Positions 1 to 64,000 of a DNA stretch of 64,000 nt are shown here, piece after piece. The DNA is from Candidatus Saccharimonadota bacterium. GTDB lineage: Bacteria; Patescibacteriota; Saccharimonadia; Saccharimonadales; Saccharimonadaceae. The translations under genes were made by a program, and so were the position numbers. Location: NCBI GenBank assembly GCA_017540545.1, contig JAFYAV010000001.1, positions 248,001-312,000 on the forward strand, read 5' to 3'. Positions within the stretch are counted from its first letter, which is position 1, and each line of letters starts with the position of its first letter. The notes under the pieces were generated by a model that was given only the letters and a program-made list of their open reading frames with translations, was not told the origin of the DNA and did not search any database.

Positions 1-323
1 TTATTTTCTTCAAACTCTGCCTTGCTATTCGATTTCGCTCGACGCATAGCGACGTTTTTCCAGTTATTTATTGTCGGGTAATTATAGCGTAACCCATTAC
101 TGGATATTCCGAACTTTCCGCCCTCAATGGCTTTTTTGTAAATTTGGGAGGCATGAAAAAGTGCGCCAAAAGGCACATTTGTTGAATTGAGGCTAGAACC
201 ACCCCATTTATTTGCTTCAACCAAGACTACGCGCAGTCCTGATTCGGCTGCAATTAAGGCCGCTTTACCGCCTGCGTCGCCACTTCCTATGACGGCCAGG
301 TCATAATCGAAACGCTTGCTCAT
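1..323 (-). CDS. FAD/NAD(P)-binding oxidoreductase, N-terminal part (cut by window edge)
   Basis: Reading leftward from the ATG at 323-321, the protein begins MSKRFDYDLAVIGSGDAGG, a Rossmann GxGxxGG dinucleotide-binding motif, followed by an ALIAAESGLRVVLVE strand typical of the pyridine nucleotide-disulfide oxidoreductases (dihydrolipoyl dehydrogenase, mercuric reductase). In that family a CxxxxC redox disulfide follows about 40 residues in. Here the equivalent stretch reads WGGSSLNSTNVPFGAL, with Ser and Asn where the cysteines should be. It is probably a flavoprotein without disulfide chemistry. It starts two bases after the stop of the gene at 325-582, so the two are translationally coupled. 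The C-terminal part lies outside the window. Confidence 0.75.
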   Translation of the reverse strand, partial: MSKRFDYDLAVIGSGDAGGKAALIAAESGLRVVLVEANKWGGSSLNSTNVPFGALFHASQIYKKAIEGGKFGISSNGLRYNYPTINNWKNVAMRRAKSNSKAEFEEN

Positions 324-324
324 C

Positions 325-582
325 TTATATTATTTTATCATGGTTTCGATAAGCAAAAGCGATATCCGGGCTGATTTCGTCAAGCTCTCTACTAATGAAA
401 TTGCGTAAATCGTCTTCCGTAACCATATCTTTGTCGTCTATCCATTTGTCGGTTGCATTTGCAACTCTTTCTGCGACTTGTTCGCCCCATCCTTCCGGCA
501 GGCGCAAAGACTTTGCATGCCGTAGAACGCTCTCTTTTATGCCATCGTGCGTATATTCGTAAGTAATTCTTTTTCTACCCAT
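325..582 (-). CDS. Small ATP-cone-like protein (85 aa)
   Basis: The ATG at 582-580 shares its A with the TGA of the upstream membrane-protein gene (TGATG), so this start is preferred over a TTG twelve bases earlier. The C-terminal half, TEDDLRNFISRELDEISP followed by DIAFAYRNHDK, resembles the last helices of ATP-cone domains found in NrdR and ribonucleotide reductases (xxVxxELxxxDPxxAxxYR). The beta-rich N-terminal part of an ATP cone is only weakly visible. No catalytic motif is seen. It sits between a membrane protein and a flavoprotein in one operon. Function unknown; the ATP-cone similarity is an inference from pattern. Confidence 0.55.
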   Translation of the reverse strand: MGRKRITYEYTHDGIKESVLRHAKSLRLPEGWGEQVAERVANATDKWIDDKDMVTEDDLRNFISRELDEISPDIAFAYRNHDKII

Positions 583-1265
583 CACATTACCCAAAAGGCA
601 ACTACAAATAGCGCCAAGACTACAAATCCACTACTTGCGAATAGCTTAACGAATGCTTTATTTCTTATTCGCCACTTCTGTGCCGCAATCGCATTTTTGC
701 CAGTTTTAATGCCAATCTTAAGTGCAACCATCGGCGCAGCTACAATTGCTACGTAGAGCAGAGCAGCTACAAGCGGCATGCGGACACTAATTAAACAATT
801 TGCGACGATAAAATATATCACCAGAGATATCGGCAGCTCCGCGAAAGCGCTAAGCATCCCAAGCGAGAAGGCTTCGATATCGTCATTTGCAGATTTGGCT
901 CGGCGAGTTATGTATCGAGAAACGCTTTTTGGCAACCATAACTCCGTTCCGTTCCCGTCTCGAAAATATCCTAGCAACATCACCAATGCACAGGCCATCA
1001 AGGCCCCAACCGCGACCATCATCCACTCTTGCGGAATCGGTCCGCCTAAAATATTTCGAAGCACGAACGCGCCCGCACACACGATTACGAAGCTAATAGC
1101 GCTCGCCCCCCAGATATAGCTCTTGGCCAAGTAGCGCGTTTTGCGACGTTTATGGCGCCCCATACTAGAGTGATACAACAAAACAAGACCGCCCAAACTT
1201 AACTGAAGGGAAGCTTGAATAACGCCCGCCAGGACTATAGTAGCGATACTTAACAAATCGCTCAT
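582..1265 (-). CDS. Polytopic membrane protein of unknown function (227 aa)
   Basis: First gene of a three-gene minus-strand operon. The protein has about six hydrophobic segments: one at the N-terminus (LLSIATIVLAGVIQASLQLS), two around residues 50-100, and three in the C-terminal half. A short cytoplasmic-looking loop rich in Lys/Arg lies between segments 1 and 2. The layout and the FSLGMLSAFAELPISL stretch recall GAP/Sap- or LysE-type small transporters, but no diagnostic motif is present. The ATG at 1265 lies six bases downstream of a TAAACT -10-like box, so the message is probably leaderless. It ends in TGA, overlapping the next start. Confidence 0.6.
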   Translation of the reverse strand: MSDLLSIATIVLAGVIQASLQLSLGGLVLLYHSSMGRHKRRKTRYLAKSYIWGASAISFVIVCAGAFVLRNILGGPIPQEWMMVAVGALMACALVMLLGYFRDGNGTELWLPKSVSRYITRRAKSANDDIEAFSLGMLSAFAELPISLVIYFIVANCLISVRMPLVAALLYVAIVAAPMVALKIGIKTGKNAIAAQKWRIRNKAFVKLFASSGFVVLALFVVAFWVM

Positions 1266-1271
1266 GGTTTC

Positions 1272-1277
1272 AGTTTA
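1272..1277 (-). promoter_or_regulatory. -10 box for the 1-1265 operon
   Basis: On the minus strand TAAACT sits six bases before the ATG at 1265. This spacing recurs before many first genes in the window and implies transcription starting at or next to the start codon. Confidence 0.45.
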
Positions 1278-1341
1278 ACATGCTTAAGAAAATAATGCAC
1301 TTATGCTTGGGGTGTGCCGTCGGGCGAGCTATGCTTGTGAT

Positions 1342-2895
1342 ATGAAAAGAATGGTTTATTTGTGTTCAATAATAATCTTAGCGGCCTGTTTTATTTGAGC
1401 CGCCCCATCGTTCGCCGATGCTGACGCACCTTCGTCGCCCCTACGAATCTATGCAATTAATGCCGGTTATAAGGATGGCGATTCTAGCCAGAAGTACGAC
1501 TTTATTGAGCTTGAGCATCTTGGCAATACAGACCTCGATTTAGCGCCATATCGCCTAGTGTATACAAATAGTTCTGGCAACTTTGGTGGCGAGATATCGT
1601 TCGCAGAGAATCTTGCACTATCTTCTGATCGTCTCGTTCTGGGCGCCTCGGTTAATCCCCAGTTTAATGCCATCGAAGACGATGTCTATGTGTACAATTT
1701 TGGATCTGCTGGTCTCGCTTCCACTGCGGGGAAGATCGAGCTATATTTTGGCGATATTGTAATTGATGAGATTTGTTGGGGTAAACTCGAGTGCGCCAAT
1801 AATTACGCAAAATTCTCTACTAAAGAAGAGGATAATTACTCACTCGTGCGCTGCGCAGAGGAATGTCTCGGCGGTGCTCCATTTGATATGCAAAAATATT
1901 ATCCCGAACCGGATTTTGGCAGTATTACGGAAATTGCCAACGAGCCATCTTCCTCCGAACCATCCATGTTCGAACCTGAGTCGGGGCCTGGACCGAGTAT
2001 AGATAAATCTTCCTGCGAAGGCGTCATCTTTAGCGAAATATACAGTTATTATATTAATTCCATCACAGAGCAGTTCGTCGAGCTTTATAACCCGACGCAA
2101 AAAGATATCCTACTTGATTCATGTCTATTGGAGTACAAGACGACATCAATTGTTTTAAACGGAATTATCGCCTCTAGTGGCTACTACGTTTTTCGGGATA
2201 GCAATCTTGCCTTAACGAAGAATCCGACCACCTCCAATACAATCAGTATCAGAAACGGGCAGGGCGATATCATTGCGACTGTCGGCTATCCGCACGGTCA
2301 AAAGAAAGGTGCATCTTATGCCGTATTTGATATAAACTCCAATAATCCGTCTTGGCGCCAGACTTATGCGCCCACGCCAGGAGCCCTTAACGATTATCAG
2401 GAATTTCAAACCTGCCCATCCGATAAAGTCATTAATCCATCAACTGGCAACTGTATTAAGAAACAAGAGGAGGCTACTACTAAATGTCCAACCGGCAAAT
2501 ACCTCAATCCGCTCACTGGGCGCTGCAAATCTATCACGTCAAGCTCGTCGCTTGCGGCCTGCAAAGATGGATATGAACGCAATCCAGAAACCAATCGTTG
2601 CCGTAAAATATCGACCATTAGTAGTACCGAACCTACTCCGTGTAAAGACGGCTATGAGCGTAATCCTGAGACTAACAGGTGTCGCAAGATCCGCGAGAAT
2701 ATTGGTGAGTCTGTCGACTATGCGCCAACCCCAACGGAAGACGGAAGCTCCAATTACCAAAATCCCAAGATATTCACCGCTGTGGCGGCGATAGCTGCCG
2801 CTGCGCTCTTGGCTGCAACGTATGTTATATACCAATATCGACGCGAACTTCGTAAGGCTCTTCGGTTCGTATTGTCGAAGTTGCGTAGGGTATAA
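1342..2895 (+). CDS. Lamin-tail-domain surface protein with in-frame TGA in the signal peptide
   Basis: From ATG 1342 the frame reads a signal peptide (MKRMVYLCSIIILAACFI), a TGA at 1396-1398, and then AAPSFADA before the mature protein; the frame is open from there to TAA at 2893. The mature part has two lamin-tail-like (LTD) beta domains, at about residues 30-140 and 220-340 (FIELEHLGNTDLDL; QFVELYNPTQKDILLDS). These are followed by four short cysteine repeats of the form CxxGxxxNPxTxxCxK, and a C-terminal membrane helix with a basic tail. It is probably displayed on the surface, anchored by its C-terminus. A start after the TGA (first candidate GTG at 1558) would lose the signal peptide and part of LTD 1, so the longer frame seems to be the real gene, whether read through or recently damaged. 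Confidence 0.6.
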
Positions 2896-2902
2896 TGGTG
2901 GC

Positions 2903-3397
2903 ATGTCTACCAAGCGTATTCTCGGGATTGATCCCGGCACTGGCATATGCGGCTTCGGTGTTGTAGAATTTACAACACACAAGCGTCCGCGCATGATTAC
3001 GGCTGGCATTGTTACTACTCCAGCTCATACGCCACTCGCCGACCGCCTACTAGATATTTATGAATCTTTGAACGAAATCATCGCCGAGACACATCCTGAT
3101 GAGTTTTCTATCGAAAAATTATATTTTAATCAGAACATCACCACCGGTATAACTGTTGCCGAAGCGCGTGGAGTTTGTATTTTAACGGCCAGGCAACATG
3201 ATCTCCCCATTTATGAATACACCCCACTCCAAATCAAACAGACGTTAACTGGGTATGGTCGTGCCAAGAAAAAAGAGATGCAGGAAGCGGTCCGTGTTTT
3301 TCTTAATATGGAACAAATCGTCAAGCCAGATGACGCCGCCGATGCCTTAGCTGCTGCCATCACTCATGCGTTAATGACACGCGTCTCCTATAGGTAG
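2903..3397 (+). CDS. ruvC: RuvC Holliday junction resolvase
   Basis: A 164-aa protein starting MSTKRILGIDPGTGICG. RuvC cuts Holliday junctions symmetrically as a dimer, working with RuvAB. All four metal-binding acidic residues of the RNase H-like fold can be seen: D10 in GIDPGT, E71 in SIEKLYF, and D144/D147 in KPDDAADALA. Length is normal for the family. The ATG at 2903 is chosen because it gives the canonical RuvC N-terminus; a TATAAT box (2891-2896) lies six bases before it, inside the end of the upstream gene, so the transcript is probably leaderless. ruvA follows at once with its own box. Confidence 0.95.
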   Translation: MSTKRILGIDPGTGICGFGVVEFTTHKRPRMITAGIVTTPAHTPLADRLLDIYESLNEIIAETHPDEFSIEKLYFNQNITTGITVAEARGVCILTARQHDLPIYEYTPLQIKQTLTGYGRAKKKEMQEAVRVFLNMEQIVKPDDAADALAAAITHALMTRVSYR

Positions 3398-3426
3398 TCA
3401 AACTAAAAATCTTGTATAATCATCCT

Positions 3427-4005
3427 ATGATTGCTCATGTTCGCGGCCAAGTCGCCGAAAAGTTCGCCAATTCCGTCATTATCGATGTTCAGGGAGTCGG
3501 TTATGAAGTTGCTCTTTCGGCTATCGATTTTGATAGCATTAATCTTGAAGATGACATAAAACTTTATACCTATCATCATATCCGAGAACAATCCGAAGAG
3601 CTTTTTGGCTTTTCTAGTCTTGCTGCCAAGAAGCTTTTTGAATTATTGATTACAGTGCAGGGGATTGGTCCAAAGGCTGCCATGGCCATTCTGAGCCTTG
3701 CGCCTACCGAAGAGGTGCGCAACGCAATTGCCAATGCGGATACTTCATATATTTCTAAAGCAAGCGGTGTTGGCAAAAAATCTGCCGAACGCGTTATAGT
3801 CGACCTCAAAGACAAAGTTGGCCTACCTACTTATTATGGTCGCAAGGCTGAGCTAGAGCAGCAAAAGCTGCCAGAAAATGACGACGCACTAGACGCATTG
3901 ATGGCACTCGGTTTTACGCTAGCGGACGCCACAAAGGCTCTAGACGGTATAGATATCGAATTGCCGGTCGAAAACCGCATTAGAGAGGCTCTCAAGAAGC
4001 GCTAG
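3427..4005 (+). CDS. ruvA: RuvA Holliday junction branch-migration subunit
   Basis: A 192-aa protein beginning MIAHVRGQVAEKF. RuvA tetramers bind the four-way junction and load the RuvB motor. The N-terminal OB fold, two helix-hairpin-helix motifs (LFELLITVQGIGPKAAMAIL and SKASGVGKKSAERVIVDLK) and the C-terminal domain III (DDALDALMALGFTLADATKAL), which contacts RuvB, are all present. A TATAAT at 3415-3420 lies six bases before the ATG, giving a likely leaderless mRNA. ruvB is not adjacent but lies at 10353-11351 on the other strand. Confidence 0.95.
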   Translation: MIAHVRGQVAEKFANSVIIDVQGVGYEVALSAIDFDSINLEDDIKLYTYHHIREQSEELFGFSSLAAKKLFELLITVQGIGPKAAMAILSLAPTEEVRNAIANADTSYISKASGVGKKSAERVIVDLKDKVGLPTYYGRKAELEQQKLPENDDALDALMALGFTLADATKALDGIDIELPVENRIREALKKR

Positions 4006-4024
4006 GCCATATAAAAGCTTATGC

Positions 4025-4053
4025 TTGAATCCCCCACATTTGTTTGCTATAAT
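4025..4053 (+). promoter_or_regulatory. Strong extended -10 promoter
   Basis: TTGAAT (4025-4030), a 17-base spacer, and TATAAT (4048-4053) preceded by TGC. This is the best sigma70-like promoter in the area. It drives the short unit that carries the 23-codon ORF and ends in the perfect hairpin at 4216-4246. Confidence 0.6.
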
Positions 4054-4136
4054 GCTTATTGTCGCTTCAAAAAACCGTATTTTCGGTAGGGGACAAAGGT
4101 CGTTTAAGGCGATACATTACTAAGCAGGAGAAAACC

Positions 4137-4208
4137 ATGAAAAAGCGTACTCGTAAGGGGACGCTACGAGTGGATACACTTCGATGGAATGAATACATCG
4201 AAATGTAG
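4137..4208 (+). CDS. Possible 23-aa basic peptide
   Basis: ATG at 4137 follows a good Shine-Dalgarno (AAGCAGGAG, about six bases upstream). The frame encodes MKKRTRKGTLRV followed by DTLRWNEYIEM and a TAG. The N-terminus is strongly basic and the C-terminus acidic. The unit has its own promoter, a 77-nt leader that can fold (TTGTC pairs with GACAA around an ACCG/CGGT hairpin), and a terminator. It could be a small protein gene, or the ORF may be incidental in a small regulatory RNA. I do not recognise the peptide. The dedicated promoter, SD and terminator are seen directly; that it is translated is inference. Confidence 0.45.
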   Translation: MKKRTRKGTLRVDTLRWNEYIEM

Positions 4209-4215
4209 TAATATT

Positions 4216-4246
4216 CAGAAAACTTCCCATTCCGGGAAGTTTTCTG
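4216..4246. terminator. Bidirectional intrinsic terminator
   Basis: A perfect 13-bp inverted repeat, CAGAAAACTTCCC and GGGAAGTTTTCTG, around a five-base loop. It lies between the converging small-ORF unit and the DsbA-like gene. Confidence 0.75.
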
Positions 4247-4278
4247 TTGCTTCTAAAATCGATATCTTCTCGAAATCT

Positions 4279-5007
4279 TTACTTATTCTCCGAGCTGTCG
4301 TTAAGCTGTTTTTCGACCATTTTCTTGATATCTTTTACGACATCTTCGAATGATTTTTGTTCGCCAGACTCATTATTGCCTGCAATGTCGACTTTTTCGC
4401 CATTCACGAAAATCGATGGGGTGGCATCTACGCCCGACCTCTCCTTACCTAAGTTGTAGTCGAAACTAATCTTTTTATCGATATCCGAATCGTTCATGTC
4501 TAGGCGTAGCTGCTCTTCGTTTCCATCCGGCGCGATTTCTTTAAAAATCTTCACGTAGACATCGGTACGTTCTTGCCCCGTAGCCTCTAGCCAATCTGAG
4601 CGGTTTTCGTAGAGCGCCTCTAGCATCTCCCAGTAGAAATCCTGCTTCGCAGCACTTTCGATTGCCGCTGCCGCTGAGCGCGAATTCGGATGCGACTGTA
4701 GTGGAAAGTGTCGGAACACGAAAGCGACTCTGTCGCCATACTCTTCGTATAATTTCGTCATGTATGGCATCATCGAAGCACAGCCTGGGCACGATAAGTC
4801 AGCGTATTCCACAATGATCACTTTTGAGTCGGCCTTACCGCGAACATGATCGCCAATGTTGCCATTATTATCGTCCGCAGCAATAATCGTGTTTGCGTCA
4901 TACTTGCTAAAATCCATCTTGCCACTTCGGTTATTCATCGACCACAAGACCAAGCCGCCAAAGCAGAGAACTAAAACGGCAACCGCCACCACAGTAAATT
5001 TGTTCAT
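4279..5007 (-). CDS. Membrane-anchored DsbA-like thiol oxidoreductase
   Basis: A 242-aa protein with one N-terminal membrane anchor (residues 4-23) and an extracellular thioredoxin/DsbA fold. The active site CPGC is at residues 73-76 in EYADLSCPGCASM, and the cis-proline loop is in GVDATPSIFVNG. It likely oxidises or isomerises disulfides in exported proteins; the cysteine-rich repeats of the 1342-2895 protein and the pilins are candidate substrates. The start is supported by a GGGAG Shine-Dalgarno upstream of ATG 5007. The upstream region holds back-to-back TATAAT boxes at about 5040-5052, shared with the divergent CBS gene. Confidence 0.85.
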   Translation of the reverse strand: MNKFTVVAVAVLVLCFGGLVLWSMNNRSGKMDFSKYDANTIIAADDNNGNIGDHVRGKADSKVIIVEYADLSCPGCASMMPYMTKLYEEYGDRVAFVFRHFPLQSHPNSRSAAAAIESAAKQDFYWEMLEALYENRSDWLEATGQERTDVYVKIFKEIAPDGNEEQLRLDMNDSDIDKKISFDYNLGKERSGVDATPSIFVNGEKVDIAGNNESGEQKSFEDVVKDIKKMVEKQLNDSSENK

Positions 5008-5075
5008 TAATTACTCCCGATTTCCTCACTTAATAAGATGATATAATTATAACACGAGGAACGGAGTAAAACATT

Positions 5076-5735
5076 ATGGCAAGTCAGGGCAAAAAGTCAC
5101 TCTTCTATAGAATCATGGCCAAGTTTACGGCCGCTATTGATCCGAAGCTCGAAAAATATCGTCCCCCCAAGAAGAAAGAACCCCCGTTCACGCCTAAAAC
5201 TGAAGAAGAACTTATTGGCGTTATCAAGCGTACGCCCAAAACTCTACTCGATGCTAAAACTCGCAATCTGCTTGCTAGTGCTATGGCTTTTGATAAAATG
5301 GCAGTCTCTGTCATTATGTCGCCAAAACGCGACATGGAATTCTTGCATGAAACTGATTTTCTTGGTCCACTCACGTTCGACAAGCTCTACAAATCTGGCG
5401 CTACTCGTTTTCCTGTACTTAATCAGGACGATCAAGTTTGCGGAGTTCTCAATACTAACAATGTTGACCCGCTCGCCATCACGGAGGAGACTCCGATTAC
5501 CAAATATATGAGTACCGACGTTTTCTTCGTGCGTGCAGACTATACCCTCGAAATGCTCCTTGCCACTTTTCTCCGCACGGATAGCTCTTACTGTATTGTG
5601 ATTAATCGCGACGAGAATATCGAGGGCTTCGTAACGCTCGACACGCTTATGTTTGTTTTATTTGGTCGCGATATTACCGATTCATTCGACAACGACAGTA
5701 ACGCCTCTGCCGTTGCAAAACGTAGTGAGAAATAA
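5076..5735 (+). CDS. CBS-domain pair protein
   Basis: A 219-aa soluble protein. After a basic, proline-rich N-terminus (residues 1-60), two CBS modules can be seen, around residues 70-135 (VSVIMSPKRDMEF ... GVLNTNNVDP) and 140-205 (ITKYMSTDVFFVRAD ... EGFVTLDTLMFVLFG). The arrangement resembles the CBS pair of CorC/CNNM-type proteins, but the membrane domain is missing. CBS pairs bind adenine nucleotides and act as energy or ion sensors. It starts at ATG 5076 with a GGAACGGAG ribosome site, and is followed closely by a transporter gene with its own -10 box. Confidence 0.75.
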   Translation: MASQGKKSLFYRIMAKFTAAIDPKLEKYRPPKKKEPPFTPKTEEELIGVIKRTPKTLLDAKTRNLLASAMAFDKMAVSVIMSPKRDMEFLHETDFLGPLTFDKLYKSGATRFPVLNQDDQVCGVLNTNNVDPLAITEETPITKYMSTDVFFVRADYTLEMLLATFLRTDSSYCIVINRDENIEGFVTLDTLMFVLFGRDITDSFDNDSNASAVAKRSEK

Positions 5736-5762
5736 GCATAACCTTTGTGTTAAAATAGTTTT

Positions 5763-6713
5763 ATGTGGTGGCTAATTCTTCCCGTTGCTGCATCAGTTTT
5801 TTATTGCTTTGACGGATACATCCAAAACTATCTTACCGATGTTGCGCTACCTAAGAAGCGCGCCGGCTCTCTGGCGATCATGCACGCTCTCGGCTTTTTC
5901 GTGTCCATTATTGCCTTAATCGCCATCTTTGGTCGTGCTGTTTTTATGATGCCGCTCGGCAACGCGCTTGGTTTGATGCTGGCCGGCGTAATTAATGTCA
6001 TTGGCGCCATCTTTTACTACAAGGCAATTCAAAAAGGCGACAATATTGATGTCACGATTTTTGGCCAAGTCGCGCCACTCATGTCTATTGGTCTCGGCGT
6101 ACTTTTACTTGGCGAATCAATCAATTCCAACCAAAGCCTTGGCTTTGTCATGATTATGGCTGCGACGCTCATTGTAATCTTCGGTACGAGCAGCAAACGC
6201 GAGAAACATAGCCCCAATGTCGATGTGGCGTTAACTACAATTGTGTATTGCTTTTTTTCGATTCTTTCAGATATCGTCTATGCGTTGTTTATTGGCGACC
6301 GCATCGCGGACTATACCTTGTTCGCTCAAGGATTCTTCTTCTTTCAGCTCGGTTCGCTACTCGCGGTTGTTCTGTGTTTTATCTTCTTCGATTCGTGGCG
6401 CAAAGCGCTCAAGCGCACCTTCTTCACGAGCAAGAAGCACCATTTTTATCTTTTGGCCGAACTTGCGGATAATGTTGCCCTGCTTGGCGGAGAGATTTTT
6501 TATAAATTTGCACTCATTGTTGCGCCAGTTGTTTCACTCTTGGCGCCAATTGCGCGCGTCTCTAACCTCTTCGTCTCATTCTTCATTGTTTTGTTCCTAG
6601 GTCGCGCTTTCCCGAAGTTTATTACCGCCAAGCGCATGACGAAAAAAATCATTCTCTACTATCTGGTTGCTGCCATTATTATTATGGTCGGTATTATTTT
6701 AATGAATTCTTAG
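5763..6713 (+). CDS. EamA/DMT-family transporter
   Basis: A 316-aa protein with about ten hydrophobic segments arranged as two five-helix halves. The end of half one shows the EamA signature (GQVAPLMSIGLGVLLLGESI). The substrate cannot be told; family members export amino acids, nucleosides or other metabolites. A TAAAAT -10-like box at 5751-5756 is six bases before the ATG, so translation is probably leaderless. Nothing odd in length or composition. Confidence 0.8.
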   Translation: MWWLILPVAASVFYCFDGYIQNYLTDVALPKKRAGSLAIMHALGFFVSIIALIAIFGRAVFMMPLGNALGLMLAGVINVIGAIFYYKAIQKGDNIDVTIFGQVAPLMSIGLGVLLLGESINSNQSLGFVMIMAATLIVIFGTSSKREKHSPNVDVALTTIVYCFFSILSDIVYALFIGDRIADYTLFAQGFFFFQLGSLLAVVLCFIFFDSWRKALKRTFFTSKKHHFYLLAELADNVALLGGEIFYKFALIVAPVVSLLAPIARVSNLFVSFFIVLFLGRAFPKFITAKRMTKKIILYYLVAAIIIMVGIILMNS

Positions 6714-6754
6714 CACTCTTGACCTATAGACTGCTAAAATATATAATCTAATCC

Positions 6755-7651
6755 ATGAGCAAAAGAGACTATTACGAAGTTCTCGGCGTGGGGAAGGATG
6801 CATCTGATGACGAAATCAAAAAAGCTTTTCGTAAGCTTGCTATTAAATATCATCCCGACAAGAATCCTGGCGACAAGGAAGCTGAAGCGAAGTTCAAGGA
6901 AGCTAATGAGGCATATTCTGTCCTAAGCGATAAAACCAAGCGTCAGCGCTATGATCAATTCGGTCACGCCGGTGTCGGCGGTGCCGGTGGTGGTGCGGGT
7001 GGTAATCCATTCGAAGGTTTCAATTTCAACGGCCAGAGTTTCAATTTCGATTTTGGCGGTGGCGGCTTTGGCGGCCTCGACGATATTCTTGGCGCCATGT
7101 TTGGCGGCGGCTTTCGCGGCGTGCGTCGTGGGCGCGATTATCGCACTAGTACCACGATAGATTTCAAAGAAGCTATTTTCGGTTGTACGAAAAACATCAG
7201 CGTCGATGGTGAGCAGATTAAGCTCAAGATTCCTGCCGGCATCTACGATGGCCAATCGATTCGCATCAATGGCAAAGGCGGCCCCGCTCCGCAAGAAGGT
7301 GGCCAACGAGGCGACCTTTATGTCGAGGTGCGCGTCCGCGCGCATAAATATCTCACACGCGAAGGTGATTTGATTCTCTCTGAAGTTACTATTTCCATGG
7401 TAGAGGCCGTACTTGGCACGGAAGTTGACGTTGAGACCGTTGACGGGGAAGTGACTATGAAAATCCCAGCCGGCACTCAGCCGGGCACAAACTTTAAACT
7501 ATCTGGCCATGGCGCTCCGCGGCTTGGCTCAGACGAACGCGGCCCACACATTGTTACGGTCAACGTTGAGATTCCGAAGAATATCAATCGCAAGCAGAAA
7601 GAGCTTATCGAAGAATTTGATAAGGCCAAGAAACGTTCCATTTTCGGCTAA
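6755..7651 (+). CDS. dnaJ: DnaJ-family co-chaperone without zinc finger (CbpA-like)
   Basis: A 298-aa J-domain protein. The HPD motif that stimulates DnaK is at residues 33-35 (YHPDKNPGD). A Gly/Phe-rich linker spans roughly 70-125. Two beta-sandwich substrate-binding domains follow ([39 protein letters not shown]). The four CxxCxGxG repeats of classical DnaJ are absent, making this a type II (CbpA-like) co-chaperone. It may be the only DnaJ or an accessory one; dnaK is not in the window. TATAAT at 6742-6747 lies seven bases before the ATG. Confidence 0.88.
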
Positions 7652-7670
7652 ATCACTAGCGGTGAGCCGA

Positions 7671-7699
7671 TTGACTTTTTGAGGTCTCTCACCTATACT
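7671..7699 (+). promoter_or_regulatory. Promoter of the repeat surface protein
   Basis: TTGACT (7671-7676), 17-base spacer, TATACT (7694-7699). A TCACCT/AGGTGA inverted repeat overlaps the -10 and could form a small hairpin in the leader. Confidence 0.55.
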
Positions 7700-7732
7700 A
7701 CCCTGCATAGAGAGGTGAAATAAACAGTTAAA

Positions 7733-10339
7733 ATGAAAAAGAAAAACTGCATGTGCATCTCAAAAAGCCTACGGCGCATGTCGTTTTTTATTGCCGTCGC
7801 ATTTGCCAGTAGTTGTTTCGCCATCCATGGTGATTTAGCTAGTGCAACCACCCACAACCTTGTTGGATATCCAAAGAATAAAATGACGCGCCTCTCGCTC
7901 AAGAAGGTCTTATCCGCAAAACGTCCAAAAGGCGCTGGCAGTTTGCAGGGCTTCGCAATGACTGACAAGTATTACGTTCTCATCATGCGCCCGTCTGGCT
8001 TGGAAGATAACAATCAAGTTTTAATTATTCGTCGCGACGACAACAAAAATGTCACAGCCAGTTTTGGTAACCCAGTCTACAATATGGGCCACGGCAATGA
8101 TGCGACTTGGAATCGCAAAACTGACGAAATTATAGTTGTCGACGGCAGTCGTAAAGAGCTCGCTCGCCTCGACGCGAACAACTTCAAGAAAAAAGGTATT
8201 GCTAAACTTTACGATGCTAACGGAAAAACACTTATCGGTAGCGGCATAGCTTACGATAAGAATCGCAATGTATATCATACATCTCTTGGTCGTACGATCC
8301 GTTCTTTTAACTCTAAAAATCAGCTTGTTTTCGGATTTCAAGAGCTGCATAATCAAGTCAATCAAGGCCTTGCCTATAATAATGGCTATCTATATCGCCC
8401 TACCTGGGAATCGGCTGGGGGCTATCCTGGCGCAAAATATGATGGAATCTTCAAAAAACACACGACGGTTTTGTATCAATTTGGTATAGATGGCAGTTTC
8501 ACGCACGCTTATTACATCGACAACCCACTCTATGAGGTTGAAAGTATGGATTTCGATGAAAAGAACACGCCATTTATCGCCTTCAACGGGCCAACGGGCT
8601 ACTATTCAATCTACAAAATCGTGGACCCAAATCAGCTCAAACAGCTCCGCCAGAGCTACACTATATCTTATTTTGACAATGGCGGTTCTGGTTCGCCTGC
8701 AGAGCAGACTGCCTATGTGGGCATCGAGAAAAATCTTTCAAAAGTCAAACCGACTCGCGCAAATTATACTTTCCTTGGTTGGTCGACGAATAAGGAAGCC
8801 ACTAAAGCTAGCTATTCTGCCGGAGCTAAATATTTTAAAGCGTATGGAAGTAGCAATACTAACGTCAAATTATATGCTGTTTGGCGGCTTAGTTCCTATA
8901 CGATTTCTTATAATGCCAACGGTGGCAGTGGCGCTCCGTCCCATCAGCAATTGCCATTTAACCAGGATGCTACACTTTCAAAAGTCAAACCGACTCGCGC
9001 AAATTATACTTTCCTTGGTTGGTCCACAAACAAAGCCGCCACTGCCGCAGGCTATCGACCCGGCGCAATCTATAAAGGAAGAAAAACGATTACGCTCTAT
9101 GCCGTCTGGAGGAGTAAGATCTATTCAATTATCTATAATGCCAACGGCGGCACAGGTGCACCAAGTGTGCAGACTGCGACGGCAGGGCGAGTTACTACAC
9201 TTTCGAAAGTCAAACCAACTCGCGCAAATCATACTTTTCTTGGCTGGTCCAATAATAAAAATGCAGCGACCGCTCAATATGCACCGGGTGCGGATTTTGT
9301 CAGAAAAACTAACGTTACGCTCTATGCTGTCTGGAAAATTACTCAATCCCCAATGCCCACCCCCACTCCGACTCCAATCGCTCAGACTCTAACTATCACT
9401 TTTGACGCCAATGGCGGCATAAACGCGCCGAATTCAATCACTGGCGAAGTTGGTAAAATCACTCTCCCTGCCGCCAAGCCGACTCGCGCCGGCTTCGTAT
9501 TTCTTGGTTGGAATGAAGATAAAAACGCGAGCTCTGCCAATCACCAGCCGAGCACAAAATATCTCGGCGCAACTAGCGCTACACTCTATGCCGTCTGGCG
9601 GCAACAAATGATTGTTATTGTTTTTGACGCTAATGGCGGCAAGAATGCTCCTGCTACCCAAAACGTAGCTATAAACCAGACCATTAAGCTGCCCACGGAT
9701 GTTCCGATTCGTGATGGATATGTTTTTCTCGGATGGGGCACGGACAAGGATGCAAAAAATGCAGAATATGAGCCAGGTAGCCAACTATCGTCTCATTCGG
9801 ACATGTATCTCTACGCAATCTGGGAGCATAAAATGTATACGATTTCTTTTGATGCCAATAGCGGCATCAATGCACCATTGCCAATCTCGACCGACACGGA
9901 TGAGATTGTTCTCCCTCCAGACCGTCCAACGCGTTCCGGATACACTTTTCTCGGATGGTCGACTAGCTCGGATTCGTCAAAAGTCGAATACCAACCTGGC
10001 GACATTATTAATGGCCTAGAAAACCTCAAACTCTATGCCGTCTGGCAATCCGTTATGCCTATACCGATCATTGATACTGCTGATGACTCGGTCAATGAAA
10101 CGATTAGCGACAAAGTTGATGAAAATAATGACAAAGATACATCGGAGATTAATGGTGGCGAGGATAACAATTTTGCAACGGTCACCCTGGATGAACCAGA
10201 CGAATTACCAACAACTGGTCCAGTCGAAATTGCAATCGCAGTCATCGCTTTCATCTGCGTTACGTGTGGCGTTGTCTATTGGGCAATCAGCAGTAATCAG
10301 CTCAAAAAACTATATCGTTCCATCAGGGGGCGGCGGTAA
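7733..10339 (+). CDS. LPxTG-anchored surface protein with six InlB-type (Listeria-Bacteroides) repeats
   Basis: An 868-aa secreted protein. It has a long signal peptide (hydrophobic core FFIAVAFASSCFAI), and an approximately 260-residue N-terminal domain rich in short beta motifs that may be propeller-like. Six tandem repeats of about 70 residues follow; each begins with a YxxxGGxxAP or FDANGG pattern and ends FLGWS...ATLYAVW, the InlB B-repeat/Flg_new signature. After an acidic linker comes a C-terminal sorting signal: ELPTTG, a hydrophobic helix and a basic tail. It is expected to be covalently attached to cell wall by a sortase, and may bind the host cell. Repeats 1-3 share nearly identical DNA, so length variation by recombination is likely. 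Confidence 0.85.
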   Translation: MKKKNCMCISKSLRRMSFFIAVAFASSCFAIHGDLASATTHNLVGYPKNKMTRLSLKKVLSAKRPKGAGSLQGFAMTDKYYVLIMRPSGLEDNNQVLIIRRDDNKNVTASFGNPVYNMGHGNDATWNRKTDEIIVVDGSRKELARLDANNFKKKGIAKLYDANGKTLIGSGIAYDKNRNVYHTSLGRTIRSFNSKNQLVFGFQELHNQVNQGLAYNNGYLYRPTWESAGGYPGAKYDGIFKKHTTVLYQFGIDGSFTHAYYIDNPLYEVESMDFDEKNTPFIAFNGPTGYYSIYKIVDPNQLKQLRQSYTISYFDNGGSGSPAEQTAYVGIEKNLSKVKPTRANYTFLGWSTNKEATKASYSAGAKYFKAYGSSNTNVKLYAVWRLSSYTISYNANGGSGAPSHQQLPFNQDATLSKVKPTRANYTFLGWSTNKAATAAGYRPGAIYKGRKTITLYAVWRSKIYSIIYNANGGTGAPSVQTATAGRVTTLSKVKPTRANHTFLGWSNNKNAATAQYAPGADFVRKTNVTLYAVWKITQSPMPTPTPTPIAQTLTITFDANGGINAPNSITGEVGKITLPAAKPTRAGFVFLGWNEDKNASSANHQPSTKYLGATSATLYAVWRQQMIVIVFDANGGKNAPATQNVAINQTIKLPTDVPIRDGYVFLGWGTDKDAKNAEYEPGSQLSSHSDMYLYAIWEHKMYTISFDANSGINAPLPISTDTDEIVLPPDRPTRSGYTFLGWSTSSDSSKVEYQPGDIINGLENLKLYAVWQSVMPIPIIDTADDSVNETISDKVDENNDKDTSEINGGEDNNFATVTLDEPDELPTTGPVEIAIAVIAFICVTCGVVYWAISSNQLKKLYRSIRGRR
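8653..10047 (+). repeat. Six tandem InlB B-type coding repeats
   Basis: Six in-frame repeats of about 210-240 bases. A stretch of about 48 bases is identical between repeats 1 and 2 (around 8734-8782 and 8975-9023) and differs at only a few positions in repeat 3 (around 9206-9254). Repeats 4-6 have diverged in DNA but keep the protein pattern. Confidence 0.8.
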
Positions 10340-10352
10340 TATATTAAATGCG

Positions 10353-11351
10353 TTAAAGCCCCAAATGCCTTTTCGCAATATCTGTTACAACGCGCCCTCG
10401 CGGAGTGCGCTGAATCATACCCATTTGTACCAAAAACGGTTCCAAATAATCCTCAATCGTCGAAGCCTCGTCGCCCGTCAGTGCGGCAATCGTATTCAGC
10501 CCAACTGGTTTGTCGCCGTATTTTTCATACATCAGAGTCAGCATATTGCGATCAGCTGGGTCTAATCCCAAATCGTCAATCTCCAACATGTCTAAGGCGT
10601 TTTTTGCGGTTGGGGTATCGATAATTCCATCTCCATTAACATCCGCGTAGTCGCGTACGCGCTTCAGGAGTCGATTAGCGATTCTTGGCGTCAAGCGCGA
10701 ACGTTCGGCTAGCAGTTTTGCCGCTTCGGGCTTGATTTTTGTGTTCAAAATATTCGCTGAGCGTTCGATGATCTGCTGAATATCGTCGTTTGCATAATAT
10801 TCCAGACGATACGAATGGCCAAAACGGTCGCGTAATGGCCCCGCCAAATTGCCTGCTTGCGTCGTGGCACCAATCAATGTGAAACGCGGCAAATCTAATT
10901 TTACGCTCCGCGCCGCTGGGCCTTTTCCAATCACGATATCCAACTTGTAATCTTCCATTGCGGAATAAAGAATTTCCTCCACGGCACGTCGCAAGCGATG
11001 TATTTCGTCTATAAATAATATGTCGCCATCAGCGAGGTTCGTCAGGATGCTCGCTAGATCCCCAGCTTTTTCGATTGACGGGGCAGAGGTTGCTCGAAAA
11101 TTTGCACCCATCTCATGTGCGATTACGCCTGCCATTGTAGTTTTGCCAAGTCCCGGCGGTCCGTATAGTAACACATGATCCATCACGTCATTGCGTTTCC
11201 TGGCAGCTTCAATTGCAAGTTTTAGATTAGTCTTAAGACGGCGTTGGCCAATGTATTCGTTAAAATTCGTTGGGCGCAAAGAATACTCAACGGCACGCTC
11301 TTCGCTGTCGTCTTCGTGCAGACTGGTATCAATCACCCTCTCGATTGCCAT
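10353..11351 (-). CDS. ruvB: RuvB branch-migration ATPase
   Basis: A 332-aa AAA+ motor that drives Holliday-junction branch migration with RuvA. Visible are Walker A (YGPPGLGKTTMAG), Walker B (ILFIDEIHRL), sensor 1 (LIGATTQAG) and the C-terminal winged helix (GLNTIAALTGDEASTIEDYLEPFL). The ATG at 11351 gives the canonical N-terminus (MAIERVIDTSLHEDDSEERA); the frame is open further upstream but that sequence has no RuvB character. A TATAAT box (11358-11363) is six bases before this ATG, again implying a leaderless mRNA. I see nothing else in the 215 bases between this gene and the next. Confidence 0.95.
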   Translation of the reverse strand: MAIERVIDTSLHEDDSEERAVEYSLRPTNFNEYIGQRRLKTNLKLAIEAARKRNDVMDHVLLYGPPGLGKTTMAGVIAHEMGANFRATSAPSIEKAGDLASILTNLADGDILFIDEIHRLRRAVEEILYSAMEDYKLDIVIGKGPAARSVKLDLPRFTLIGATTQAGNLAGPLRDRFGHSYRLEYYANDDIQQIIERSANILNTKIKPEAAKLLAERSRLTPRIANRLLKRVRDYADVNGDGIIDTPTAKNALDMLEIDDLGLDPADRNMLTLMYEKYGDKPVGLNTIAALTGDEASTIEDYLEPFLVQMGMIQRTPRGRVVTDIAKRHLGL

Positions 11352-11566
11352 GTCTGTATTATAACACCTAGCGCCAAGCGGGAGCATCGCGTCGGTCGGA
11401 ATAAACTCACGCTTTTGTTGCGCGGGAGTTAAAGATGCAATTACTAGATGGGCAGAAAAGGTAGAATTGCGTAAATACGAAAAGCGATTACTATTAAAGA
11501 GAAGAAGGGCGACTTGCAGCCGTCGGGTAGCAAGCCAAGCCCACTTTTTTGTTCCCACTCGCGAGG

Positions 11567-12091
11567 CTACTTGGTCGCCTTCTTGCGCTTCTTATTGCCA
11601 CGTTCGTCTCGAAATCTCAATACATTTACGAACGTCACTATGGCAATCACTATATCGGCAACGAACATTGGGTAAGCCTGGATTAAGAAGTCAATAATTG
11701 CCCACAACATCAAATTAACTATGAGCGCAATTCTCATATGCTGCGCAGACTTTAGCGAATAGACGCACAGCGTAAATTGCACCGAAGCGACTATCGGCAA
11801 CACGCCCAGCCAGCCCCGATTATTGAATAGCGAGCCAACGACAATCATTAGCGCGCAAATAACCAAAGTTAAACTTTTGCTTAGCTTCCCCTTCGCGGAT
11901 AGAATATTTCTAACGAAGGTCAGAACATTCGTCACAACGGCCGAATGGGCACCCAGAAACCAATCCGAAAACCCGAGAAAGACCGCATTCAGCGCTTGCC
12001 ATTTCATCATTTCCTGCTTCTTGTTGGTGAATGTTGAATATACCAAAGCAAGCGCAGCCAGCAACGACAGTGTCTCTCCAGCTATGAACAT
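11567..12091 (-). CDS. YgjV-family membrane protein
   Basis: A 174-aa polytopic protein with five or six hydrophobic segments and a Lys/Arg-rich C-terminal tail (RDERGNKKRKKATK), which should be cytoplasmic. The N-terminal pattern (ETLSLLAALALVYSTFTNKKQEMMKWQALNA ending in a WFLGAHSAVVTN segment) fits the YgjV/Imp-YgjV family, whose function is unknown. It is transcribed divergently from the vWA gene. Confidence 0.6.
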   Translation of the reverse strand: MFIAGETLSLLAALALVYSTFTNKKQEMMKWQALNAVFLGFSDWFLGAHSAVVTNVLTFVRNILSAKGKLSKSLTLVICALMIVVGSLFNNRGWLGVLPIVASVQFTLCVYSLKSAQHMRIALIVNLMLWAIIDFLIQAYPMFVADIVIAIVTFVNVLRFRDERGNKKRKKATK

Positions 12092-12160
12092 TATTCATGG
12101 ATATTATATACGAAAAATGTATTGCACTGGGCTATAATAACCTCATAAATAGGAGGAGAT

Positions 12161-13963
12161 ATGGCATTAAAAGACTCTATCAAAAACACCGCCAAACTCA
12201 AGCAGAAGTATGATTTCTATGCTGGCTTGGGCTATTCCGAAGAAGCCGCTAGCGTCCTGTCCTGTTTTACTTATGGCAATAATCGAACCGTGAATAAGTT
12301 TTTCAAAGAACTTGGCGAGGAGAACTTACTGGCTAAAATTTACGACTTTGTCGGTGATGACGATATCGACGTGGCTGTTCAGCGCATCTACGAAAAATAC
12401 TCAACCAGAAGATACAATTACGATAACATTCCAAACAGCAGTATCCGCCTAGCTAGCGTTGCTAAGAGCGCGAGCAAGGGGCGCGCCAAAGTGAGCGAAC
12501 CGGAAGATGGCGCTATGGTGGAGGTGGGTGCGCCAATGGCTATCCGCATGAGTTTTTCTGAGGATTTACCGGATGGGTTTATGGAAAGTATTTCCACAGA
12601 CTCTTACGCGCCTATTGAGGAAAAAGATGCTAAAGGCGTGTTTGCGGCGCCAACTTCCACTTTCCGCATGACAACTACAACTGCGTCCATGGGTATCGTG
12701 ATGAACCAAATTCGCAACGATCGTGACATTGATTTATCGCAAGTTCGCATTGAAGAATTGCTTAATTATTTTGATTATGATAACCCAAAACCAAAGCAAG
12801 ATACGTTCAATATTAGCACCGAGATTCTGGACAAGAGCGATACTAAAAAACTGCTATATATTAACGTGCAGGCCAAATCAGAAATTAAAGAACACCAAAA
12901 TATTATTCTATTGCTCGACGTTTCTGGCAGCATGAGCCGCAATACGGAAGTTACGCAACAATCTATTGCGGTTATTGTGAGCAAGCTTAAGATTGGCGAT
13001 ATATTTAGCCTAGTCACGTATAGCTCCGTAGATGAAACTGTGCTCAAGAATTACGCCATCCGCTCAGACTACGACAAAGAATACATTATGGGCAAAGTAC
13101 TAACTCTCCTGATTGATGGTGGCACCTATGGCTCCAAGGGCATTGAGACGGCATACGAGATTGGCAAGCATAATTACGACGCCGCCTGGAACAATCAAGT
13201 TATTCTCATTACGGACGGCGACCTCAATTTCGGCATCACCGACAAAGGTGGCCTCGAGAAACTCATCGAAGAAAAGAAAAAAGAAAACCTATTTCTTTCT
13301 GTTATCGGCACGGGTCTATGGAATTACCAGGACGAAAAACTCGAAGTCCTAGCTAAGCATGGTAATGGAACTTACTGTGTCGTCAATAGTCTCGAAGATG
13401 TTTCTGAATCCATCAATAAACGCTATGAAAGCTTGACCAATATTGTTGCAAAAGACGTCAAAACTCAGGTCGAGTTCAATCCGAAATATGTCAAGAAATA
13501 TCGTTTACTCGGCTATGAGAATCGCGAGCTCAGTCATGAAGATTTCAAAAACGACAAAGTCATTTCCGAGCCATATGGCAGCGGCGGTCATGGTATTGCG
13601 CTATATGAGCTAACTATGAACGACGGCTCCGCTACGGGCGGCGAGTTCAAATATCAAACTGCCGTAGTGAATGATTCGGACGAACTCTGCACAATCAAGC
13701 TTCGCTATAAAGAGCCGCTCGCCGACACTAGCCACGAGATTGAGCATGTCGTAAAACTCGGAGATGGCGAAAATAAGAATGCCCGCCTAGCATATCTGCT
13801 TTACTGTATCTCCGAGCAGCTTCGAGGTTCGGACAAACTTGATGAAGCGGACCAAAAGTTCTTGGCGGATGCCATAGCAGAGAAGAGCTACGAAGATTTT
13901 GTGAAGCTGAATGGCGAGAAACTAAAAAGTTTCATCGAAGCGTATACGAAGAATAACAAATAG
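12161..13963 (+). CDS. YfbK-like von Willebrand factor A domain protein
   Basis: A 600-aa protein. The N-terminal 110 residues are helical and unknown. A YfbK-type N-terminal module follows (TTASMGIVMNQIRNDRDIDL, then RIEELLNYFDYDNPKP). Next is a vWA domain with a complete MIDAS start at D253 (LLLDVSGSMS) and later T and D residues (DGGTYGSKG; LITDGDLNFG). The C-terminal region matches the DUF3520 part of YfbK. No signal peptide is seen, so it is probably cytoplasmic; YfbK homologues are usually exported, which makes this version a little unusual. It has a strong AGGAGGAG ribosome site and a TATAAT promoter at about 12132. Its partner and role are unknown. Confidence 0.7.
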   Translation: MALKDSIKNTAKLKQKYDFYAGLGYSEEAASVLSCFTYGNNRTVNKFFKELGEENLLAKIYDFVGDDDIDVAVQRIYEKYSTRRYNYDNIPNSSIRLASVAKSASKGRAKVSEPEDGAMVEVGAPMAIRMSFSEDLPDGFMESISTDSYAPIEEKDAKGVFAAPTSTFRMTTTTASMGIVMNQIRNDRDIDLSQVRIEELLNYFDYDNPKPKQDTFNISTEILDKSDTKKLLYINVQAKSEIKEHQNIILLLDVSGSMSRNTEVTQQSIAVIVSKLKIGDIFSLVTYSSVDETVLKNYAIRSDYDKEYIMGKVLTLLIDGGTYGSKGIETAYEIGKHNYDAAWNNQVILITDGDLNFGITDKGGLEKLIEEKKKENLFLSVIGTGLWNYQDEKLEVLAKHGNGTYCVVNSLEDVSESINKRYESLTNIVAKDVKTQVEFNPKYVKKYRLLGYENRELSHEDFKNDKVISEPYGSGGHGIALYELTMNDGSATGGEFKYQTAVVNDSDELCTIKLRYKEPLADTSHEIEHVVKLGDGENKNARLAYLLYCISEQLRGSDKLDEADQKFLADAIAEKSYEDFVKLNGEKLKSFIEAYTKNNK

Positions 13964-13970
13964 TATTTAC

Positions 13971-14033
13971 GAATAAGCGTCTACTATGTATTATTGTATT
14001 AAGCAAGTAATACAATAGAAAGGACGCTTATTC
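13971..14033. promoter_or_regulatory. Nested palindrome at the GntR operon start (operator and possible RNA hairpin)
   Basis: Outer arms GAATAAGCGTC (13971-13981) and GACGCTTATTC (14023-14033) are perfectly complementary. Inside them are perfect arms TATTGTATT (13992-14000) and AATACAATA (14009-14017), separated by eight bases. The inner pair looks like a YtrA/GntR operator. In RNA the outer pair would bury the Shine-Dalgarno and the start codon of the regulator. Confidence 0.6.
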
Positions 14034-14395
14034 AATTCGTTTTCGACAACGAAAGACCAATCTATCTTCAACTGGTAGAACAGTTGCGGTTGATGATTGT
14101 GTCGGGGCAGTACGCAGCGGGAAGTCGACTCCCGTCTGTGCGCGAATTGGCTAGCCGGGCGCGGGTTAACCCCAACACAATGCAAAAAGCTCTTCAAGAA
14201 CTTGAAGACCAGCAGCTGATTTTTACCGAGCGCACGAATGGCAAATTCGTCACTGAAGATCAAAAGCTGATTGCGAAATACAAGAAGCAACTCGCAGTCG
14301 CTGCAGCCAAAGCTTATCTTGCCGAAGCGCAAAAAATCGGCGTTTCTTTCGAAGAAGCAATTAATACCTTGCAAGAAATAGGAGGCGGCAGATGA
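14030..14395 (+). CDS. GntR-family (YtrA-type) regulator with probable ATT start
   Basis: A protein of about 121 aa. An N-terminal winged helix (YLQLVEQLRLMIVSGQYAAG, then SRLPSVRELASRARVNPNTM) is typical of the YtrA subfamily, which represses a linked ABC transporter. The family N-terminus reads xIxFDNxxPIYLQ, and the DNA encodes IQFVFDNERPIYLQ, but no ATG, GTG or TTG exists between the in-frame stop at 14000 and that segment. An ATT at 14030 sits five bases after GAAAGGA, so ATT initiation is likely. The first conventional start in the frame (TTG 14084) would delete the first helix. The stop overlaps the next ATG (ATGA). Confidence 0.7.
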   Translation: MQFVFDNERPIYLQLVEQLRLMIVSGQYAAGSRLPSVRELASRARVNPNTMQKALQELEDQQLIFTERTNGKFVTEDQKLIAKYKKQLAVAAAKAYLAEAQKIGVSFEEAINTLQEIGGGR

Positions 14396-15099
14396 CTTTG
14401 CTAGAATGCAAACATCTTACGAAAACATTCGACCGTAAAACCGTACTCGACGACGTTAGTCTTAAAATCGAGCCCGGCAAAATCTACGGCCTGCTCGGCA
14501 AAAATGGTGCCGGCAAAACAACCCTAATAAAGTTAATTAACGATTTGCTCACGCCGACCGACGGCACGATTTTATTCAAAAAGAAAGCCATCGGAGTCCA
14601 ATCAAAGGCGCACATTTCATATTTGCCTGAACGCACGTATTTGGACAAAAATATGCGGGTTAGCCAAGCGATTAAAATGTTCGAAGATTTCTATGAGGAT
14701 TTCGACCAGAATCGCGCATATAAATTGCTTGAAGATTTAGATCTCGATGCAGACTCGAAAATTTCCAAAATGTCTAAGGGTATGCAAGAGAAGTTGCAGC
14801 TGATTTTAGTAATGTCGCGCGCCGCAGATCTGTATATTTTAGATGAGCCACTTGGTGGCGTCGATCCTGCCACGCGCGATTACATACTCGATACAATCTT
14901 GTCTAACTTCAAAGAAGGCTCCAGTGTAATTATATCCACGCATCTAATATCTGATATCGAGCGCATCCTCGATGAAGTAATCTTCATCGATAAAGGTAAA
15001 ATTGCGCTAACTAGCGATGCTGACAAACTTCGCAGTAAAGAAAAAGCGTCAATCGACGAAATATTTAGGAGGATGTTCCATGCTAAAAAAGCTAATTAA
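14392..15099 (+). CDS. ABC transporter ATP-binding protein (YtrB-like)
   Basis: A 235-aa nucleotide-binding subunit with Walker A (GLLGKNGAGKTTLIK), a variant signature (SKMSKGMQEKLQLI), Walker B (LYILDEPLGGVDPA) and an H-loop (ISTHLISDIE). It overlaps the GntR gene by four bases and the permease gene by 20. With the regulator and the permease it forms a YtrGABC-like exporter operon, probably responding to a cell-envelope stress or peptide signal. The signature has M-S-K-G in place of the usual LSGGQ, as is common in this subfamily. Confidence 0.88.
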   Translation: MTLLECKHLTKTFDRKTVLDDVSLKIEPGKIYGLLGKNGAGKTTLIKLINDLLTPTDGTILFKKKAIGVQSKAHISYLPERTYLDKNMRVSQAIKMFEDFYEDFDQNRAYKLLEDLDLDADSKISKMSKGMQEKLQLILVMSRAADLYILDEPLGGVDPATRDYILDTILSNFKEGSSVIISTHLISDIERILDEVIFIDKGKIALTSDADKLRSKEKASIDEIFRRMFHAKKAN

Positions 15100-15859
15100 A
15101 TACGACTTCCTATGGATGAATCGTAATATGGTTATAATATTTGCGATTGCGACCATTCTTTCTATTCTCACTCGCATTGCCAGTAATTTTACCGGCTCCG
15201 TAATTGGCGACCTCGTCTTTGGCATTTTGCGCGGTTTTACGATTGCGGCTTTCGCGAATGCTGTCATTAATTCAGCAATACGAATATGGGAACGTTTCCG
15301 CCAAAGTTTCTATAAAGACGAAGCATATTTGACGCATACGCTTCCAGTAAGCAAAAATACACTCTACGATAGCAAAGTTCTTTCTGGACTCTGCGCTATT
15401 GTATTATCTCTCGCCGTCGTGATTGCCTGTTTCTTCATCGCGTTTTGGAATAATGACATGTATGAATATTTTCGCTCAGTATTTAAAGATGGCGACATGA
15501 CATTTATTGTGCTCGGGATTCTCGTTACGGCTGTCTTGGAAGTAGTTTATGCCGTGAATGTTGGCATGTTTAGTCTTGCTGTTGGTCATCGTGCAAATAA
15601 TGGCCGTATGGCCCGTTCGGTGATTCTTGGCATCTTCTTGTATTTTGCTCTGCAAAGTATTTTACTCGCCATCATCTACTCAATCGGCATGTTCGACGAT
15701 AGTGTCAAAGCCATGTTCGGCGATGCAACGGATGTAGTGATCGGCTTTTCGACTTACCGCACGCTTATTGTTGTGACTGACATAATGTACCTTACGCTGA
15801 CTACCGGTTTGTATTTCGGTGGCAAGAAACTGTTTAGTAAAGGCGTAGATGTCGAGTAG
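15080..15859 (+). CDS. ABC transporter permease
   Basis: A 259-aa membrane protein with six predicted helices. ATG 15080 follows AGGAGGA and overlaps the end of the ATPase gene; earlier in-frame starts lie deep inside that gene and lack a ribosome site. The N-terminus (MLKKLIKYDFLWMNRN) and the segment ERFRQSFYKDEAYLTHTLPV are typical of ABC-2 type permeases paired with YtrB-like ATPases. It is the last gene of the operon. A TGATATAAT promoter for the next transcript begins just six bases after its stop codon. Confidence 0.8.
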   Translation: MLKKLIKYDFLWMNRNMVIIFAIATILSILTRIASNFTGSVIGDLVFGILRGFTIAAFANAVINSAIRIWERFRQSFYKDEAYLTHTLPVSKNTLYDSKVLSGLCAIVLSLAVVIACFFIAFWNNDMYEYFRSVFKDGDMTFIVLGILVTAVLEVVYAVNVGMFSLAVGHRANNGRMARSVILGIFLYFALQSILLAIIYSIGMFDDSVKAMFGDATDVVIGFSTYRTLIVVTDIMYLTLTTGLYFGGKKLFSKGVDVE

Positions 15860-15864
15860 CATGA

Positions 15865-15870
15865 TATAAT
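15865..15870 (+). promoter_or_regulatory. Extended -10 promoter of RNA unit 1
   Basis: TGATATAAT with the TATAAT at 15865-15870. No clear -35 is seen, but the TG extension can replace it. The predicted start is near 15877. Confidence 0.5.
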
Positions 15871-15876
15871 AACTAC

Positions 15877-15943
15877 AACGAGCGCAGTTCTAGAAACTAC
15901 ACTCTGTTTGGGTTCGGTTAGCCGCTAGCGGCTAACTTTTTTT
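15877..15943 (+). ncRNA. Predicted small RNA, unit 1 (hairpin plus terminator)
   Basis: A short transcript is implied by the promoter at 15865 and the terminator at 15917-15943. Its 5' part folds AGTT (15886-15889) with AACT (15895-15898) around a CTAGA loop, with a weaker GAG/CTC closing pair outside. Unit 2 at 16189 has the same design with a different stem and a conserved CTAGAA loop. There is no ORF with a ribosome site. I do not recognise the family. Confidence 0.5.
15917..15943 (+). terminator. Intrinsic terminator of RNA unit 1
   Basis: GTTAGCCGC, a TA loop, GCGGCTAAC, then seven T. A perfect 9-bp stem. Confidence 0.8.
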
Positions 15944-16012
15944 GGCTTCCGCACCAAGCGAATTTCGGACCTCAACTCCACAATCCAAATCCTGAAAGTG
16001 AGTGACATCTGG

Positions 16013-16070
16013 ATCTTTCTCAGGAGCGTCTAGCTATCTAGAATCCTGTTCACCGAAGCCCTGCGAGCTC
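16013..16070 (+). ncRNA. Conserved three-way-junction element, copy 1
   Basis: Aligned with copy 2 at 16325-16380. The closing stem is CAGGaGC (16021-16027) with GCCCTG (16058-16063), with one bulged A. The inner hairpin is TCTAG-CTAT-CTAGA, and a third short hairpin has a TTCA loop. Both copies begin ATCTTTCTCAG and end TGCGAGCTC. Compared with copy 2, one closing-stem pair changes from A-U to G-C, which supports a folded RNA. It lies about 70 bases after the unit 1 terminator; whether it is part of the same transcript is unknown. A weak hairpin followed by five T ends the unit near 16128. Confidence 0.5.
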
Positions 16071-16176
16071 TCATGACTTCAATGTCAGTTTTAACCATTG
16101 ATTTAAGACACCTTGCGGTGCCTTTTTAATATAGAAAAGTCCAAAGCGACTTAAAAGCATGAGTTTAATCATTTGC

Positions 16177-16182
16177 TATAAT
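16177..16182 (+). promoter_or_regulatory. Extended -10 promoter of RNA unit 2
   Basis: TTTGCTATAAT, the same eleven bases as the promoter at 4043-4053. It has a TG extension and no good -35. Confidence 0.5.
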
Positions 16183-16188
16183 ATATCT

Positions 16189-16256
16189 ATACAGGCGCAA
16201 GCCTAGAACTTACGCCTTGTTGGTTTAGGGGAGACTAGCTGAAGCTGGTCTCTTTT
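16189..16256 (+). ncRNA. Predicted small RNA, unit 2 (paralogue of unit 1)
   Basis: It begins just after the -10 at 16177. The stem AGGCG (16193-16197) with CGCCT (16213-16217) is continued by AAG/CTT around a CCTAGAA loop, and a G/T-rich linker leads to the terminator at 16231-16256. Unit 1 shares the loop and the order of parts, but the stems differ in sequence while keeping pairing, as expected of paralogous structured RNAs. Confidence 0.5.
16231..16256 (+). terminator. Intrinsic terminator of RNA unit 2
   Basis: GAGACTAGC, TGAA loop, GCTGGTCTC, then TTTT. A 9-bp stem with one T-G pair. Confidence 0.65.
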
Positions 16257-16324
16257 GCTATTTAATCAATCTGATTCCCAATTTAAACTCCACTTTCCAT
16301 ATTTTGATGGTAAGTATCATTCAA

Positions 16325-16380
16325 ATCTTTCTCAGAGGCCTAGCTATCTAGGATACCGTTCATGGAGCCTCTGCGAGCTC
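16325..16380 (+). ncRNA. Conserved three-way-junction element, copy 2
   Basis: The closing stem CAGAGGC (16333-16339) with GCCTCTG (16367-16373) is perfect. Inside it are CTAG-CTAT-CTAG and a short CCG-TTCA-TGG hairpin. About fifteen bases further on, TAGGTTCCA (16386-16394) is complementary to the first nine bases of the mod start region at 16694, so a transcript covering it could act on mod. Confidence 0.5.
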
Positions 16381-16484
16381 AACAATAGGTTCCATGCTAA
16401 ACCAACGAATATTATTTTCACGATAACTATCAAGCAACAAAAGCATAAGCTTAAGATTTTTCACACAAACCCCTTTAAAACAGG

Positions 16485-16490
16485 TATAAT
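16485..16490 (+). promoter_or_regulatory. -10 box of the structured leader upstream of mod
   Basis: TATAAT at 16485-16490 with no obvious -35. A start six to seven bases downstream would coincide with the first base of the long hairpin stem at 16496. Confidence 0.45.
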
Positions 16491-16495
16491 TAAAG

Positions 16496-16650
16496 TGGAA
16501 CTTACAATTTAACAATATATCGCGTTTTAGCTGACGCATTTTCGCGTTGCAAAAACCTTGATTGCAGCTCCCATAGGAGTCGGTCTTATAGTTTTTGCCT
16601 AAAACGCGAAATTGTAGGTTCCAGCCGGCGACTTGGGGGCTGCAATTTTT
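16496..16650 (+). ncRNA. Long structured leader RNA or switch in front of the type III R-M genes
   Basis: The outer stem pairs TGGAACTTACAATTT (16496-16510) with AAATTGTAGGTTCCA (16609-16623), with one G-U. The middle stem is CGCGTTTTAG (16521-16530) with CTAAAACGCG (16599-16608). The inner stem is GCAAAAAC (16549-16556) with GTTTTTGC (16591-16598). The three 3' arms are directly continuous; the 5' side has a 9-nt bulge and a small GACGC/GCGTT hairpin. The apical loop ATTGCAGC (16561-16568) can pair with GCTGCAAT (16639-16646), which precedes a T-rich run. The 3' outer arm is also perfectly complementary to 16694-16707, at the mod start. See the finding on this region. Confidence 0.6.
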
Positions 16651-16707
16651 ATTTAAATGCAGCGCAGCACTTTTTATCAAACATAAGAGTAATTGGAACC
16701 TACAATT

Positions 16708-18381
16708 GTGAATGATACATCTGATAAATATGCTAATTTTTCGCACGACGAATTAGTCGCCGAAATAAATCGTTTAAAGAAGCACAAAAAATACGGCCTC
16801 GTTTGGGAGCATAAGACCGAAAAGGTGATTGAGGATTTCGAAACTCAACAACCATACCTCGAAGAAGTAACCGATAAACGTATAGAAGATGCTCCGGATG
16901 AGCCGACAAATCTGATTATTGAGGGCGATAATTTTGAGGCGCTATCGATTTTGAATTATACACACGCCGGTAAAGTGGATGTTATCTATATCGATCCGCC
17001 ATACAATACTGGCAATAAAGATTTTATTTACAATGATGATTATGTAGATTCCGAAGACGAATTCCGCCACAGCAAATGGCTTAGCTTTATGGAACCAAGA
17101 TTAAAGTTGGCAAAGAACTTATTGAAAGATGACGGATTCCTTCTTATATCAATAGATGAAAACGAACAAGCGGCATTAAAAGCTGTCTGTGATGACATAT
17201 TCGGGAATAAAGCGTTCATAGCAAGTTTAATATGGCAGAACAAATACACTATATCAAATGATAAAGGGAATGGTCTGTCAACTCAGACGGAGTACATTCT
17301 ATGCTATTCAAAAGTAGATGCATCTTTAGTGGCAATGAAGCCAGCACCGCTACGCGACGAATACATTAAAGCCAATTACAAAAATCCGGACAATGATCCA
17401 AATGGACCATGGATGTCTGTGCAAATGTTTAAATATAAAAACCCGTATAGTTTTGAAGTAGTATCCCCAACCGGTAAAAAATGGAACATGCCATGGAACT
17501 TTACTGTAGATTCATTCAAAAAACTTGCAGACGAGGGGAAAATCTATTGGGGCGAAGATGGTAATTCTTGCCCGAGAAAGAAAGTTTACTTAAAAGACTC
17601 AAAAGGCACATCGCATAAGAATTTACTATTAGGATCTGAAGTTGGTTATGCGGCAAATAGTAGCGCTGAACTAAAAAATGTTTTCAACAAAGCGAATGTA
17701 TTTCCATATCCAAAACCATCATCTTTGATTAAGCATATTATCAACTACTCCAATAATCCGTCGGCGACAGTCCTCGATTTCTTCGCTGGCTCCGGCACGA
17801 CCGGTCAAGCTGTTCTTGAGCTAAACAAAGAAGATGGCGGTCATCGTCAATTCATTCTATGTACAAATAATGGAGATAAAGGTCCAGATTCTACGAAGAT
17901 TGCAGAAGAAATTACCTACCCACGTATTAAGACAGTTATAACAGGCGTGCGCCAGGATGGTAGTAAATATTCCGATGGTATTCCGGCAAATCTCCGCTAC
18001 TACAAAATTAGTCATCGCGAAAAGAAACCTAGCATCGATGCAAACCGTCAGGATATGGCCGCGTATATGGAAGACATTATTCAGGTTAAAGAAAATGCTT
18101 ATAAACAACTTGAAGTTAACGAAGATTTCGCAATTTACGAATCGAACGAAAAATATGTTGGTTTAGTATTCGAACCATTCTCGCTCGAAGAAGCTATTGC
18201 AAATCTCAAAGAACGAAACACGGAAAAACGCCCAGCCAAACTCTACGTATTCTCGTATAGCCGTGACGCGTTTGAAGATGATTATGGCGCAGACTTTGAA
18301 ATCGAATTCGTTGCTATGCCGGAAGGTTTATTGAAGACTTACGCGCACATCGTAGAAGAACAGAAAAAGGAGGACTTATGA
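16708..18381 (+). CDS. mod: Type III restriction-modification DNA methyltransferase (Mod)
   Basis: About 557 aa from the GTG at 16708; a TTG at 16693 in the same frame is an alternative start and lies inside the complementary segment. Mod recognises the target and transfers a methyl group to adenine, and it also guides Res. Catalytic motif IV DPPYNTG starts at residue 96 and the AdoMet motif DFFAGSGTTGQ at about 357, the beta-class order typical of type III Mod. The target-recognition region lies between them. It overlaps res by four bases (ATGA), so the two are one operon. It is more AT-rich than the flanking core genes, consistent with acquisition. Confidence 0.88.
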   Translation: MNDTSDKYANFSHDELVAEINRLKKHKKYGLVWEHKTEKVIEDFETQQPYLEEVTDKRIEDAPDEPTNLIIEGDNFEALSILNYTHAGKVDVIYIDPPYNTGNKDFIYNDDYVDSEDEFRHSKWLSFMEPRLKLAKNLLKDDGFLLISIDENEQAALKAVCDDIFGNKAFIASLIWQNKYTISNDKGNGLSTQTEYILCYSKVDASLVAMKPAPLRDEYIKANYKNPDNDPNGPWMSVQMFKYKNPYSFEVVSPTGKKWNMPWNFTVDSFKKLADEGKIYWGEDGNSCPRKKVYLKDSKGTSHKNLLLGSEVGYAANSSAELKNVFNKANVFPYPKPSSLIKHIINYSNNPSATVLDFFAGSGTTGQAVLELNKEDGGHRQFILCTNNGDKGPDSTKIAEEITYPRIKTVITGVRQDGSKYSDGIPANLRYYKISHREKKPSIDANRQDMAAYMEDIIQVKENAYKQLEVNEDFAIYESNEKYVGLVFEPFSLEEAIANLKERNTEKRPAKLYVFSYSRDAFEDDYGADFEIEFVAMPEGLLKTYAHIVEEQKKEDL

Positions 18382-20660
18382 TTCTCAAAGATTTTCAAAA
18401 CGATGCAATTAACGAAACTGTAGAATATATTCGCGATTTCTTAATCAAAAAAGAGCAGGGTAAATCTACAGACAAAGTCTCGCAAGTTGTACTAAAAAGT
18501 CCTACGGGTTCTGGCAAAACAATTATGGCGGCTGAAATTTTGCGCAATCTATCTGACTTTTTCGAAACTCATCCGTATGCTATCATTTGGGCGGCGCCAA
18601 ATAAACTGCATGAGCAATCACTAAAGAAGCTTTCGAATCGCCTCGCGGAGACCGAATATCAATTAGTGAATGTTGATTCTATGAGTGCAGGCGCACTGAC
18701 TAGAAATACAGTCCTGTTTACGAACTGGGAAAAACTATTCAAAAAAGACAAAGACGGCGAATGGGCAAATAAAGCTGTGCGCCAGGGTGAAGACGGAAAA
18801 AATCTTCAGGACGTCTTGGATGCTACTCGCGCAGCCGGCATTGGTATAGTATTGATAGTCGACGAAAGTCACCAGACTTTCTACGGTACTAATTCACAGG
18901 CCTTGGTCCACGAAGTTATTAAACCGGAATTAGTTCTCGAAATTTCCGCCACGCCAAAGGCCGTCACGATGGGCGGGGATTATCATATTACGGAAGTTGA
19001 TTTTACCGGCGTGGTGGATAGTGAGCTTATTAAAAAAGAAATCTATCTCAATAACGAAATCGCAAAAAGTATTACCGATGCCACCAATTCAGTCGAAGCT
19101 GTAATTAATGCCGCATTGGACAAAAGAGAAGAGCTGGCGAAAAAATATCAGGAACTAGGGCTAAACATTAATCCACTTCTTTTGGTTCAATTGCCAAATA
19201 CTTCAAAAGAGACAATGTCTGAGCTCGATCTAAAAGACAAAGACATTATTGAGAATATTCTGGAAAAGCGTGGCTTGCGCTACTCGAACTGTGAACTAGC
19301 AATTTGGCTTTCCGACGATAAGCAGAACCTGGAGAATATTGAGAAGTTAAATAATCAAGTTAAAGTTTTAATTTTCAAACAAGCCATCGCGCTTGGTTGG
19401 GATTGCCCACGTGCGCAGGTTATGGCAATGCTTCGCGATACAAAATCCGAGACTTTCCGTATTCAGACTGTTGGACGTATTCTACGAATGCCAGAGGCAA
19501 GGCACTATGCCGAGGATGCGCTGAATAAAGCGTACGTTTACACGGATCTTCCGGATATAAAAATCGACGCAGACGATACCGATGCGAAGAACCTTCTCAA
19601 AATGCAGTTCGCATATCGAAAGGAAGGCATTTCAAATGTTTCTCTACCAAGTGTCTTTATTCATCGTACGGATTACGGCGATTTACGCGCAGACTTCAAG
19701 CCAATTCTTGATAATATTCTCGATCAAACTTTCGGTACAGACGACTCCATGATTGTTGGCGAAGACCGCTACAATCTCATCGACGAGAAGCTCGAACTCT
19801 ATGACTCGGAGTTAACTTCGCCAATTATTGCTGATGCAATTATTGAGAACTTAGATAGCTATGAAGTATCAGAGTATGAAACGCTCAAAGTTAATATGGA
19901 TGCAGCAAATATTGAGCGCATCTTTAATACGATCCTGAAAGGTTTTACTGGTCAATTTAAGAACTGGGCTCGTACTAAATCTGTCGTTTGCGGTACGTTA
20001 TATGGCTGGTTCCATAAGGCGAATATAGATATTGAACAAGTGCAAAAACTAATCGCATGTTCGAGAGTAAATCAGGAAATATTTGCACAGATTTTCGATA
20101 AGGCACTCGATGCGTATGAAGATGTTTATCGTGAAGAAATGAAGAAACGTCGCGCGCGCGAGCTCGAGGAGCTAACCTTCCGCATTCCAGAAGTTGATCA
20201 GTTCAATGAAAACTACATCATCACAAAGTCTCCGAATAACGCCATGGAGCAGTACTACCGTAAAAAGAATGCTCCTGGCACTGAAAATAAATTTGAAGAC
20301 ATGCTTGACGCGAGCTCTCAAATTGAATGGTGGTATAAGAATGGCGAAAAAATGGAACGCTACTTTGCTATTCCGTACTTCGAACTAAATGAACGTCAGC
20401 GTAGTATTCGCCGCGCATTTTATCCTGATTACATTATTAAATATAAGGATGGTTCGATTGGTATCTATGATACGAAAGCTGGTTTTACCGCCGACAACGA
20501 GCATGTTCGTCAAAAAGCCAATGCGTTGCAAGCGTTCATTCAAGAACATGCAGACCTAAATCTTAAAGGTGGAATTATTAATGTGAAAAATAATTATTTC
20601 TATCTTCAAGATTCGCCAGACTATGACGAAAACGGGGGATGGAAGGCGTTCGCAATTTAA
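18378..20660 (+). CDS. res: Type III restriction enzyme Res subunit (helicase-nuclease)
   Basis: A 760-aa SF2 ATPase with Walker A (SPTGSGKTIMAAEILR), a DESH box in place of DEAH (IVDESHQTFYG, near residue 161), and motif VI (QTVGRILRMPEARHY). The C-terminal nuclease site is of the PD-(D/E)xK kind: FYPDYII, then GIYDTKAG near residues 683-702, with Asp in the acidic position before TK. With Mod it should form a Res-Mod complex that cuts unmethylated DNA after communication between two sites. The start overlaps the mod stop. All key motifs look intact, so the system appears functional. Confidence 0.88.
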   Translation: MILKDFQNDAINETVEYIRDFLIKKEQGKSTDKVSQVVLKSPTGSGKTIMAAEILRNLSDFFETHPYAIIWAAPNKLHEQSLKKLSNRLAETEYQLVNVDSMSAGALTRNTVLFTNWEKLFKKDKDGEWANKAVRQGEDGKNLQDVLDATRAAGIGIVLIVDESHQTFYGTNSQALVHEVIKPELVLEISATPKAVTMGGDYHITEVDFTGVVDSELIKKEIYLNNEIAKSITDATNSVEAVINAALDKREELAKKYQELGLNINPLLLVQLPNTSKETMSELDLKDKDIIENILEKRGLRYSNCELAIWLSDDKQNLENIEKLNNQVKVLIFKQAIALGWDCPRAQVMAMLRDTKSETFRIQTVGRILRMPEARHYAEDALNKAYVYTDLPDIKIDADDTDAKNLLKMQFAYRKEGISNVSLPSVFIHRTDYGDLRADFKPILDNILDQTFGTDDSMIVGEDRYNLIDEKLELYDSELTSPIIADAIIENLDSYEVSEYETLKVNMDAANIERIFNTILKGFTGQFKNWARTKSVVCGTLYGWFHKANIDIEQVQKLIACSRVNQEIFAQIFDKALDAYEDVYREEMKKRRARELEELTFRIPEVDQFNENYIITKSPNNAMEQYYRKKNAPGTENKFEDMLDASSQIEWWYKNGEKMERYFAIPYFELNERQRSIRRAFYPDYIIKYKDGSIGIYDTKAGFTADNEHVRQKANALQAFIQEHADLNLKGGIINVKNNYFYLQDSPDYDENGGWKAFAI

Positions 20661-20672
20661 AGGGAGAAGAAA

Positions 20673-21536
20673 ATGGCAGCATACGAAGAATTAGTTGAGC
20701 TTATCGGAAAGAAAGATATAGTAAAAGCGCATAAAGATCTCGTAATACGTGGCGGTAATTTTGCGAGCGGAAAGTTATGCGAATATATGGATTTAAGTGC
20801 TAGATCAACTAGAACCAAAACTGTTTTTATCTTTGACGATGAGATGGAAGAAGATGCCACCGAGCCAAGCCGTCTGGGGAAGTTATTTATGCGAAAAATA
20901 GATACTAAAACCCAAGATTATGGCTTTGTTTTTAATAAGACGGGAACGGAAAAGCTAATTCGTAATATTGCTACTGGAAGTCCGATTAGGTTGTTTGACG
21001 ATTTTCGCGACGACTTCAATTTTATAGACGATAACAAAGAAGCGTTATGGCAAAAGGCTTCTGATTATACCAAGCGAAATTTAATCGCTAAAAATATCAT
21101 GTCGATGAATAATAAGACGCGCATACAATATCGTACTCATGGCGATAGACTGCATTATCTTGTAATAGGAAAAGTTGTCGTTATGCGTCAATCGGGCGAG
21201 AAGTTTGAGCGCGAAGTGTACCCACTTTCTTTATTTAGCGTTCAGAAATCCGACCCCAAAACCCAACGTTTAGAGATTGAATCTGCAGGGTTTTATAATT
21301 TCTTTTTGGATGAAAACATACTCGACGGTGAACTGACGAGGCTTTTGCAGACGAATGAAATAAGTATTGATAGCAGCATCGGTTCTACTCTGACTAAAAT
21401 CCAATTGAGATTATCGAGTATTAATTTGCCATACATTCAATCGATAAAGTTTGATCCTACGTTTAGCTTAATTGGCGTCATAACGGGCTTTGGCGCTGAA
21501 TATTTAGATAAAGCCTGGGCGGAGATATTAAAGTAA
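20673..21536 (+). CDS. Unknown protein of the island, possible detached N-terminal module of the helicase (287 aa)
   Basis: Starts with GGGAG eight bases before ATG 20673; it follows res by 12 bases and ends overlapping the helicase start (TAATG), so it is co-transcribed with both. No catalytic motif or membrane segment is seen. The stretch REVYPLSLFSVQKSD and the following 30 residues resemble the APLLLxPVxL region that precedes the helicase core in large DUF4011-type SF1 helicases. I infer that it is the accessory half of a split version of such a protein. Confidence that it is a real gene is high; confidence in the role is low. Confidence 0.6.
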   Translation: MAAYEELVELIGKKDIVKAHKDLVIRGGNFASGKLCEYMDLSARSTRTKTVFIFDDEMEEDATEPSRLGKLFMRKIDTKTQDYGFVFNKTGTEKLIRNIATGSPIRLFDDFRDDFNFIDDNKEALWQKASDYTKRNLIAKNIMSMNNKTRIQYRTHGDRLHYLVIGKVVVMRQSGEKFEREVYPLSLFSVQKSDPKTQRLEIESAGFYNFFLDENILDGELTRLLQTNEISIDSSIGSTLTKIQLRLSSINLPYIQSIKFDPTFSLIGVITGFGAEYLDKAWAEILK

Positions 21537-24500
21537 TGAAGACCACAATTAACTCGTTAGACCCATCACAGAAATCTGCCCTAGATTCGATTCTTAGTGG
21601 CAGTTCGAATAACACGGTGATATATGGTCCTCCAGGAACGGGGAAGTCGCACTTAATTGTTAGTCTATTGTTCGAGTTGGCCGCGGAAGGTAAAAGTGTC
21701 CTCTTTGTTAGCCAGAACTCTGAAGCACTAAATGTAATCGTGAGAATGTACAAGGGGTTGCATAAGGAGCTAGGTCTTGGGGAGCAGGATTTGTCATTCT
21801 TGGATTTCTGTTGGCGTCTGAATTCCCCAGAGCAAAAGAGATTAAAATTCTTAAGGAATAGTTTTAATAGTCGCACGGGTAAAACTACTCAAAGTTCCGC
21901 GATTCTCGATTATGGCGTACGTAATGATTGGGCCGAAAACTCTGCTCCATATAATTTAACTTATAAAGAGCTAGATATTATTAAAAATATGAACGTTCGC
22001 CCAGATGCGGTAGGCATTGATGAATTAGCGACGATTAATATTAAATATTTATCGAAAGAAAAAAATACTCCAGCAATACTACATAATGTCGATAAAATAG
22101 ATACTCGATATATTTTAGAATTGTTGAATAATTTTAAAGATCCAAATCATAATTTTTCGAATTATAACAATCCAACTAATCAACTAAAGTTTTTCTCTAA
22201 GAGCAATAAACAGTTAACTTTAGGCATGATTAGGTCGTATGCAGATTCTATTTGTAGTGTCGATGATATTGTAGAAAATAATACGACATACATCGTGTCA
22301 AGTGACAATATAACTATTCAGAAATATCTAGAGCACTTGCGTCAGATCGCTAGAGCCTCTTCTTATATAAGCATTGATAGCGTCAAGAAAAACCCAGAAA
22401 TTTTAGATAAGATTCAGTTTGAACTCAAAAAAGCAATTGTCGTTAATAACAGGCAATATGTTGTAGAAAAAATATCTGTCCCTAAAGATATTGATTGTGA
22501 TACTTTTGTGAAATATAAAAAAGAGTTTACTAATATTCGTGATACTATCGAGCTGGCTGGAGATATTAAAAATCGCGAATCGTTATGTCGTAAATTGCAA
22601 GCACTCAGTGAAAAATATCCGTTCGATATGGATGCTAGTATTAATAATCTTTTAATTTATTGTCTTAAAACTATAGATTTTGACTATAGAAGTTTATTTA
22701 CTAAAGGAAAAGATTTTAAACTATTTCTTGGAATGGACGAGGGTGATTTAAGTAATCTCGTCTCGGACATAAAAGAATACAATAAAAAGGGAAGATTATC
22801 TAAAGTTTTTTCTTCGTTTCCAGAGACTGTAAGCCAATTCGAAGAGACGATGGGTGATGATATTGTAAACAATGTGGAATATCTTAGTACGTTTATAGAC
22901 GTAATCAAAGGTACTAAATATACCGTTCAAAATATTTACGACTTAGCGTTTGAGAAAATAGAAGGAATGAATTTTGATCCATTAGAGAAAATGGACATAA
23001 CGGTTGATGCCGTAATTGAGCTCACTAATTATTTAATAAAACTCAAAGAAAGTACGCCTGCTTATCTTATTACGAATAAGTCGATTAAAGAGACTATTGA
23101 GGATTGTGACGATTTTAATAGTAAAGCAAGATTAATTGCCGAGATTATAAAAACTAATAAGATCGAAACGGATAATATTTGGTTAGCGGTCGAAATGGTG
23201 AATCAAAATATATTAAATGGCCAATATGCCGCCCGTATAGATGAAATATATGACGAAATCTCGCCACTGTTAACCAATCAGAATCGCTCCGATTTCATAC
23301 GAGAAGCTGAAGGCATAATTGATTTTATTTCCACTAATAGAAATACGATTCTTGATGCCCTGAGCAACATCTCCGAGATTCCAGAGAAGATCTCGATTGA
23401 TGCTGAGAAGATACTCGAATTAGAAAAAGTATTGAACGACTCGCTTGATGCGGATATATTCTCACATGATTTCTATTGGGTTAGAAAAGGCGAAAATATT
23501 AACGTCTGGCGGAAACGTGTGGATACTATTTTAAATTACAATAATATTGATGAGTTTGAGGAATATATCTCGCAAATGCTATTCCTCGATAATTTGAAAG
23601 AGGCACTTACTCCTGCGAATCTAAAGATTATCGTAGATCTATTGTCGGAAGAGAGGGTTGATTACGATACTTTCGCGAGTTATTTAGCTAACGACATAGT
23701 TTCGTCAGCTCTTTACAATATGTCTAAAGGCAATAATCCTAAAATGTCTAGTGATTATTTTGAGACCTATGAGAAACGTATTTCGGAGCAGAAGAGATTG
23801 CGTTATCTACGAGAACTTCGGGGTATGCGCGCGAACTGTGCCAAAGAGGCGCAATTCTTGTCATATGCATCGAATTGGTTCGGTAATTCCGTAATGGAAA
23901 AAATTCGAAATAATACAGTGCATATCATAAAGGCGTTTCCAGTCGTAATTGCAACACCTAGCGACGTCTCGAAATACATTGCAGCTTTTAAAGAACTATT
24001 TAACTATGTAATTTTCGACGAGGCATCGCAATTGTTGCCTGGCCAAGCGTTACCGTCGGTGTATCGGGCGGAAAAGTCGGTCATCGTTGGCGACCCTCAT
24101 CAGATGCCGCCAACTGCGGTTTCGATGCTTGGCGGTACAGCCACTGCGACGATTGACGAGGGGGATGACGAAATTGGCGCCAGTATTTTGGATATGGCCG
24201 TTAATCTTCCAGACTTAGAGTCGCATCATCTGAAGATACATTATCGCTCGGAATCTAATAAACTATTTGAACCATCACTCACGGCAATATATAGCCAAGA
24301 TGGGATTAGGCCAATTTTTGAAGCGAAGAGTGGAAGTTTGCCTATTTATATTGAGGACAATATCGGCGATGATGATAGCCGAGGTTTTGGTGTCATTATT
24401 AAACGCATAGATCACTATCTGAATATAAATCCGAATGCGAGTTTTTGTGTCCTATTCTCGAGAGGAAGCGGAAAGGGCAGTTTGTATGAGTTTAAGAAAT

Positions 24501-25681
24501 ATCTCGAGGCGCATCCGGAAAATACTGAAAAGATTATGGAGATGTATGAGAACGAAAGAATCTTATTATCTACTGTAACGAATTGTCAGGGAATTCAGGG
24601 GCATCATACGATTATTTATTTGCCTACCTATAATAGTATTAGTAGGATGTGGTTCTTTAATGAAAAGGCTGGGGCGTATAAACGTTTGAATGTTTCTATT
24701 ACTCGTCAGACGAAGACTCTTGATGTCATTATGGGGGATACGAAAAATAAGTGGATTAACGCTTGTCAGGGTTACATACAGTCGGATAATACGCCGCCAA
24801 ATACCTTGCTGAGTGCTAATTTATTAAACTCACTACTTACAAATGCGGGGCAGGTTATTGATCGAGAATATCTCCAGCGTACACTTGAGGGTAATGTGGC
24901 CACGATTGATTCTCCATTAACTAGAGAGATATACGATAAGCTAGTTGAGCACTACAAGGATGATATAGATAAAACTATCAATATATGGTGCGAAGTAGGA
25001 TGGAATATTTTAATTCCTGATTCAGAAAACTACGACATAGAGCGTAAAAATGTTGGTTATCGAGTAGATATTGGCATATATTCTATTGCGCGCAAACGTT
25101 TTGTTTTGGGTATCGAAATGGATGGTTCGGTCTATCATAATGGTTTTGATAAAGAGTTTTCCGATTCGCAACGTCAGGACACGCTAAAACGCAAGGGTTG
25201 GAGAATGTATAGAATCTGGTCTACGAATTGGCTGCGCGACACGAGAACCGAATTCGACAAATTGGTAAGCGTAATTGATGAGGAGCTTGCGAAAGAAGAG
25301 CCGCTAGAAGATATTAATATCCCCGATGATGATTATGATATCGAAGATATAGACGAAAATGAAGAAGATGAATCCGCAATCGTTGTCGACGAGCCCAGTA
25401 TCGTAAATATAGATATTCCGAGCCCAACGGAACCGGATAAACCAGTAAAAGTAATATCGAGAGAAGATATTGGTCAAATCATGTTCGAGTTGAACTTAAC
25501 TAAAATCGTCGATCAGCGTCTTCGTATCGGGGCACCGCTCACTATAACTCTCGCCGACAGCCACGAAACAAGGAAAATATATCTGAAGAAAAAGGAGAGC
25601 GACGGTTTTCTAGGCGCAGAAGAAATCAATGGGGCAGTACGGAAATATAAATATGGCATGATTGAGAGTTATCAGGAGTAG
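21536..25681 (+). CDS. Giant SF1 (DNA2/Upf1-like) helicase with C-terminal Vsr-fold nuclease domain
   Basis: A 1381-aa protein. The Q-motif (LDPSQKSAL) is followed by Walker A GPPGTGKS at residues 31-38. A roughly 750-residue AT-rich helical insertion separates it from motif II (FDEASQ, D828), motif III (VGDPHQMPPT), motif V (NCQGIQGHH, about 1017) and motif VI (NVSITRQTKTL, about 1053). Near residues 1190-1235 is an MTES_1575/Vsr-like nuclease: GIEMDGSVYHN, DSQRQDTLKRKGW, RIWSTNWLRD. An acidic linker and a small C-terminal domain close the protein. It probably unwinds and cuts foreign DNA; relatives occur in defence islands. It overlaps the previous gene by one base, and the next starts two bases after its stop. 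Confidence 0.75.
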   Translation: MKTTINSLDPSQKSALDSILSGSSNNTVIYGPPGTGKSHLIVSLLFELAAEGKSVLFVSQNSEALNVIVRMYKGLHKELGLGEQDLSFLDFCWRLNSPEQKRLKFLRNSFNSRTGKTTQSSAILDYGVRNDWAENSAPYNLTYKELDIIKNMNVRPDAVGIDELATINIKYLSKEKNTPAILHNVDKIDTRYILELLNNFKDPNHNFSNYNNPTNQLKFFSKSNKQLTLGMIRSYADSICSVDDIVENNTTYIVSSDNITIQKYLEHLRQIARASSYISIDSVKKNPEILDKIQFELKKAIVVNNRQYVVEKISVPKDIDCDTFVKYKKEFTNIRDTIELAGDIKNRESLCRKLQALSEKYPFDMDASINNLLIYCLKTIDFDYRSLFTKGKDFKLFLGMDEGDLSNLVSDIKEYNKKGRLSKVFSSFPETVSQFEETMGDDIVNNVEYLSTFIDVIKGTKYTVQNIYDLAFEKIEGMNFDPLEKMDITVDAVIELTNYLIKLKESTPAYLITNKSIKETIEDCDDFNSKARLIAEIIKTNKIETDNIWLAVEMVNQNILNGQYAARIDEIYDEISPLLTNQNRSDFIREAEGIIDFISTNRNTILDALSNISEIPEKISIDAEKILELEKVLNDSLDADIFSHDFYWVRKGENINVWRKRVDTILNYNNIDEFEEYISQMLFLDNLKEALTPANLKIIVDLLSEERVDYDTFASYLANDIVSSALYNMSKGNNPKMSSDYFETYEKRISEQKRLRYLRELRGMRANCAKEAQFLSYASNWFGNSVMEKIRNNTVHIIKAFPVVIATPSDVSKYIAAFKELFNYVIFDEASQLLPGQALPSVYRAEKSVIVGDPHQMPPTAVSMLGGTATATIDEGDDEIGASILDMAVNLPDLESHHLKIHYRSESNKLFEPSLTAIYSQDGIRPIFEAKSGSLPIYIEDNIGDDDSRGFGVIIKRIDHYLNINPNASFCVLFSRGSGKGSLYEFKKYLEAHPENTEKIMEMYENERILLSTVTNCQGIQGHHTIIYLPTYNSISRMWFFNEKAGAYKRLNVSITRQTKTLDVIMGDTKNKWINACQGYIQSDNTPPNTLLSANLLNSLLTNAGQVIDREYLQRTLEGNVATIDSPLTREIYDKLVEHYKDDIDKTINIWCEVGWNILIPDSENYDIERKNVGYRVDIGIYSIARKRFVLGIEMDGSVYHNGFDKEFSDSQRQDTLKRKGWRMYRIWSTNWLRDTRTEFDKLVSVIDEELAKEEPLEDINIPDDDYDIEDIDENEEDESAIVVDEPSIVNIDIPSPTEPDKPVKVISREDIGQIMFELNLTKIVDQRLRIGAPLTITLADSHETRKIYLKKKESDGFLGAEEINGAVRKYKYGMIESYQE

Positions 25682-25683
25682 GC

Positions 25684-26307
25684 ATGCCTTATCCTGACAG
25701 CCATAGTTATGCATTAAAACATTTGCCGAGTGATTATCGGGGTCGAGAAAAAATAGTTTTTATTACTAAAAACCTCCGCGGTTTTCTCTCCCTTTCCGAA
25801 TTGCGCAAAGCTCTCGTTGCTTTAGCGCAGAATCATTATTTGTCATATCAATATATTATGAACAACTTTGGCGCTAATGATCATGATGCACTACAGGAAG
25901 TTTTTGACGCGGAATCGAAAGGCATTTTTCAAAAATCCAACCCAAATGATGTCACGGCTAAATTGTTTTGGCATCTAAATCCGAATCTTACCGAGAAAGA
26001 TCTCCACGACTATATTTATCCTAAAATTGCCAAAAATAAGAAACCGAAAATTAGGAAGTATTCCGAAGTCGTCCGCCCCGTCAAACATTTTTCGCCAAAA
26101 ACGCACCGCAAAACATATAACCCCGACCCTCGCGGAGAAAGTAACCGAATTGCCAACGAACGCGAGCGTAGACACTATGATTCTATCGTGGGCGACATGT
26201 CGCCCGATCGCAAGCCAGACGCCGACAGCTATCATTGGAGCGATAAAACATCTAGGCAATTCAATCGCAAACTGCGCTCTGGCGAAATCAGGCCTGACGA
26301 CGGCTAG
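25684..26307 (+). CDS. Unknown basic protein at the end of the island operon (207 aa)
   Basis: ATG 25684 is two bases after the helicase stop. The first 110 residues look globular and helical (SLSELRKALVALAQNHYLSYQ). From about 110 on the protein is very basic and disordered-looking (KIAKNKKPKIRKYSEVVRPV; HFSPKTHRKTYNPDPRG), as in a nucleic-acid-binding tail. No known motif was recognised. Base composition is closer to the core genome than the helicase gene, so it may be a resident gene next to the insertion rather than part of the system. Confidence 0.5.
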   Translation: MPYPDSHSYALKHLPSDYRGREKIVFITKNLRGFLSLSELRKALVALAQNHYLSYQYIMNNFGANDHDALQEVFDAESKGIFQKSNPNDVTAKLFWHLNPNLTEKDLHDYIYPKIAKNKKPKIRKYSEVVRPVKHFSPKTHRKTYNPDPRGESNRIANERERRHYDSIVGDMSPDRKPDADSYHWSDKTSRQFNRKLRSGEIRPDDG

Positions 26308-26420
26308 TGCCGACTTTTGAAAAAACTAGAACAAAAACTCGACAAAGACTAATTATTTTGCTTGTGCTTTTCGCGCAATAGTAATCTCTGTTAAAATAAG
26401 TATTAACTAAGGAGAAATAT

Positions 26421-26963
26421 ATGGCAGAAATAAAGGGTACAAAGACCGAGAAGAATCTCAACGCCGCCTTCGCGGGTGAGTCTCAGGCGCGCGTAAAATA
26501 TCAGTTCTACGCTAGTAAGGCTAAAAAAGAAGGCTACGAGCAAATTGCCGAAATCTTCCAAGAGACTAGTGATAATGAGAAAGAGCATGCCAAAATCTGG
26601 TACAAACTTCTCCATGCGAACGCCGTTCCAGATACGGTCGAAAATCTCAAGGATGCCATTGCTGGCGAAGAGTATGAAGAAACCGAAATGTATGTCAAAT
26701 TCGCCAAAGAAGCACGCGAAGAAGGCTTCGAAGAAATCGCTAAATTATTCGAAGAAGTCGGCAAAATTGAAGCCAAGCACGAAGAGCGTTATCGTAAATT
26801 GCTTAAGAACGTTGAAGATGGCATGGTCTTCAAGGCTGACGGCGTAACGGTTTGGAAGTGCCGCAACTGTGGCTATATTCATATTGGCGACAGTGCTCCA
26901 GAAGAATGCCCAGTTTGCAAGCACCCACAGGCCTACTTCGAAATCCAGGCTCAGAATTATTAA
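26421..26963 (+). CDS. Rubrerythrin
   Basis: A 180-aa protein with a ferritin-like diiron four-helix bundle (residues 1-140) and a C-terminal rubredoxin-like iron site, KCRNCGYI plus CPVCKHP. The di-iron ligands are seen as E in [10 protein letters not shown] and H in EKEHAKIW, E in IAGEEYEE, and E and H in IEAKHEERY. Rubrerythrin reduces hydrogen peroxide in anaerobes and microaerophiles. It has an AAGGAG ribosome site and a TAAAAT box at 26392-26397. Length and domains are standard. Confidence 0.92.
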
Positions 26964-26964
26964 A

Positions 26965-27714
26965 ATGTTTCCGAAAATCTCCTATCGCACTCGGCGAATT
27001 ATTGCTGTTCTCCTGGCGGTGGGAGCTTTTTGTGCCTATATTCTTTTAAACCCAAACTCTTACGAATATGCCGCCTTACTCGATCCAGCAATTCAGGAGC
27101 CTGACAAAATTGCGCTCAAGCCAGAGCAAACCAAGGCCGACTCCACGAAAGCGAAAGATGTCCTGGAAAGTCTTGCCGTCCAGGAAAAAGACCATTCGAA
27201 GAAGTATTATCGTAAACTTTTCTATGATAGCTGGGGAATAGATGAGCACGGCTGCAGCATGCGTGAAGTTATTTTGCAACGCGACCTCAAGAATACTGTC
27301 CTAAAAGGCTGCAAGGTTCAAACCGGCACCTTAGAGGATCCCTATACGGGCCAAGTCGTCAGCTTTAAGCGCGGACAGGATACTTCAGAAGAAGTTCAAA
27401 TCGACCATGTTGTTGCTCTTAGTAATGCTTGGGCGACTGGCGCCTATAAACTCGACGCCGATACGCGTTACGCGCTCAGCCAGGACCCGCTCAATCTTCT
27501 TGCCGTGGAGGGGCAGGCTAATCAAGATAAATCCGATGCGGCCGCCGATACTTGGCTTCCTTCAAATCAGGCATTTCAATGCCAATATGTTGCTCGGCAA
27601 ATATCAATCAAGTATAAATATCATCTTTGGGTAACGCCCTCCGAAAAGTCCGCCATGCAAAAAGTTCTCGCGCTATGTCCAGACGAGCCTACTGTAGGAC
27701 TAGAAAATCGGTAA
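26965..27714 (+). CDS. Exported HNH-type (DUF1524-like) nuclease
   Basis: About 249 aa. ATG 26965 lies two bases after the rubrerythrin stop and gives a basic N-terminus with a membrane anchor (RRIIAVLLAVGAFCAYILL). The outer domain carries the DUF1524/HNH pattern: VQIDHVVALSNAWATGA with the catalytic His, then DPLNLLAVEGQANQDKSDAA and the terminal helices, plus two or three cysteine pairs. It probably degrades DNA outside the cell and may serve nucleotide salvage or competence in a host-dependent organism. Its 3' end overlaps the converging rnhB gene by 26 bases. Confidence 0.78.
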   Translation: MFPKISYRTRRIIAVLLAVGAFCAYILLNPNSYEYAALLDPAIQEPDKIALKPEQTKADSTKAKDVLESLAVQEKDHSKKYYRKLFYDSWGIDEHGCSMREVILQRDLKNTVLKGCKVQTGTLEDPYTGQVVSFKRGQDTSEEVQIDHVVALSNAWATGAYKLDADTRYALSQDPLNLLAVEGQANQDKSDAAADTWLPSNQAFQCQYVARQISIKYKYHLWVTPSEKSAMQKVLALCPDEPTVGLENR

Positions 27715-28606
27715 CTTTATAATTATCGCCAGATACTTCGGCGGCCGCCAAAATTGCCGCGCCGCCACCGTTCTGGGTCAAGTAAAACTCTGCCGCAAAA
27801 CGCATCTTCTCGAGCTTCTTTTTGTCTATCGCATCCAGCCCAGCGCCAGCACGTCGATATTTAACTTCGGTAAAGCAGAGCACGCCATTAAACTTCGAAA
27901 TGATATCAATTTCGCAAAACTTATTCTTCCAGTTTCGTGCTACAATTTCATGCCCGCTTTCGACTAAATAGTTACATACTGCCGTTTCGCCGCGGTTACC
28001 TTTTGCCTTAGTGCTTTTTGGATTTTTCTTTGCCGACGCAATGCCTAGCATCTCCGCAATTGGGCGGAAACTTTTTCGGTGTTCTGGACAGACGCCAAGT
28101 TCTTCTAGCGCTTTGCGGTGTGCTGCCGTGCCGTAGCCGACATGTTTTTCGAAACCGTAACCAGGATATTTTTCTGCCAGCTTGTACATATAATTATCGC
28201 GCGCAACCTTAGCAACAATCGACGCCGCCGATACTTCCGGCACTAACAAATCCGCTTTGGTCAAAACCTGCACATGTGACGCTAATGGCGTGTCACGCAG
28301 GAAGTTAATTGTGCCATCGATAATAATTTCATGGAAAGGTACATGGATTTGCTTTACTGCTTCTCGACAAGCTTTGCAGAGCGCGGCCGTCATGCCGATT
28401 TCGTCAAGCTCTTTGGCCGAAACCCAACCAAGACCAACTGCGGCCTTTTCTTGAATAATCGGCGCCAAAGCCTCGCGTTTTTTGGAGCTAAGTTTCTTAG
28501 AGTCGGTCAGACCTTCGATTTGCACATCGCCCAAAACACACGCGCCAACAACAAGAGGCCCCGCCCAGGGGCCTCTTCCTACTTCGTCTATTCCTAGAAT
28601 TGCCAA
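27689..28606 (-). CDS. rnhB: RNase HII fused to YraN (UPF0102) nuclease-like domain
   Basis: About 305 aa from a TTG that follows the rplS stop by one base (TAAATTG), giving MAILGIDEVGRGPWAGP as in RNase HII. The frame is open 57 bases further upstream, inside rplS. Residues 1-190 are RNase HII, which removes ribonucleotides and RNA primers: GIDEVGRG, the DSKKLS motif, and EVSAASIVAKVARD with the second metal Asp. Residues about 200-305 are a YraN-type restriction-like fold with KGNRGE, FCEIDII and FTEVKYRR. YraN is usually encoded next to rnhB, so the fusion supports a shared role in DNA maintenance. Confidence 0.88.
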   Translation of the reverse strand: MAILGIDEVGRGPWAGPLVVGACVLGDVQIEGLTDSKKLSSKKREALAPIIQEKAAVGLGWVSAKELDEIGMTAALCKACREAVKQIHVPFHEIIIDGTINFLRDTPLASHVQVLTKADLLVPEVSAASIVAKVARDNYMYKLAEKYPGYGFEKHVGYGTAAHRKALEELGVCPEHRKSFRPIAEMLGIASAKKNPKSTKAKGNRGETAVCNYLVESGHEIVARNWKNKFCEIDIISKFNGVLCFTEVKYRRAGAGLDAIDKKKLEKMRFAAEFYLTQNGGGAAILAAAEVSGDNYKVTDFLVLQ

Positions 28607-28607
28607 T

Positions 28608-29060
28608 TTAGGCAGCTTCTGCCGTTTCGGCTTCTTTTGCTTCTTCGGCTGGAGCTTCAGCAACTTCTTCGGCCTCTTCGACCGGAAGCGTATTTACGGC
28701 ATGGCGATCAAAATCTTTCTGTGCCAAGCGCGCACTCTTACCAGAGCGTTCGCGGAGGTAGCGCAAGTTATTGCGGCGTACTTTACCACGGCGAACAATC
28801 TCGATTTTCTCAACTAGTGGGCTATGGATCAAGAAGCTCTTCTCGACGCCAACACCAGAAGTAACCTTGCGCACAACGATGCGCTCGGTATGGGATTGCT
28901 TGCGGTCGACGCGAATAACCGTACCCTCAAAAACCTGAATACGGAACTTGTCACCTTCCTTAATCTTTTGGGACACTCGGACGGTATCACCAGAACGGAC
29001 GTCAATAACGGCCTTCTTCTTTTGGGCATTTCCCCCCAACTTTAATAGTTCAAACGACAT
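28608..29060 (-). CDS. rplS: Ribosomal protein bL19 with acidic tail
   Basis: A 150-aa protein. Residues 1-115 are the complete L19 fold (DVRSGDTVRVSQKIKEGDKF; RVDRKQSHTERIVVRK; LRERSGKSARL). About 30 further residues rich in Glu and Ala (PVEEAEEVAEAPAEEAKE) form a tail that most bL19 proteins lack. It sits on the 30S-50S interface side of the large subunit. It is followed with no gap by rnhB, a common pairing. Its start is ATG 29060. Confidence 0.93.
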   Translation of the reverse strand: MSFELLKLGGNAQKKKAVIDVRSGDTVRVSQKIKEGDKFRIQVFEGTVIRVDRKQSHTERIVVRKVTSGVGVEKSFLIHSPLVEKIEIVRRGKVRRNNLRYLRERSGKSARLAQKDFDRHAVNTLPVEEAEEVAEAPAEEAKEAETAEAA

Positions 29061-29135
29061 GATTTTACCTTTTATATTTAGAAACTTGACTCATTTTAGC
29101 ATATTTTTGCCAGTTTGAAAAGAGGTATACAGGTG

Positions 29136-30746
29136 TTAAATCACGCGTGCAATTTCTTCAATTGTCGTATCGCCACGCAAGGCTGCCATGATGCCTTTTT
29201 GTTGCAAAGTCAACATGCCACCTTGTCTTGCGGTTTGCTCGATAATATTCGTGTCCGGCATCACCTCGCCGCGAATAAACTTCTGAATTGGCTCATCAAC
29301 AATTAACTGTTCCATAATTGCCGTACGGCCACTGTAGCCGAATGGGTGCTCTTTGCTCGGTTTTGGTCGCCATAGCGTGATGTCGTCCATGTTGTAATCA
29401 GTCAATGAGACATTGCTCATTACGTCCTTGATATACTTCACTGTCTGGACATCTGGCTTGTAGGCCTCTTTGTTTTCATCAAGCTTACGCAAGAGTCTTT
29501 GCGCGATTACTAAGCGCACTGAAGAAGAGAACACGGGATTGACGCCAATCATATCGATCATTCTCGAAAAGGCTGCCGATGAGGAGTTGGCGTGGAAGGA
29601 TGAAAGCACTAGGTGGCCAGTAATCGAAGCCTGAATTGCTGTACGTGCAGTGTCTTGGTCGCGAATCTCGCCCACCATTACTACGTCTGGGTCTAGACGC
29701 AATACAGAGCGTAGTCCCTCTGCGAATGAACCTCCCTGGCTGGTCATGATTGGAATTTGCGAGATACCCGTCAGGCCGTATTCAATAGGATCCTCAAGTG
29801 TGATAATCTTGCGCTCGGTCGTATTGAGGGCGTTAATAATCGAATATAACGTTGTAGATTTACCAGAACCAGTCGGACCTACCATCAATAGTAGGCCGCG
29901 TGGATGCGAAATTACTTCATCGATTTGCGCTCGTTCTGCTGGCGTAATACCTAACAAATCCAGGTTTAGCAAGCTTTCGTCAAAGTTGAACAAACGCAAC
30001 ACTGCGTCTTGACCATACATGGTCGGCACGGTCTCAACACGGATATTCAAAAGATGCGTTGCGCCATCGCGCGTGATATCTTTCTGCATATGGCCAGATT
30101 GCGGGCGCATTGAGGCGGTAGATACGTTAGCACGCGAGCTTAACTCGCCCATAAAAATTCGGTAACGATCGCGACTAATCTCGGCTACGGGATGCAATAT
30201 GCCATCCACGCGCATCCTAATTCGAATCACATGACGAAGGTTCTCGATATGAATATCCGAAGCGCCAAGTTTATCAGCCTGGTCTAGCAAATAATCAAAT
30301 ACTTTATCGGTTGCAACGGTATTGAGTGTTCGTGAAACCTGTTGAATAGTCTCAGAATCGCCTTCGGAGGCAATCTCAATATCGTCATAATGCGCCTCTT
30401 GCGGCGGGTCGTGGCGCAACATGTATATTTGGTACGCGGAATTGGAAATCAGGAAAAACTCAACTCTTTGGCCCTCATCATCATATTTCTTTTGCAATGA
30501 CTCAATCACGCTACGTGGCGTCTGGCTAGTTACCATGAACTCGTACGGCTTGCTCCCCTCGCCGACCTGTAGAGGGATCATGTAGTTCTTGTGCATTTCC
30601 TCTTTGGTCAGTACGTCACGAATCAACTGGTCATCACGCTCAAAATCGCGGGTGTCTAGATAGGGTAGACCGATAATCTTTGCGTGGCGCGCAGTCGCGT
30701 CTTCCTCATTTTGCCTACGCTTGATTTGGACCTCTTCCTCATTCAT
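29136..30746 (-). CDS. Type IV pilus/type II secretion ATPase (PilB/GspE)
   Basis: A 536-aa hexameric assembly ATPase. It has an N-terminal GSPII_E-N-like region (1-130), then Walker A (LMVGPTGSGKSTTLYS), an Asp box (ITLEDPIEYGL), Walker B (DPDVVMVGEIRDQDTA) and a His box (SITGHLVLSSFHAN). The tetracysteine zinc motif common in PilB is missing. It should power assembly of the pilin-like proteins encoded at 33915-34313 and 53372-57684, together with competence proteins such as ComEC. A TACAAT box lies six bases before ATG 30746, so it is probably leaderless. Confidence 0.9.
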   Translation of the reverse strand: MNEEEVQIKRRQNEEDATARHAKIIGLPYLDTRDFERDDQLIRDVLTKEEMHKNYMIPLQVGEGSKPYEFMVTSQTPRSVIESLQKKYDDEGQRVEFFLISNSAYQIYMLRHDPPQEAHYDDIEIASEGDSETIQQVSRTLNTVATDKVFDYLLDQADKLGASDIHIENLRHVIRIRMRVDGILHPVAEISRDRYRIFMGELSSRANVSTASMRPQSGHMQKDITRDGATHLLNIRVETVPTMYGQDAVLRLFNFDESLLNLDLLGITPAERAQIDEVISHPRGLLLMVGPTGSGKSTTLYSIINALNTTERKIITLEDPIEYGLTGISQIPIMTSQGGSFAEGLRSVLRLDPDVVMVGEIRDQDTARTAIQASITGHLVLSSFHANSSSAAFSRMIDMIGVNPVFSSSVRLVIAQRLLRKLDENKEAYKPDVQTVKYIKDVMSNVSLTDYNMDDITLWRPKPSKEHPFGYSGRTAIMEQLIVDEPIQKFIRGEVMPDTNIIEQTARQGGMLTLQQKGIMAALRGDTTIEEIARVI

Positions 30747-30760
30747 AATCTTATTGTAGC

Positions 30761-31309
30761 ATGAAACCGCTTATTGTTATCCTGTATAATATCCGCTCCA
30801 CCTATAACGTTGGAGCCATCTTACGCACCTGCGAATGCCTAGGTGTAGACGGTGCAATTTTTTCTGGATATACGCCTTTTTTAGATAAAGGCCTTCCGCA
30901 CGAGCAGGCAAAACTCCGTAAACAAATCCACAAAACCGCCCTTGGCGCTGAAGAGCTTGTTGCCTGGGAACGCCGCGATGACATTCTGACCGCTATTTCC
31001 GACTTGCGCGCGAAAGGATATAAAATCTACGCCCTCGAACAGGGTATCGAGCGGCCAGCCCTGAATATTTTAGACGTCAAGAACTACCCCAATCAAGTTG
31101 CCCTCATACTCGGCGAAGAGGTTCATGGCATCCCTAAAGAAATTCTAGCCGCATGCGATGAGCTAATTGAGATACCGATGCGCGGCCAAAAAGAATCTTT
31201 CAACGTTTCGGTCGCAGCCGGCATTGCAATCTGGGAAATTAGTAAAGCTTCCCAGAACGGTAAAGAAATGTATCTACGTACGCAAAAAGAATCCCAACAA
31301 CCAGAATAA
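30761..31309 (+). CDS. TrmH/SpoU-family RNA 2'-O-methyltransferase
   Basis: A 182-aa SPOUT methyltransferase. The three family motifs are present: NIRSTYNVGAILRTCECLGV (motif 1), VALILGEEVHGIP (motif 2) and IPMRGQKESFNVSVAAGIAI (motif 3, cofactor knot). It methylates a ribose in tRNA or rRNA; which one cannot be told. The N-terminal extension found in RlmB is absent. It diverges from the pilB-like gene with only 14 bases between starts, and its last 71 bases overlap the converging membrane-protein gene. Confidence 0.85.
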   Translation: MKPLIVILYNIRSTYNVGAILRTCECLGVDGAIFSGYTPFLDKGLPHEQAKLRKQIHKTALGAEELVAWERRDDILTAISDLRAKGYKIYALEQGIERPALNILDVKNYPNQVALILGEEVHGIPKEILAACDELIEIPMRGQKESFNVSVAAGIAIWEISKASQNGKEMYLRTQKESQQPE

Positions 31310-31697
31310 CCACTTTAGCATCGGCAATGTAATTAGCAATATCTGCGGATAGGGTATCGAAACTGAAAAGAGACACCAACGGCGTTGCTAGCAGGATAGT
31401 AAGCATCGCGGCAAAGATGATTGACTCTACCGCGCGCATTGCTCCAAATAGACCACTTCGACCCGCCCGAAAATAGAGCAGTATTGGTACGAAAGCCACA
31501 AATAAGATATATAAGCCCGCATCGGCGACATTGGCCGGAATTGTCAAAATAATGTTGCTAATCGCATTCGCAAAATTCGCACCGAAGTGTTCATATATTG
31601 TTATGCCAGCAATCATCGCCAAGAATGGCACGCCCACATGATGGCGTACGAGCAAGAAACAGAGAAGCAATGCTGCGAATACGACTATTAAAACCAT
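31239..31697 (-). CDS. Small polytopic membrane protein of unknown function (152 aa)
   Basis: Four or five hydrophobic segments fill almost the whole chain, with short basic loops (FRAGRSG) and a basic C-terminus (YRSGKLY). No motif was recognised. ATG 31697 is the only reasonable start. The gene overlaps the 3' end of the trmH-like gene on the other strand by 71 bases, which is long for a real convergent pair, but the hydrophobic pattern is too regular to be a shadow frame. Confidence 0.5.
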   Translation of the reverse strand: MVLIVVFAALLLCFLLVRHHVGVPFLAMIAGITIYEHFGANFANAISNIILTIPANVADAGLYILFVAFVPILLYFRAGRSGLFGAMRAVESIIFAAMLTILLATPLVSLFSFDTLSADIANYIADAKVVILVVGILFAYVDTFLYRSGKLY

Positions 31698-31762
31698 AAG
31701 CTAATTATAATTCTATCACAAAAAGCCGGGGCTTAAAGAGTACCCGGCTTATCCTGTCCTAT

Positions 31763-32674
31763 CTATGCGCCTATGCGATCTTTGCGAATTGTGCGATTGG
31801 CGTTGCGTTCAACGTGTTCAATAATCTTGCCTGCCACATTACGACCAGTGACCTTCTCGATGCCAAACCCTGGCGAAGCATTTACCTCGAGCACGAGTGG
31901 ACCGCGCTTTGAGCGCATAATGTCTACGCCCGCTATGCTTAGTCCCATTACTTTTGCAGCCTTGATTGCTACCTTCTCTTCCTCGGGAGTTAGCTTAATT
32001 ATGGTGCCACTACCACCTTTGTGTAAATTAGAGCGGAAATCGTCATCCAAGCTTTGGCGCTTCATGCTAGCAACTACTTTTCCGCCGACCACAAACGCAC
32101 GGATATCTGTACCGGCCGATTCTTCGATAAATTCTTGCAAAAGGATATTAGTACCCTGGTCATTTGCTAGATAGAAAGCCTGCAGGGTAGATTTAGCGGC
32201 TTTCTTTGTCTCTGCCAAAACTACACCATTACCATGAGTGCCGCTAGCTAGCTTGATAATAACCGGTGCGCCACCAAGCAGGTTGAGCAACTCATCAATA
32301 TCGCCCGAATCGCGCGAAACGACAGTTTTCGGAATGTCGATTCCATATTTAGCAAGTAGCTGCATTGAGCGTAGTTTATCGCGTGCACGCGTAATCGCGA
32401 GCGACTTTGACACGCAGTACTCACCTTGCATCTCTAGCTGACGCACGATTGCGGTGCCATACTTAGTCATGCCGGAAGAAATACGTGGGATAACCGCATC
32501 GTAATGACGTAGAGGTTTACCTTTATAAAAAACTTGGTTAATTCCTTGCTCTATCGAGATATAGCACTTCTTATATTTGATAACTTTTACTTTATGACCG
32601 CGCTTCTCGGCTTCCTCAACGAGGCGTCTGGTCGAATAATTCGCATTTCCATTTGAAAGAATTGCAATTTTCAT
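31763..32674 (-). CDS. rimK: RimK-type ATP-grasp amino-acid ligase
   Basis: A 303-aa ATP-grasp enzyme. A RimK N-terminal domain (1-95) precedes the ATP-grasp core: KSLAITRARDKLRSMQLLAK, the glycine-rich loop KLASGTHGNGVVLAE, and the metal-binding end LVLEVNASPGFGIE. RimK adds glutamate residues to the C-terminus of ribosomal protein S6 in E. coli, or makes poly-glutamate chains; the target here is unknown. It is translationally coupled to the upstream retropepsin-like gene (stop and start share ATGA), as in the rim operons where ligase and protease oppose each other. Confidence 0.88.
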   Translation of the reverse strand: MKIAILSNGNANYSTRRLVEEAEKRGHKVKVIKYKKCYISIEQGINQVFYKGKPLRHYDAVIPRISSGMTKYGTAIVRQLEMQGEYCVSKSLAITRARDKLRSMQLLAKYGIDIPKTVVSRDSGDIDELLNLLGGAPVIIKLASGTHGNGVVLAETKKAAKSTLQAFYLANDQGTNILLQEFIEESAGTDIRAFVVGGKVVASMKRQSLDDDFRSNLHKGGSGTIIKLTPEEEKVAIKAAKVMGLSIAGVDIMRSKRGPLVLEVNASPGFGIEKVTGRNVAGKIIEHVERNANRTIRKDRIGA

Positions 32675-33189
32675 TGTGTGACTTCTCCTTTGAGATAAAC
32701 ATTTTTATAGAATTCGTGCGGATTTTCCGCGAGTTGTTTGCGTAAGTTTAATGTAATCGACTTCTTTTTTGTGCTAATTCCTTCATTCTTAGTAACGTCC
32801 ACGAGAAATCTTCCATGAAGTGTCCTTCGTCCGATTAAGACCGGGTATGCATGAGTCGAGCGGTCGCATAGTCCGAAGAGTGCTCGTACGCGTTTTCCGC
32901 CAATTTTAACCGTAATATATGCCTGAAACTTTATAGTCGTATCTCCCGAAGCGCTTTTAACGTGTGCGACTTTATAGTCCGTGCGTTTCAGTACTCTACC
33001 GGTGTAGAATGGGGAAGACTCATCAAAAAGTTTAAAGCGGAGGCAGCCCGCTTTATCTATGCGGATATCGCTCGCCCAGACCGCCGATCCGTCTGCGCCG
33101 GTATCGACTTTGGCTGGCACGCCAATGGCGAACTTGCCGAAATCAACTCTGGTCTCCCGACCGATAATTATTTTCTCTGTTTCTAGCAT
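32671..33189 (-). CDS. RimB-like retropepsin (aspartic protease fold, DUF785)
   Basis: A 172-aa protein formerly named ATP-dependent zinc protease. The catalytic DTGA motif is in PAKVDTGADGSAVWA, and the family end motif is seen as VLIGRRTLHGRFLVDV. RimB-type retropepsins cleave poly-glutamate added by RimK. The gene ends in TGA overlapping the rimK ATG, so expression is tied. A TATAAT on the minus strand near 33213-33219 probably drives the pair. The catalytic role is inferred from the family; the Asp-Thr-Gly motif is seen directly. Confidence 0.8.
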   Translation of the reverse strand: MLETEKIIIGRETRVDFGKFAIGVPAKVDTGADGSAVWASDIRIDKAGCLRFKLFDESSPFYTGRVLKRTDYKVAHVKSASGDTTIKFQAYITVKIGGKRVRALFGLCDRSTHAYPVLIGRRTLHGRFLVDVTKNEGISTKKKSITLNLRKQLAENPHEFYKNVYLKGEVTQ

Positions 33190-33288
33190 AGACCAATATT
33201 CCTAAATACGCGATAATTATACCATTTTAGACAATATGTGTCAAAGATATATCTGGCATCGTCAAGATGAATGTGTTATAATCAAAAC

Positions 33289-33891
33289 ATGAAAGATGAA
33301 CTAGCGCAAGTTAAACACGCTCGCAGCGAAAAAGACTATCCAGAACTTAAACTCGAACCAGACGAGCACGTCGTGCTTCATCTGAAACGTTCTCGTGTTG
33401 GCGTTATTGCCCTCTGGTGTATGGTTGCCTTCTGTATAATTGTCTTGAGTTTTGCGTTGATTATGATCGCCAATAGCCTCAAGAATAATGAAACGCTACT
33501 GGTCGTCAATGACGATGCGCTAGGCTATCTGCGTATTGCTATCTTTGCACTCTATGCCGTCGTTATTGCTGGCGGTATGGTTGGGCAGAGCATTTACGAT
33601 ACTAATGAAATGTATATTACTAATCGCCGGGCTATTCAGAAGTCTCGTGTTTCTCTCTTTGCAAACTCTATGAATATCATCGAGCTTCGCCGTATCGAGG
33701 ATGTCTCTTTTCGTCAGGAAACGCTCTTTGATCATCTGTTCCACATTGGCATTCTTCGTATGTCTACTATCGGCGATGAAACGACCTACACTTTTAGATT
33801 TCTCGACACGCCACGAGACGAGGTTACGACCATCTCGCACCTAGTCTACGAGAACAAAAGGCGCGGTAAGGCTAACGGCGACGATGAATAA
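33289..33891 (+). CDS. Membrane protein with bacterial PH-like (bPH2) domain
   Basis: A 200-aa protein. ATG 33289 is six bases after TATAAT (33277-33282). After a polar N-terminus come two membrane helices (VGVIALWCMVAFCIIVLSFA and RIAIFALYAVVIAGGMVG), followed by a bPH2/YdbT-type domain: YDTNEMYITNRRAIQKSRV and IIELRRIEDVSFRQETLFDHL, ending in a TTISHLVYENKR helix. The function of such proteins is unknown. A terminator follows directly. Confidence 0.72.
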   Translation: MKDELAQVKHARSEKDYPELKLEPDEHVVLHLKRSRVGVIALWCMVAFCIIVLSFALIMIANSLKNNETLLVVNDDALGYLRIAIFALYAVVIAGGMVGQSIYDTNEMYITNRRAIQKSRVSLFANSMNIIELRRIEDVSFRQETLFDHLFHIGILRMSTIGDETTYTFRFLDTPRDEVTTISHLVYENKRRGKANGDDE

Positions 33892-33892
33892 A

Positions 33893-33917
33893 AAATACCC
33901 CCTCGGGGGTATTTTTA
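33893..33917. terminator. Bidirectional intrinsic terminator
   Basis: AAATACCCCC, TC loop, GGGGGTATTT, flanked by A and T runs. It serves the PH-domain gene and the converging pilin gene. Confidence 0.8.
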
Positions 33918-34313
33918 GTTGCGGCTCGTTTTTACGAAATCTTCTTCTCGCTCCATAACAGAGCGCAATTCGTAAGATTTACACTTGCCATCTTCGCAAT
34001 TTTTGCCTTCATAAGAGTAGTTGCTACCTTCGTCCCAAAGTGGCGTACCATACGGATCGGTAAATAAATTTGGGTCCATCCACGGCAACACCTCGGCTTT
34101 GTCTATCTTTTCTGGATATGCGCCGTTTTGCTCTCGATATCCCTCTTCGAGTGAATAGAACATAGCATTTAGCGCAGTCTTTCGTGTTTCATCGCGTTCC
34201 ATTGCATCGGCGTTAATCTTTTGGTAGAAGAAAAGCACCACAAAGATGCCCACAAAAATAATACAAACAATTAACTCTAAAACCGTGAAACCTTTTTTCG
34301 TATTCGTGTCCAT
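33915..34313 (-). CDS. Type IV pilin-like (pseudopilin) protein
   Basis: About 132 aa. The prepilin peptidase site and N-terminal helix are seen as TKKGFTVLELIVCIIFVGIF, with Glu at position 5 of the mature form. The mature C-terminal part has NPNLF-like and GTPLWD-like features of GspG-type pseudopilins and a small cysteine pair (NCEDGKCKS). A TAGAAT box lies six bases before ATG 34313, which favours this start over the ATG two codons earlier. It is separate from the pilin operon at 53372-57684. Confidence 0.8.
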   Translation of the reverse strand: MDTNTKKGFTVLELIVCIIFVGIFVVLFFYQKINADAMERDETRKTALNAMFYSLEEGYREQNGAYPEKIDKAEVLPWMDPNLFTDPYGTPLWDEGSNYSYEGKNCEDGKCKSYELRSVMEREEDFVKTSRN

Positions 34314-34355
34314 AACCATATTCTATCATACGGCCAAAAACAAATACCTTTTCAA

Positions 34356-34432
34356 TGGTAGCACCAACTGGGATCGAACCAGTGACCTTAGGCTTATGAG
34401 TCCTACGCTCTAACCAGCTGAGCTATGGTGCC
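34356..34432 (-). tRNA. tRNA with CAT anticodon (Met, or Ile after lysidine modification)
   Basis: The cloverleaf is read on the minus strand: acceptor GGCACCA/TGGTGCT, D-arm TAGCTCAGCTGGTTAGAGC, anticodon loop CTCATAA, T-arm ACTGGTTCGATCCCAGT, and an encoded CCA (34356-34358). It lacks the initiator features (C1-A72 mismatch, three G-C pairs), so it is elongator Met or the Ile tRNA that TilS (42372-43214) would modify. A perfect 13-bp inverted repeat brackets it (34342-34354 and 34438-34450). Confidence 0.93.
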
Positions 34433-34484
34433 ACTTATGAAAAGGTATTTACTCGAAAAAGTATATCATAAGATAACGGTCTTG

Positions 34485-36491
34485 TCACTTTTTCTTGCGG
34501 AAAACTACCGCCGTCCGGCAGGGCAGGTATATTTCAAACCCTAAGCCACGCCTGTCTTGGTTTGCGGAATAAACATACTTTTTATCAATACGATCCTGGC
34601 CGCCAAATTCTTTATCATCCGTCGAGAAAATGGCTTTGTACTCGCCGGCGCCAGTCGGGTGTGTATGTAAGAAAAACTTGGTCGCCGATTCGGTCGGATG
34701 AAAATTGAAGACGTAAAGCAAATCGCCACGCGCGAATGCGATAATCTTTGCTCTCTCGTCTAGCCATAGGTTTTCTGCGCCACCTTGCCGTAGGACTTTA
34801 TATTTTTTGACAAAATCTACCATCGCTTCGTCAAAGTTGAGTAGCCATTCATATTTCAAGAAGCCATCATCTGCTAGCGACCACTGTCGTCGTGCATATT
34901 TAAAGCTCCAACCATTGCCTTCGCGCGGAAAATCTATCCACTCCGGATGCCCGAATTCATTCCCCATGAAGTTTAAGTAGGCTTCGCTCGCAAGGGTAAT
35001 TGTTGCAAAGCGAATCATCTTGTGCAGCTCAATCGCGCGGTCAATGACTGGCGAATGATATGCCTTGTTCATGCCATCGTACATTTCCGCATCGGCCATC
35101 CGGAAAATCAAAGTCTTGTCACCCACTAGCGCCTGGTCGTGCGACTCGCAGTAGCCGATACTTTTCTCGCCCGGCCGTCGCGTAGTTAACTCATGCCACA
35201 TCGCGTGCATATTTCGATCTTCGTCCTTTTCTTTTTCCAGTGTTTTAATCCAATAATCTGGAATTCCCATCGCTAAGCGGTAATCAAAACCTACACCACC
35301 ATCTTTTATTGGAATGCACATTCCGGGCATACCACTCATTTCCTCCGCAATCGTAATCGCATTTGGGTTTATCTCGTGAATTAAGGCATTAGCGAGCTGC
35401 AAGTAAGTGATAGCATCGGTATTTGTTTGCACGTCGAAGTATTGTTTGTAATCGGAAAAATCTACGCCTAGGCCATGATGGTGGTAGCACATGCTCGTCA
35501 CGCCATCAAAGCGAAAACCGTCAAAATGATATTCATCCACCCAATACTTCAAGTTTGATAGCAGGAAGTGAATTACTTCATGTTTAGCATAATTAAATAA
35601 CTTCGTGCCCCAAGCCGGATGATCGCCCGCATCGCCCGTCATAAAGAATTGGTTAAAGGTGCCGTCAAACATATTGATACCTTCGGCTGTATTCTTGATG
35701 GCATGCGAATGTACTACATCGAGCAATACCTTTAGGCCTAGCTTATGCGCCTTGTTGATTAGATATTTCAAATCATCTGGGTCGCCATACCAGCTTGACG
35801 GGGCATAGAAATTCGACACCTGATATCCAAACGAAGCGTAATAGGGATGCTCTTGGATTGCCATCAATTGGACGGCCGTATATCCTTCTTTCACAATGCG
35901 CGGTAGGATATTGTCCGCAAACTCTCGGTAAGTGCCAATCGCTTCTTTTTCTTGTGCCATCCCTATGTGTGCCTCGTAAATCAGCAAAGAGTCTATTGTA
36001 CGGTCGCGCCAACCGCTATCTGTCCAGCGGAACGGTTTTTCTGGCGCCCAAACTTCTCCTACGAAACCACGCGTCAATTTATCCTGCACTACATGATTCA
36101 TGTATAGCGGGATACGGTCAAACTTGCGATCGCCGCGCGTAACTTGAACTTTTATTTTCTGGCCATGCTTGATAGCGTCGCGACCTTTAATCTTTACTTC
36201 CCAAATCCCCGATTCGGTGCGATGCATTGGGTGCGCCAGCCTGTCCCAGTTATTGAAATCGCCAATCAAATGCATTGCGTCGGCGCCCGGTGCCCATTCG
36301 CGGTAAACCCAACCAGTACTAGTCCTGGCCAGTCCAAAAAACATATATCCATTCGCAAAACTCGCCAAGTCGCCGTCCCCAACCAAGGCGCGACGAGTGT
36401 CATAATAGCGCCGCATGCGCAAATCGATATCACCTTCATATGGCTCGAGCCACGGGTCAATCTCTAATATCTTGTACTTTTTATTTGCCAT
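34485..36491 (-). CDS. glgB: 1,4-alpha-glucan branching enzyme (GH13)
   Basis: A 668-aa glycogen branching enzyme of the eukaryote-like GH13_8 type. It has a CBM48 domain (residues 50-140, YREWAPGADAMHLIGDFNNW), then the catalytic barrel with DVVHSH, the nucleophile in DGFRFDGVTSM, the acid in ITIAEEMSGMPG and the third acid in CESHDQALVGDK, and a C-terminal beta domain ending FRKKK. It creates alpha-1,6 branches in a storage glucan. No other glycogen gene is nearby, so it may work with enzymes elsewhere. It stops at TGA. Start ATG 36491. Confidence 0.93.
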   Translation of the reverse strand: MANKKYKILEIDPWLEPYEGDIDLRMRRYYDTRRALVGDGDLASFANGYMFFGLARTSTGWVYREWAPGADAMHLIGDFNNWDRLAHPMHRTESGIWEVKIKGRDAIKHGQKIKVQVTRGDRKFDRIPLYMNHVVQDKLTRGFVGEVWAPEKPFRWTDSGWRDRTIDSLLIYEAHIGMAQEKEAIGTYREFADNILPRIVKEGYTAVQLMAIQEHPYYASFGYQVSNFYAPSSWYGDPDDLKYLINKAHKLGLKVLLDVVHSHAIKNTAEGINMFDGTFNQFFMTGDAGDHPAWGTKLFNYAKHEVIHFLLSNLKYWVDEYHFDGFRFDGVTSMCYHHHGLGVDFSDYKQYFDVQTNTDAITYLQLANALIHEINPNAITIAEEMSGMPGMCIPIKDGGVGFDYRLAMGIPDYWIKTLEKEKDEDRNMHAMWHELTTRRPGEKSIGYCESHDQALVGDKTLIFRMADAEMYDGMNKAYHSPVIDRAIELHKMIRFATITLASEAYLNFMGNEFGHPEWIDFPREGNGWSFKYARRQWSLADDGFLKYEWLLNFDEAMVDFVKKYKVLRQGGAENLWLDERAKIIAFARGDLLYVFNFHPTESATKFFLHTHPTGAGEYKAIFSTDDKEFGGQDRIDKKYVYSANQDRRGLGFEIYLPCRTAVVFRKKK

Positions 36492-36533
36492 AATCAGTAT
36501 TTAAATTTTACCATACAAAATAGGTCAAAAAAT

Positions 36534-36556
36534 AAGACCTACGAGGTCTTCTTTTT
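36534..36556 (-). terminator. Terminator of tRNA-Ser
   Basis: AAGACCT, ACG loop, AGGTCTT with T-rich flanks on both strands. It lies just downstream of the tRNA-Ser 3' end and could also act for the other strand. Confidence 0.55.
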
Positions 36557-36557
36557 C

Positions 36558-36646
36558 TGGCGGAAGGAGTGAGATTCGAACTCACGGTGGCTATTAACCA
36601 CGCCGGTTTTCAAGACCGGTGCCTTAAACCGCTCGGCCATCCTTCC
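36558..36646 (-). tRNA. tRNA-Ser (TGA anticodon)
   Basis: An 89-nt class II tRNA on the minus strand: acceptor GGAAGGA/TCCTTCC, anticodon loop CTTGAAA with TGA, and a long variable arm (GTGGTTAATAGCCAC). G73 is followed by an encoded CCA (36558-36560). Confidence 0.95.
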
Positions 36647-36686
36647 ACTAGGTGAAATTATATCACATCCTATATAATACCCTTGT

Positions 36687-37121
36687 ATGAAGATGAAGAT
36701 TTTCAAGTTTTATGATGATGCGATTATTCCAGTTTATCAGACTGATGGGGCGGCCGGTTTCGATTTTTACGCGCATATTAATGAGCCTTACACGATGAAG
36801 CCGGGCGAAATCAAGGATTTTGGTACTGGCGTCGGCGTAGAAATACCGAAAGGATACGAGCTCCGATTATCTTCGCGTAGCGGGCTAGCATTTAAAAACC
36901 ACATATCTCTTTTGAATGGCATCGGCGTCATCGATTCGGACTTTCGCGACGAGGTGCGCGCTTTGCTCGTAAACTTTGGCGACGAAGACTTCACTATTGA
37001 GCCGGGCATGCGCATTGCGCAAGGTGTCGTGACGAAATACACACACGTCGAATTTGAAGAGGTCTCTGAGCTCTCCAAGACCGGCCGCGCTGGCGGCTTC
37101 GGCAGCACGGGCGTTAAATAG
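36687..37121 (+). CDS. dut: dUTP diphosphatase
   Basis: A 144-aa trimeric dUTPase, which removes dUTP and supplies dUMP. All five motifs are present: TDGAAGFDFYA, LRLSSRSGLA, LNGIGVIDSDFRDEV, GMRIAQGVV, and the C-terminal GRAGGFGSTG. A TATAAT box (36673-36678) is eight bases before the ATG. Normal length. Confidence 0.95.
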   Translation: MKMKIFKFYDDAIIPVYQTDGAAGFDFYAHINEPYTMKPGEIKDFGTGVGVEIPKGYELRLSSRSGLAFKNHISLLNGIGVIDSDFRDEVRALLVNFGDEDFTIEPGMRIAQGVVTKYTHVEFEEVSELSKTGRAGGFGSTGVK

Positions 37122-37203
37122 TCTTAGGATAGACCTCGCTTTCGCCCATTGCGGCGCCTGCTTCGTTTTTTTTATTAATTATTATGGTATCCTGTAGGTA
37201 CGG

Positions 37204-38622
37204 GTGAAAAACAAGGAAACTACGACTACGCCAAGATATCTATATGACGACGATGCTACCGTTCTTAGGGACGGAATGGAAGAATATAGGGATAAGTATG
37301 GCAACTTGGAGACCGATGACAATGTAGGATTTGCTCGCCAAAGAGCGCAGGAGTTGGTAGAGCGCAGAATTAACAAGATGGCGGGCGTGGATTTTGAAGA
37401 GTTGGATGCTCTTGCCGAGTTGGGCGATATCCACGTTTGTAAGCGGGAAGCCGACTGGGGGGATAAAAAAATTCCAGTCTATGTATTAAGATATGGCTAC
37501 CCAGCCTGTTTTCTTCAGAGTGCTATAGACTATAGACAAACCGGCGAAAATAATAAGTGGACCGATGGTCGCAAGACGTCCGATGAGCTAATAGAAGACC
37601 CATCCTTGTGGACTAAAAGCAGAAAAGAAATCGAGGAAAGGGTTGATCACTCCTCTAAAACCGGCGGGGTTGGGTACACTATCCAAGGGAGTTTTATTAA
37701 CTTAAGTAATCATGTTAGCAGAGAGGTGCAAATACCTACATCGTGCGGATACGCTTGGAATTCCGTTCCTCCTACATCAGTAAAAATTATCTCAGCTCGC
37801 GATGCGGTCAGTAGCCATATGGTAGGGGATTGGAAGACGGAAGTAGATGCACATGGCGTGAACATTCTCGATAACATTATTGAGCCGAAGACTGCAATAG
37901 GTGGCTATAATGAAATTGACTGGGCTCGTTACGACGAGCGAGGCAATCCTAGGCCACCAGATTTCATTACAATCAAGAGGCCGTCAGTTAACGCATATGG
38001 GAAAATAAATGAAATGGCACTACGGCATGCCGCATACCATGGGGTGCCGATTGTAATCGTAGATTATGGGACGTACGACGACCAAGAGAAAATTGACTCA
38101 TATGAAAAGAAGAAAACGTCAGAAGAAGGCTTGTCTCCAGAAGAGCAAGACGAGTATGAAATATTACTTTTCCTGAGGGATAATAATATCCTTAGCGAAA
38201 AAGACAGGCAGACAGCGATCGGTGAGTTAAAAAAAGAGCAACGCATCAGAAAATATGAAGAATCGGCAGCTAAAGGCGAGCTTACGGAAGAGGAGCAAGA
38301 TGATTATGATATGCTAGCCTTTTTTAGGGGCCTTTCGAAAGATGAGCAAGATAAAACAAAGGCCATTTTCCATCAGCTGAGGCCGCTATACGGCGAAAAG
38401 GCGCAAGACGTCATAGAGAAACATCAAGATACGATAATTGGCTTCCTGAAACTGGCGGCCGAAGATAGGATACGATATTGGAAAAAGGCGGAAAACATAG
38501 ATATAGAACTGTCTGAATTCGAAAAAATTGCAATCGATTTTAACCTTCCTTTAAAGCAGGCGTTGCAAAAACTTGTGACGCAATTTGACGAAGTAGGGCT
38601 CGAAAAGATGGGGAGACAATGA
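37204..38622 (+). CDS. Unknown hydrophilic protein (472 aa)
   Basis: A GTG start with no clear Shine-Dalgarno; a TATCCT box lies just upstream. Residues 1-300 look globular and contain one conserved-looking segment (CKREADWGDKKIPVYVLRYG, then a GVGYTIQGSFINLSN strand pair). Residues 300-400 have two copies of a charged helical motif (SEEGLSPEEQDEYEILLFLR; KGELTEEEQDDYDMLAFFRG), which look like a duplicated helix pair. It has no signal peptide or membrane segment, and no enzyme motif was recognised. It could be a large cytoplasmic or contact-delivered protein; there is no evidence for either. It stops at TGA next to yebC. Confidence 0.55.
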   Translation: MKNKETTTTPRYLYDDDATVLRDGMEEYRDKYGNLETDDNVGFARQRAQELVERRINKMAGVDFEELDALAELGDIHVCKREADWGDKKIPVYVLRYGYPACFLQSAIDYRQTGENNKWTDGRKTSDELIEDPSLWTKSRKEIEERVDHSSKTGGVGYTIQGSFINLSNHVSREVQIPTSCGYAWNSVPPTSVKIISARDAVSSHMVGDWKTEVDAHGVNILDNIIEPKTAIGGYNEIDWARYDERGNPRPPDFITIKRPSVNAYGKINEMALRHAAYHGVPIVIVDYGTYDDQEKIDSYEKKKTSEEGLSPEEQDEYEILLFLRDNNILSEKDRQTAIGELKKEQRIRKYEESAAKGELTEEEQDDYDMLAFFRGLSKDEQDKTKAIFHQLRPLYGEKAQDVIEKHQDTIIGFLKLAAEDRIRYWKKAENIDIELSEFEKIAIDFNLPLKQALQKLVTQFDEVGLEKMGRQ

Positions 38623-38650
38623 CATCTCCCCAATATCAGCCACAGCGCGT

Positions 38651-39352
38651 CTATTCCGCGTTTGTATGTACCGCTACGACGTCGTCGAGATCATCGATGG
38701 CATCTAGGATCTTTTCAACTTTCGTCGAAGTCTCTTCGTCAATTGGTACAGTATTATTTGGAACGTATTGCAATTCTGCGGAATCAATTTCGAAACCAGC
38801 ATCAATCAGGCCACTGCGGACCTTAGCGAGATCGCCAGCTGCAGTATAAATAGTTGTTCCATCTTCTTCGTCCGCAGCATCTTCTGCGCCCGCATCGAGC
38901 GCCGCCATCATGACTTCGTCGCCCTTTGCCTTTACGAATATTACACCTTTGCGCGTGAACTGGAACATCACTGAGCCTGGGTCAGCCATGCGACCCCCAT
39001 TTTTCTCTAGCGTATGACGTACTTCAGGCATCGTTCGATTCTTGTTATCTGTCGCAACTTCGATGATAATGCCAACTCCGCCAGGCCCATACGCTTCATA
39101 AGTCTCCTCAATCAGCGCGGCGGCACTCTTATCCGCTACGCGCGCAATCGCACGCTCAATGTTCGCCTTCGGCATGTTCGCTTGGCGAGCTTTTTCTAGT
39201 ACCATTGCAAGTGATGGATTCATGGCAGGATCGGTACCGCTACGCGCCGCAATGGCGATTTGGTTGCCGATCTTCGTAAACAACGCACCGCGCTTGGCGT
39301 CAACGACGGCTTTTTGGCGCTTAGTGGTTGCCCATTTGCTATGTCCGCTCAT
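38651..39352 (-). CDS. yebC: YebC/PmpR-family translation or transcription factor
   Basis: A 233-aa protein with the full YebC pattern: MSGHSKWATTKRQKAVVDAK at the N-terminus, NPSLAMVLEKARQANMPKAN, and TYEAYGPGGVGIIIEVATDN. YebC proteins were long called transcriptional regulators; recent work links the family to translation through proline-rich or difficult sequences. The Pro/Ala-rich proteins at 45304 and 60267 would be natural clients. ATG 39352 follows GGGAG, with TTAAAAT further upstream. Confidence 0.92.
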   Translation of the reverse strand: MSGHSKWATTKRQKAVVDAKRGALFTKIGNQIAIAARSGTDPAMNPSLAMVLEKARQANMPKANIERAIARVADKSAAALIEETYEAYGPGGVGIIIEVATDNKNRTMPEVRHTLEKNGGRMADPGSVMFQFTRKGVIFVKAKGDEVMMAALDAGAEDAADEEDGTTIYTAAGDLAKVRSGLIDAGFEIDSAELQYVPNNTVPIDEETSTKVEKILDAIDDLDDVVAVHTNAE

Positions 39353-39513
39353 GTTTCTCCCTTACTTTTTGTTGAATATTTTCTATATTTTAACATATTT
39401 TCTACTAGATATATGCGCCCTCTGTCAAAAATATTAAGCTGATGCTTTTTTGTCGGCTAACCGTGGTGGTATTTTGTGACTATGTTTTTTAAAAATAAAC
39501 GAAAGGAGAAAAA

Positions 39514-39912
39514 ATGAAATATCTAAAACGAATGAAATTGAATGCGGCGGAAGTCGCCCAGATTAGACGTCGCTCGAATAATTATATCTGGGTCGCCGTC
39601 GATGTCGATAAGGGCGTAATTGCCGCCGGTGACGAGTTCTTGGTCGACCTACGTGATTCGCTCATCTATAAGTATCACTCTCGTGCCAAAGATATTTATG
39701 GTCTCGGTCTCGATTTATCTTCAGGCGAGGTTTACTATGCGCCCGTTGTCAACCGTATGAATCGAGCCTATCGCAATTTGAAAATCATCCCTCAGAAAAC
39801 CCGTAACCGCATCGAGACATTGATGGCCTATTTTTTTGAGGACTTTGCAGCGTTTCGCTCCAAGCCACGACACGTCTATCAGGCTCAGAGTTTGCAGGGA
39901 TCGTCGTGCTAG
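39514..39912 (+). CDS. Conserved-looking unknown protein upstream of recA (132 aa)
   Basis: ATG 39514 follows a strong AAAGGAG. The protein is basic at the N-terminus (KYLKRMKLNAAEVAQIRRRS), has a central beta segment (YIWVAVDVDKGVIAAGDEFL) and a helical C-terminus. It has no membrane segment. I do not recognise it. The coding pattern, the ribosome site and the position 51 bases before recA support a real gene. Confidence 0.6.
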   Translation: MKYLKRMKLNAAEVAQIRRRSNNYIWVAVDVDKGVIAAGDEFLVDLRDSLIYKYHSRAKDIYGLGLDLSSGEVYYAPVVNRMNRAYRNLKIIPQKTRNRIETLMAYFFEDFAAFRSKPRHVYQAQSLQGSSC

Positions 39913-39963
39913 CTTTTACCTCAATGATTCGCTAAAATATAACTATAAACAGGAGGTTCCAAA

Positions 39964-41034
39964 GTGGCTAAAAAGAGTCAGGAAGTGGTGGGCGCGTCGG
40001 ACAAAGATAAAAAAAATAGCAAAGAAACCAAAGTGTCTGCAATGGATGATAGTAAAAAACAGGCCTTGAATCTTGCCTTATCTCAGATTACCAAGCAATT
40101 TGGCGATGGTTCCATCATGAAGTTAGGTGAGCAGTCCAAGATTGATGTTGAATTATTCTCATCCGGGTCGCTCGCTTTTGATTTGGCGCTCGGTGGCGGT
40201 TTTCCGAAGGGGCGTATTATCGAAATCTACGGTCCGGAGTCATCCGGCAAAACTACGCTTGCCCTTCACGCCATCGCCGAAATCCAAAAGCAGGGTGGTC
40301 AGGCCGCCTTTATCGATGCCGAGCACGCGCTCGACCCGGCCTACGCCCGCAAGATTGGTGTCGATACCGACAATTTGTTGATTTCTCAGCCAGATAATGG
40401 CGAGCAGGCGCTCGAAATCTGTGAAACACTTGTTCGTTCAGGCGCGGTCGACCTCATCATTGTTGACTCCGTTGCTGCACTTGTACCGCAGGCAGAAATT
40501 GATGGCGACATGGGTGATGCGCAAATGGGTCTTCAGGCTCGACTTATGTCTCAAGCCATGCGCAAGCTCACTGGCATCATTAGCAAGACTAAGGCGACCG
40601 TTATCTTCATTAATCAGATTCGCATGAAGATTGGTGTGATGTTTGGTAATCCAGAAACCACCACCGGTGGCAATGCGCTCAAATTCTATGCTTCCGTCCG
40701 CGTAGATATTCGCCGTATCGGCCAGATTAAGGATGGCGAGAATGTTTCTGGCAACCGCACCAAGATTAAGGTCGTCAAGAATAAGATTGCCGCGCCATTC
40801 CGCACTGCCGAGTTCGATATTATGTATAACGAGGGCATTAGTAAGACTGGCGATGTTTTGGATCTTTCCGTCCAGTACGGTGTTGTTGAGAAAGCTGGCG
40901 CTTTCTTCAAATACAATGGCGAGACATTAGGGCAAGGCCGTGAAGCCGTGAAGAGGCTTTTCAAAGAGAAGCCAGAGCTCATGGCCGAGATTGAAGCGAA
41001 AGTCCGCGAAGCGGCAAAGACTGACGAAGATTAA
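39964..41034 (+). CDS. recA: RecA recombinase
   Basis: A 356-aa RecA. GTG 39964 follows AGGAGGT. The ATP-binding P-loop [15 protein letters not shown], Walker B region [18 protein letters not shown]-binding loops L1/L2 ([40 protein letters not shown]) and C-terminal domain are complete. The N-terminal 25 residues form a basic extension ([20 protein letters not shown]) longer than in E. coli. It is coupled to recX by TAATG overlap. Confidence 0.97.
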
Positions 41035-41762
41035 TGCTAGAAACTCATACCATCTTCGATGGCGAACAAAGTGACGCCGCGTCGTCTCATCGAGTTACCG
41101 ATATCAAAGAAGCTGTTCGGGACCGGAACCGCGTCAATATCTATGTTGACGATAAGTTTTATTGTTCGCTCGATATTTCTCAAGTAGTGGATTACGGCAT
41201 CAAGGTTGGTCGCGAGCTCTCTGCTGAGGATCTAGCCGACCTCAAGCGTGCTTCGGATTTTGGCAAGTTTTACGGTCGTGCGCTCGAATATGTATTGATG
41301 CGTCCGCACTCGACTAAAGAAATCCGCGATTATCTCAAGCGCAAAACGCTGGACAAGAAAGTTCGCACAAAGAACCCCAAGACTGGCGAGTATCAAACGA
41401 AGACACGTCAGGGGTATGATTCCAGCCTGGTGCCACTAGTTCTCGAACGGCTTGAGCAGCACGGATACCTCGACGACGAAAGATTTGCGCGAGTCTGGGC
41501 CGAGAATCGTCATGCCAAAAAAGGCATCAGTAATCGTAAGCTTCGCGAAGAGTTGGCAGAGAAGGGAATAAGTAAAGATATTGTGGACGCCGTTCTACAA
41601 GATGGCGCACGCGACGAGCGCGAGGAGCTACGCAAAGTTATTGCACGCAAAGCTAACCGCTATGCGGACCGTCAAAAGCTCATGCAGTATCTCGTGCGCC
41701 AGGGTTTTAATTATTCTGACGTATCGGAAGAGCTGTCAACTTTTTCGTCCGAAGGTGCGTAG
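41034..41762 (+). CDS. recX: RecX regulator of RecA
   Basis: A 242-aa protein starting inside the recA stop codon (TAATG). It has three RecX helical repeats: ALEYVLMRPHSTKEIRDYL, then ERLEQHGYLDDERFARVWAE and KGISKDIVDAVLQDG, and a last repeat ending LVRQGFNYSDV. RecX binds in the RecA filament groove and limits its growth. The N-terminal 60 residues are an extra beta-like region. The 3' end overlaps the converging PRC-barrel gene by 52 bases. Confidence 0.88.
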   Translation: MLETHTIFDGEQSDAASSHRVTDIKEAVRDRNRVNIYVDDKFYCSLDISQVVDYGIKVGRELSAEDLADLKRASDFGKFYGRALEYVLMRPHSTKEIRDYLKRKTLDKKVRTKNPKTGEYQTKTRQGYDSSLVPLVLERLEQHGYLDDERFARVWAENRHAKKGISNRKLREELAEKGISKDIVDAVLQDGARDEREELRKVIARKANRYADRQKLMQYLVRQGFNYSDVSEELSTFSSEGA

Positions 41763-42334
41763 TCTGGCTTTCTGAATGGATTGACGAAATTTGGCACAAA
41801 TTCCTCGTCAGCTTCTTTCTTCTTTGGAATCTTCACCTTTGATGTACTGTGCTTAATTACTACTTTAAAATCGTCAATTTCGACAATCTGTGAGCGGTTA
41901 ATCGTCAGTTGTGGGTCGAGGAAAGAGGACATAAGTGGGCGTTGCACTATTAATTGATAAACCATAAAACTGCCAGAGTCTACGGTATAATCAACAATTT
42001 TGCCCATTTTTTTGCCTTTTTGGTCTACCACTTTTAATCCAATTAGGTCAAATTCCAAAGACATAACCTCGTCAAGTTTCACCACCTCATTCCGAGTCGT
42101 CAAAACATCGGTAGAATCAATCACGAAACCAATATCGCTCACTTCGCGTACATCTGATAAATCGAGAATATTACCCACCTCAGGATCTTTATCGATCAGC
42201 GGACCGCCCACTGTGTAGGCCATAATTCGCAAATCCTCGGGGTCGATGATGGCTCTTCTTGTGCGCGCAATTTCGCCACCTACATGCAGGCTTAGTACCG
42301 GGAAGTCGGCCATGTTTGAGCCAATCATTAACAT
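41711..42334 (-). CDS. PRC-barrel domain protein
   Basis: About 207 aa. ATG 42334 is preceded by GGAG about eleven bases upstream; a longer open frame upstream runs into the tilS start region and has no PRC character. Two PRC-barrel units are likely, at residues 5-85 (VLSLHVGGEIARTRRAIID) and 95-160 (DLIGLKVVDQKGKKMGKIVD). The C-terminal 50 residues are charged and probably disordered. PRC-barrels occur in RNA-processing (RimM) and membrane-associated proteins; the role here is unknown. Confidence 0.7.
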   Translation of the reverse strand: MLMIGSNMADFPVLSLHVGGEIARTRRAIIDPEDLRIMAYTVGGPLIDKDPEVGNILDLSDVREVSDIGFVIDSTDVLTTRNEVVKLDEVMSLEFDLIGLKVVDQKGKKMGKIVDYTVDSGSFMVYQLIVQRPLMSSFLDPQLTINRSQIVEIDDFKVVIKHSTSKVKIPKKKEADEEFVPNFVNPFRKPDYAPSDEKVDSSSDTSE

Positions 42335-42371
42335 TTTCTTTTTTTCTCCGCTTATGGAATAATTGTAGCAC

Positions 42372-43214
42372 ATGAAAAAAGTCATTGCGGTATCTGGTGG
42401 GATCGATTCGGTTACGCTGCTACACATCTATCGCGATGACCCGGATACGATTGTGGCACATTTCGACCACGGCATTCGTCCTAATTCTGCCGACGACCAA
42501 GCGTTTGTTCGTGAGCTCGCCCAATCATACGGACTCCCGTTTGAAACAGGGAATGCACATCTGGGGTCTAGCGCTTCCGAAGCGGAGGCTCGTCAGGCTC
42601 GCTATGCATTTTTAAACTCGGTCTGTAATCGATATGGCGGCAGACTCTACGTTGCGCACCATCTCGATGATGTTTTTGAGTCTATTGCTATCAATTGCTT
42701 GCGTGGCACCGGGTGGCGTGGGCTTGCGCCGTTCCGTAACCGTGCTATTGAGCGTCCGCTAATTGCTTGGCGTAAGTCAGATATTTATCGTTATGCGGCC
42801 AAGCATCAGCTCCGTTTTCGCCAAGATCAAACCAATACGGAAGAGGACTACTTACGGAACCGCGTACGCATGGCACTTATGTACGCCGACGAGAATCAGA
42901 AAGCGCAATTGAGCCAGCTCTACAATCGCCAGTGCGAGATAGCAGAGGAGGTTGAGGGAATAATAGATGGCCATCTCGCGGATGGCGAGCAACATTACTC
43001 TCGCACTATTATTCGTCAGCTCGATGACGCTTTAGCTGTCGAGCTATTACGCGACCTACTTCTTCGATATCAAATCTCCCAAACTCGCCCCCAACTCAAA
43101 CGTGCTATTGCGGCCATCCGGAGTTATCTCCCCAACAAGCAATTTCCCCTCGGCAAGGATAGCTATATTCGAATCGCAAAGTATCATTTTTCCATCAAAA
43201 AGAATGCAAGCTAA
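42372..43214 (+). CDS. tilS: tRNA(Ile)-lysidine synthetase
   Basis: A 280-aa enzyme that converts C34 of the CAU-anticodon tRNA-Ile to lysidine. The PP-loop SGGIDS is at the N-terminus (VIAVSGGIDSVTLLHIY), followed by HFDHGIRPNSADDQAFV and the HHLDDVFESIAINCLRG motif. The C-terminal substrate-binding domains of longer TilS proteins are reduced, as in many small genomes. It is transcribed divergently from the PRC-barrel gene, with 37 bases between the starts. Confidence 0.9.
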   Translation: MKKVIAVSGGIDSVTLLHIYRDDPDTIVAHFDHGIRPNSADDQAFVRELAQSYGLPFETGNAHLGSSASEAEARQARYAFLNSVCNRYGGRLYVAHHLDDVFESIAINCLRGTGWRGLAPFRNRAIERPLIAWRKSDIYRYAAKHQLRFRQDQTNTEEDYLRNRVRMALMYADENQKAQLSQLYNRQCEIAEEVEGIIDGHLADGEQHYSRTIIRQLDDALAVELLRDLLLRYQISQTRPQLKRAIAAIRSYLPNKQFPLGKDSYIRIAKYHFSIKKNAS

Positions 43215-43263
43215 TCTGTTCGAGTTTGCTCAAGCGAATTAGATGTGTTAAAATGTAAAGTAC

Positions 43264-44478
43264 ATGAAAATACGCAAGGCATTAGGAATGTTCTCCATTC
43301 CATCCTTAGTAATTCTTGGTATCACTGCTACTATCCTGATTGTTAGCATAGTCGTAAAGCAGAGCAGTTTTTTTGCTAGCGCAACTTCTGCTGACGGTTC
43401 CGCCGAAGATGGTGAGCAAAGCTTTGTTACTATCTACGATGGAGACAATAAGACTACCATGCGCTCCGGCGCAATCACCGTACGCGATCTTCTCGCTCGC
43501 GCTGATGTCCAATACGATGAATATGATACGGTCGAACCAGGCCTCGATGAGGAAATAAATTCCGAATCATTCAATATCAACATCTATCGCGCTCGCGAAG
43601 CTATCGTTGTCGATGACAATGTCAAACGTCATATTCATACTTCCGCTACTAATCCGACCGCCGTCATTGCCGATGCTGGCATCGAGCTCTACGACGAGGA
43701 TATCGTTAAAATCGTGCCGTATGATGGCCTACTAGAGAGCGGTATGATGTCCGCCTATCAAATCACCCGCGCTAAACAGATTAATTTTGATTTTTACGGC
43801 GAAGAAATGATCGTCCGCACCCAAGCTAATACCATAGGCGAATTCCTCGCCGAGAGAAATATTAAAGTCGACCGCAAGGATACCTGGGCTTCACTAAGCG
43901 ATGATACAGAAATAACGGACGGTATAAAATTCGCAGTTTATCGACAGGGTAAGCAAACGAAAACCGTCGAAGAAACAATTAAGTACAGCACCAAAACTAT
44001 CCAAGATTACTCAATGAACTATGGCACTCAAAAGGTCGTCAAAGAGGGGAGTGATGGCAAGAAAATTGTGACCTATGAAATTGTAATGCGCAATGGCAAG
44101 GAAGTGTCACGCAAAGTCATTTCGTCAATTGTTACGAAAAAACCAGTCGAGCAAGAAGTTCGCGTTGGAATGAAAGTTAATCTTCCGGCAGGTTCGCATG
44201 AGGATTGGATGTCGCGTGCGGGCATTTCTCCGAGCGACTACGGTTACGTCAACTACATTGTCACGCGTGAGTCGCACTGGAACCCGCTTGCTAGGAATAG
44301 ATCTAGTGGTGCGACTGGTCTATGTCAGGCCCTCCCGGGTAGCAAGATGGCCTCGGCTGGCAGCGACTGGGCAACTAATCCTATTACTCAACTTCGTTGG
44401 TGTAACGGCTATGCGGTCGGGCGCTACGGTAGTTGGGCAAAAGCATATCAATTCTGGACGTCAAACCACTGGTGGTAA
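43264..44478 (+). CDS. Rpf-like secreted protein: DUF348 repeats, G5 domain, lytic transglycosylase-like end
   Basis: A 404-aa protein with an N-terminal membrane anchor or signal (LVILGITATILIVSIVV). About three ubiquitin-like DUF348 repeats follow (ITVRDLLARADVQYDEYD; TAVIADAGIELYDEDIV; NTIGEFLAERNIKVDRKD), then a G5 domain (residues 215-290) and a C-terminal transglycosylase-like domain (YIVTRESHWNPLARNRSSGA, TGLCQALPGSKMA) with a Glu in the expected catalytic place. This is the RpfB/YabE architecture of cell-wall remodelling enzymes in Gram-positive bacteria. In a parasite of Actinobacteria it could act on self or host wall. A TAAAAT box is nine bases before ATG. rsmA starts four bases after the stop. 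Confidence 0.85.
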   Translation: MKIRKALGMFSIPSLVILGITATILIVSIVVKQSSFFASATSADGSAEDGEQSFVTIYDGDNKTTMRSGAITVRDLLARADVQYDEYDTVEPGLDEEINSESFNINIYRAREAIVVDDNVKRHIHTSATNPTAVIADAGIELYDEDIVKIVPYDGLLESGMMSAYQITRAKQINFDFYGEEMIVRTQANTIGEFLAERNIKVDRKDTWASLSDDTEITDGIKFAVYRQGKQTKTVEETIKYSTKTIQDYSMNYGTQKVVKEGSDGKKIVTYEIVMRNGKEVSRKVISSIVTKKPVEQEVRVGMKVNLPAGSHEDWMSRAGISPSDYGYVNYIVTRESHWNPLARNRSSGATGLCQALPGSKMASAGSDWATNPITQLRWCNGYAVGRYGSWAKAYQFWTSNHWW

Positions 44479-44482
44479 TCAA

Positions 44483-45253
44483 ATGAAAAACCGTAAATCA
44501 CTCGGACAGCATTGGCTCAAGGACCGAGATATCTTGTTGGATATCTCTAATTTTGCCGCTACGGACGGGGTTGATACGGTAGTGGAAGTTGGTCCGGGCC
44601 TCGGCACGCTTACCTCCACGCTTTTTAAGAATTTCGATAAAGTTATTGCCATTGAGCTAGATGATCAGCTAGCTGCAAATTTGCCCAAATCTTTTCCGGG
44701 CAAAAACCTAGATGTCCATAACCATGACATCCTTTCTCTGGATCTTGATACGCTCAATCTTCCCGAGAACTATGTTGTGGCTGGCAATATTCCATACTAC
44801 ATTACATCGCCGATTATTCAGAAGTTTTTGCACGCCAGTCATCGTCCAGCCAAGATTGTTTTGCTAATCCAGGAAGAAGTAGCCGAGCGTCTTGCCGCCG
44901 AAGCAGGCGACTATTCCATCCTTGGTCTGTCGGCTCAAATATATGCAAAAGTCACACTTGGTCCTGTTGTAGGGCGCGAATTTTTCACGCCACCGCCAAA
45001 AGTCGACAGCCAAATTGTTATCCTCGAACCGCTCGAAGAGCCGCTTGCTAGTGAAAGCACAATGGCTCTCATCAAGCTTGGTTTTATTGCGCCACGTAAA
45101 AAGCTAATTTCGAATCTAGCCATCGGTACTCACCTACCTAAGGAGCGGTTACGTGTCATTTTTTCGGAGCTCAATCTCGACGAAAATCTTCGTCCAGCCG
45201 ATTTGGCGATTTCAGACTGGGTAATGCTTGAAAAAAATATTCATAAGCATTAA
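44483..45253 (+). CDS. rsmA: 16S rRNA dimethyladenosine transferase RsmA/KsgA
   Basis: A 256-aa enzyme that dimethylates two adjacent adenosines near the 3' end of 16S rRNA. It shows KSLGQHWLKDRDIL, the AdoMet loop VVEVGPGLGTLTSTL, and the catalytic NIPYYITSPII (NxPY). ATG 44483 gives the standard N-terminus MKNRKSLGQHW; upstream starts lie inside the Rpf-like gene. It likely shares a transcript with that gene. Confidence 0.94.
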   Translation: MKNRKSLGQHWLKDRDILLDISNFAATDGVDTVVEVGPGLGTLTSTLFKNFDKVIAIELDDQLAANLPKSFPGKNLDVHNHDILSLDLDTLNLPENYVVAGNIPYYITSPIIQKFLHASHRPAKIVLLIQEEVAERLAAEAGDYSILGLSAQIYAKVTLGPVVGREFFTPPPKVDSQIVILEPLEEPLASESTMALIKLGFIAPRKKLISNLAIGTHLPKERLRVIFSELNLDENLRPADLAISDWVMLEKNIHKH

Positions 45254-45303
45254 AATAGAATTAAGTAAAACGGATAATTATATTTTAATGGAGGCGGATC
45301 CGA

Positions 45304-46029
45304 ATGGATTTAGATAATCAGAACTCTGCAACGGCAAACACGAACACGGATTCAGCCGCAAGTGATTTTGGCGCACCGGTCAGTTTTGCAGACCAATCTG
45401 CAGACATGAATGCAATTAACGAGGCAATTGCTGCTACCAATGATGGCGGCGCAAGCTCTGCATCTGCTTTTGATATTAACGACATTAGCTTAGACGACGT
45501 ACCTAGCTCTCAAGATGAGCTCGACCGTCGCCTAGAACAGAATCCAGGTATGAATCTTGCTGGTGGCCCTGCCGCCGATTCAGCCGCCGCTGCCAACCCA
45601 ATGCCTGGCACACCCGCCGCCGCTGATGCTGCCACTATGAACAATGACCCAGCCGCAGAAAAACCAGCTGCTCCTAGCGCATCGTTCGTATCTGGCGATA
45701 TTGTCGATGAAACTGAGGCTTCGGACAGTCAGCCAGCGGAAGTTCATCGTGAATACGATAATATTAATACTGATCCACTTGCTAACTTTGAAACTGCACC
45801 GGTTAGCCAAGCTGCTCCGCAGGTAGGCCCAACGAATCCTTCGGCTGCGCCAACGGAAGCGCCTGCCGCCGCCGCGCCCGCTGCCGAGCAGCCTGCTCCC
45901 GCACCAGCTGCCGCCGATGCTATTACTGTTCCAGGTCGCAAGAGTAAGACTCCAATCATTATTGCCGCCGGACTCGTCGTTGTCGCAATCATCGTTGGCG
46001 TTGTTATCTTCTTCGTCACCAAAAAGTAG
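45304..46029 (+). CDS. Ala/Pro-rich protein with C-terminal membrane anchor
   Basis: A 241-aa protein. Residues 1-210 are low complexity, rich in Ala, Asp and Pro. A single membrane helix follows (TPIIIAAGLVVVAIIVGVVIFF), then the end TKK. There is no signal peptide, so most of the chain should remain cytoplasmic (tail-anchored). The start has a GGAGGCGGATC ribosome site. It sits between rsmA and metG. No function can be assigned; its composition resembles the tail of the protein at 60267-62276. Confidence 0.6.
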   Translation: MDLDNQNSATANTNTDSAASDFGAPVSFADQSADMNAINEAIAATNDGGASSASAFDINDISLDDVPSSQDELDRRLEQNPGMNLAGGPAADSAAAANPMPGTPAAADAATMNNDPAAEKPAAPSASFVSGDIVDETEASDSQPAEVHREYDNINTDPLANFETAPVSQAAPQVGPTNPSAAPTEAPAAAAPAAEQPAPAPAAADAITVPGRKSKTPIIIAAGLVVVAIIVGVVIFFVTKK

Positions 46030-46068
46030 CATTCGTCTTTATCTGTAAAAGATGTTAAAATATGATTC

Positions 46069-47478
46069 ATGAAAGAATCATATATCACTACTGCTATTCC
46101 ATACGTCAACGGTAATCCGCACCTTGGCCACACTATGGACTATCTGCTTGCGGATACGCTCCGCCGATATATGACGTATTGTGGCAAAAAAGTTCGCCTT
46201 CAAGCAGGAACTGACGAGCATGGTAGCAAAAACTTCAAGAAGGCCGCAGAGCAGGGTATCCCCGTTCAGGATTTTGTTGACCAGAAAGCGCAAATATATC
46301 AGGATTTCATTCACTCACTTGGTGTTGAATATACTGATTTTGTTCGTACGACCGACCCCGATCACGAACGTCGCTGTCAAGAAATCTGGCGCAAACTTTC
46401 AGACCATATTTATAAAGATAAATATGAGGGGTGGTACTGCGAAGGCTGTGAAGGCTACGTTACAGAAAAAGAATACAATGAAAATCACGGCGAATGCCCT
46501 GATCACAAGAAGCCATACACTAAACTTTCCGAAGAGAATTATTATCTCCGTATTTCCGATTTCAAGAGCCGTATCCGCGAGGCAATCGAGTCAGACGAGC
46601 TTAAAATCACACCTGCTTTCCGCAAGAAAGAACTACTCAACATGCTAAAGGATATGCCCGACGTCTCCATTTCGCGCCCAAGAGCGCAGGTTCAGTGGGG
46701 CATCCCCGTACCAGACGATGACGAACAGGTCATGTATGTTTGGATAGACGCGCTCTCCAACTACATAACTGTGCTTGGCTACCCAGATAAAGATATTTCC
46801 GCCGATTGGCCCGCTCATACTCAGATTGTAGGCAAGGATATTTTACGCTTCCACGCTGGAATTTGGCCGGCTATCCTCATGGGGCTAGGTTTGCCGCTCC
46901 CGCGCAACCTGCTCGCCCATGGCTGGATTACTGCTAATGGCGAAAAAATGTCTAAAACTATCGGCAATGTTATCGACCCGCAGGAGATTATTGGCAAACA
47001 TGGGCTCGCACCATTCCGCTACTATTTCTTGCGTCATGCCTCAACAACCACCGACGCCGACTTTACTTGGGAAAAATACGAAGCTTCGTATAATGAGTTA
47101 GCTAACGACCTAGGGAACCTCGTCCAACGTCTCGCAACTCTTTGCAAAAAGAACGATATTTCTGGTCAAAAAGTTGAACGAGTCACCAACGAGGATTTCG
47201 ACCGCCGTATGGAGAAGTATGAATTCAACTTCGCCTTTGATATTTTGTGGGATGGCATCGCAGAACTTAATAAGCGCATCGATGCCGAGAAGCCTTGGGC
47301 ACTTGCTAAATCCGACCCCGAGAAGGCCAAGAAGGTTCTCGTGAAACTCGTGGTAGACCTACTCTCAATCAACGACCGCTTGCAGATTTTTCTGCCAGAC
47401 GTCTCTGCAAAAATTCAAGATATCTTTACGGCAACCGAAATCCAACCGCCCGCCACGCCACTATTTCCAAAGAATTAA
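46069..47478 (+). CDS. metG: Methionyl-tRNA synthetase
   Basis: A 469-aa class I synthetase. The HIGH signature appears as NPHLGHTMDYLLAD and the KMSKS loop as GEKMSKTIGNVIDP. A metal-binding insert with Cys pairs (YCEGCEGYV and ECPDH) is present. The C-terminal tRNA-binding domain found in longer MetRS is absent. TAAAAT (46056-46061) is seven bases before the ATG. A terminator follows directly. Confidence 0.95.
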   Translation: MKESYITTAIPYVNGNPHLGHTMDYLLADTLRRYMTYCGKKVRLQAGTDEHGSKNFKKAAEQGIPVQDFVDQKAQIYQDFIHSLGVEYTDFVRTTDPDHERRCQEIWRKLSDHIYKDKYEGWYCEGCEGYVTEKEYNENHGECPDHKKPYTKLSEENYYLRISDFKSRIREAIESDELKITPAFRKKELLNMLKDMPDVSISRPRAQVQWGIPVPDDDEQVMYVWIDALSNYITVLGYPDKDISADWPAHTQIVGKDILRFHAGIWPAILMGLGLPLPRNLLAHGWITANGEKMSKTIGNVIDPQEIIGKHGLAPFRYYFLRHASTTTDADFTWEKYEASYNELANDLGNLVQRLATLCKKNDISGQKVERVTNEDFDRRMEKYEFNFAFDILWDGIAELNKRIDAEKPWALAKSDPEKAKKVLVKLVVDLLSINDRLQIFLPDVSAKIQDIFTATEIQPPATPLFPKN

Positions 47479-47508
47479 AAAATATCCCCCACTCGGGGGA
47501 TATTTTAA
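47479..47508. terminator. Bidirectional intrinsic terminator
   Basis: AAAATATCCCCC, ACTC loop, GGGGGATATTTT. It lies between metG and the converging LtaS-like gene and overlaps the latter's stop codon. Confidence 0.85.
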
Positions 47509-49388
47509 TTAGTCCAATACTTTTTGCCGCCCAGAATATCGTAAATAACTAATTCGTAATCATCCATCACTTCTGCCATATTTATCTCGCGCCCTTCCAT
47601 GTAGCTGGCCGCCAATACTGGTTCGCTCTCGCAAACTTGGTCGACCATATAATATAGCGAATCTTTCTGCCATTTCAGTCCATTCAGCATCGTATTAACC
47701 ATGCAGTTTGGCGTAGTGGTCGGCAATGTCTTCTGGCCACGAAAACCAGAATCGTAATTTGAATAGACGAAGTATGGTGTCACTCGCGCCAAGTCACGCA
47801 CTTCCTTCTTCTCGTGCGAGTTTACAGTATCGAACAGCCCCGCCGCATGATCTCCGAAAAATAACACTACGACTTTTTTATCCATTTTATCAAGCTCTTC
47901 TATAAATTCTCCAAGATATGCATCAGAGTTGTGTATGCTTTGATAATAAATTGAGATGTCGGATTTTCTCTGTTCTTCGATATCCTCGTTCGTTACGGCG
48001 AATTGGGTCTTTTCGTAATTCTCGGCATTGTATGGGGTGTGGTTCTGCATCGTAATCAATCCTACTAGCTGTTTTTCGTCGCTTTCTGTCAGTGTCTTTA
48101 AGACCTGGTTGTATGCTGATTTGTCATTAATATATTCAGAGTTGCCATCGTGCTCTTTATAATCCATCTCATTTTCGGTAATGAAAGTATCGAAACCTTC
48201 GTTCGCAAGTGAGATATTGCGTTTATACATGCCGCCATTGAACGGGTGAATAGCGGTCGTTTTGTAACCTTTTGTTTTTAGCATTCGCGCAATCGACGGA
48301 ATCTCGCCAGCTTTCGGTATCAAAGCAGTGTATGGCACAGTATTTACCCAATAATTAGACATGCTCGTCAGAGTCTCGAATTCAATATTCGCCGTGCCGC
48401 CGCCATAGTCGAGCGAGTACATTAGTCCACTTGGATACTTTTTCTGGATCTCATGCAATTTTGGCAATATGTCTCCGCCAGTGTGGGGGTAGTAATCCTC
48501 GAATTTCTCACCATTGAACTCTACGCTCGGATCGAAGAAAGACTCGTTTAAAATAATTACGACATTCACGTCGTCCTTCGCTAAATCTTTGCGATTCAGA
48601 TTCTCTTCATCTGCTTTGGCGTCATACTTAGACTTAATTGCCTTAATCTTATTTTCTGAATATATTTCCGGTTCCTCAAGTTTTAGCTTCTGGAAGTTGT
48701 ACAAGAAACCCATAATAAAACCATTTTCGTCATAGTTGCGATTTTGGTTCCACGCCGTAAAATTGGTGCCCAAAAACGGAATATCCTCATAACGTGAGCC
48801 GTCATGATGACGAATGAAATCGGTAGAGAAGAAGAATGCGCCACCCGCTAATGCGACTATCAATAAGCGTAATACGATGGCGTGCTTTTGTGCAAAAGTA
48901 TTCGTCTTCCAGGTTCGCTTCAGGTGCAACTTTTTTGCCCAGTATTTATGGAAGAGTATAATCAAGAAAACCATTAGGATGATTGCAACTACCATGCGCA
49001 CGATCGAGCCATAATCAACGAATTTTGTTAGCGTCGTCGCCTGGCTTGCTAATTGAAAATCTTCTGGCAACAATGGCGTTTGACGTGAGTGGTATTTGTT
49101 GATGTGGATGTAGGTCAAAATCGTAATTACCACCCAAGATATGCCCGTAGCGGCTACCGGCGAACCTGACAGCCCCCAAATAAAGACCAACATAAGCCAC
49201 ATCAAGAAAGAATTAAACAAATAGACCGGCGTTCTGCCAAATACGAAATCCCACGTGCGAGACATGCTGTTTAGAAAATAGCGATACTCGAGGAACCAAG
49301 TTAGCAATAGCGCTGCCCCAAAAAGAAAAATTAATGAGCAAATCAGATAACGTTGCTTAAGATTAAGTTTTTTCAAAACCTTTATCAT
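47505..49388 (-). CDS. LtaS-like sulfatase-family phosphoglycerol transferase
   Basis: A 627-aa protein with five membrane helices (residues 10-220) and an extracellular alkaline-phosphatase/sulfatase fold. The metal site starts at VVIILNESFFDPS; the probable nucleophile Thr is in YGGGTANIEFETLTS, matching the LtaS nucleophile context; later metal ligands are in FFGDHAAG. LtaS builds polyglycerol-phosphate chains on the membrane outer face. Whether a reduced organism makes its own polymer or modifies scavenged lipid is not known. Start ATG 49388. Confidence 0.85.
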   Translation of the reverse strand: MIKVLKKLNLKQRYLICSLIFLFGAALLLTWFLEYRYFLNSMSRTWDFVFGRTPVYLFNSFLMWLMLVFIWGLSGSPVAATGISWVVITILTYIHINKYHSRQTPLLPEDFQLASQATTLTKFVDYGSIVRMVVAIILMVFLIILFHKYWAKKLHLKRTWKTNTFAQKHAIVLRLLIVALAGGAFFFSTDFIRHHDGSRYEDIPFLGTNFTAWNQNRNYDENGFIMGFLYNFQKLKLEEPEIYSENKIKAIKSKYDAKADEENLNRKDLAKDDVNVVIILNESFFDPSVEFNGEKFEDYYPHTGGDILPKLHEIQKKYPSGLMYSLDYGGGTANIEFETLTSMSNYWVNTVPYTALIPKAGEIPSIARMLKTKGYKTTAIHPFNGGMYKRNISLANEGFDTFITENEMDYKEHDGNSEYINDKSAYNQVLKTLTESDEKQLVGLITMQNHTPYNAENYEKTQFAVTNEDIEEQRKSDISIYYQSIHNSDAYLGEFIEELDKMDKKVVVLFFGDHAAGLFDTVNSHEKKEVRDLARVTPYFVYSNYDSGFRGQKTLPTTTPNCMVNTMLNGLKWQKDSLYYMVDQVCESEPVLAASYMEGREINMAEVMDDYELVIYDILGGKKYWTN

Positions 49389-49417
49389 TCCACCATTATA
49401 ACAGATTATTTAAGCTC

Positions 49418-50923
49418 ATGCTTCGCACTCTTTCTGAAATGGCATACAGTTGTGTTATGGGGCTACATTTTAAGTCTAACTTTCACATTTCCGTATTGCC
49501 GCTCTTTTTTGGTGTTGGCGTTATTGTTGGCGATATAGTTGCGCTAGTCGCACACTGAATCTTTTTGCCCGCAATTATTATTGAGGTAGTTTTTCTTTTG
49601 ATTGCCATCTTAATCCCGAACATCGTTCGGCCGATTTGTGCTTTGTTGGCCGGATTGCTAATCGGCGTACTACGAGCCAGCCAGGTTAATTTAGATCAAA
49701 AAGTCGCCACCAGTTATATTGGTCGCGAAGTAATCATTAGCGCTACTGTTGCAGACTCAACGAGCATTAACGGCTCAAGCCGCCTGCAACTCGGGGACAT
49801 ACTATTTAATAATAGCACAAATACGCTAAAATGTCAAGCATATGCGGTTTTAACGGGGGAGAATGTTAATTTTTTGCGTTCGGATCGTATCACGATGCGC
49901 GCGCAAATTCAGCCCGGCTTTGGTGATTATGTCATTGCAATTTATCGACCAATAATTCTAGCGTCTAGCAAACCGGATCCGCCCGATTACTCTGTTTTAG
50001 CCCATTCCTTCATCTCGTCACGCTTGCGCATGCTTCTGGATAGTCCTTCCGTCGATTTAGCGCTCGGCTTCTTGGTTGGCGAGAAGACATTGCCTTCTGA
50101 GCTTAAAGAACAGTTAAAAACCGTCGGCCTTTCACATATTGTCGTCGCGTCTGGTTTTAGTCTATCCATTCTTATCGGTGCTGCGAAAAAATGAATTGGT
50201 AAGGTCTCCCGCTTTGCTGGGTTTGCGATGGCTTTCATTTTGATGTTTTTATTCATGTCCGTTGCGGGGCTAGGCCCCAGCCTTCTGCGCGCCGGTCTAG
50301 TTTCGGGATTGTCTTTGTTTGCCTGGTACTTCGGGCGTAAATTTCATCCTGGAAGGCTTTTGGTTTACGCCGCAGCCATGTCGGCGATTACTGCACCAAC
50401 CATCGTAATCAATTTAGCTTGGCAGCTTTCGTTTGTCTCATATGCCGGCATCATGTTTTTGTCGCCTTTGCTTCAAGACTTCTTCTATGGGCGGAAGCGC
50501 CCAAACTATCTGGTGGGAATTATCCTTGTTACGTTTGCCGCTCAGCTGTATTGTTTGCCAGTTAGCCTCTACTACTTCGGGCAACTCTCGATTGTTGGCG
50601 TCATCGGTAATATTTTTGTCACACCACTAATTTCGACCACGATGTTTCTAAGCTTGTTCGCCTGTGTTTTACCCAGAATACTCGCAGCTGCGGTCGCTTG
50701 GCTAGACGGGGGAATATTATCCTATCAAATTGCCGTAATTGGGCAACTGAGCACTATTAAGTGGGCAACTATTAGTATCGTCCCCAAATCTCCGACCTCT
50801 CTACTTTTGTATTTTCCCATCTTTGTTATTACGCTCATTCTTTGGCGCGTCACTAAGCATAGCTATCGCCCCACTCCTGCCCTAGATAATCGCCAAAAAT
50901 ATGGTAAAATATATGCATGTTAA
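49418..50923 (+). pseudogene. comEC: ComEC DNA-uptake channel, one frame interrupted by two TGA codons
   Basis: From ATG 49418 to TAA 50921 a single reading frame encodes a ComEC-like protein of about 500 codons, broken only by TGA at 49556-49558 and at 50192-50194. There are no frameshifts. The DUF4131 and OB-like N-terminal region is followed by the competence domain (LGFLVGEKTLPSELKEQLKT, SHIVVASGFSLSILI; then GPSLLRAGLVSGLSLFAWYF). Eight or more membrane helices are present, and the extracellular beta-lactamase domain is absent, as in many CPR homologues. Both TGA positions would suit a Trp (ALVAH-x-IFLP; GAAKK-x-IGKVSR). It is either a recent pseudogene or is read through. Under the standard code it would be three fragments. 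Confidence 0.7.
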
Positions 50924-51321
50924 TTCATTCTGAGGCAGAGATGATTCGAGCGGGCAGTGAATTTGCGAAAAAACTTCAGGCCCCCGCTGTTCTGGAATTA
51001 CTCGGCGATGTTGGCTCCGGCAAAACTACTTTTACGCGCGGCTTAGCGCAGGGTCTCGGCGTCAAAGAGCCGGTAACCTCCCCTTCTTTTACGCTGTCCA
51101 AAGAATATGCTGGTAAAAAATACCGCTTAGTTCATTATGATTTCTATCGCTTGGTTGACCCTGGCATTATGGCCGAGAATCTTGCTGAAGCAATATCCGA
51201 CCAGAATACGATTGCCGTCGTCGAATGGGGGCAAAGTATTAAAAAGGTCCTCCCGGAAAAACGCCATACTATCGAGATTAAATATATTGACGAAAACACG
51301 CGAGAGGTATTAATTAGATGA
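50917..51321 (+). CDS. tsaE: TsaE, ATPase of t6A tRNA modification
   Basis: A 134-aa P-loop protein: LELLGDVGSGKTTFTRGLAQ, SPSFTLSKEY, and the VVEWGQ Walker B-like segment. It regenerates the TsaB-TsaD complex making threonylcarbamoyladenosine in ANN-decoding tRNAs. Its start overlaps the comEC end by seven bases and has its own TAAAAT box (50905-50910) six bases upstream, so it can be expressed even if comEC is dead. The TGA stop overlaps the tsaB start. Confidence 0.93.
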   Translation: MLIHSEAEMIRAGSEFAKKLQAPAVLELLGDVGSGKTTFTRGLAQGLGVKEPVTSPSFTLSKEYAGKKYRLVHYDFYRLVDPGIMAENLAEAISDQNTIAVVEWGQSIKKVLPEKRHTIEIKYIDENTREVLIR

Positions 51322-51650
51322 AACTATATCTCGACACCTCTCGGCCTACTGCTATTGTTAAGCTCGATGACCAACTCTACGAATGGGACGCCGGCTACGA
51401 CCTTGCTAAGCATCTTCTGAAATACATCCACGATAAGCTCCAAGAGCGGGGCAAAGATTGGCGAGACCTCACATCGATTACCTTCATGTCCGGACCGGGC
51501 AGCTTTACGGGGCTTCGTATCGGCGCCACTGTTGTCAATACACTTGCAAGCCAGCTCGGAATCCCGCTCTTTAATCATCGCGGCGAAAAGGTCGACCTCA
51601 TCATACCAGAGTATGGACGCCCAGCAAATATTTCTTCACCCAAGAAGTGA
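51318..51650 (+). CDS. tsaB: Short TsaB (YeaZ) subunit, N-terminal lobe only
   Basis: A 110-aa protein matching the first lobe of TsaB: LYLDTSRPTAIVKLDD at the start and MSGPGSFTGLRIGATVVNTL. Normal TsaB has about 220 residues with a second ASKHA lobe; here the chain ends TGA after ISSPKK, and downstream sequence has no further TsaB character. CPR bacteria often keep only this half, which carries the TsaD-binding helices. It is coupled to tsaE (ATGA). tsaD is not in the window. Confidence 0.85.
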   Translation: MKLYLDTSRPTAIVKLDDQLYEWDAGYDLAKHLLKYIHDKLQERGKDWRDLTSITFMSGPGSFTGLRIGATVVNTLASQLGIPLFNHRGEKVDLIIPEYGRPANISSPKK

Positions 51651-51774
51651 ATACATGCTACAATTAAGATTAGGTACATAGTTACCGTTTAATTTCACGA
51701 TTATTTATTTAATTTATTGATATGCGCACCTTTATCTTGATTTTGATATTTGCGTGTAGAAAGAAAGAGGAGAA

Positions 51775-53292
51775 ATGGAGATAGGATTACTTATCGCCGG
51801 GTTGGTCCTGGGTGCTGGGGCTGGCGTTGGTGGTTTTTATGCCGTGAACAAAAGTAAAGAAAACGGCGGCAAGAATAAAGCCGATGAGCTTGTCCGCAAG
51901 GCCAAACACGAGGCTTCAGAGATTGTATTAAACGCAAAGAAAGAGGCTTCAGAAATCGGCGACAAAGCCCAACGCGAAGAGGATGAACATCGCAAAGAGT
52001 GGAAACGCACCGAAAATCGTCTCGTCGAGCGTGAAACTCTTCTCGATAAAAAGCTCGATCAGCTCGATAAACGTTCTGAGGCTTTGCGTAAACAAGAGGG
52101 TGAAATTGAGGAGCTCAAAGATGAGGTTCGCGCCATTCGCACGAAGGCCCAAGAAAAGCTCGAAAAGATTGCTGGTCTTAGTAAGGCGAGTGCCAAAGAG
52201 AAGCTCATGGCTATGACTGAACGTGATATTAAGGATGATCTTGCCGAATTAGTAATTAAAGAACAGAAGGCCTACAATGACCACGTCGATGAAACCGCTG
52301 AGGCAATCCTTCTTACCGCCATGGAACGCATGTCTTCTGAAGTTACGGCTGACCGCACCATTACTGCACTTAAACTTCCAGATGACGACATGAAGGGGCG
52401 CATCATCGGTAAAGAGGGCCGCAATATCCAGGCACTCCAACACGCCACTGGTGTTGACGTTCTCGTCGATGACACTCCCGGTATGGTCGTTCTCAGTAGT
52501 TTTGACCCTATCCGCCGCCAAGTTGCTCGCTACGCGCTCGAGCGCCTCATGAAGGATGGCCGCATCAACCCATCCAGCATTGAGGATGCCGTCGCTAAGG
52601 CCGAGCGCGAAATCGAAAAGGAAGTGGTCCGTGCCGGCGAAGACGCTGCCCGCGAAGTTGGCGTCATTGGTATCCCGTCAGAAATCCTTCACCTACTCGG
52701 TGAGCTCAAGTTCCGCACTAGCTATGGTCAAAACGTATTATTGCATTCTATCGAGATGGCCCATATTGCTGGCATGATCGCCGAAGAAATTGGTGCAGAT
52801 GTTAACGTAACGAAGACCGCAACGCTCTTGCATGATATTGGCAAAGCCGTTACGCATAAAATCGAGGGTAAGCATGCCGATATTGGCGCTGAGCTCACGA
52901 AAAAGTTCGGCATGAAAGACGAAATCGTGCATGCTATTGCTGCCCATCACGAAGATATTGAGCCGACCACTCCAGAGGCTGTCATTGTTAAAATTGTCGA
53001 TGCTATTTCGGCCGCCCGTCCTGGCGCTCGCAATATTTCTGCCGAAAACTTCGCTGAACGCATGAAAGCCCTCGAGAATGTTGCCACCAGCTTTCCAGGT
53101 ATTGATAAGGCTTACGCCATCTCTGCCGGCCGCGAGATTCGTGTTATCGTCGAACCTAAACAAATCGACGACCTCTCCGCCCTTAAGCTTGCGCGCGACA
53201 TTGCCGACAAGATTGAAGCTACAATGCAATATCCTGGCGTCATTAAAGTCAACGTCATTCGCGAAACTCGCGCTATTGAATACGCAAAATAA
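51775..53292 (+). CDS. rny: Ribonuclease Y
   Basis: A 505-aa membrane-anchored endoribonuclease that starts mRNA decay. It has an N-terminal helix (GLLIAGLVLGAGAGVGGFYAV), a long charged coiled coil (residues 30-190), a KH domain (DDMKGRIIGKEGRNIQALQH) and an HD domain (NVLLHSIEMAHIAGMIAEEI, TLLHDIGKAV with the HD pair). ATG 51775 follows AGAGGAG. The 124-base leader is AT-rich with no clear structure. Length and domains are standard. Confidence 0.95.
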   Translation: MEIGLLIAGLVLGAGAGVGGFYAVNKSKENGGKNKADELVRKAKHEASEIVLNAKKEASEIGDKAQREEDEHRKEWKRTENRLVERETLLDKKLDQLDKRSEALRKQEGEIEELKDEVRAIRTKAQEKLEKIAGLSKASAKEKLMAMTERDIKDDLAELVIKEQKAYNDHVDETAEAILLTAMERMSSEVTADRTITALKLPDDDMKGRIIGKEGRNIQALQHATGVDVLVDDTPGMVVLSSFDPIRRQVARYALERLMKDGRINPSSIEDAVAKAEREIEKEVVRAGEDAAREVGVIGIPSEILHLLGELKFRTSYGQNVLLHSIEMAHIAGMIAEEIGADVNVTKTATLLHDIGKAVTHKIEGKHADIGAELTKKFGMKDEIVHAIAAHHEDIEPTTPEAVIVKIVDAISAARPGARNISAENFAERMKALENVATSFPGIDKAYAISAGREIRVIVEPKQIDDLSALKLARDIADKIEATMQYPGVIKVNVIRETRAIEYAK

Positions 53293-53371
53293 GCACTCGT
53301 TGCGTAACTTTTCGTTCACTTTTTGAATCGAAAAACCGCCCATTTTGCTTATGTTAATGTATAATAGTAAC

Positions 53372-54364
53372 ATGGACAAAAATATGGGAGCATTCCGCAG
53401 GGGCTTCACTATTATTGAAGTGATGCTGTTCCTTGCATTAACTGGTCTACTTCTGGTGGGCATTCTCGGTGGCCTTGGGGGCAATATCGCCAGACAGCGC
53501 TACAATGACGCCGTACAAGACTTAGCCAACATTCTACGGGATCAATACTCGTTCGTGTCGGATACTCAGATTTCAATCCGTACGCAGGACTCTAGTTGCT
53601 ATGGTCTAGTTTCGTCCGATTTTCATTCCGAAGGACCTAGTGACTATTTTCGCTCTCAAAAACTCAGTTCGGCCGAAAGCGTATCATTCCGCGGTCGTAC
53701 TAATTGCGTCGTCTACGGTGCAGTAGTATTTCTAAATGAAGATTATATAGAAACCACAGAACTTCTTGGCCGCGACTATCAAGCCGTGGACCGCTCCATG
53801 AATGGCGGAATTCCGCAGGATGCTACTGATCTCCAAATCCTCAAACAGTATGTGACCGCCAACAATATGTCTTTCCACTGCACTGAAGATTATAGTGAAT
53901 GCACTATCCGTTCTGGAGATAAGACTCGTTCGCAAGTTACAAAATGGGGCACCAAAATGCAGAATGTTGACGGCACGCCTTTGCGTAAAACTCTCTTAAT
54001 TTTCCGTTCCCCACGCGATGGTTCAATTAGGACTTATGTCAAAGATGGCCTAGTCAAAGTTAATGAAGACATCGTTAAGTACTCAGAAATCGATTCAGCA
54101 AACAACGGCGCTGGTCTTTCATACACGAACCCTGCAGCACTGGATAACTATGGCATCAACCGCTATTTGACCAGTAGTAATTTTAAAGTTGAAGATTTAG
54201 ATATCTGCCTCGAATCTGGTGATGGGCAAACGTATAACAACGCGCGTCGTTTGGTTAAGGTTCAGCGTGGCGGCAGGGGGCAAAACGCCGTAGAACTCAT
54301 CAATCTCGATTCTGAAAAAGATGAGTCTGCTGGGAATAAAGTGGGGGTTCAATCATGTCAATAA
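53372..54364 (+). CDS. Type IV pilin-like protein 1 of a four-gene operon
   Basis: About 330 aa from ATG 53372, six bases after TATAAT (53360-53365). The prepilin site and helix are FRRGFTIIEVMLFLALTGLL, with Glu5 present. The mature C-terminal domain is large and contains cysteines (DSSCYGLVSSD; DLDICLESGDG), suggesting disulfides. It probably is a major or large minor pilin, processed by a prepilin peptidase not in the window and assembled by the ATPase at 29136-30746. It overlaps the next gene by ten bases. Confidence 0.85.
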   Translation: MDKNMGAFRRGFTIIEVMLFLALTGLLLVGILGGLGGNIARQRYNDAVQDLANILRDQYSFVSDTQISIRTQDSSCYGLVSSDFHSEGPSDYFRSQKLSSAESVSFRGRTNCVVYGAVVFLNEDYIETTELLGRDYQAVDRSMNGGIPQDATDLQILKQYVTANNMSFHCTEDYSECTIRSGDKTRSQVTKWGTKMQNVDGTPLRKTLLIFRSPRDGSIRTYVKDGLVKVNEDIVKYSEIDSANNGAGLSYTNPAALDNYGINRYLTSSNFKVEDLDICLESGDGQTYNNARRLVKVQRGGRGQNAVELINLDSEKDESAGNKVGVQSCQ

Positions 54365-55215
54365 AAAAGCGTGGAGACACCATTATCGAGGTAATGATGG
54401 CGGTAGCTGTCTTTGCTGTTTTGGCCGTCATCACAATCAACCTCATGAATAGTGGCCTCAATAGCGCTCAGCGTACGCTGGAAGAATTAATGGCCCGAAA
54501 CGAGATTGACAATCAAGCCGAAGCTTTACGCTATATCCACGAGAGCTATATTGCAGAACGTCAGCTCGATCAAAATACCAGCCAGTTCCGCAAACTTTGG
54601 GATGCTCTGCGCAACGTCGCCCAGAAGCCTGCGAACCTTGAAGATGAAGAAACTGGTGAGCTGGCTGTCTTTGATATCAATCGCATCAACAGCTGCAGTG
54701 AAGCATACCGTTCGAAGCCGCGCGGTATGGTATTTGCTTACAATGCTTTCGTGCTAAATACTCGCCTAATTTTGCCCGATTCTGGGACCGGCATAACCTA
54801 CGACGGCAATGCTTATGATGATGTTATTAAAGATATTGTCGTCGGCATCAACGACCTCTACGAAACGGAAAGTGGGGCAGAGGATCGGCGGCTGACCGAG
54901 GCACCCCTCTATCCACGTATCGTCTATAGCGCATCTGGCCTGAGCCGCGACATTCAAACTGGCCTGGCTTCTCCCGTTGGAGACGACAATACGACCGGTT
55001 CTCTTGCTGAGAATAAGATATATAATCGCATCAAGCGTGCAGAGGGTATCTTCATTATCGCCGTAGGTGACATCAATTCTAATAGCCAAAAAGAAATTGC
55101 CCGCTCTAATTATTTCGACTTCTACATTCGCACATGCTGGCACAGTATTGGTTCGACCGCGCCGAGCACAATCACGACCATTGTACGTCTTTATAACCCG
55201 GAGGTTATCGAGTAA
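54355..55215 (+). CDS. Type IV pilin-like protein 2
   Basis: A 286-aa protein with a type III signal peptide KKRGDTIIEVMMAVAVFAVL. The residue after the cleavage glycine is Asp where Phe or Met is usual; Glu5 is present. The rest is a large beta-containing domain with few motifs. It overlaps the preceding gene by ten bases and the next by one (TAATG), so the pilin genes form a tight operon in the order expected for minor pilins (PilV-like). Confidence 0.78.
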   Translation: MSIKKRGDTIIEVMMAVAVFAVLAVITINLMNSGLNSAQRTLEELMARNEIDNQAEALRYIHESYIAERQLDQNTSQFRKLWDALRNVAQKPANLEDEETGELAVFDINRINSCSEAYRSKPRGMVFAYNAFVLNTRLILPDSGTGITYDGNAYDDVIKDIVVGINDLYETESGAEDRRLTEAPLYPRIVYSASGLSRDIQTGLASPVGDDNTTGSLAENKIYNRIKRAEGIFIIAVGDINSNSQKEIARSNYFDFYIRTCWHSIGSTAPSTITTIVRLYNPEVIE

Positions 55216-56084
55216 TGACAAAGAAGAAAACCATCAGCAAAAAAGCCTTCACAATCATTGAATTTACGCTTGCGACGACCTTCCTTTCGGTACTCCTAAT
55301 GGGTATCACCACCATCACCATGCGGATTCTTGAAATATACCAAAAAGGCCTCGCCCTACGTGACATTAGCTCAACTGGTCGCGATATTCTCCACGACGTG
55401 TCTAAGTCTATTGGCGATTCGCCGATTGTTGATAATATAAACCCAACCGCATCCAACCATCACAATATTAGCGATAGTGATATTCGCCAAGCATATCGTG
55501 CCTATTTTAATGAAATTATGGTAATGAAGAATGGTCGAAAAGTTCAAGCAGGCGGCGTCTTCTGTACTGGTGAGTACTCGTATATTTGGAATACGGCCCC
55601 ATCTATCGAGGCAGTTCGTGCCGATAGCGACCGCAAGCAGAACATGCTTCTTATTAATAATCAGTATTACAAATTTGCCAGAATCCCAGATAATGATCGT
55701 AGCGTTTGCAAGACTACTGCAACTTTAGGCGGTGCTGGCTACCAGCTAGCGAACAGGAATTTTACCGCAAATGCAGAAGACGTCGTAAGTCTTATTAGTG
55801 ACAACGATAGCGACCTTGCCCTGTATGATTTTGTTGTCCTCCCCGCCACGCAGAACAATAAGACCGGTCAAATCTTCTACTCGGGTTCATTCATTCTTGC
55901 CACTATGCGCGGCGGAGTTAATGTTATGACGAATGGCGATTTCTGCACCGGAACCGAAACAATGTATGGCACTGACGTAGAAGCTACCAGCTTTGAATTC
56001 AATTACTGTGCCGTCAATAAGTTTAATTTTGCAGTTAGGGCAACTGGACAAACGACTAACACTAATCAATACGGAGAAAGGTAA
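55215..56084 (+). CDS. Type IV pilin-like protein 3
   Basis: A 289-aa protein. Its N-terminus KKAFTIIEFTLATTFLSVLL has Ala instead of Gly before the cleavage point, which prepilin peptidases sometimes accept, and Glu5 is kept. Cysteines later in the chain (GVFCTGEYSY; GDFCTGTETM) could pair. It is probably a PilW-like minor pilin. Confidence 0.76.
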   Translation: MTKKKTISKKAFTIIEFTLATTFLSVLLMGITTITMRILEIYQKGLALRDISSTGRDILHDVSKSIGDSPIVDNINPTASNHHNISDSDIRQAYRAYFNEIMVMKNGRKVQAGGVFCTGEYSYIWNTAPSIEAVRADSDRKQNMLLINNQYYKFARIPDNDRSVCKTTATLGGAGYQLANRNFTANAEDVVSLISDNDSDLALYDFVVLPATQNNKTGQIFYSGSFILATMRGGVNVMTNGDFCTGTETMYGTDVEATSFEFNYCAVNKFNFAVRATGQTTNTNQYGER

Positions 56085-56085
56085 T

Positions 56086-57684
56086 ATGTCGAAAAAACAA
56101 CTAATCGTCAAAAAAGGCGCATCAGCTATCTACGTGGTAATATTCACCGCCACACTTCTAAGCATCATTGCGCTGAGTTTTGTCCGCCTGATGTTGTCGG
56201 AAATGAATCGCACAACGAACTATAGCCTATCCCAATCCGCATACAACTCTGCGCTAGCTGGCATTGAGGATGCGAAAATTGTATTGCTTCGCTATCAGAA
56301 CTGTATGAATACTAGGTCGTACGATGCTTACGGAAATGTTAGTTACAACTATAAAGTCAATGGCAATCCTGTCGATTGCCCAACCTTAGCAGATGCCTTC
56401 ACTACGAATGTGAGCAAGACGGCCGAGGATTGCGATGCTGTCAGTAAACTTCTCGGCCACAATACTAGCAATCATGAAACTATTATCCAGACGGTCCAAC
56501 AAGAAAACGGCAATCAAGACGTAACCGATTCCGCTAAGTCCTTCGACCAGGCTTATACCTGCGTTAAAGTATCCGCCAAGAACCGCAATTATCTTACGAC
56601 GCTGGCCAAGAAGTATCCGACCAAAATTGTACCTATTCGCACTATTAATGATGCTGCTACTGACTCCGTCAACCGCGTCGTTATTAGCTGGTTCAGCCGA
56701 AAGAATCTCTCAGACGTTAGCAATTCTACTACTGGTGCGATTCGGACCGGTTATCACTCATATAAGCTAAATAACGCTTCGAACCCATTAATGAACGGTG
56801 CGATTAAGCGCAACAATATATTCCAATCATCAATCGATGATTATAAAAACACCTTCAATAACAAACCGACCGTTCCGTCGACAATTCAGGCGACCCTGAT
56901 TCAAACCGCGAAGACTTTCAGGCTCAGTGAGTTCTATGCCTCGAAATATCAGAATGCTACCTATCGCACTAATCGCGGCACCATCACTCTTCGCCCCACT
57001 ACCGAAAACCTCTATGGGATTGATGCGGATATTTCTGGTGCAGAAATTAGGAATTATTCAAACCATATTTTTGGCACCACTGAATGTGGCAGTGTCGGAA
57101 ATGAAGACTGCTACTCATTCCATGGTGGCCCATTTGCCACGGCCGCTACGAAATCGCAGAATACCCCACTTGATGTCTATTGTTACACTAGCGACGGCAT
57201 CAATACGCCAAATGGTTATGCCTGTACGGCAGATATTTACGTTCCGAAGCCTATTAATTATTCAAGTAGCAATAAACGCAACTATACCACCTTCTTCTTG
57301 GTGTTAAACTTGCCATACGGTGAGCCTGATACTGAAGTAAGCGTAGAGCTCAAGTCTTGTAAAAGAAACACGGATAGCATCTACACTGACGCAGATGATG
57401 GTTGTAAGTCCGTCGACTTCGCCAATGTTCAGCCAATCGTCGATTCGACTGGGCGCGCCAACGACCTCTTCCGCCGCGTCGAAGCTCGCGTTGAGCTAAT
57501 TGATACTTATTATCCAATCGTAAGCTACGCCCTCTCTGTGGACGGAACGGGCGATGATGAAGGTAATGTCGAAAAGGATTTCTACGTCACTACTGACTGT
57601 TCATATTCCGAGACTACATGGAATGCTACCGCCGGCAGCGTGTCTACGTCTAGCGGAGAGTGCAACAACTCTGGTAGACGTTAA
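56086..57684 (+). CDS. PilX-like minor pilin or tip protein (pilin-like protein 4)
   Basis: About 532 aa from ATG 56086 with GAGAAAGG upstream. The N-terminus KKGASAIYVVIFTATLLSII and the following helix resemble PilX_N: a Gly-Ala cleavage region without the FTxxE motif. The large outer domain has about a dozen cysteines. As the largest pilin-like protein of the operon it could be the pilus tip or adhesin. A terminator lies ten bases after the stop. Confidence 0.72.
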   Translation: MSKKQLIVKKGASAIYVVIFTATLLSIIALSFVRLMLSEMNRTTNYSLSQSAYNSALAGIEDAKIVLLRYQNCMNTRSYDAYGNVSYNYKVNGNPVDCPTLADAFTTNVSKTAEDCDAVSKLLGHNTSNHETIIQTVQQENGNQDVTDSAKSFDQAYTCVKVSAKNRNYLTTLAKKYPTKIVPIRTINDAATDSVNRVVISWFSRKNLSDVSNSTTGAIRTGYHSYKLNNASNPLMNGAIKRNNIFQSSIDDYKNTFNNKPTVPSTIQATLIQTAKTFRLSEFYASKYQNATYRTNRGTITLRPTTENLYGIDADISGAEIRNYSNHIFGTTECGSVGNEDCYSFHGGPFATAATKSQNTPLDVYCYTSDGINTPNGYACTADIYVPKPINYSSSNKRNYTTFFLVLNLPYGEPDTEVSVELKSCKRNTDSIYTDADDGCKSVDFANVQPIVDSTGRANDLFRRVEARVELIDTYYPIVSYALSVDGTGDDEGNVEKDFYVTTDCSYSETTWNATAGSVSTSSGECNNSGRR

Positions 57685-57692
57685 CTAAATAA

Positions 57693-57728
57693 AAAAAGAC
57701 TCACCTCCGATATGGGGTGAGTCTTTTT
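57693..57728. terminator. Bidirectional terminator of pilin operon and tRNA-Leu
   Basis: AAAAAGACTCACC and GGTGAGTCTTTTT, a perfect 13-bp stem around a ten-base loop. Confidence 0.85.
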
Positions 57729-57757
57729 GGCCAGGCAATTTCTGGTAAATAATTTCG

Positions 57758-57844
57758 TGGTGCCCGCGACTGGAGTTGAACCAGCACGCCCATGAAGGCA
57801 CTAGCACCTGAAGCTAGCGCGTCTGCCAATTCCGCCACGCGGGC
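57758..57844 (-). tRNA. tRNA-Leu (CAG anticodon)
   Basis: An 87-nt class II tRNA on the minus strand: acceptor GCCCGCG/CGCGGGC, anticodon stem CTAGC/GCTAG with loop TTCAGGT, variable arm TGCCTTCATGGGCG, T-arm GCTGGTTCAACTCCAGT, and an encoded ACCA end. Confidence 0.95.
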
Positions 57845-57876
57845 ATGGCTTTATTCTAGCACTTTTTACAGATATG

Positions 57877-57907
57877 AAAAAGGCCGCGACATCAATGCTC
57901 GCGGCCT
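57877..57907 (-). terminator. Terminator of the 57941-58540 gene
   Basis: Read on the minus strand: AGGCCGCGA, nine-base loop, TCGCGGCCT, then TTTT. Confidence 0.75.
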
Positions 57908-57940
57908 GCTCGCCCACTTGGGGGGGGCTAGGGATGGGGA

Positions 57941-58540
57941 TCAATCTTCGGCGCCGGCGCCGACACTAGAACTGGGCTTTACGGTCGTGATGTAGTCGAC
58001 CGGGCCGTGATCACTAAAGGGCAGAAGTCCTCCGCCCGTAATCACGAAAAATCCTTCCCCGACCTCTATTGTTTCAGCCTCCGCCGAATGGAGCGTAACG
58101 GAGAGATCGAACGACCTGGTCTTCCCCTCTTCGTCTACGCCTACGATCGTATTGTTGTTTATGAAGGCGACGCGATATTCGTGCACGAACGTTTTCGTGC
58201 TGTTCCAGCCGTAATGGCTTACTCCGGCAGCGACGATAACGATTGCAATGACGATAACTCGCGTTGTCGTCTTCACGCCCTTCTCGTCATGAAGGATGTA
58301 TGCGGCGCCAGCAATCATAAGGAGCAGCGCGCTCCATACCACGGGTGTAGCTGTACGTACCTGGTATTCGCCGAAAGCAGGAGCGGCCAACCTGGCGATA
58401 ATCCACAATACTGCTAAGATCACGCCACCTCCAATTGCCACCTTTACGATGTCGATTTTTGCCCTTCTTACGAGGACATATCCGACGGCCACCGTAATCA
58501 CCGTCAGGATCCCACAAATAATATAGCAGATGTTCAGCAT
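57941..58540 (-). CDS. Membrane protein of unknown function (199 aa)
   Basis: ATG 58540 follows a near-perfect Shine-Dalgarno (GGAGGTGAT); a longer frame from TTG 58591 lacks one. Four membrane helices (residues 3-22, 32-50, 60-78, 88-108) precede a soluble C-terminal half of beta character (VHEYRVAFINNNTIVGVDEE) ending in a Ser/Gly/Ala tail. The gene is GC-richer than its neighbours. No family recognised. Confidence 0.6.
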   Translation of the reverse strand: MLNICYIICGILTVITVAVGYVLVRRAKIDIVKVAIGGGVILAVLWIIARLAAPAFGEYQVRTATPVVWSALLLMIAGAAYILHDEKGVKTTTRVIVIAIVIVAAGVSHYGWNSTKTFVHEYRVAFINNNTIVGVDEEGKTRSFDLSVTLHSAEAETIEVGEGFFVITGGGLLPFSDHGPVDYITTVKPSSSVGAGAED

Positions 58541-58679
58541 CTGCCCATCACCTCCCTTCGTGATGTACGTGTTTGTTTCTGTGCAGTACAAAAGCGCACA
58601 AAAATCCCCACAACCATATTATAGCATATCACGGCCATCTTTGCAACTAGCGACCAGATTATGATATAATACGACCAAT

Positions 58680-59096
58680 ATGGCACACTATTTCACAGAT
58701 GGTAGCGCTAGTCCAAATCCAGGCCCTGGCGGGTATGCTGTCATTCTTGATGGTCAGCCAGTCGCACTTGGTCGTGAGGCTAACTCTACAAATATTCGCA
58801 TGGAGGCGCAAGCTCTGATAGCGGCCTATAAGATTGCTCAACCTGGCGATAAGATATCGACGGACAGTGAGTTCTGGGTTAATGTTGTCACGAAGTGGGC
58901 CGCCAATTGGCGGAAGAATGGGTGGAAGAAGAAAACTGGCGAGATTAAGAATCTCGAGCTGGTTCAGGAGCTATATGCTCTGTATCTCGAAAAGCCAGAC
59001 GTAGTTTTAGAGTGGACTCGTGGCCACATTGGTACCGATGGCAACGAAGATGCGGACAAATGGGCAAACAAAGCCCGTGAAGGAGCAACAATATGA
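58680..59096 (+). CDS. rnhA: Ribonuclease HI
   Basis: A 138-aa RNase HI that degrades the RNA strand of RNA-DNA hybrids. The catalytic set is present: D in YFTDGSASPNPGPGG, E in NIRMEAQALIAAY, D in STDSEFWVN, and the H/D pair in WTRGHIGTDGNEDADKWAN. TATAAT (58665-58670) is nine bases before the ATG. The TGA stop overlaps the next start (ATGA). The organism thus has both RNase HI and RNase HII. Confidence 0.93.
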   Translation: MAHYFTDGSASPNPGPGGYAVILDGQPVALGREANSTNIRMEAQALIAAYKIAQPGDKISTDSEFWVNVVTKWAANWRKNGWKKKTGEIKNLELVQELYALYLEKPDVVLEWTRGHIGTDGNEDADKWANKAREGATI

Positions 59097-59656
59097 AAAA
59101 ATCTATCGTCAAAATGAAGCTGCAAAGTCGTGCGGACTTCATTCAGACTCTCGAGGAGATTAATTTTAAATTTTCAGAAGCCTATTGGCAGCACGATCGT
59201 ATATTTGTGCCAAAAAACTACGCTCGCGACAAATCTATGCCACGTCTTTCGCTCCGCACAATCGTAAAAGCGCCAGATAAGACCGTCTACGCCTTAGTGT
59301 TGCGCCGTCACTACGAAGACAAACACCTCGACATCGTTAACTCAACCATCGTTAAAGATTACACTGAAGCTGCTCATATTGTTTACCAGCTCGGCTACGA
59401 GCTCAAATACGAAGTCAGCCGCCGCCGCGAGGAGCTAAATATGGGCGACACTATCAGTATGTACATCGATAAAATCGATGGCCTTCAGGGCTACTATGGC
59501 CGCATCGAATCTGTTCTTAGTGACGCCGACGACCCTGAAGAGGCCTATAATGATCTAGTTGAAACCTTCCGCGTCCTCAAAGTTAAGGGCAAGCCAATCG
59601 AACAAAGCTATGGCGAACTGCTTGAGTCTGCCGAGCATGACACTATCGCTGGATAA
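59093..59656 (+). CDS. CYTH-domain-like protein (CyaB/ThTPase superfamily)
   Basis: A 187-aa protein translationally coupled to rnhA. The pattern VKMKLQSRADFIQTLEEINF, YWQHDRIFVP, then LSLRTIVKAPDKTVYALVLR matches the start of CYTH (triphosphate tunnel) enzymes, and KYEVSRRREELNMGDTISMY fits the central Arg/Glu/Asp strands. CYTH enzymes hydrolyse triphosphates such as thiamine triphosphate or tripolyphosphate, or make cAMP. Some usual acidic tunnel residues are replaced, so activity is uncertain. A terminator follows. Confidence 0.65.
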   Translation: MKKSIVKMKLQSRADFIQTLEEINFKFSEAYWQHDRIFVPKNYARDKSMPRLSLRTIVKAPDKTVYALVLRRHYEDKHLDIVNSTIVKDYTEAAHIVYQLGYELKYEVSRRREELNMGDTISMYIDKIDGLQGYYGRIESVLSDADDPEEAYNDLVETFRVLKVKGKPIEQSYGELLESAEHDTIAG

Positions 59657-59657
59657 A

Positions 59658-59685
59658 AAATATCTCCGCTTCTGCGGAGATATTT
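59658..59685. terminator. Bidirectional intrinsic terminator
   Basis: AAATATCTCCGC, TTCT loop, GCGGAGATATTT. It lies between the CYTH gene and the converging rpsT. Confidence 0.85.
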
Positions 59686-59700
59686 AGTATCGGGTAATCT

Positions 59701-60108
59701 TTATTTTTCTGTTGCTTTCTTTGCGGTAGTTTTCTTTGCTGCAGTCTTTTTTGCGACTGGTTTCTTCTCTGTAGCAGCTTTCTTCTCTGCAACTGGCTTC
59801 TTGGCGGGAGCGGTCTTGGTTGCAGTAGTTTTTGCTTGAACAGCTTTCTTTTCGCCGCCAATTTTTACGCCATGTTCTTTCGCCCACTTGACCAAATTCG
59901 CTTTGCGGCGGCTAGCAGTGTTCTTCTTGATTAATCCCTTCTTGACTGCCTTATCGTATTCAGATTGGACAATCGCCATTTTTTCGGCACTTGGTTTGTT
60001 ATGGAAATCCTTCAATGCATTACGGATAACCTTCTTGGTCGCTTGATTGTTGTTGCGACGCTTCTCAGCTTGGCGCGCAGCTTTCTTCGCGGATTTAATA
60101 ATCGGCAT
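59701..60108 (-). CDS. rpsT: Ribosomal protein bS20 with histone-H1-like tail
   Basis: A 135-aa protein. Residues 1-85 are bS20 (MPIIKSAKKAARQAEKRRNN; RNALKDFHNKPSAEKMAIVQ; KKGLIKKNTASRRKANL). About 45 more residues of Lys, Ala, Thr and Pro repeats (KKPVAEKKAATEKKPVAKKT) form a highly basic, disordered tail absent in most S20 proteins. S20 binds the body of 16S rRNA. Its promoter is at 60149-60177. Confidence 0.93.
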   Translation of the reverse strand: MPIIKSAKKAARQAEKRRNNNQATKKVIRNALKDFHNKPSAEKMAIVQSEYDKAVKKGLIKKNTASRRKANLVKWAKEHGVKIGGEKKAVQAKTTATKTAPAKKPVAEKKAATEKKPVAKKTAAKKTTAKKATEK

Positions 60109-60148
60109 TTATCTCTTATTCCTTAAATTATTATTTCGATTAATCAAT

Positions 60149-60177
60149 ATTATATTCTAAAATTTGCAATATGTAAA
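60149..60177 (-). promoter_or_regulatory. rpsT promoter
   Basis: On the minus strand TTTACA (60177-60172), 17-base spacer, TATAAT (60154-60149). It sits about 40 bases before the rpsT ATG. Confidence 0.6.
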
Positions 60178-60197
60178 GTGTTGACATGATTTAACAC

Positions 60198-60226
60198 TTG
60201 CAATCAGAAAGAACTTATGCTAAACT
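60198..60226 (+). promoter_or_regulatory. Promoter of the DHH-like gene
   Basis: TTGCAA (60198-60203), 17-base spacer, TAAACT (60221-60226). An inverted repeat AAGTGTT/AACACTT with a ten-base spacer (about 60175-60198) touches the -35 and could be an operator shared with the divergent rpsT promoter. Confidence 0.45.
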
Positions 60227-60266
60227 CGAATCAACTAAGGTCAAAATATAAACAGAAAACATAAAA

Positions 60267-62276
60267 ATGCCAAATTCAAATACTCAGCCAAAAGGAGACG
60301 TCGATGTCATTTCGCAAGTCGCAGAGCGCGTGCGAACTTGTGATAATGTGCTAGTCGCTCTCTCTAAGGACCCAAGCGTCGACGAGCTGTCCGCCGCCTT
60401 AGGTCTCACCTTCATACTAGATAGAATGGGAAAGCATGCAACCGCTATTTTCTCTGGTGCCGTGCCGAATGCCATCGAATTCCTTGAGCCCGAAAAAACT
60501 TTTGAGACTAATACCAATAGTTTGCAAGATTTTATTATCGCCCTCGACAAGGAGAAGGCCGACCACCTTCGTTACAAGATTGATGGCGACTACGTCAAAG
60601 TGTTTATTACTCCGTACAAAACTACCATTGAAGAAAAGGACATGGAATTTAGCCACGGCGACTATAATGTTGACCTCGTTATAGCGCTAAATGTTGCTAG
60701 CTCCAACGATCTTGATTCGGCTCTGACTGAGTATGGCCGCATCATGCACGATGCTAGCTCGATCAACATCTCCGCAAATGTTCCCGGTAAATTTGGCGAC
60801 CTCGAATGGGGTGATCCCGCAGCCTCCTCGATTTCCGAGATGGTCTATAAGCTATCCGAAGCTCTCAAGGAGAAGGATAAAGATAATGTCGATAAGTCTA
60901 CTGCGACTGCGCTTCTTGCCGGCATCGTCTCTGCAACGAATCGCTTCTCCAATGAACGTACCACCCCTGAAACGATGGCTGTCGCTAGTAAGCTTATGGC
61001 TGCCGGCGCCGACCAACAGCTTATTTCATCTAGTATCCCAGTAGACATCCTAACTTCTAATGTTGTTGATGCGACTGAGGATGCTAAGGAAAATAGCAGC
61101 GACGATTTAAGCGATGTTATCGAGCAGCCGAAAGAAGCTGAGCCCCCGACACCGAAGGACCCAACCAATCTCGAGATACACCATGCTGCAAATAGGGAAG
61201 AGAGCGAGAATGAAGAGGGAAATGCCGAAGTTGTAGTTGACGGCGGTGTTGCGCCCGAAAAAGCAACAGAAGAGCCCGAATCTCAAGCAGGCGACGACGG
61301 AGTTTCCGAAGAGTCTCAACTACCCAACGGCGGTGAAGCTGACGAAGTGGTGCCAGAACCTGAACCTGAACCCGAACCGCAACCTAAAACAGAGCCTGCG
61401 GTCGAACCGGAGAAAACGCCTCAACCCAACTCAGACTCAGAGCCGAAATCCGAGCCAAAACTAAAGCTTGAACCAGCGCCGGAACCTAAACCGGAGCCGC
61501 AGCCATCTCCTGTTGAGCCTCCAGTTGCGCCAATCGCCCCAGCCGTGCCAGAGCCGCAAATTAAACTGTCGGTCGATGGCTTAGATGCGGCAGCGAACGA
61601 GCAGGTCGATGCTACCGCTAAGCTCGAAAAGCTAGTATCTCCGACCGCTTCCACCGCCACGGATAACTCAGTTCTAAAAGAACTTCAAGATCCGAACGTA
61701 CACGTCAAGAAGAATCTTGTTCCGCCAAGCGAAGCACTTGAGCCGCCTAAAGTCCCGAAAGATTATGCTGCCATGATGGCCTCTGAGCTATCCGATGGGT
61801 CCGCGTCGGCGCCCGCGTCAAATGAAACTTCGGAGTCTGAGCCGCCGATTGCGCCCGTCCCAGACAATATGCCAATCATGGATACTTCTCCAGAACCAAT
61901 CGCAAAAGACCAAGATGGAGGCGATACGGTAAAGAATGAATACGTCGACCCGCCGTTGCCGATGCCAGATGCGGATACGATTCTGCCACCACCACCACTC
62001 CCATTCGATCCAGCGGCAGCACCTGAATCTGCCGATGATGCACCAGCTTCTGCGCCGTTTGGGTCGCTGTCTGCTCAGGAATTTGCCGACCAAATCCAAA
62101 ACAATGATGCCAGTCCAGATACTTCTAACACTACGGCCAGCTTACCTACGCCAGACATTTCAATGCCGGCCGTCACTCAATCGCCGTCGTCGGATAGTCC
62201 GAATATTGGGCAGGGTGTGATGCAGGATCAAGTCTACCCAGCCGATCCAAGTGCCTTCCAGATTCCTGGCATGTAA
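60267..62276 (+). CDS. Degenerate DHH-family (NrnA-like) protein with long Pro/Glu-rich tail
   Basis: A 669-aa protein. Residues 20-260 follow the NrnA/DHH-DHHA1 layout, including the DHHA1-like segment LLAGIVSATNRFSNERTTPE. The metal ligands are lost: the first motif reads LSKDPSVDEL where HxxPDxDA is expected, and SSINISANVPGKFGD replaces the IDHH motif. From about 270 to the end the chain is low complexity (PEPEPEPEPQPKTEPAVEPE and similar) with interspersed hydrophobic patches. It is probably a non-catalytic nucleotide- or RNA-binding protein with a scaffold tail. dacA follows at once. Confidence 0.7.
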   Translation: MPNSNTQPKGDVDVISQVAERVRTCDNVLVALSKDPSVDELSAALGLTFILDRMGKHATAIFSGAVPNAIEFLEPEKTFETNTNSLQDFIIALDKEKADHLRYKIDGDYVKVFITPYKTTIEEKDMEFSHGDYNVDLVIALNVASSNDLDSALTEYGRIMHDASSINISANVPGKFGDLEWGDPAASSISEMVYKLSEALKEKDKDNVDKSTATALLAGIVSATNRFSNERTTPETMAVASKLMAAGADQQLISSSIPVDILTSNVVDATEDAKENSSDDLSDVIEQPKEAEPPTPKDPTNLEIHHAANREESENEEGNAEVVVDGGVAPEKATEEPESQAGDDGVSEESQLPNGGEADEVVPEPEPEPEPQPKTEPAVEPEKTPQPNSDSEPKSEPKLKLEPAPEPKPEPQPSPVEPPVAPIAPAVPEPQIKLSVDGLDAAANEQVDATAKLEKLVSPTASTATDNSVLKELQDPNVHVKKNLVPPSEALEPPKVPKDYAAMMASELSDGSASAPASNETSESEPPIAPVPDNMPIMDTSPEPIAKDQDGGDTVKNEYVDPPLPMPDADTILPPPPLPFDPAAAPESADDAPASAPFGSLSAQEFADQIQNNDASPDTSNTTASLPTPDISMPAVTQSPSSDSPNIGQGVMQDQVYPADPSAFQIPGM

Positions 62277-62277
62277 A

Positions 62278-63486
62278 ATGGCCATAAACCACATGAGCGG
62301 AAGAGTGCTAATTAGTATAGTTTTGGCGCTGTTTCTATTGCGGAGTGTCCCGGTCGCTGCGCTTAAGGCGGATACTGAAGTAATTAAGGATATTGGTGTT
62401 AAATCCAGAGCAGTCTTCTTATGGGACTTGGATCATGCTAAGACTATACTTAGTCAGAATGCCGAACAAGAGATGCCGGTTGCATCGCTTACGAAAATCA
62501 TGACGGCATTAGTAACTCTAGAAAAACGCCAACTAAACGAAACGGTCGTAATCACTCAAGAGATGGTTAGTAATCTTGGCGATTATGCGGCTATTGGTCT
62601 GCGAGTGGGGCAAAGCGTTACGGTCGAGGACTTACTCTACGCGACTATGTTGCCGTCAGCTGGCGATGCCGCCCAAGCACTCGCCATCTCGACCAGCGGT
62701 TCTATTGCTGATTTTGCCGAGGCGATGAACCAAAAAGCAAAAAGCCTTGGTCTTAAGAAAACTCACTTTAGTAATCCTGTCGGTATGAATGAGAATAATT
62801 ACTCGACCGCCCACGATATGTCTATAGTCCTGCAAGCTGCGCTTCAAAATGAGACTTTTACGAAAATATTCCAAACATATCAGTATAAACTAAAATCCGT
62901 CAATCTAACCGCCGAAAAAACATTCACTAAGCATGCCAATATTCTTGGCGGCAAAACGGGATATACGCAACTTGCCGGTCGTTGCTTTGCGAGTAATGCT
63001 AAACTAAACGGAGTAAACTACGCGCTTATTACACTAAACGCCGACCCTAATTCTACCGAACACATCAAAGACGCCGAACGTATTTATGGCTATGTCAAAG
63101 AAACCTATATCGAGAAAGATATTCTGCAGGCGGGCAGTCTCATTAAGACGCTCGCCGTTACGGATAGCAAACAAAAAACACTCGATCTTCATGCAGGGCA
63201 GACTGTTCGCGTTATTCTCCATAAAGACATCAAGCCAGAACAATTGACATATCAATTCAACGGCACTGAGACGATAACTCCAGATATTCCGCTTGGCGCT
63301 AAACTGGGCACCTACTCAATTTATTACGGCGAAGACAAGCTTTACGAAACTGACATTTATCTTGAGGACGAAATCGAATTCTATAATTATCCGCTCATCA
63401 TTGCGACTTTTGTTGGTATTGGTGCTCTTGCTGCAGCTATTCTCGTTGCGGCTGTTTTTATCATCCGCGCCGCAGTTCATCATTAG
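62278..63486 (+). CDS. dacA: D-alanyl-D-alanine carboxypeptidase (PBP5-like)
   Basis: About 402 aa from ATG 62278, one base after the upstream stop; ATG 62293 is an alternative. It has a signal anchor (RVLISIVLALFLLRSVPVAA), then the serine peptidase domain: SLTK (S70-K73), LPSAGDAAQAL, where the usual SxN is S127-A-G129, and the KTG triad in NILGGKTGYTQ (226-228). A PBP5-type beta domain and a second membrane helix (FVGIGALAAAILVAAVFII) finish the protein. It trims pentapeptides in peptidoglycan. The missing Asn of SxN may lower or alter activity. Confidence 0.85.
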   Translation: MAINHMSGRVLISIVLALFLLRSVPVAALKADTEVIKDIGVKSRAVFLWDLDHAKTILSQNAEQEMPVASLTKIMTALVTLEKRQLNETVVITQEMVSNLGDYAAIGLRVGQSVTVEDLLYATMLPSAGDAAQALAISTSGSIADFAEAMNQKAKSLGLKKTHFSNPVGMNENNYSTAHDMSIVLQAALQNETFTKIFQTYQYKLKSVNLTAEKTFTKHANILGGKTGYTQLAGRCFASNAKLNGVNYALITLNADPNSTEHIKDAERIYGYVKETYIEKDILQAGSLIKTLAVTDSKQKTLDLHAGQTVRVILHKDIKPEQLTYQFNGTETITPDIPLGAKLGTYSIYYGEDKLYETDIYLEDEIEFYNYPLIIATFVGIGALAAAILVAAVFIIRAAVHH

Positions 63487-63494
63487 GCAACAAA

Positions 63495-63526
63495 AAATAC
63501 TCCGTCACTTCTAGAGTATTTCTTTT
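63495..63526. terminator. Terminator of dacA and tRNA-Pro
   Basis: AAATACTC, eleven-base loop, GAGTATTT followed by CTTTT. Confidence 0.65.
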
Positions 63527-63527
63527 G

Positions 63528-63603
63528 TGGTCGGGGCGACCTGACTCGAACAGGCGACCTCGCAGTCCCGAACCGCGCGCGCTACCAACTGCGCCACGCC
63601 CCG
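63528..63603 (-). tRNA. tRNA-Pro (CGG anticodon)
   Basis: A 76-nt cloverleaf on the minus strand: acceptor CGGGGCG/CGCCCCG, D-arm TGGCGCAGTTGGTAGCGC, anticodon stem CGCGG/CTGCG with loop TTCGGGA, T-arm GCCTGTTCGAGTCAGGT, A73 and an encoded CCA. Confidence 0.95.
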
Positions 63604-63622
63604 ACTCTAGCCTATTATATCT

Positions 63623-64000
63623 CTATTCTCTCTCTAATTTCAAGATTTGGTAGGTATAGCTATGCTCGTCGTATTGTTGGTTCATCACTTCTGCTACACG
63701 CCAGCCCTCACGCGGAAACTTGATATAGTCCTGTCCCTCTTTTGTCGGCGCCTTACCGACGTACCAAAAGCTATCATGCTTAGCTAGCCAGCTGTCCAAA
63801 TCGTCAATTCGCCCGAAATAGCTTTTTTCTAGTGGCTTCATTGATCCGTATTTATAGCTGGTTTTTTCATTAATAAACAAAACCGGGTGTTCTTCGGAAG
63901 TGTAGGCGACTAAATCGTAATACAGCCACGCTGAATTGCTAATAATTGGTAGATTTTTCCCCGCATCTAAGCCTACGACCGAATTAAAGATATTCTTACT
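63623..64000 (-). CDS. C-terminal part of a probable GT-C type glycosyltransferase (cut by window edge)
   Basis: The frame is open from the window end to TAG at 63623. The visible 125 residues are soluble: a segment GLDAGKNLPIISNSAWLYYD, then FINEKTSYKYGSMKPLEKSY, GRIDDLDSWLAKHDSFWYVG, and YTYQILKLERE at the end. This pattern resembles the extracellular C-terminal domain that follows the membrane part of PMT/ArnT-like (GT39) mannosyltransferases. The catalytic membrane part would lie outside the window, so the assignment is tentative. Confidence 0.5.
   Translation of the reverse strand, partial: SKNIFNSVVGLDAGKNLPIISNSAWLYYDLVAYTSEEHPVLFINEKTSYKYGSMKPLEKSYFGRIDDLDSWLAKHDSFWYVGKAPTKEGQDYIKFPREGWRVAEVMNQQYDEHSYTYQILKLERE

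Follow-up and report, generated by a model that had tools for sequence, protein, structure and literature searches.

What role does the long leader in front of a type III restriction-modification (R-M) operon of Saccharibacteria play, and is that role peculiar to type III systems? The operon lies in the window, the whole 64,000-nt stretch of DNA that was analyzed. An earlier note on this DNA had proposed that a nested hairpin ahead of the methyltransferase gene mod exchanges one of its outer arms for a segment at the start codon, making the transcript an RNA switch. The leader, here designated RNA-1, spans 16491-16652; its parts and those of the operon are as follows.

16485-16490, + strand: promoter -10 box TATAAT, with no -35 match
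16496-16509, + strand: arm A, the 5' strand of helix P1, TGGAACTTACAATT, pairing with B with one U-G
16520-16530, + strand: P2 5' strand, with its partner at 16599-16608
16533-16548, + strand: P3, a variable side hairpin predicted in the fold
16549-16556, + strand: P4 5' strand, with its partner at 16591-16598
16561-16572, + strand: P6 5' strand, inside the P4 apical loop, ATTGCAGCTCCC, identified by covariation in 22 copies
16591-16598, + strand: P4 3' strand, GTTTTTGC, identified by pairing and covariation
16599-16608, + strand: P2 3' strand, CTAAAACGCG, identified by pairing and covariation
16610-16623, + strand: arm B, the 3' strand of P1, AATTGTAGGTTCCA, complementary to both A and C
16635-16650, + strand: P6 3' strand (16635-16646, GGGGGCTGCAAT) running into TTTTT (16646-16650), terminator-like
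16675-16710, + strand: conserved pre-start block TATCAAACATAAGAGTAATTGGAACCTACAATTGTG, from a genus-wide motif search
16694-16707, + strand: arm C, TGGAACCTACAATT, directly 5' of the start codon and complementary to B
16708-18381, + strand: mod, type III DNA methyltransferase with a GTG start (PADLOC MTase_III, E=1e-100; Pfam N6_N4_Mtase)
18378-20660, + strand: res, type III restriction subunit (Pfam ResIII; PADLOC REase_III)
20673-26307, + strand: three more co-directional genes, encoding a 287-aa protein of unknown function, a 1381-aa helicase with a REase_MTES_1575 domain and a 207-aa protein of unknown function

Inspection of the sequence bore out the geometry given in the earlier note. 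TATAAT is present at 16485-16490, the 3' arms of the three-tier hairpin run unbroken from 16591 to 16623, and the outer 15-nt pair (16496-16510 with 16609-16623) is 93% complementary with one G-U. The 14-nt pairing of 16610-16623 with 16694-16707 is perfect, with C adjoining the GTG start at 16708, and the apical loop (16561-16572) is complementary to 16635-16646, with TTTTT right after. B and C constitute the sole perfect 14-nt inverted repeat with arms no more than 150 nt apart in the 64-kb window, and a 14-nt repeat was attained in 0 of 2000 dinucleotide shuffles of the leader region. The folding z-score of the leader against shuffles is -5.6. A sigma-70 scan found no two-hexamer promoter at the leader; only the -10 box is evident, and from it we infer the leader promoter.

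When the full leader of the window is folded, the states containing A:B, B:C and P6 have computed energies of -72.3, -72.4 and -72.3 kcal/mol, a spread of 0.1, and the two states compared at the T run come to -56.6 and -56.1 kcal/mol. The P2-P5 tower is retained in both the A:B and the B:C folds. In computed folds of relatives the balance between A:B and B:C moves a few kcal/mol either way, and in several of them A:B is preferred by 4-8 kcal/mol.

DNA similarity searches, followed by a covariance model built from 18 copies, identified a total of 22 copies of RNA-1 in 21 Saccharibacteria genomes from two genera (genome G035 carries two copies). The leader was present in 17 of the 45 same-genus genomes searched and in 4 of 174 from a second genus in the family; 295 genomes sampled from the class added no other genus. 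The genomes surveyed are assemblies, many of them metagenome bins, and the independent lineages are few: the main group, G016/G024, a glycan group, G034/G005/G035/G008, and the second genus. A pattern scan of GTDB genomes returned 13 RNA-1 loci, all in Saccharibacteria MAGs, and separate searches of viral contigs, phages and plasmids gave no match. Rfam likewise returned no credible match, either for the window at gathering thresholds or for the leader and a second-genus copy at E<=5, and in the literature covered no account of such a leader was found. We conclude that RNA-1 is a conserved, apparently undescribed, structured RNA family.

Several features are constant, or nearly so, throughout the family. 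All 22 copies have identical orientation, and each has a -10 box a few bases 5' of the GGAA of arm A (TATAAT in 20, TAAAAT in 2). The GGTTCCA of arm B is invariant in 22/22 copies, and the T run after P6 is kept in 19/22, missing from three divergent second-genus copies. Invariant columns number 32 in paired and 8 in unpaired positions.

Covariation was assessed on an alignment of the 22 copies that was model-fitted to P1, P2 and P4, not to P6. Together P1, P2, P4 and P6, plus a candidate helix P7, are paired in 95.5% of cells; pairs changed on both sides number 21, compared to 9.5 in shuffles, and 0 of 500 shuffles reach 21. Every slid version of the helix set collapses. Two-sided changes are found in 5 of 13 pairs of P1, 6 of 10 pairs of P2 and 3 of 8 pairs of P4 (which is 100% paired), or 14/31 for the three helices together. 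The covariance modelling in related Saccharibacteria that had been suggested as a check thus recovered a family with compensatory changes, and at the level of sequence evolution the A:B pairing can be taken as proven.

P6 is paired in 98.5% of cells and 7 of its 12 pairs are changed on both sides. This is the cleaner covariation result, because P6 played no part in fitting the alignment, and it was also prominent on an earlier MAFFT alignment made without structure. P6 crosses P1, P2 and P4, yet both sets of helices covary, and the two sets must therefore be alternatives or a pseudoknot. The conserved, mutually exclusive helices (P1/P2/P4 versus P6) with a T run after one of them are the arrangement by which an attenuator is recognized. 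In the three second-genus copies the T run is missing, and P6 there may therefore be a pseudoknot and not a terminator. Judged from the alignment, the apical-loop helix P6, which the earlier note mentioned last, is the best supported of the alternative pairings. The candidate P7 (16579-16583 with 16625-16629) is 86% paired with no two-sided change; P3 varies in sequence among copies, and on inspection of the alignment, not by statistics, a hairpin can still be drawn there. A third partner for B, CTTATAGTTT in the apical loop, was seen in the P6 fold and was set aside, being lost in more divergent copies.

The C element is present in 19 copies, 65-105 nt 3' of B and right before the first start codon, as part of a longer conserved block in which ATAAG and TAATTGG are found. 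TGGRACC, the complement of GGTTCCA, is retained in every one of the 19; B:C comprises at least 7 bp in each and at least 11 uninterrupted bp in 17/19. At up to 3 mismatches, the pre-start block or C motif occurs in the genus only 3' of RNA-1, except for one 3-mismatch match in G027. The evidence for B:C is mostly conservation with little covariation, the sole informative change being a same-position U-A/U-G/C-G replacement between groups. At the glycan loci of G001 and G023 arm A tracks B and C does not, and B:C is down to 7 bp there, while G016, G024 and G008 keep the fold without C. B:C is therefore best described as supported, short of proof. The earlier idea of an RNA with alternative pairings is upheld in part: the compensatory changes in A:B, P2, P4 and P6 and the B:C complementarity in 19/19 copies favor it, and the limited covariation of B:C weakens it.

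One further complementarity was noted between the apical region (TCTTAT, window 16584-16589) and the pre-start block (ATAAGA, 16683-16688). It is found in most copies and is absent from G034, and the second genus has CTATGG versus CCATAAG. This could represent a possible second contact between the apical region and the pre-start block.

The genes following RNA-1 are diverse. Fifteen of the 19 C-bearing copies precede a type III mod, seven of them window-like and eight of another mod type. The G035 copies precede a helicase with hits to defence profiles (C3a193/DpdF) and a type IIG-like split R-M system, and those in G001 and G023 precede sugar-transferase/Stealth/LytR-type glycan operons, with C directly before a short conserved ORF. 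The proposed switch was thus wrongly taken to be specific to type III R-M. RNA-1 subgroups are shuffled relative to downstream gene types, and where a locus carries a different gene the DNA match breaks off at the start codon (query position 232 of 241). The leader is therefore a regulatory module able to move from gene to gene. A second-genus member, G343, has a first-genus-like RNA and mod; this suggests transfer, with binning error as the alternative. In the orphan copies of G016 and G024, another leader RNA directly follows RNA-1.

Two side observations concern the coding content of these loci. At the glycan operons L044 and L045 a conserved 15-codon ORF lies 3' of C (MYKTAGIIRLFGAAL and MYKTASIIRLLGIAL, respectively) and is a possible leader peptide. 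In G008 (L046, oriented 6205-6621), RNA-1 is separated from RNA-2, a second leader RNA described below, by a 138-aa ORF whose product looks, by eye, like a contact-dependent-inhibition nuclease domain; a methyltransferase comes after RNA-2.

A cis-regulatory leader switch that combines a transcription attenuator with start-site occlusion is the most likely reading of RNA-1, and one we hold with modest confidence. Its basis is the covariation of P1, P2, P4 and P6, the conserved B:C complementarity, the near-equal computed energies and the modular exchange; termination, occlusion and any action in trans are inferences. Transcription would begin just 5' of arm A, and the hairpin tower of P1 (A:B), P2, P3 and P4 would fold first, since the order of synthesis favors it. 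Three outcomes may then follow. With the tower closed, the polymerase would read through, C would be free and the first gene would be translated. Alternatively, pairing of the apical-loop strand with 16635-16646 (P6) beside the T run would cause premature termination and yield an RNA of about 155 nt. Finally, C, made later, could compete with A for B, and a swap of A for C would mask the nucleotides directly 5' of the start codon. Since the terminated RNA carries B, it might in addition bind C in other transcripts and so provide negative feedback like that of P4 CI RNA or IsrK.

The closest parallel is the CI RNA (immunity RNA) of satellite phage P4, to which the C4 antisense RNA is related. 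P4 CI RNA can pair on either side of itself in the same transcript, with seqA upstream and with seqC downstream (PMC4825925). In both, a leader segment (B) is complementary to an upstream (A) and a downstream (C) segment, and early termination, which is involved for P4 CI (PMC4825925), would be involved for RNA-1. RNA-1 differs in having no sequence or covariance match to P4 CI/C4 (Rfam, at gathering thresholds and E<=5), a hairpin tower that is larger and is crossed by a further helix, a C that adjoins the start codon, and a position before defence and glycan operons of Saccharibacteria. At IsrK of the Gifsy-1 prophage, a single promoter serves both a small RNA that ends by termination and an mRNA made by read-through, and the small-RNA part alters access to a downstream ribosome site (PMC4825925). 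IsrK opens that site (PMC4825925), whereas B:C in RNA-1 would cover it, and no sequence relation between the two was found. With attenuators and cis-regulatory riboswitches RNA-1 shares a 5' leader position, mutually exclusive helices and a T run after one of them; unlike these, it has no known aptamer (Rfam), has another alternative pairing that involves the start-codon region, and is found before defence genes. A T-box was dropped on finding no matching boxes by eye and no Rfam T-box match, and an integron attC-type site on finding no matching boxes by eye.

Reviews of R-M control describe C proteins, methyltransferase repression and reverse-promoter antisense RNAs (PMC3874152, PMC12707154). 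The antisense RNAs of EcoRI and Eco29kI arise from reverse promoters on the opposite strand (PMC3874152, PMC12707154), and for the type III systems EcoP1I and EcoP15I post-transcriptional control has been observed and is uncharacterised (PMC12707154). The control proposed for RNA-1 resembles that of EcoRI and Eco29kI in acting on an R-M operon at the RNA level; unlike those antisense RNAs, RNA-1 is a sense-strand leader common to unrelated systems.

Two other leaders, RNA-2 and RNA-3, lie 3' of the orphan RNA-1 copies. Matches to RNA-2 (query L043:250-560:-) came from about 14 genomes of the genus, and the genes behind them are EcoRI-like, Eco57I-like or of other kinds; for RNA-3 (query L042:16880-17160:-) the only clear match elsewhere is in G038, and G030 has weaker pieces. 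Read by eye, both have a -10 box and a nested tower with arms that vary in concert from copy to copy, an apical loop that pairs with sequence just 3' of B and crosses the tower, and a downstream segment that is complementary to one strand of the tower and lies either within a terminator or at the start codon. They appear to repeat the RNA-1 architecture with unrelated sequence before other methyltransferases.

The genes after RNA-2 appear to start at AUA, four bases 3' of AGGAGG and within the conserved hairpin TGTGGCGCTA...AGGAGGCGCCATA (L119:1774, L120:1501, L121:1774, L122:1773, L123:1774, L124:527, L125:1774, L126:1501, L127:983, L128:145, L129:1758 and L132:1759). ACG takes the place of AUA in two cases, L118:1782 and L043, and no ATG, GTG or TTG was found at the expected N-terminus of RNA-2-linked genes. 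If many methyltransferase genes do share a conserved non-AUG start, that alone would be remarkable.

Upstream of the leader, window 15985-16400 is built of repeats (CTAGCTATCTAG...GCGAGCTC at 16030-16070 and 16340-16380) that related genomes also carry, often in several copies, 5' of their RNA-1 or RNA-2 loci. A 24-nt stretch at 16097-16120 has a 92% match to the RNA-2 B arm, though this genome has no RNA-2, and GGTTCCA at 16388-16394 resembles the RNA-1 B arm. These B-arm-like stretches could be guide-like small-RNA segments or remnants. RNA-1, RNA-2 and RNA-3 might conceivably make up a modular Saccharibacteria leader clan for defence operons, in which B changes partner, from an arm upstream to an expression site downstream and back, to control dosage or establishment of new R-M systems, possibly assisted in trans by small RNAs of the upstream array; we offer this only tentatively.

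Four other explanations of RNA-1 were weighed. The leader might be a pseudoknot in which P1, P2, P4 and P6 form together and a bound protein or metabolite sets expression, the T run and C being secondary. P6 is conserved and covaries even without the T run, orphan copies without C retain the fold, and RNA-2 and RNA-3 appear to show the same crossing layout in unrelated sequence, all of which this would explain. However, RNA-1 has few invariant unpaired nucleotides (8, versus 32 paired), which may set it apart from most metabolite aptamers. It has no Rfam match, so belongs to no known aptamer class, and by a geometric estimate the short B-P6 linker would hardly bridge a straight 33-bp tower. 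We consider a ligand-bound pseudoknot possible, if doubtful. That RNA-1 is instead the gene of a trans-acting small RNA, with the terminated RNA of about 155 nt as the conserved product and the downstream operon merely one target via C, seems unlikely to us: 19/22 copies are operon leaders, and the C motif (up to 3 mismatches) is linked in cis only, the single G027 match apart. It would nevertheless account for the fold and promoter kept in copies without a linked C and for the identical B and C of the two G035 copies, and P4 CI RNA and IsrK act partly in this way (PMC4825925).

The remaining two explanations place the repeats at the level of DNA. Surface-glycan and R-M operons are classic phase-variable loci, and a perfect 14-nt inverted repeat could suggest an invertible element with B/C or A/B as recombination sites. 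We judge this very improbable: 0/22 natural copies are inverted, the A:B differences keep RNA pairs through G-U and two-sided changes, and C departs from A in glycan loci. A and B also resemble the terminal inverted repeats of a transposon or MITE, an origin that the earlier note had said would count against the switch if the repeat occurred elsewhere. No second copy of RNA-1 was found in its own genome, and on that ground the transposon end was rejected; in the pattern scan of GTDB genomes RNA-1 is confined to Saccharibacteria leaders. The constant -10 box, the compensatory changes and the shuffles make either such an end or a chance inverted repeat scarcely credible.

The leader switch thus remains our preferred reading. 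RNA-1 is a conserved folded leader that gut Saccharibacteria carry ahead of many different operons for DNA defence and a few for surface sugars. The alignment of its copies shows at least two mutually crossing predicted folds beside the start codon, as would be expected of a switch setting the amount of defence. The alternative pairings yield exact mutational predictions. Restraint of newly acquired restriction systems is known mainly through C proteins, methyltransferase repressors and reverse-promoter antisense RNAs; if the proposal is true, a modular leader RNA common to several unrelated defence systems would be an RNA-level answer to that problem, and RNA-1 would offer a ready regulatory part for a lineage with few genetic tools.
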